NCBI GenBank assembly: GCA_965371325.1
Contig: CBDUXZ010000109.1
Span: forward strand, 1-6,563
Origin: CBDUXZ01 sp965371325 [NCBI: uncultured bacterium]
Lineage (GTDB): Bacteria; JAUYMQ01
DNA length: 6,563 nucleotides
Direction: 5' to 3'
Below, one piece after another: positions 1 to 6,563 of the stretch. The translations under genes and the position numbers were made by a program. Below the pieces are notes generated by a model that ran no database searches, had not been told where the DNA came from, and worked only from the letters and a program-made list of their open reading frames with translations. Position 1 is the stretch's first letter, and each line of letters begins with the position of its first letter.

Positions 1-242
1 TTAAGCGCTTGCTAATTGAGGGCTTTTTGCATTCGCCGGTCCGGGCCTCCCCCCGCGCCGCCGGGGTCGCCCCGGTCCGCCAGGGTGCCGGTTTCCTTCG
101 TTGGGGGGCCGCATCGCACGAAAAATCTTCCAGAGGGGGACTGATTCGTAGCTATCACGCTGAAATTTGGTGTCAAGTGAAAGTGGAGGAGAAACTGGGG
201 GGGCTCTGCTGGCGATTGCGATGCGGGGGGAGGAGGGCGGCC
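1..242. other. Left-edge region with no recognised gene
   Basis: I find no coding region with a plausible start, ribosome binding site or family resemblance here. The sequence is dominated by G/C runs. A short perfect GC hairpin (CCGGGG, TCG, CCCCGG at 61-75) has no T-tract on either side. On the minus strand the 60 bases or so beyond the flgM stop are C-rich and are listed separately. Because flgM points leftward, this is probably its 3' flank and the start of the next intergenic region. Confidence 0.6.
178..238 (-). terminator. C-rich, G-poor tract downstream of flgM, possible Rho-dependent 3' end
   Basis: Read on the minus strand just after the flgM stop, this stretch is more than half C and only about one base in eight is G, with several CUCC/CCC runs. 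Such C-over-G 'bubbles' are typical of Rho utilisation sites. No intrinsic terminator follows flgM in the window, so Rho-dependent termination is a reasonable guess. On the plus strand the same tract is G-run rich (196-203, 225-237). Confidence 0.22.
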
Positions 243-581
243 CTAGACGTCCTTGAGCAGCCCCTCGCGGATCATCCGTTCGGCCACACCATCGAGATCG
301 GGATCGTAACGTCCCTCCGCGATGATCTTCCGGTAACGGGCGACCAGCTCTTCACGGACCTCAGGGACGCCCTTGAGGGTATCCGCCGCAACACTGAACT
401 GATCCAGACCGTTCCCGCCGCTCCCGTTTGACCCGCCGTTGGAAGGCTTCTCGTCCGCAGGATCATCGGTGGGGCGGCGCATCCCGCCATTCCCCCCATC
501 CGGGGTCGAGGGGAGGGCGCGCCGGGCATTCGAGGTGCCCCTGGATTTTCGGCCCCCCCGGGGCCTGGATCGCTTGCTCAT
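243..581 (-). CDS. flgM: FlgM-type anti-sigma-28 factor
   Basis: This 112-residue protein is probably FlgM, which binds and inhibits the flagellar sigma factor FliA until the hook-basal body is complete. The C-terminal half (about residues 60-110) carries the family signature: a PEVREELV segment, then a helix with IAEGRYDPD, then VAERMIREGL. This matches the sigma-28-binding helices of FlgM. The N-terminal 58 residues are rich in Gly, Ser, Arg and Pro and look disordered; a flexible N-terminus is normal for FlgM, but the strongly basic first 21 residues are unusual. The start at 581 is supported by GGAG five bases upstream. An internal ATG at 482 would give 79 residues but has a weaker site. 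The protein is slightly longer than the usual FlgM of roughly 100 residues. It lies downstream of fliA on the same strand but is separated from it by a terminator and has its own candidate promoter. Confidence 0.88.
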   Translation of the reverse strand: MSKRSRPRGGRKSRGTSNARRALPSTPDGGNGGMRRPTDDPADEKPSNGGSNGSGGNGLDQFSVAADTLKGVPEVREELVARYRKIIAEGRYDPDLDGVAERMIREGLLKDV

Positions 582-639
582 CTGTTCTCCATGGCTTGCC
601 GATTACTATACGCCCTGTGGGCGAAGACCGTCAATCCAT

Positions 640-667
640 GTATCGGCCCCGCCGGGAAGAGCCTTGA
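640..667 (-). promoter_or_regulatory. Candidate sigma-28 promoter of flgM
   Basis: On the minus strand TCAAG (667-663) is followed by 15 bases and then GCCGATAC (647-640). The second element matches the flagellar sigma-28 -10 box GCCGATAA at seven of eight positions. The upstream element resembles TAAAG with a spacer one base longer than in enteric bacteria. The expected start would be near 633, giving a leader of about 50 bases. Its position between the fliA terminator and flgM makes it functionally sensible, as flgM is commonly driven by sigma-28 itself. Confidence 0.55.
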
Positions 668-671
668 ACGT

Positions 672-719
672 AAAAAAGGCCCGAACCGGAACGGGGTTCT
701 GCTCCCGTCCGGTCGGGCC
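672..719 (-). terminator. Intrinsic terminator of fliA
   Basis: The minus-strand RNA can form a 16-bp stem: TCGGGCC/CCGG/CCCGT on one arm (as read on the plus strand, 704-719) against ACGGG/CCGG/GGCCCGA (678-695). There are two single-base bulges (685, 690) and an eight-base loop (696-703). Six U residues follow directly (677-672). The stem begins 30 bases after the fliA stop codon. The T-tract lies only on the minus-strand side, so it acts on fliA and not on plus-strand transcription. Confidence 0.9.
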
Positions 720-748
720 AGCGCTTGCTCGGCGCTTGGGCACCTGAA

Positions 749-1507
749 TTATTTCTCGACGAGGCTCTTCAGTTTCGCACGAAGCCGGAGGATGGCCTTT
801 GTATGAATCTGGCAGACCCGCGATTCGGTGATGTCGAGGATCTTCCCGACCTCCTTCATGTTGAGTTCGTCGTAGTAGTACAGCGAAATGACGAGTCTCT
901 CTTTCTCGGGCAGATGGCTTATTGATTCCGCGACGATCCGCTTCATCTCATCGATGTTGAGGGCCCCGGCCGGGTCCTCGCCGGTCGTGTCCTCGAGAAC
1001 GTCGATCAGGTTTTTCTTTTCCAGGTCGCTTGCGTTTCGGACCTCGTCCAGGTTCACAACCGAGATCCCGCGTACCTGGTTCAGCATTTCATGAAACTTT
1101 TTGATCTCCACCCCGAGTTCACCCGCCACCTCTTCGTCGGAAGCCGACCTCCCGAGTTTCTGCTCCATCTGGCTGTAAGCTGCTTCGAGCTTGCGGCTCT
1201 TCTGCCTCACCGAGCGCGGAACCCAATCAAGCGACCTGAGCTGATCGAGAATAGCTCCCTTAATTCTGAATTCGGCATAGGTCTTGAACTTGCAGTTCTT
1301 TTCGGGGTTGTATTTTTCGATTGCGTCCATGAGCCCGATGACGCCGGTGTTCATGAGATCATCGAGGTCGACATGGGAAGGGAGGCGCTGAGCGATACGG
1401 TTCACGATGTACTTGATGAGGGGAGCATGCTCCATGATGAGCCGATCGCGGGTGGTCTGGCTCATGTTCCCGTTCTCCGCACTGTGGCGCTTGGGTTCCA
1501 CGTTCAT
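749..1507 (-). CDS. fliA: Flagellar sigma factor sigma-28 (FliA/WhiG family)
   Basis: This 252-residue protein is a group 3 RNA polymerase sigma factor that recognises late flagellar and chemotaxis promoters. Region 2 is clear: HAPLIKYIVNRIAQRLP (27-43), VDLDDLMNTGVIGLMDAIEKY (46-66) and KFKTYAEFRIKGAILDQLRSLDWVPRSVR (73-101), the last typical of the FliA group. Region 3 spans roughly 102-160. Region 4 (about 195-248) has LPEKERLVISLYYYDELNMKEVG and the helix-turn-helix ITESRVCQIHTKAILRLR. Length is normal for the family. The start at 1507 is chosen for GGAGAG five bases upstream; the longer frame from 1561 lacks such a site. An internal ATG at 1465 also has a weak GGAG and cannot be excluded. 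Upstream lie a structured leader and a strong sigma-54 promoter, and downstream an intrinsic terminator, so fliA is probably monocistronic. The neighbouring flgM would encode its inhibitor. Confidence 0.96.
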   Translation of the reverse strand: MNVEPKRHSAENGNMSQTTRDRLIMEHAPLIKYIVNRIAQRLPSHVDLDDLMNTGVIGLMDAIEKYNPEKNCKFKTYAEFRIKGAILDQLRSLDWVPRSVRQKSRKLEAAYSQMEQKLGRSASDEEVAGELGVEIKKFHEMLNQVRGISVVNLDEVRNASDLEKKNLIDVLEDTTGEDPAGALNIDEMKRIVAESISHLPEKERLVISLYYYDELNMKEVGKILDITESRVCQIHTKAILRLRAKLKSLVEK

Positions 1508-1665
1508 TACTTCTCTCCAAATCTTGGTGGAGGGTCCGGTCCAGAGACCGGACGTAATCACCGGTCGAGGCCGCGGCGCCTCTCGGGAGGTACCGCGGAA
1601 GCCGTCCGGTGGAGAAATGTTTCCGTGGAGTGGGGGGTTCTCCTTTCATCCTGGAACGCGTCCGA
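1508..1665 (-). promoter_or_regulatory. Structured 5' leader of fliA
   Basis: This is the transcribed leader expected from the sigma-54 promoter. It can form a nested hairpin with arms CCGCGG (1571-1576) and CCGCGG (1593-1598) enclosing CCTC/GAGG and a four-base loop. It can also form a perfect 8-bp hairpin GTCCGGTC/GACCGGAC with a four-base loop (1534-1553). The segment 1546-1551 (GACCGG) can instead pair with CCGGTC at 1561-1566, so the two pairings exclude each other. Closer to the gene, CTCCA (1532-1528, minus strand) can pair with TGGAG (1519-1515), which includes the Shine-Dalgarno sequence. The pairings are seen in the sequence; a regulatory role is inference. Confidence 0.45.
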
Positions 1666-1676
1666 AGGCGAAATTT

Positions 1677-1691
1677 GCAATCGCTATGCCA
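1677..1691 (-). promoter_or_regulatory. Sigma-54 (-24/-12) promoter of fliA
   Basis: The minus strand reads TGGCATAGCGATTGC followed by AAATTT. This has the invariant GG and GC dinucleotides ten bases apart and matches the consensus TGGCACG-N4-TTGC except at two of the less critical -24 positions. A preceding T and following A also fit the consensus. Transcription should start near 1665, about 158 bases before the fliA start codon. An EBP gene with an intact GAFTGA motif lies immediately upstream on the same strand and is the obvious activator. Confidence 0.85.
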
Positions 1692-1771
1692 ATGAGAGCG
1701 GAGCGGTCGTACTTGCGCCGCGATGGGGGTCACGGCGGGTGGGTAAGGAGATCTCTGTCGTGAAAATTCTC

Positions 1772-1789
1772 TTTAATTACGGGATTAAA
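1772..1789. repeat. AT-rich inverted repeat between operator and promoter
   Basis: TTTAAT (1772-1777) and ATTAAA (1784-1789) form a perfect 6-bp inverted repeat with a six-base spacer. Its centre lies about 115 bases upstream of the predicted fliA start, between the distal palindrome and the sigma-54 promoter. It could be a second protein site or a flexible or bent spacer of the kind used for DNA looping. A match to the IHF consensus is only partial. Confidence 0.3.
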
Positions 1790-1875
1790 TCTCTTGTGTG
1801 CGAGTTTTGTGGGCTGTTGTTCGGGGAAAAAGAAAATGAGAATGGGTGGGTGCGGAAGTCCGTTCCGACGCCAAT

Positions 1876-1897
1876 ATGCGTCATCCTATTGACGCAT
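1876..1897. promoter_or_regulatory. Palindromic operator, candidate enhancer site upstream of fliA
   Basis: ATGCGTCA (1876-1883), six bases, then TGACGCAT (1890-1897) is a perfect 8-bp inverted repeat. Its core GTCA-N6-TGAC has the same form as the FleQ box of Pseudomonas (GTCA-N6-TGAC). The centre is about 220 bases upstream of the predicted fliA transcription start, a typical enhancer distance for a sigma-54 activator. The adjacent EBP is the likely ligand, but that is inference. Confidence 0.6.
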
Positions 1898-1969
1898 TTT
1901 GTCGCTGAGGTACGAGATTGTACCGAAGCGGGGACCCGGAAGTTCACTCTTGTGATTAGGCCGAGGAGG

Positions 1970-1996
1970 GGGAGCCCGGAACGCCTGTGGGCTCCC
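1970..1996 (-). terminator. Strong hairpin after the EBP gene, possible 3' end
   Basis: GGGAGCCC (1970-1977) and GGGCTCCC (1989-1996) form a perfect 8-bp stem with an 11-base loop, 73 bases past the EBP stop codon. There is no T-tract on either strand, so it is not a standard intrinsic terminator. It could mark or protect the mRNA 3' end of the EBP transcript. Confidence 0.35.
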
Positions 1997-2068
1997 GGAA
2001 ACGGGATGGGAAACTGGGTCACGGTGTGGTAATCGGCGATCCCGGAAAGGAGAGCAGGGGGGTGTGGT

Positions 2069-3535
<1,467 letters not shown>

Positions 3536-3585
3536 GAACGCCCCCGGCGAGCGGTGAGTGCAATGCTAATGAACAGGGAGGCCAG

Positions 3586-3614
3586 AGTATACGGGCGCGT
3601 TTTTTCCAAATCAA
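3586..3614 (-). promoter_or_regulatory. Sigma-70-type promoter of the EBP gene
   Basis: On the minus strand TTGATT (3614-3609), a 17-base spacer and TATACT (3591-3586) match the housekeeping consensus at four and five of six positions with ideal spacing. The start would fall near 3579, about 44 bases before the EBP start codon. This suggests the regulator is made by the vegetative sigma factor at the top of the cascade. Confidence 0.65.
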
Positions 3615-3676
3615 GCGGTACGTTTGCGCAGGCCAGGATCGAGTAATGACGGGGCGGCCAGAAGATCCGACGCCAC

Positions 3677-3704
3677 TCAAGAGAACGGGCGATTTAGCCG
3701 AAAA
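3677..3704 (+). promoter_or_regulatory. Candidate sigma-28-like promoter of the pseudo-EBP/HD-GYP operon
   Basis: TCAAG (3677-3681), 15 bases, then GCCGAAAA (3697-3704) repeats exactly the layout of the element ahead of flgM, and matches the GCCGATAA box at seven of eight positions. Transcription would begin near 3711, about 100 bases before the coding start at 3810. If real, it places these two genes in the late flagellar class. The upstream element is a weak match. Confidence 0.35.
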
Positions 3705-3738
3705 AGTCTCCAAGCGATGTTTCGTGCTGATCCATATC

Positions 3739-3759
3739 CTCCGGCACGCCCCGCCGGAG
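3739..3759 (+). other. Leader hairpin upstream of the pseudo-EBP gene
   Basis: CTCCGGC (3739-3745) and GCCGGAG (3753-3759) form a perfect 7-bp stem with a seven-base loop, about 50 bases before the start at 3810. No T-tract follows, so it is not an intrinsic terminator. It may stabilise the leader or be incidental in this GC-rich stretch. Confidence 0.3.
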
Positions 3760-3809
3760 ACATCCGGCCGACGAGACCCAGGGCGGTTCCGACAGCGATG
3801 GAAGAGCGA

Positions 3810-5156
3810 ATGACAAAGATTTCAGACAACAAGGGACGCGTGCTAATCACCGGGGGCCCTGCCGATCTGGTCGCGGCGCTGTCGAGCGCTCTGGAGCGCG
3901 ATGGCCAGCGCGTTTCCACTATTCAGTCGATCTCCATGGCCATCGAGGTCCTGACCGCGCGAAATCCCGATGTGCTGCTCATCGGAAGCGATCCTTCGGG
4001 CAAGGGCGGACGCGCAGTGCTGGAGCAAGTCCGGGCCGTCCGGCCGGGGACCCAGGTTATCCTGCTGACGGATAGGGGCGGCATCGCAGACGCCGGTGCC
4101 CTTGCCCGCGCGGGCCTCGTGGACTTCCTGGAGAGCCTGCCGGCAGAAACGGAACTGGTTACGCTCCTGGTCCGCCGGGCTGTCGAGCGAAAGTCGCTTC
4201 TCACCCGGGTGGGTCAACTTGATTCCAGCCAGGATGCTGCCGGCACGCTTTGCGGGATCGTCGGCTCCTCGCTTTCGATGCGGGAGATATCGAGGCGCGC
4301 CACCCAGTGCTCCCTCGGCCATGTGAATATCGTGATCGAAGGGGAAGAGGGGACGGGGCGATCGACGATCGCCAAGGCGATCCATCAGGAGGGTTCGCGG
4401 AGGGATCAACCTCTCATTCAGGTCCGTCGTACCGAGACGGCGGAAGCAATGGCAGGCTTATTTGGAGAGGCCAGCGCCGGGACCGTCCTATTCGAGGCTG
4501 TCGATGCGCTCCGCGGCGACGCGCAACGAAGCGTCCTCTCCATCCTGGAGGCGCAGGAACAGGAGGAGATTGTTCAGGGGTCCGGTGGCGGGGAAACACG
4601 ACCACGGATTGTGGCCCTTACGAGCGTCGATTTGGATCTTCAGGTTCAGCGAGGCCGGTTCGAGGGGGAGCTCTACCGCCGTTTGAAGGGCGAGTCACTC
4701 CGGATGCCTCCACTCCGGGAAAGGCGCGAGGACATTCCGGGCCTCGTTCAGCATTTTCTCCGGAAGCATGAGCGCGAGGAGGCTTCCGTGAAGGGAATCG
4801 ATTCTACCGCGCTGAACCTCCTTTGTCAGTACGATTGGCCGGGGAATGTGCAGGAGCTGGAGGACTGTGTTCGGTACGCCATCGCGGTGGCAGGGGTGCA
4901 GACTATCCAGACGGAGCATTTTCCGGAGAAGGTCGTCGAATCGTCCAAGCGGCGCGTGGTCGGCGAAAGCGCGAGTGCGCTTTCTCTCAAGGGTTACGAA
5001 AAACACTCGATCGAACACGCTCTGATGCTGTGCGACGGTGACATCCTGCGGGCGGCGAATATGCTGGGGATTGGCAGAAGCACGCTGTACCGAAAGATGA
5101 AGTTCCACGGAATCAGAAGGCGCCCGATCCGCTGTGACCGACCCACGAGCGGCTGA
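3810..5156 (+). CDS. Catalytically degenerate enhancer-binding-protein homologue (REC-like, AAA+-like, Fis HTH)
   Basis: This 448-residue protein has the NtrC-family order: receiver-like (about 9-125), AAA+-like (about 147-375) and Fis-type helix-turn-helix (about 395-434, with GIGRSTLYRKMK). The start at 3810 follows GGAAG five bases upstream; the frame extends to 3624, but those residues resemble nothing. Every active site is altered. In the receiver the acidic pair is Gly-Gly (15-16), the phosphoacceptor is Gly59 and the conserved Lys is Ser109. In the ATPase, Walker A is GEEGTGRS (Lys to Arg184), Walker B ends Glu229-Ala230 instead of Asp-Glu, sensor I Asn is Ser272, the first arginine finger is Glu285 and sensor II Arg is Gln348. 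About 18 residues spanning GAFTGA are absent between LFG (217-219) and AGTVLF (223-228). Scaffold motifs such as PPLRERREDI and WPGNV remain and the frame is unbroken, so the gene looks maintained. It cannot be a normal sigma-54 activator. A DNA-binding repressor, a sigma-70 regulator (TyrR-like) or a partner that poisons the divergent EBP are possible. Confidence 0.9.
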   Translation: MTKISDNKGRVLITGGPADLVAALSSALERDGQRVSTIQSISMAIEVLTARNPDVLLIGSDPSGKGGRAVLEQVRAVRPGTQVILLTDRGGIADAGALARAGLVDFLESLPAETELVTLLVRRAVERKSLLTRVGQLDSSQDAAGTLCGIVGSSLSMREISRRATQCSLGHVNIVIEGEEGTGRSTIAKAIHQEGSRRDQPLIQVRRTETAEAMAGLFGEASAGTVLFEAVDALRGDAQRSVLSILEAQEQEEIVQGSGGGETRPRIVALTSVDLDLQVQRGRFEGELYRRLKGESLRMPPLRERREDIPGLVQHFLRKHEREEASVKGIDSTALNLLCQYDWPGNVQELEDCVRYAIAVAGVQTIQTEHFPEKVVESSKRRVVGESASALSLKGYEKHSIEHALMLCDGDILRAANMLGIGRSTLYRKMKFHGIRRRPIRCDRPTSG

Positions 5157-5202
5157 CCATCCCGTAGCGATCATGGAGCAGTTTGGAAGAGAGGAGAGGC
5201 CG

Positions 5203-6312
5203 ATGAAACCCGCCGTTCTGTTCGTCGATGACGAGCCCAATATCCTGAAGGCGTTGGGGAGGCTTTTCCGCGGCGAGAATTTCGATCTCAAAACAGCGGG
5301 AAGCGGCGCCGACGCCCTCAAGCTGATCGAAGAGCGCCCGGTCCAGATTCTAGTCAGCGATCACCGGATGCCGGGCATGACCGGCGTCGATCTTCTCTCG
5401 AAGGTTCGCGAACGCTGGCCGGAAGTCATGCGAATTCTGGTGACCGGCAACTCCGAGATCAATATCGCGGTCGATGCCATCAATCGCGGTCAGATCTTCA
5501 GGCTCATCACCAAGCCCTGGAATGACGACGAAATCAAGGCCACCGTGAAAGAGGCCCTGGATCTTTACTTGCTGAAGGATGAGATCAAGCGTCTTAATCA
5601 CCTTACGCAGGAGCAGAATCTCGAGCTCAAGGACCTGCATCATAATCTCGAGCAGAAGGTGATGGAGCGAACCCGGGATCTCTCCAAGAAGAACGCGGAG
5701 CTGGGGCATGTCTACGTTGGTACGCTGAGGGCTGTCATCGGCTCGGTCGACGCGCGGCACCGCTGCTCTTCGGGTCACTCGGAGCGTGTGGGTAATTGCA
5801 CGGCGATGATCGCGCGCCGGATGGGCCTCGAAGAGCCTCGCGTCAGGAGAATGCAGATCGCCGGCCTGCTTCATGATGTGGGGATCATAGGCGTTCGTGG
5901 AAAAATCTTCGGCAAGCAGGGTCCGCTTTCACCAGACGAGTGGAAGGAGATGAGGGAACATCCGGTTCTGTCGGTGCAGATCATCGGCGCAGTCCCCGGG
6001 TTGCAGGACATTCTTCCGATGGTGCGCAACCATCACGAGTGGTTCGACGGAGACGGGCGCGGCTATCCGGACGGTCTGAAGGGAGACGCCATCAATACGG
6101 GCGCCAGGATCATTCGCATCGCCGACGCAATCGAAGCGATGACTCATGACCGCCCGTACAGAAAAGCCCGCCCCCTCGATCGCGTGATAGATGAGCTGAA
6201 GAAACTCTCGGGCAGCGCTTTCGATCCCGATGTCGCCCGTTGCGCGGTTGATCTCATCGAGGAAGGCGGAGAGGAATTCGTCGAGGCCCAGTCGAGGAAC
6301 GACTCCTTTTAG
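5203..6312 (+). CDS. Response regulator with HD-GYP domain (RpfG-type cyclic-di-GMP phosphodiesterase)
   Basis: This 369-residue cytoplasmic protein probably hydrolyses cyclic-di-GMP in response to phosphorylation. The receiver domain (4-120) is intact: D9/D10, phosphoacceptor D53 in SDHRMPG, T81 and K104. A charged coiled-coil linker (about 124-168, with LEQKVMERTRDL) leads to the HD-GYP domain (about 170-355). The expected metal and substrate residues are present: H192 in GHSERVG, H224-D225, H253, H277-H278, GYP (287-289) and D308. Two oddities: the HDxGK motif reads HDVGI (Lys to Ile228), and the DG-to-GYP spacing is three residues (DGDGRGYP), where one is usual. The start at 5203 follows a GGAG/GAGAGG site; an upstream GTG at 5134 would overlap the preceding gene and adds unrelated residues. 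It lies 46 bases after the pseudo-EBP gene, probably in one operon, consistent with a link between cyclic-di-GMP and motility. No cognate kinase is in the window. Confidence 0.93.
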   Translation: MKPAVLFVDDEPNILKALGRLFRGENFDLKTAGSGADALKLIEERPVQILVSDHRMPGMTGVDLLSKVRERWPEVMRILVTGNSEINIAVDAINRGQIFRLITKPWNDDEIKATVKEALDLYLLKDEIKRLNHLTQEQNLELKDLHHNLEQKVMERTRDLSKKNAELGHVYVGTLRAVIGSVDARHRCSSGHSERVGNCTAMIARRMGLEEPRVRRMQIAGLLHDVGIIGVRGKIFGKQGPLSPDEWKEMREHPVLSVQIIGAVPGLQDILPMVRNHHEWFDGDGRGYPDGLKGDAINTGARIIRIADAIEAMTHDRPYRKARPLDRVIDELKKLSGSAFDPDVARCAVDLIEEGGEEFVEAQSRNDSF

Positions 6313-6345
6313 GCCGACCTGGATTTCAACGCGCCTCTCCCCGAG

Positions 6346-6563
6346 CTAGTGGTAGCGTCTCAGGTAGGAGAGATCCTTGTCCTGGGTATTCTTGGCGCCG
6401 ATCAGCACGATGCGCATCTTTCCCCCTTCGCCCTGACAGAAATAGATTCGTCTCTTCCCTGCGAAACCCAGTTCGAAGATATTGCCACGCTCGAGTCCCC
6501 CCACCTTTCGGCGCAGGGGTAGATTGTCGTCGCGGTCATTCAGGCGCTTGATGACCTCTTCTG
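6346..6563 (-). CDS. RelE/ParE-family toxin, C-terminal part (cut by window edge)
   Basis: The last 71 residues of a minus-strand gene are visible; the start lies beyond the right edge. The sequence has the compact beta-rich layout of RelE/ParE/HigB toxins, especially the 'addiction module killer' (Gp49-like) group: a KVGGLERGNIFEL segment, then RRIYFCQ, then MRIVLIGAKNTQDKDL and a final LRRYH. These correspond to the usual K.L..G..ELR, R.YF, and ..VLL..G.K.TQ..DI pattern. Such proteins run to about 100 residues, so roughly a quarter to a third is missing. They typically cleave mRNA at the ribosome or poison gyrase; which applies here cannot be told. An antitoxin gene is not in the window. 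The gene converges on the HD-GYP gene, with 33 bases between stop codons and no obvious terminator. Confidence 0.72.
   Translation of the reverse strand, partial: EEVIKRLNDRDDNLPLRRKVGGLERGNIFELGFAGKRRIYFCQGEGGKMRIVLIGAKNTQDKDLSYLRRYH

What the first reader, a model, noticed from the sequence alone, without database searches (positions are those of the whole stretch)
3810..5156. A pseudo-enzyme version of a sigma-54 activator with all three switch and motor sites lost
Seen directly: no phosphoacceptor Asp (Gly59), no acidic pair, no receiver Lys, Walker A Lys to Arg184, Walker B Asp-Glu to Glu229-Ala230, arginine finger to Glu285, sensor I Asn to Ser272, sensor II Arg to Gln348, and an 18-residue gap removing GAFTGA. 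The frame, the fold-marking motifs and the helix-turn-helix survive. Known relatives without GAFTGA (TyrR, Rhodobacter NtrC) keep nucleotide-binding residues; loss of the whole ATPase together with the receiver site is more extreme. Inference: it has been repurposed as a DNA-binding repressor or as a subunit that interferes with EBP oligomers.
Basis: partly seen in the sequence, partly recalled or inferred. Interest (0 to 1): 0.82.

Follow-up and report, generated by a model that had tools for sequence, protein, structure and literature searches.

The report
Motorless flagellar gene regulator, DNA-binding retained
In an uncultured bacterium, a regulator beside the flagellar sigma-factor gene has lost its phosphate switch and its ATP motor while keeping its DNA-binding end, its fold pattern and a flagellar-type promoter, so it looks like an activator turned into a passive DNA-binding regulator rather than a dead gene.

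Summary
The 448-residue ORF at 3810-5156 is a receiver-AAA+-Fis-HTH protein lacking the phosphoacceptor Asp, the acidic pair, the receiver Lys, Walker A Lys, Walker B Asp-Glu, one of two arginine-finger residues, sensors I and II, and the GAFTGA loop (19 residues gone against its own orthologues).

New here: by position and tree it is the orthologue of a regulator ('DIV') found divergent to the EBP beside fliA in one bacterial class. In 39 of 39 DIV copies Walker A Lys, Walker B and the L1 loop are intact.

Simple decay fits poorly. Of positions invariant in DIV, 17 of 17 in the HTH and 14 of 17 in the lid are kept, against 22 of 59 in the AAA core. The frame is open, hydrophobic patterning beats neutral simulation, and a FliA-type promoter is kept.

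Best reading: a FliA-switched DNA-binding regulator without phosphate or ATP control, probably a repressor or competitor in the flagellar cascade. GAFTGA-less EBPs are known, so this is an extreme variant of a known kind. It rests on one sequence; no orthologue sharing the losses was found.

The parts
3810..5156 (+). Motor-less, switch-less EBP derivative (448 aa); possible longer start at 3717
3832..4193 (+). Degenerate receiver (residues 8-128): acidic pair Gly-Gly, Asp59Gly, Lys to Ser109; Thr87 kept
4254..4712 (+). AAA+ core (residues 149-301) without GAFTGA loop, Walker A Lys, Walker B Asp-Glu, first arginine-finger Arg, sensor I
4713..4952 (+). AAA lid (residues 302-381), 14 of 17 invariant positions kept; sensor II Arg to Gln348
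4986..5117 (+). Fis-type HTH (residues 393-436), 17 of 17 invariant positions kept
3677..3703 (+). FliA (sigma-28)-type promoter TCAAG-N15-GCCGAAA, at the place where relatives' DIV genes have theirs
2069..3535 (-). Divergent EBP with intact motor and GAFTGA but receiver Asp to Ser; orthologue of FLG, the EBP beside fliA
749..1561 (-). fliA (sigma-28)
1676..1691 (-). sigma-54 promoter element TGGCATAGCGATTGCA upstream of fliA, one mismatch
243..581 (-). flgM (anti-sigma-28)
   Evidence: Pfam above cut-off, NCBIfam below its own
641..667 (-). FliA-type promoter upstream of flgM, 12 of 12 consensus positions
5203..6312 (+). Receiver + HD-GYP protein, 46 bases downstream on the same strand, probably one operon with the motor-less EBP
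1920..1935 (.). Candidate operator GTACCGAAGCGGGGAC, two mismatches to the DIV-promoter palindrome (lead only)
1992..2007 (.). Candidate operator CTCCCGGAAACGGGAT, two mismatches to the DIV-promoter palindrome (lead only)

Best explanation
The gene is this lineage's orthologue of a FliA-dependent, phosphorylation-controlled sigma-54 activator (DIV). On this lineage it lost the phosphate switch, ATP binding and hydrolysis and the sigma-54-contacting loop, and kept the fold pattern, the lid and the Fis-type DNA-binding domain. It most likely works as a constitutive DNA-binding dimer, made once FliA is active, that occupies old DIV sites and represses or competes with other regulators there: a late negative feedback on the flagellar cascade, with its own operon (including the HD-GYP gene) and the fliA region as candidate targets. 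Shown by computation: orthology, the losses, selective retention, the promoter match. Inferred: DNA binding, dimer, repression and targets.
For: Synteny and tree with intact DIV; HTH 17 of 17 and lid 14 of 17 invariant positions kept against AAA 22 of 59 and receiver 8 of 18 (Fisher HTH vs AAA 1.8e-6); lid+HTH branch 1.32 against 0.86 for the neighbouring EBP, while full-length is 4.11 against 0.99; open frame against neutral simulation; hydrophobic patterning of receiver and AAA core; FliA-type promoter kept; in 12 of 39 DIV loci an exact palindrome at the DIV promoter, 10 of them inside the TCAAG-N16-CCGAT spacer, a repressor-like position.
Against: One sequence only; no dN/dS. The window's own promoter has lost the palindrome, and the sites near fliA were found post hoc. 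That DIV binds the palindrome is inferred from place and phyletic pattern; no wider regulon was found. No experiment.
Confidence: 0.5

Rival explanations
1. It is an activator at non-sigma-54 promoters (sigma-70 or sigma-28), contacting RNA polymerase without ATP, as reported for GAFTGA-less EBPs.
For: GAFTGA-less NtrC of Caulobacter and Rhodobacter act at sigma-70 promoters, as activator and repressor in Caulobacter (PMC10274813 and PMC12421884 passages); the V. cholerae protein printed there as VspR (I take it to be VpsR) is said not to need ATP; the HTH is kept.
Against: Nothing here shows activation. Caulobacter and Rhodobacter NtrC need their phosphoacceptor and nucleotide-site residues, which are gone here.
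Confidence: 0.2
2. The gene is on its way out: relaxed selection after loss of its signal, with the HTH kept only because too little time has passed.
For: 39 of 39 DIV orthologues are intact; 18 of 55 FLG loci show no DIV on the fetched piece (3 of them, L157, L165 and L175, with little upstream sequence), so the gene is dispensable in the class; long branch.
Against: Neutral drift to 70% identity or less leaves the frame open in 1 of 300 runs; HTH kept 17 of 17; hydrophobic patterning; FliA-type promoter kept.
Confidence: 0.15
3. It is a regulatory subunit that enters oligomers of the neighbouring intact EBP and poisons or tunes them.
For: Divergent neighbour of an intact EBP; hetero-oligomeric flagellar EBPs exist (FleQ/FleT, PMC7277832 passage); predicted AAA fold kept; Arg291 kept.
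Against: The AAA core changed most (22 of 59 kept, with Arg285 and Asp287 among the lost), while the HTH, which a pure oligomer poison would not need, is best kept.
Confidence: 0.15

Closest known systems
DIV EBP of the relatives (intact syntenic orthologues, e.g. L105:5066-6505)
   Same: Domain order, position divergent to the EBP beside fliA, FliA-type promoter, HTH
   Different: Relatives keep phosphoacceptor Asp, Walker A Lys, Walker B and the L1 loop in 39 of 39; the window copy has none of them
GAFTGA-less NtrC of Caulobacter and Rhodobacter
   Same: Receiver-AAA-HTH EBP with the L1 loop deleted (PMC10274813 passages)
   Different: They keep and need phosphoacceptor and nucleotide-site residues; all of these are lost here
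Brucella NtrX (PDB 5m7n)
   Same: Full-length match by sequence (E 3e-35) and fold (Z 26.3, but 25.1 A over all domains, i.e. different domain placement); its aligned L1 region is also short
   Different: In the alignment NtrX keeps Walker A Lys, Walker B Asp-Glu and both arginines; solved with ATP
VpsR of Vibrio cholerae (PDB 7v2b)
   Same: EBP-like fold (Z 23.3); a GAFTGA-less EBP said not to need ATP (printed VspR)
   Different: Its Walker residues were not compared here; it binds c-di-GMP (entry title)
FleT, partner of FleQ in Rhodobacter sphaeroides
   Same: Second EBP-type protein in a flagellar cascade acting with a first one above FliA/FlgM (PMC7277832 passage)
   Different: FleT is described there as a sigma-54 activator in a complex with FleQ; the window protein has no motor and no GAFTGA

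Membership tests
Sigma-54 activators (bEBPs) | Homology to the sigma-54 activator AAA+ domain, with lid and Fis-type HTH | tested here: met
   PF00158 71.1, PF25601 84, PF02954 39.8 bits, all above cut-off
Sigma-54 activators (bEBPs) | GAFTGA loop that contacts sigma-54 | tested here: not met
   19 residues containing the loop are absent
Sigma-54 activators (bEBPs) | Walker A Lys and Walker B Asp-Glu | tested here: not met
   Arg184, Glu229-Ala230
Sigma-54 activators (bEBPs) | Arginine finger and sensors | tested here: not met
   First Arg to Glu285 (second, Arg291, kept), sensor I Ser272, sensor II Gln348
Phosphorylated response regulators | Phosphoacceptor Asp with acidic pair and Lys | tested here: not met
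   Gly59, Gly-Gly, Ser109; Thr87 kept
DIV orthologue group of this class | Divergent to the EBP beside fliA, own clade, FliA-type promoter | tested here: met
   Synteny, tree 98% SH-aLRT, promoter
GAFTGA-less EBPs acting at sigma-70 promoters | L1 loop deleted in an otherwise EBP-like protein | tested here: met
GAFTGA-less EBPs acting at sigma-70 promoters | Regulates sigma-70 promoters | not testable with these tools
   needs an experiment
Hetero-oligomeric EBP partners (FleQ/FleT type) | Physical complex with a second EBP | not testable with these tools
   needs an experiment

The most novel reading that the evidence does not exclude
A true pseudo-EBP: in this lineage both flagellar two-component regulators lost phosphate control together. 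One became a phosphorylation-independent sigma-54 activator of fliA; the other lost its motor and became a FliA-switched DNA-binding antagonist of the same cascade, i.e. an activator converted into the feedback repressor of its former circuit.
Probability: 0.25. Interest if true: 0.6.

Novelty: new variant of a known kind. Interest (0 to 1): 0.45.

Why it matters
EBPs without GAFTGA are known, but the NtrC examples read about here still need phosphorylation or nucleotide-site residues. This one has lost switch, motor and sigma-54 contact together while its DNA-binding domain and fold pattern appear to stay under selection, and its 39 intact orthologues give a before-and-after comparison. It makes testable whether an activator can become a repressor simply by losing its motor, and whether that goes with loss of kinase control in the partner regulator.

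Tried and rejected
Close orthologues sharing the losses: none among 70 genome-contig loci (23-34% identity over the best segment), none in viral contigs, none evident in 377 genomes of the phylum (74 have a match at E 1e-48; listed matches 30-38% identity; only 4 candidates scored per genome, so a weak copy could be missed). dN/dS was therefore not possible.

Origin: FliA at E 1e-92 or better in 0 of 58, 0 of 148 and 0 of 118 genomes of other phylum samples (the last two share genomes). In the class of G135, 55 of 90 genomes match at E 1e-105 or better, all at 65-70% identity: a deep branch in or next to that class. The class has no name here; one member carries the title 'Deltaproteobacteria bacterium isolate CSMAG_998' (G015/L055).

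A DIV regulon from the palindrome GTCCCG-N4-CGGGAC: one search gave 30 exact sites in 12 DIV-bearing genomes, which I chose because they hold the exact site (12 of the 30 are the DIV promoters; reversed-pattern control 14), and 9 in 12 genomes where no DIV was seen beside FLG (control 13). I read 20 of the other 27 sites: all lie inside a reading frame of over 150 codons and none has a sigma-54 pattern within 250 bases (6 have a loose FliA-type pattern within that distance, not overlapping). No wider regulon shown. Near the fliA -24 element, the best palindrome match is closer to consensus in DIV-bearing loci (mean mismatches 3.1 in 34 against 4.2 in 18, Mann-Whitney p 0.002), but loci are related, the second half-site often overlaps TGGCAC itself, and two of the better sites (L145, L146) are in loci with no DIV on the piece.

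Weak or negative controls: counting only residues never seen in DIV, the hydrophobic contrast is weak (10 of 22 against 8 of 35 in AAA, p 0.09; 9 of 15 against 6 of 19 in the receiver, p 0.16). In the neutral simulation the polar measure alone is not unusual for the receiver (50 of 200 runs). The sigma-54 scan of the window gave 20 matches with up to 3 mismatches against 18.7 expected; only the fliA site has one mismatch. No shuffled control was run for the promoter scans of relatives.

Rows left out: 4 of 60 fetched regions (L181-L184) were picked because the protein search or an fliA fragment pointed to them, so DIV frequency is biased upward; fliA contigs ending next to the gene (e.g. G317) were not fetched. 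Tree: 38 of 39 DIV (L148 is truncated), 27 of 55 FLG (every second one, long enough), 11 outgroup rows. Promoter search: 35 of 39 DIV loci, 4 had no anchor. Intergenic palindromes were first looked for in 17 loci.

PADLOC matches (RtcR; Cas3g/Cas10) are generic AAA/HTH or HD similarity and were set aside.

Literature: seven searches of the held library. I saw no paper in those listings or passages describing an EBP that lacks receiver site, Walker residues and GAFTGA together; most subscription journals are not held. Papers were seen as passages only (PMC12421884, PMC7277832, PMC10714721, PMC10274813). The sigma-28 consensus, the motif names and the roles of TyrR and HrpR/HrpS are recalled.

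Full report
What is in the sequence. The ORF at 3810-5156 encodes 448 residues with a receiver, a sigma-54-activator AAA+ domain matched in two stretches, the AAA lid and a Fis-type HTH. NCBIfam matches are generic (NtrC, AtoC, DhaR, NtrX) and below each curated cut-off among the 25 shown. The gap is 19 residues against its own orthologues; Arg291 and receiver Thr87 are kept. Neighbours: FlgM and FliA (minus strand), a divergent EBP with an intact motor, and a receiver-HD-GYP protein 46 bases downstream on the same strand.

Where it sits. No genome is held for the window. FliA places it in or beside one class: 55 of 90 genomes match at E 1e-105 or better, at 65-70% identity, none clearly nearest; three other phylum samples gave nothing at E 1e-92. 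I fetched 60 regions of that class. In them the EBP beside fliA ('FLG') was found in 55 loci and a second EBP ('DIV') in 39, both in 37, there always on opposite strands. FLG is the orthologue of the window's intact EBP and DIV that of the motor-less protein. In a tree of 78 rows the motor-less protein falls with 38 DIV rows (98% SH-aLRT) and the intact EBP with 27 FLG rows (92%). With lid and HTH alone its nearest rows are again DIV, but no starred set holds it.

The orthologues are intact. In DIV the phosphoacceptor Asp, Walker A Lys, Walker B Asp-Glu and the L1 loop are present in 39 of 39 (GAFTGA exact in 36, GAFTDA in 2, GAFTGS in 1); both arginines and sensor II Arg in 38 of 38 that cover them; receiver Lys in 38 of 39. 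So, as far as sampled, the degeneration is private to the window's branch.

But it does not look like plain decay. Positions at least 95% invariant in DIV are kept at 17 of 17 in the HTH, 14 of 17 in the lid, 22 of 59 in the AAA core and 8 of 18 in the receiver (Fisher HTH vs AAA 1.8e-6). Mean identity to DIV is 52% in the HTH (DIV-DIV 71%) but 29% in the AAA core (DIV-DIV 73%); the neighbouring EBP's AAA core is 67% identical to its own orthologues, so the genome as a whole is not that diverged. The end branch is 4.11 against 0.99 for the neighbour over the full length, but 1.32 against 0.86 on lid+HTH. Neutral drift to 70% identity or lower left no stop in 1 of 300 runs. For both receiver and AAA core, 0 of 200 neutral runs match the observed hydrophobic patterning on both measures together; for the receiver the polar measure alone is not unusual. 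AlphaFold2 gives mean pLDDT 87 and pTM 0.60 from 38 sequences; the AAA part superposes on FleQ 6jdi, LuxO 5ep3 and FlrC 6luf/4qht (Z about 25, 2.0-2.2 A over 216-224 residues). A model of a family member is expected to look like the family, so this alone is weak.

Promoters and circuit. A sigma-54 element scoring 12.7 or more of 15.2 lies upstream of fliA in 53 of 54 relatives and in the window at 1691-1676, minus strand, with one mismatch. DIV in relatives has TCAAG-N16-CCGAT, a FliA-type promoter (consensus recalled), in 27 of 35 loci tested. The window has TCAAG-N15-GCCGAAA at 3677-3703, 11 of 12 positions, reached in 1 of 500 shuffles; MAFFT aligns it with the promoters of five relatives. 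The inferred ancestral logic is FLG EBP to fliA by sigma-54, then FliA to DIV by sigma-28, and the window keeps both promoter matches. In 12 of 39 DIV loci an exact palindrome GTCCCG-N4-CGGGAC lies at the DIV promoter (none exact in the 21 fetched loci without DIV), in 10 of the 12 within the TCAAG-N16-CCGAT spacer, where a bound protein would block the promoter. The window promoter has lost it, but two sites with two mismatches lie upstream of fliA (0 of 2000 mononucleotide shuffles give two). This is post hoc, and that DIV is the binder is inferred. No wider regulon was found.

A second loss. The window's intact EBP has Ser at its phosphoacceptor position, where 52 of 52 covering orthologues have Asp, and Ala for the second acidic residue (Asp in 42 of 42). 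In relative L161 the gene after DIV is a PAS histidine kinase, in L156 a receiver lies further on, and DIV-less L101 also has a PAS kinase and a receiver there. In the window that slot holds the HD-GYP response regulator. This fits joint loss of kinase control of both regulators; whether a kinase lies elsewhere is unknown.

Mechanism. Best supported: a FliA-switched, constitutive DNA-binding regulator without phosphate or ATP control, probably a repressor or competitor (0.5). Rivals: activator at non-sigma-54 promoters (0.2), decay in progress (0.15), subunit that poisons or tunes the neighbouring EBP (0.15).

Known kinds. GAFTGA-less EBPs exist: Caulobacter NtrC has an eight-residue L1 deletion and R. 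capsulatus NtrC a larger one; both are reported at sigma-70 promoters, and phosphoacceptor and nucleotide-site residues still matter; a V. cholerae EBP printed as VspR is said not to need ATP (PMC10274813 passages; PMC12421884 passages). The window protein descends from sigma-54 activators but fails their defining features (motor, GAFTGA). I therefore call it an extreme new variant of a known kind.

Limits. One sequence, unnamed organism, no dN/dS, no experiment. Counts over related loci are not independent.

Noticed in passing
window 2069-3535, minus strand: The intact EBP has Ser in place of the phosphoacceptor Asp and Ala for the second acidic residue; 52 of 52 and 42 of 42 covering orthologues have Asp.
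   Followed up: yes
FLG EBPs of the class, e.g. L109:7793-9202: The EBP beside fliA has GAFTNA rather than GAFTGA in 42 of 55 relatives (6 GAFTGA, 5 GAFTSA, 2 GAFTHA); the window has GAFTGA.
   Followed up: no
DIV/FLG intergenic regions of relatives, e.g. L105 and L159: A perfect CCTCCG..CGGAGG inverted repeat lies close to the FLG start in many of the 17 regions examined and could pair with its ribosome-binding site.
   Followed up: no
L101:651-2756 (-) and L161:5957-7579 (+): PAS histidine kinase genes sit beside this EBP pair in relatives; the window has an HD-GYP response regulator in that slot.
   Followed up: partly
window 6346-6561, minus strand: A 71-residue open frame runs off the window end; by eye it resembles a RelE/HigB-type toxin fragment, but Pfam gives no match.
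   Followed up: partly
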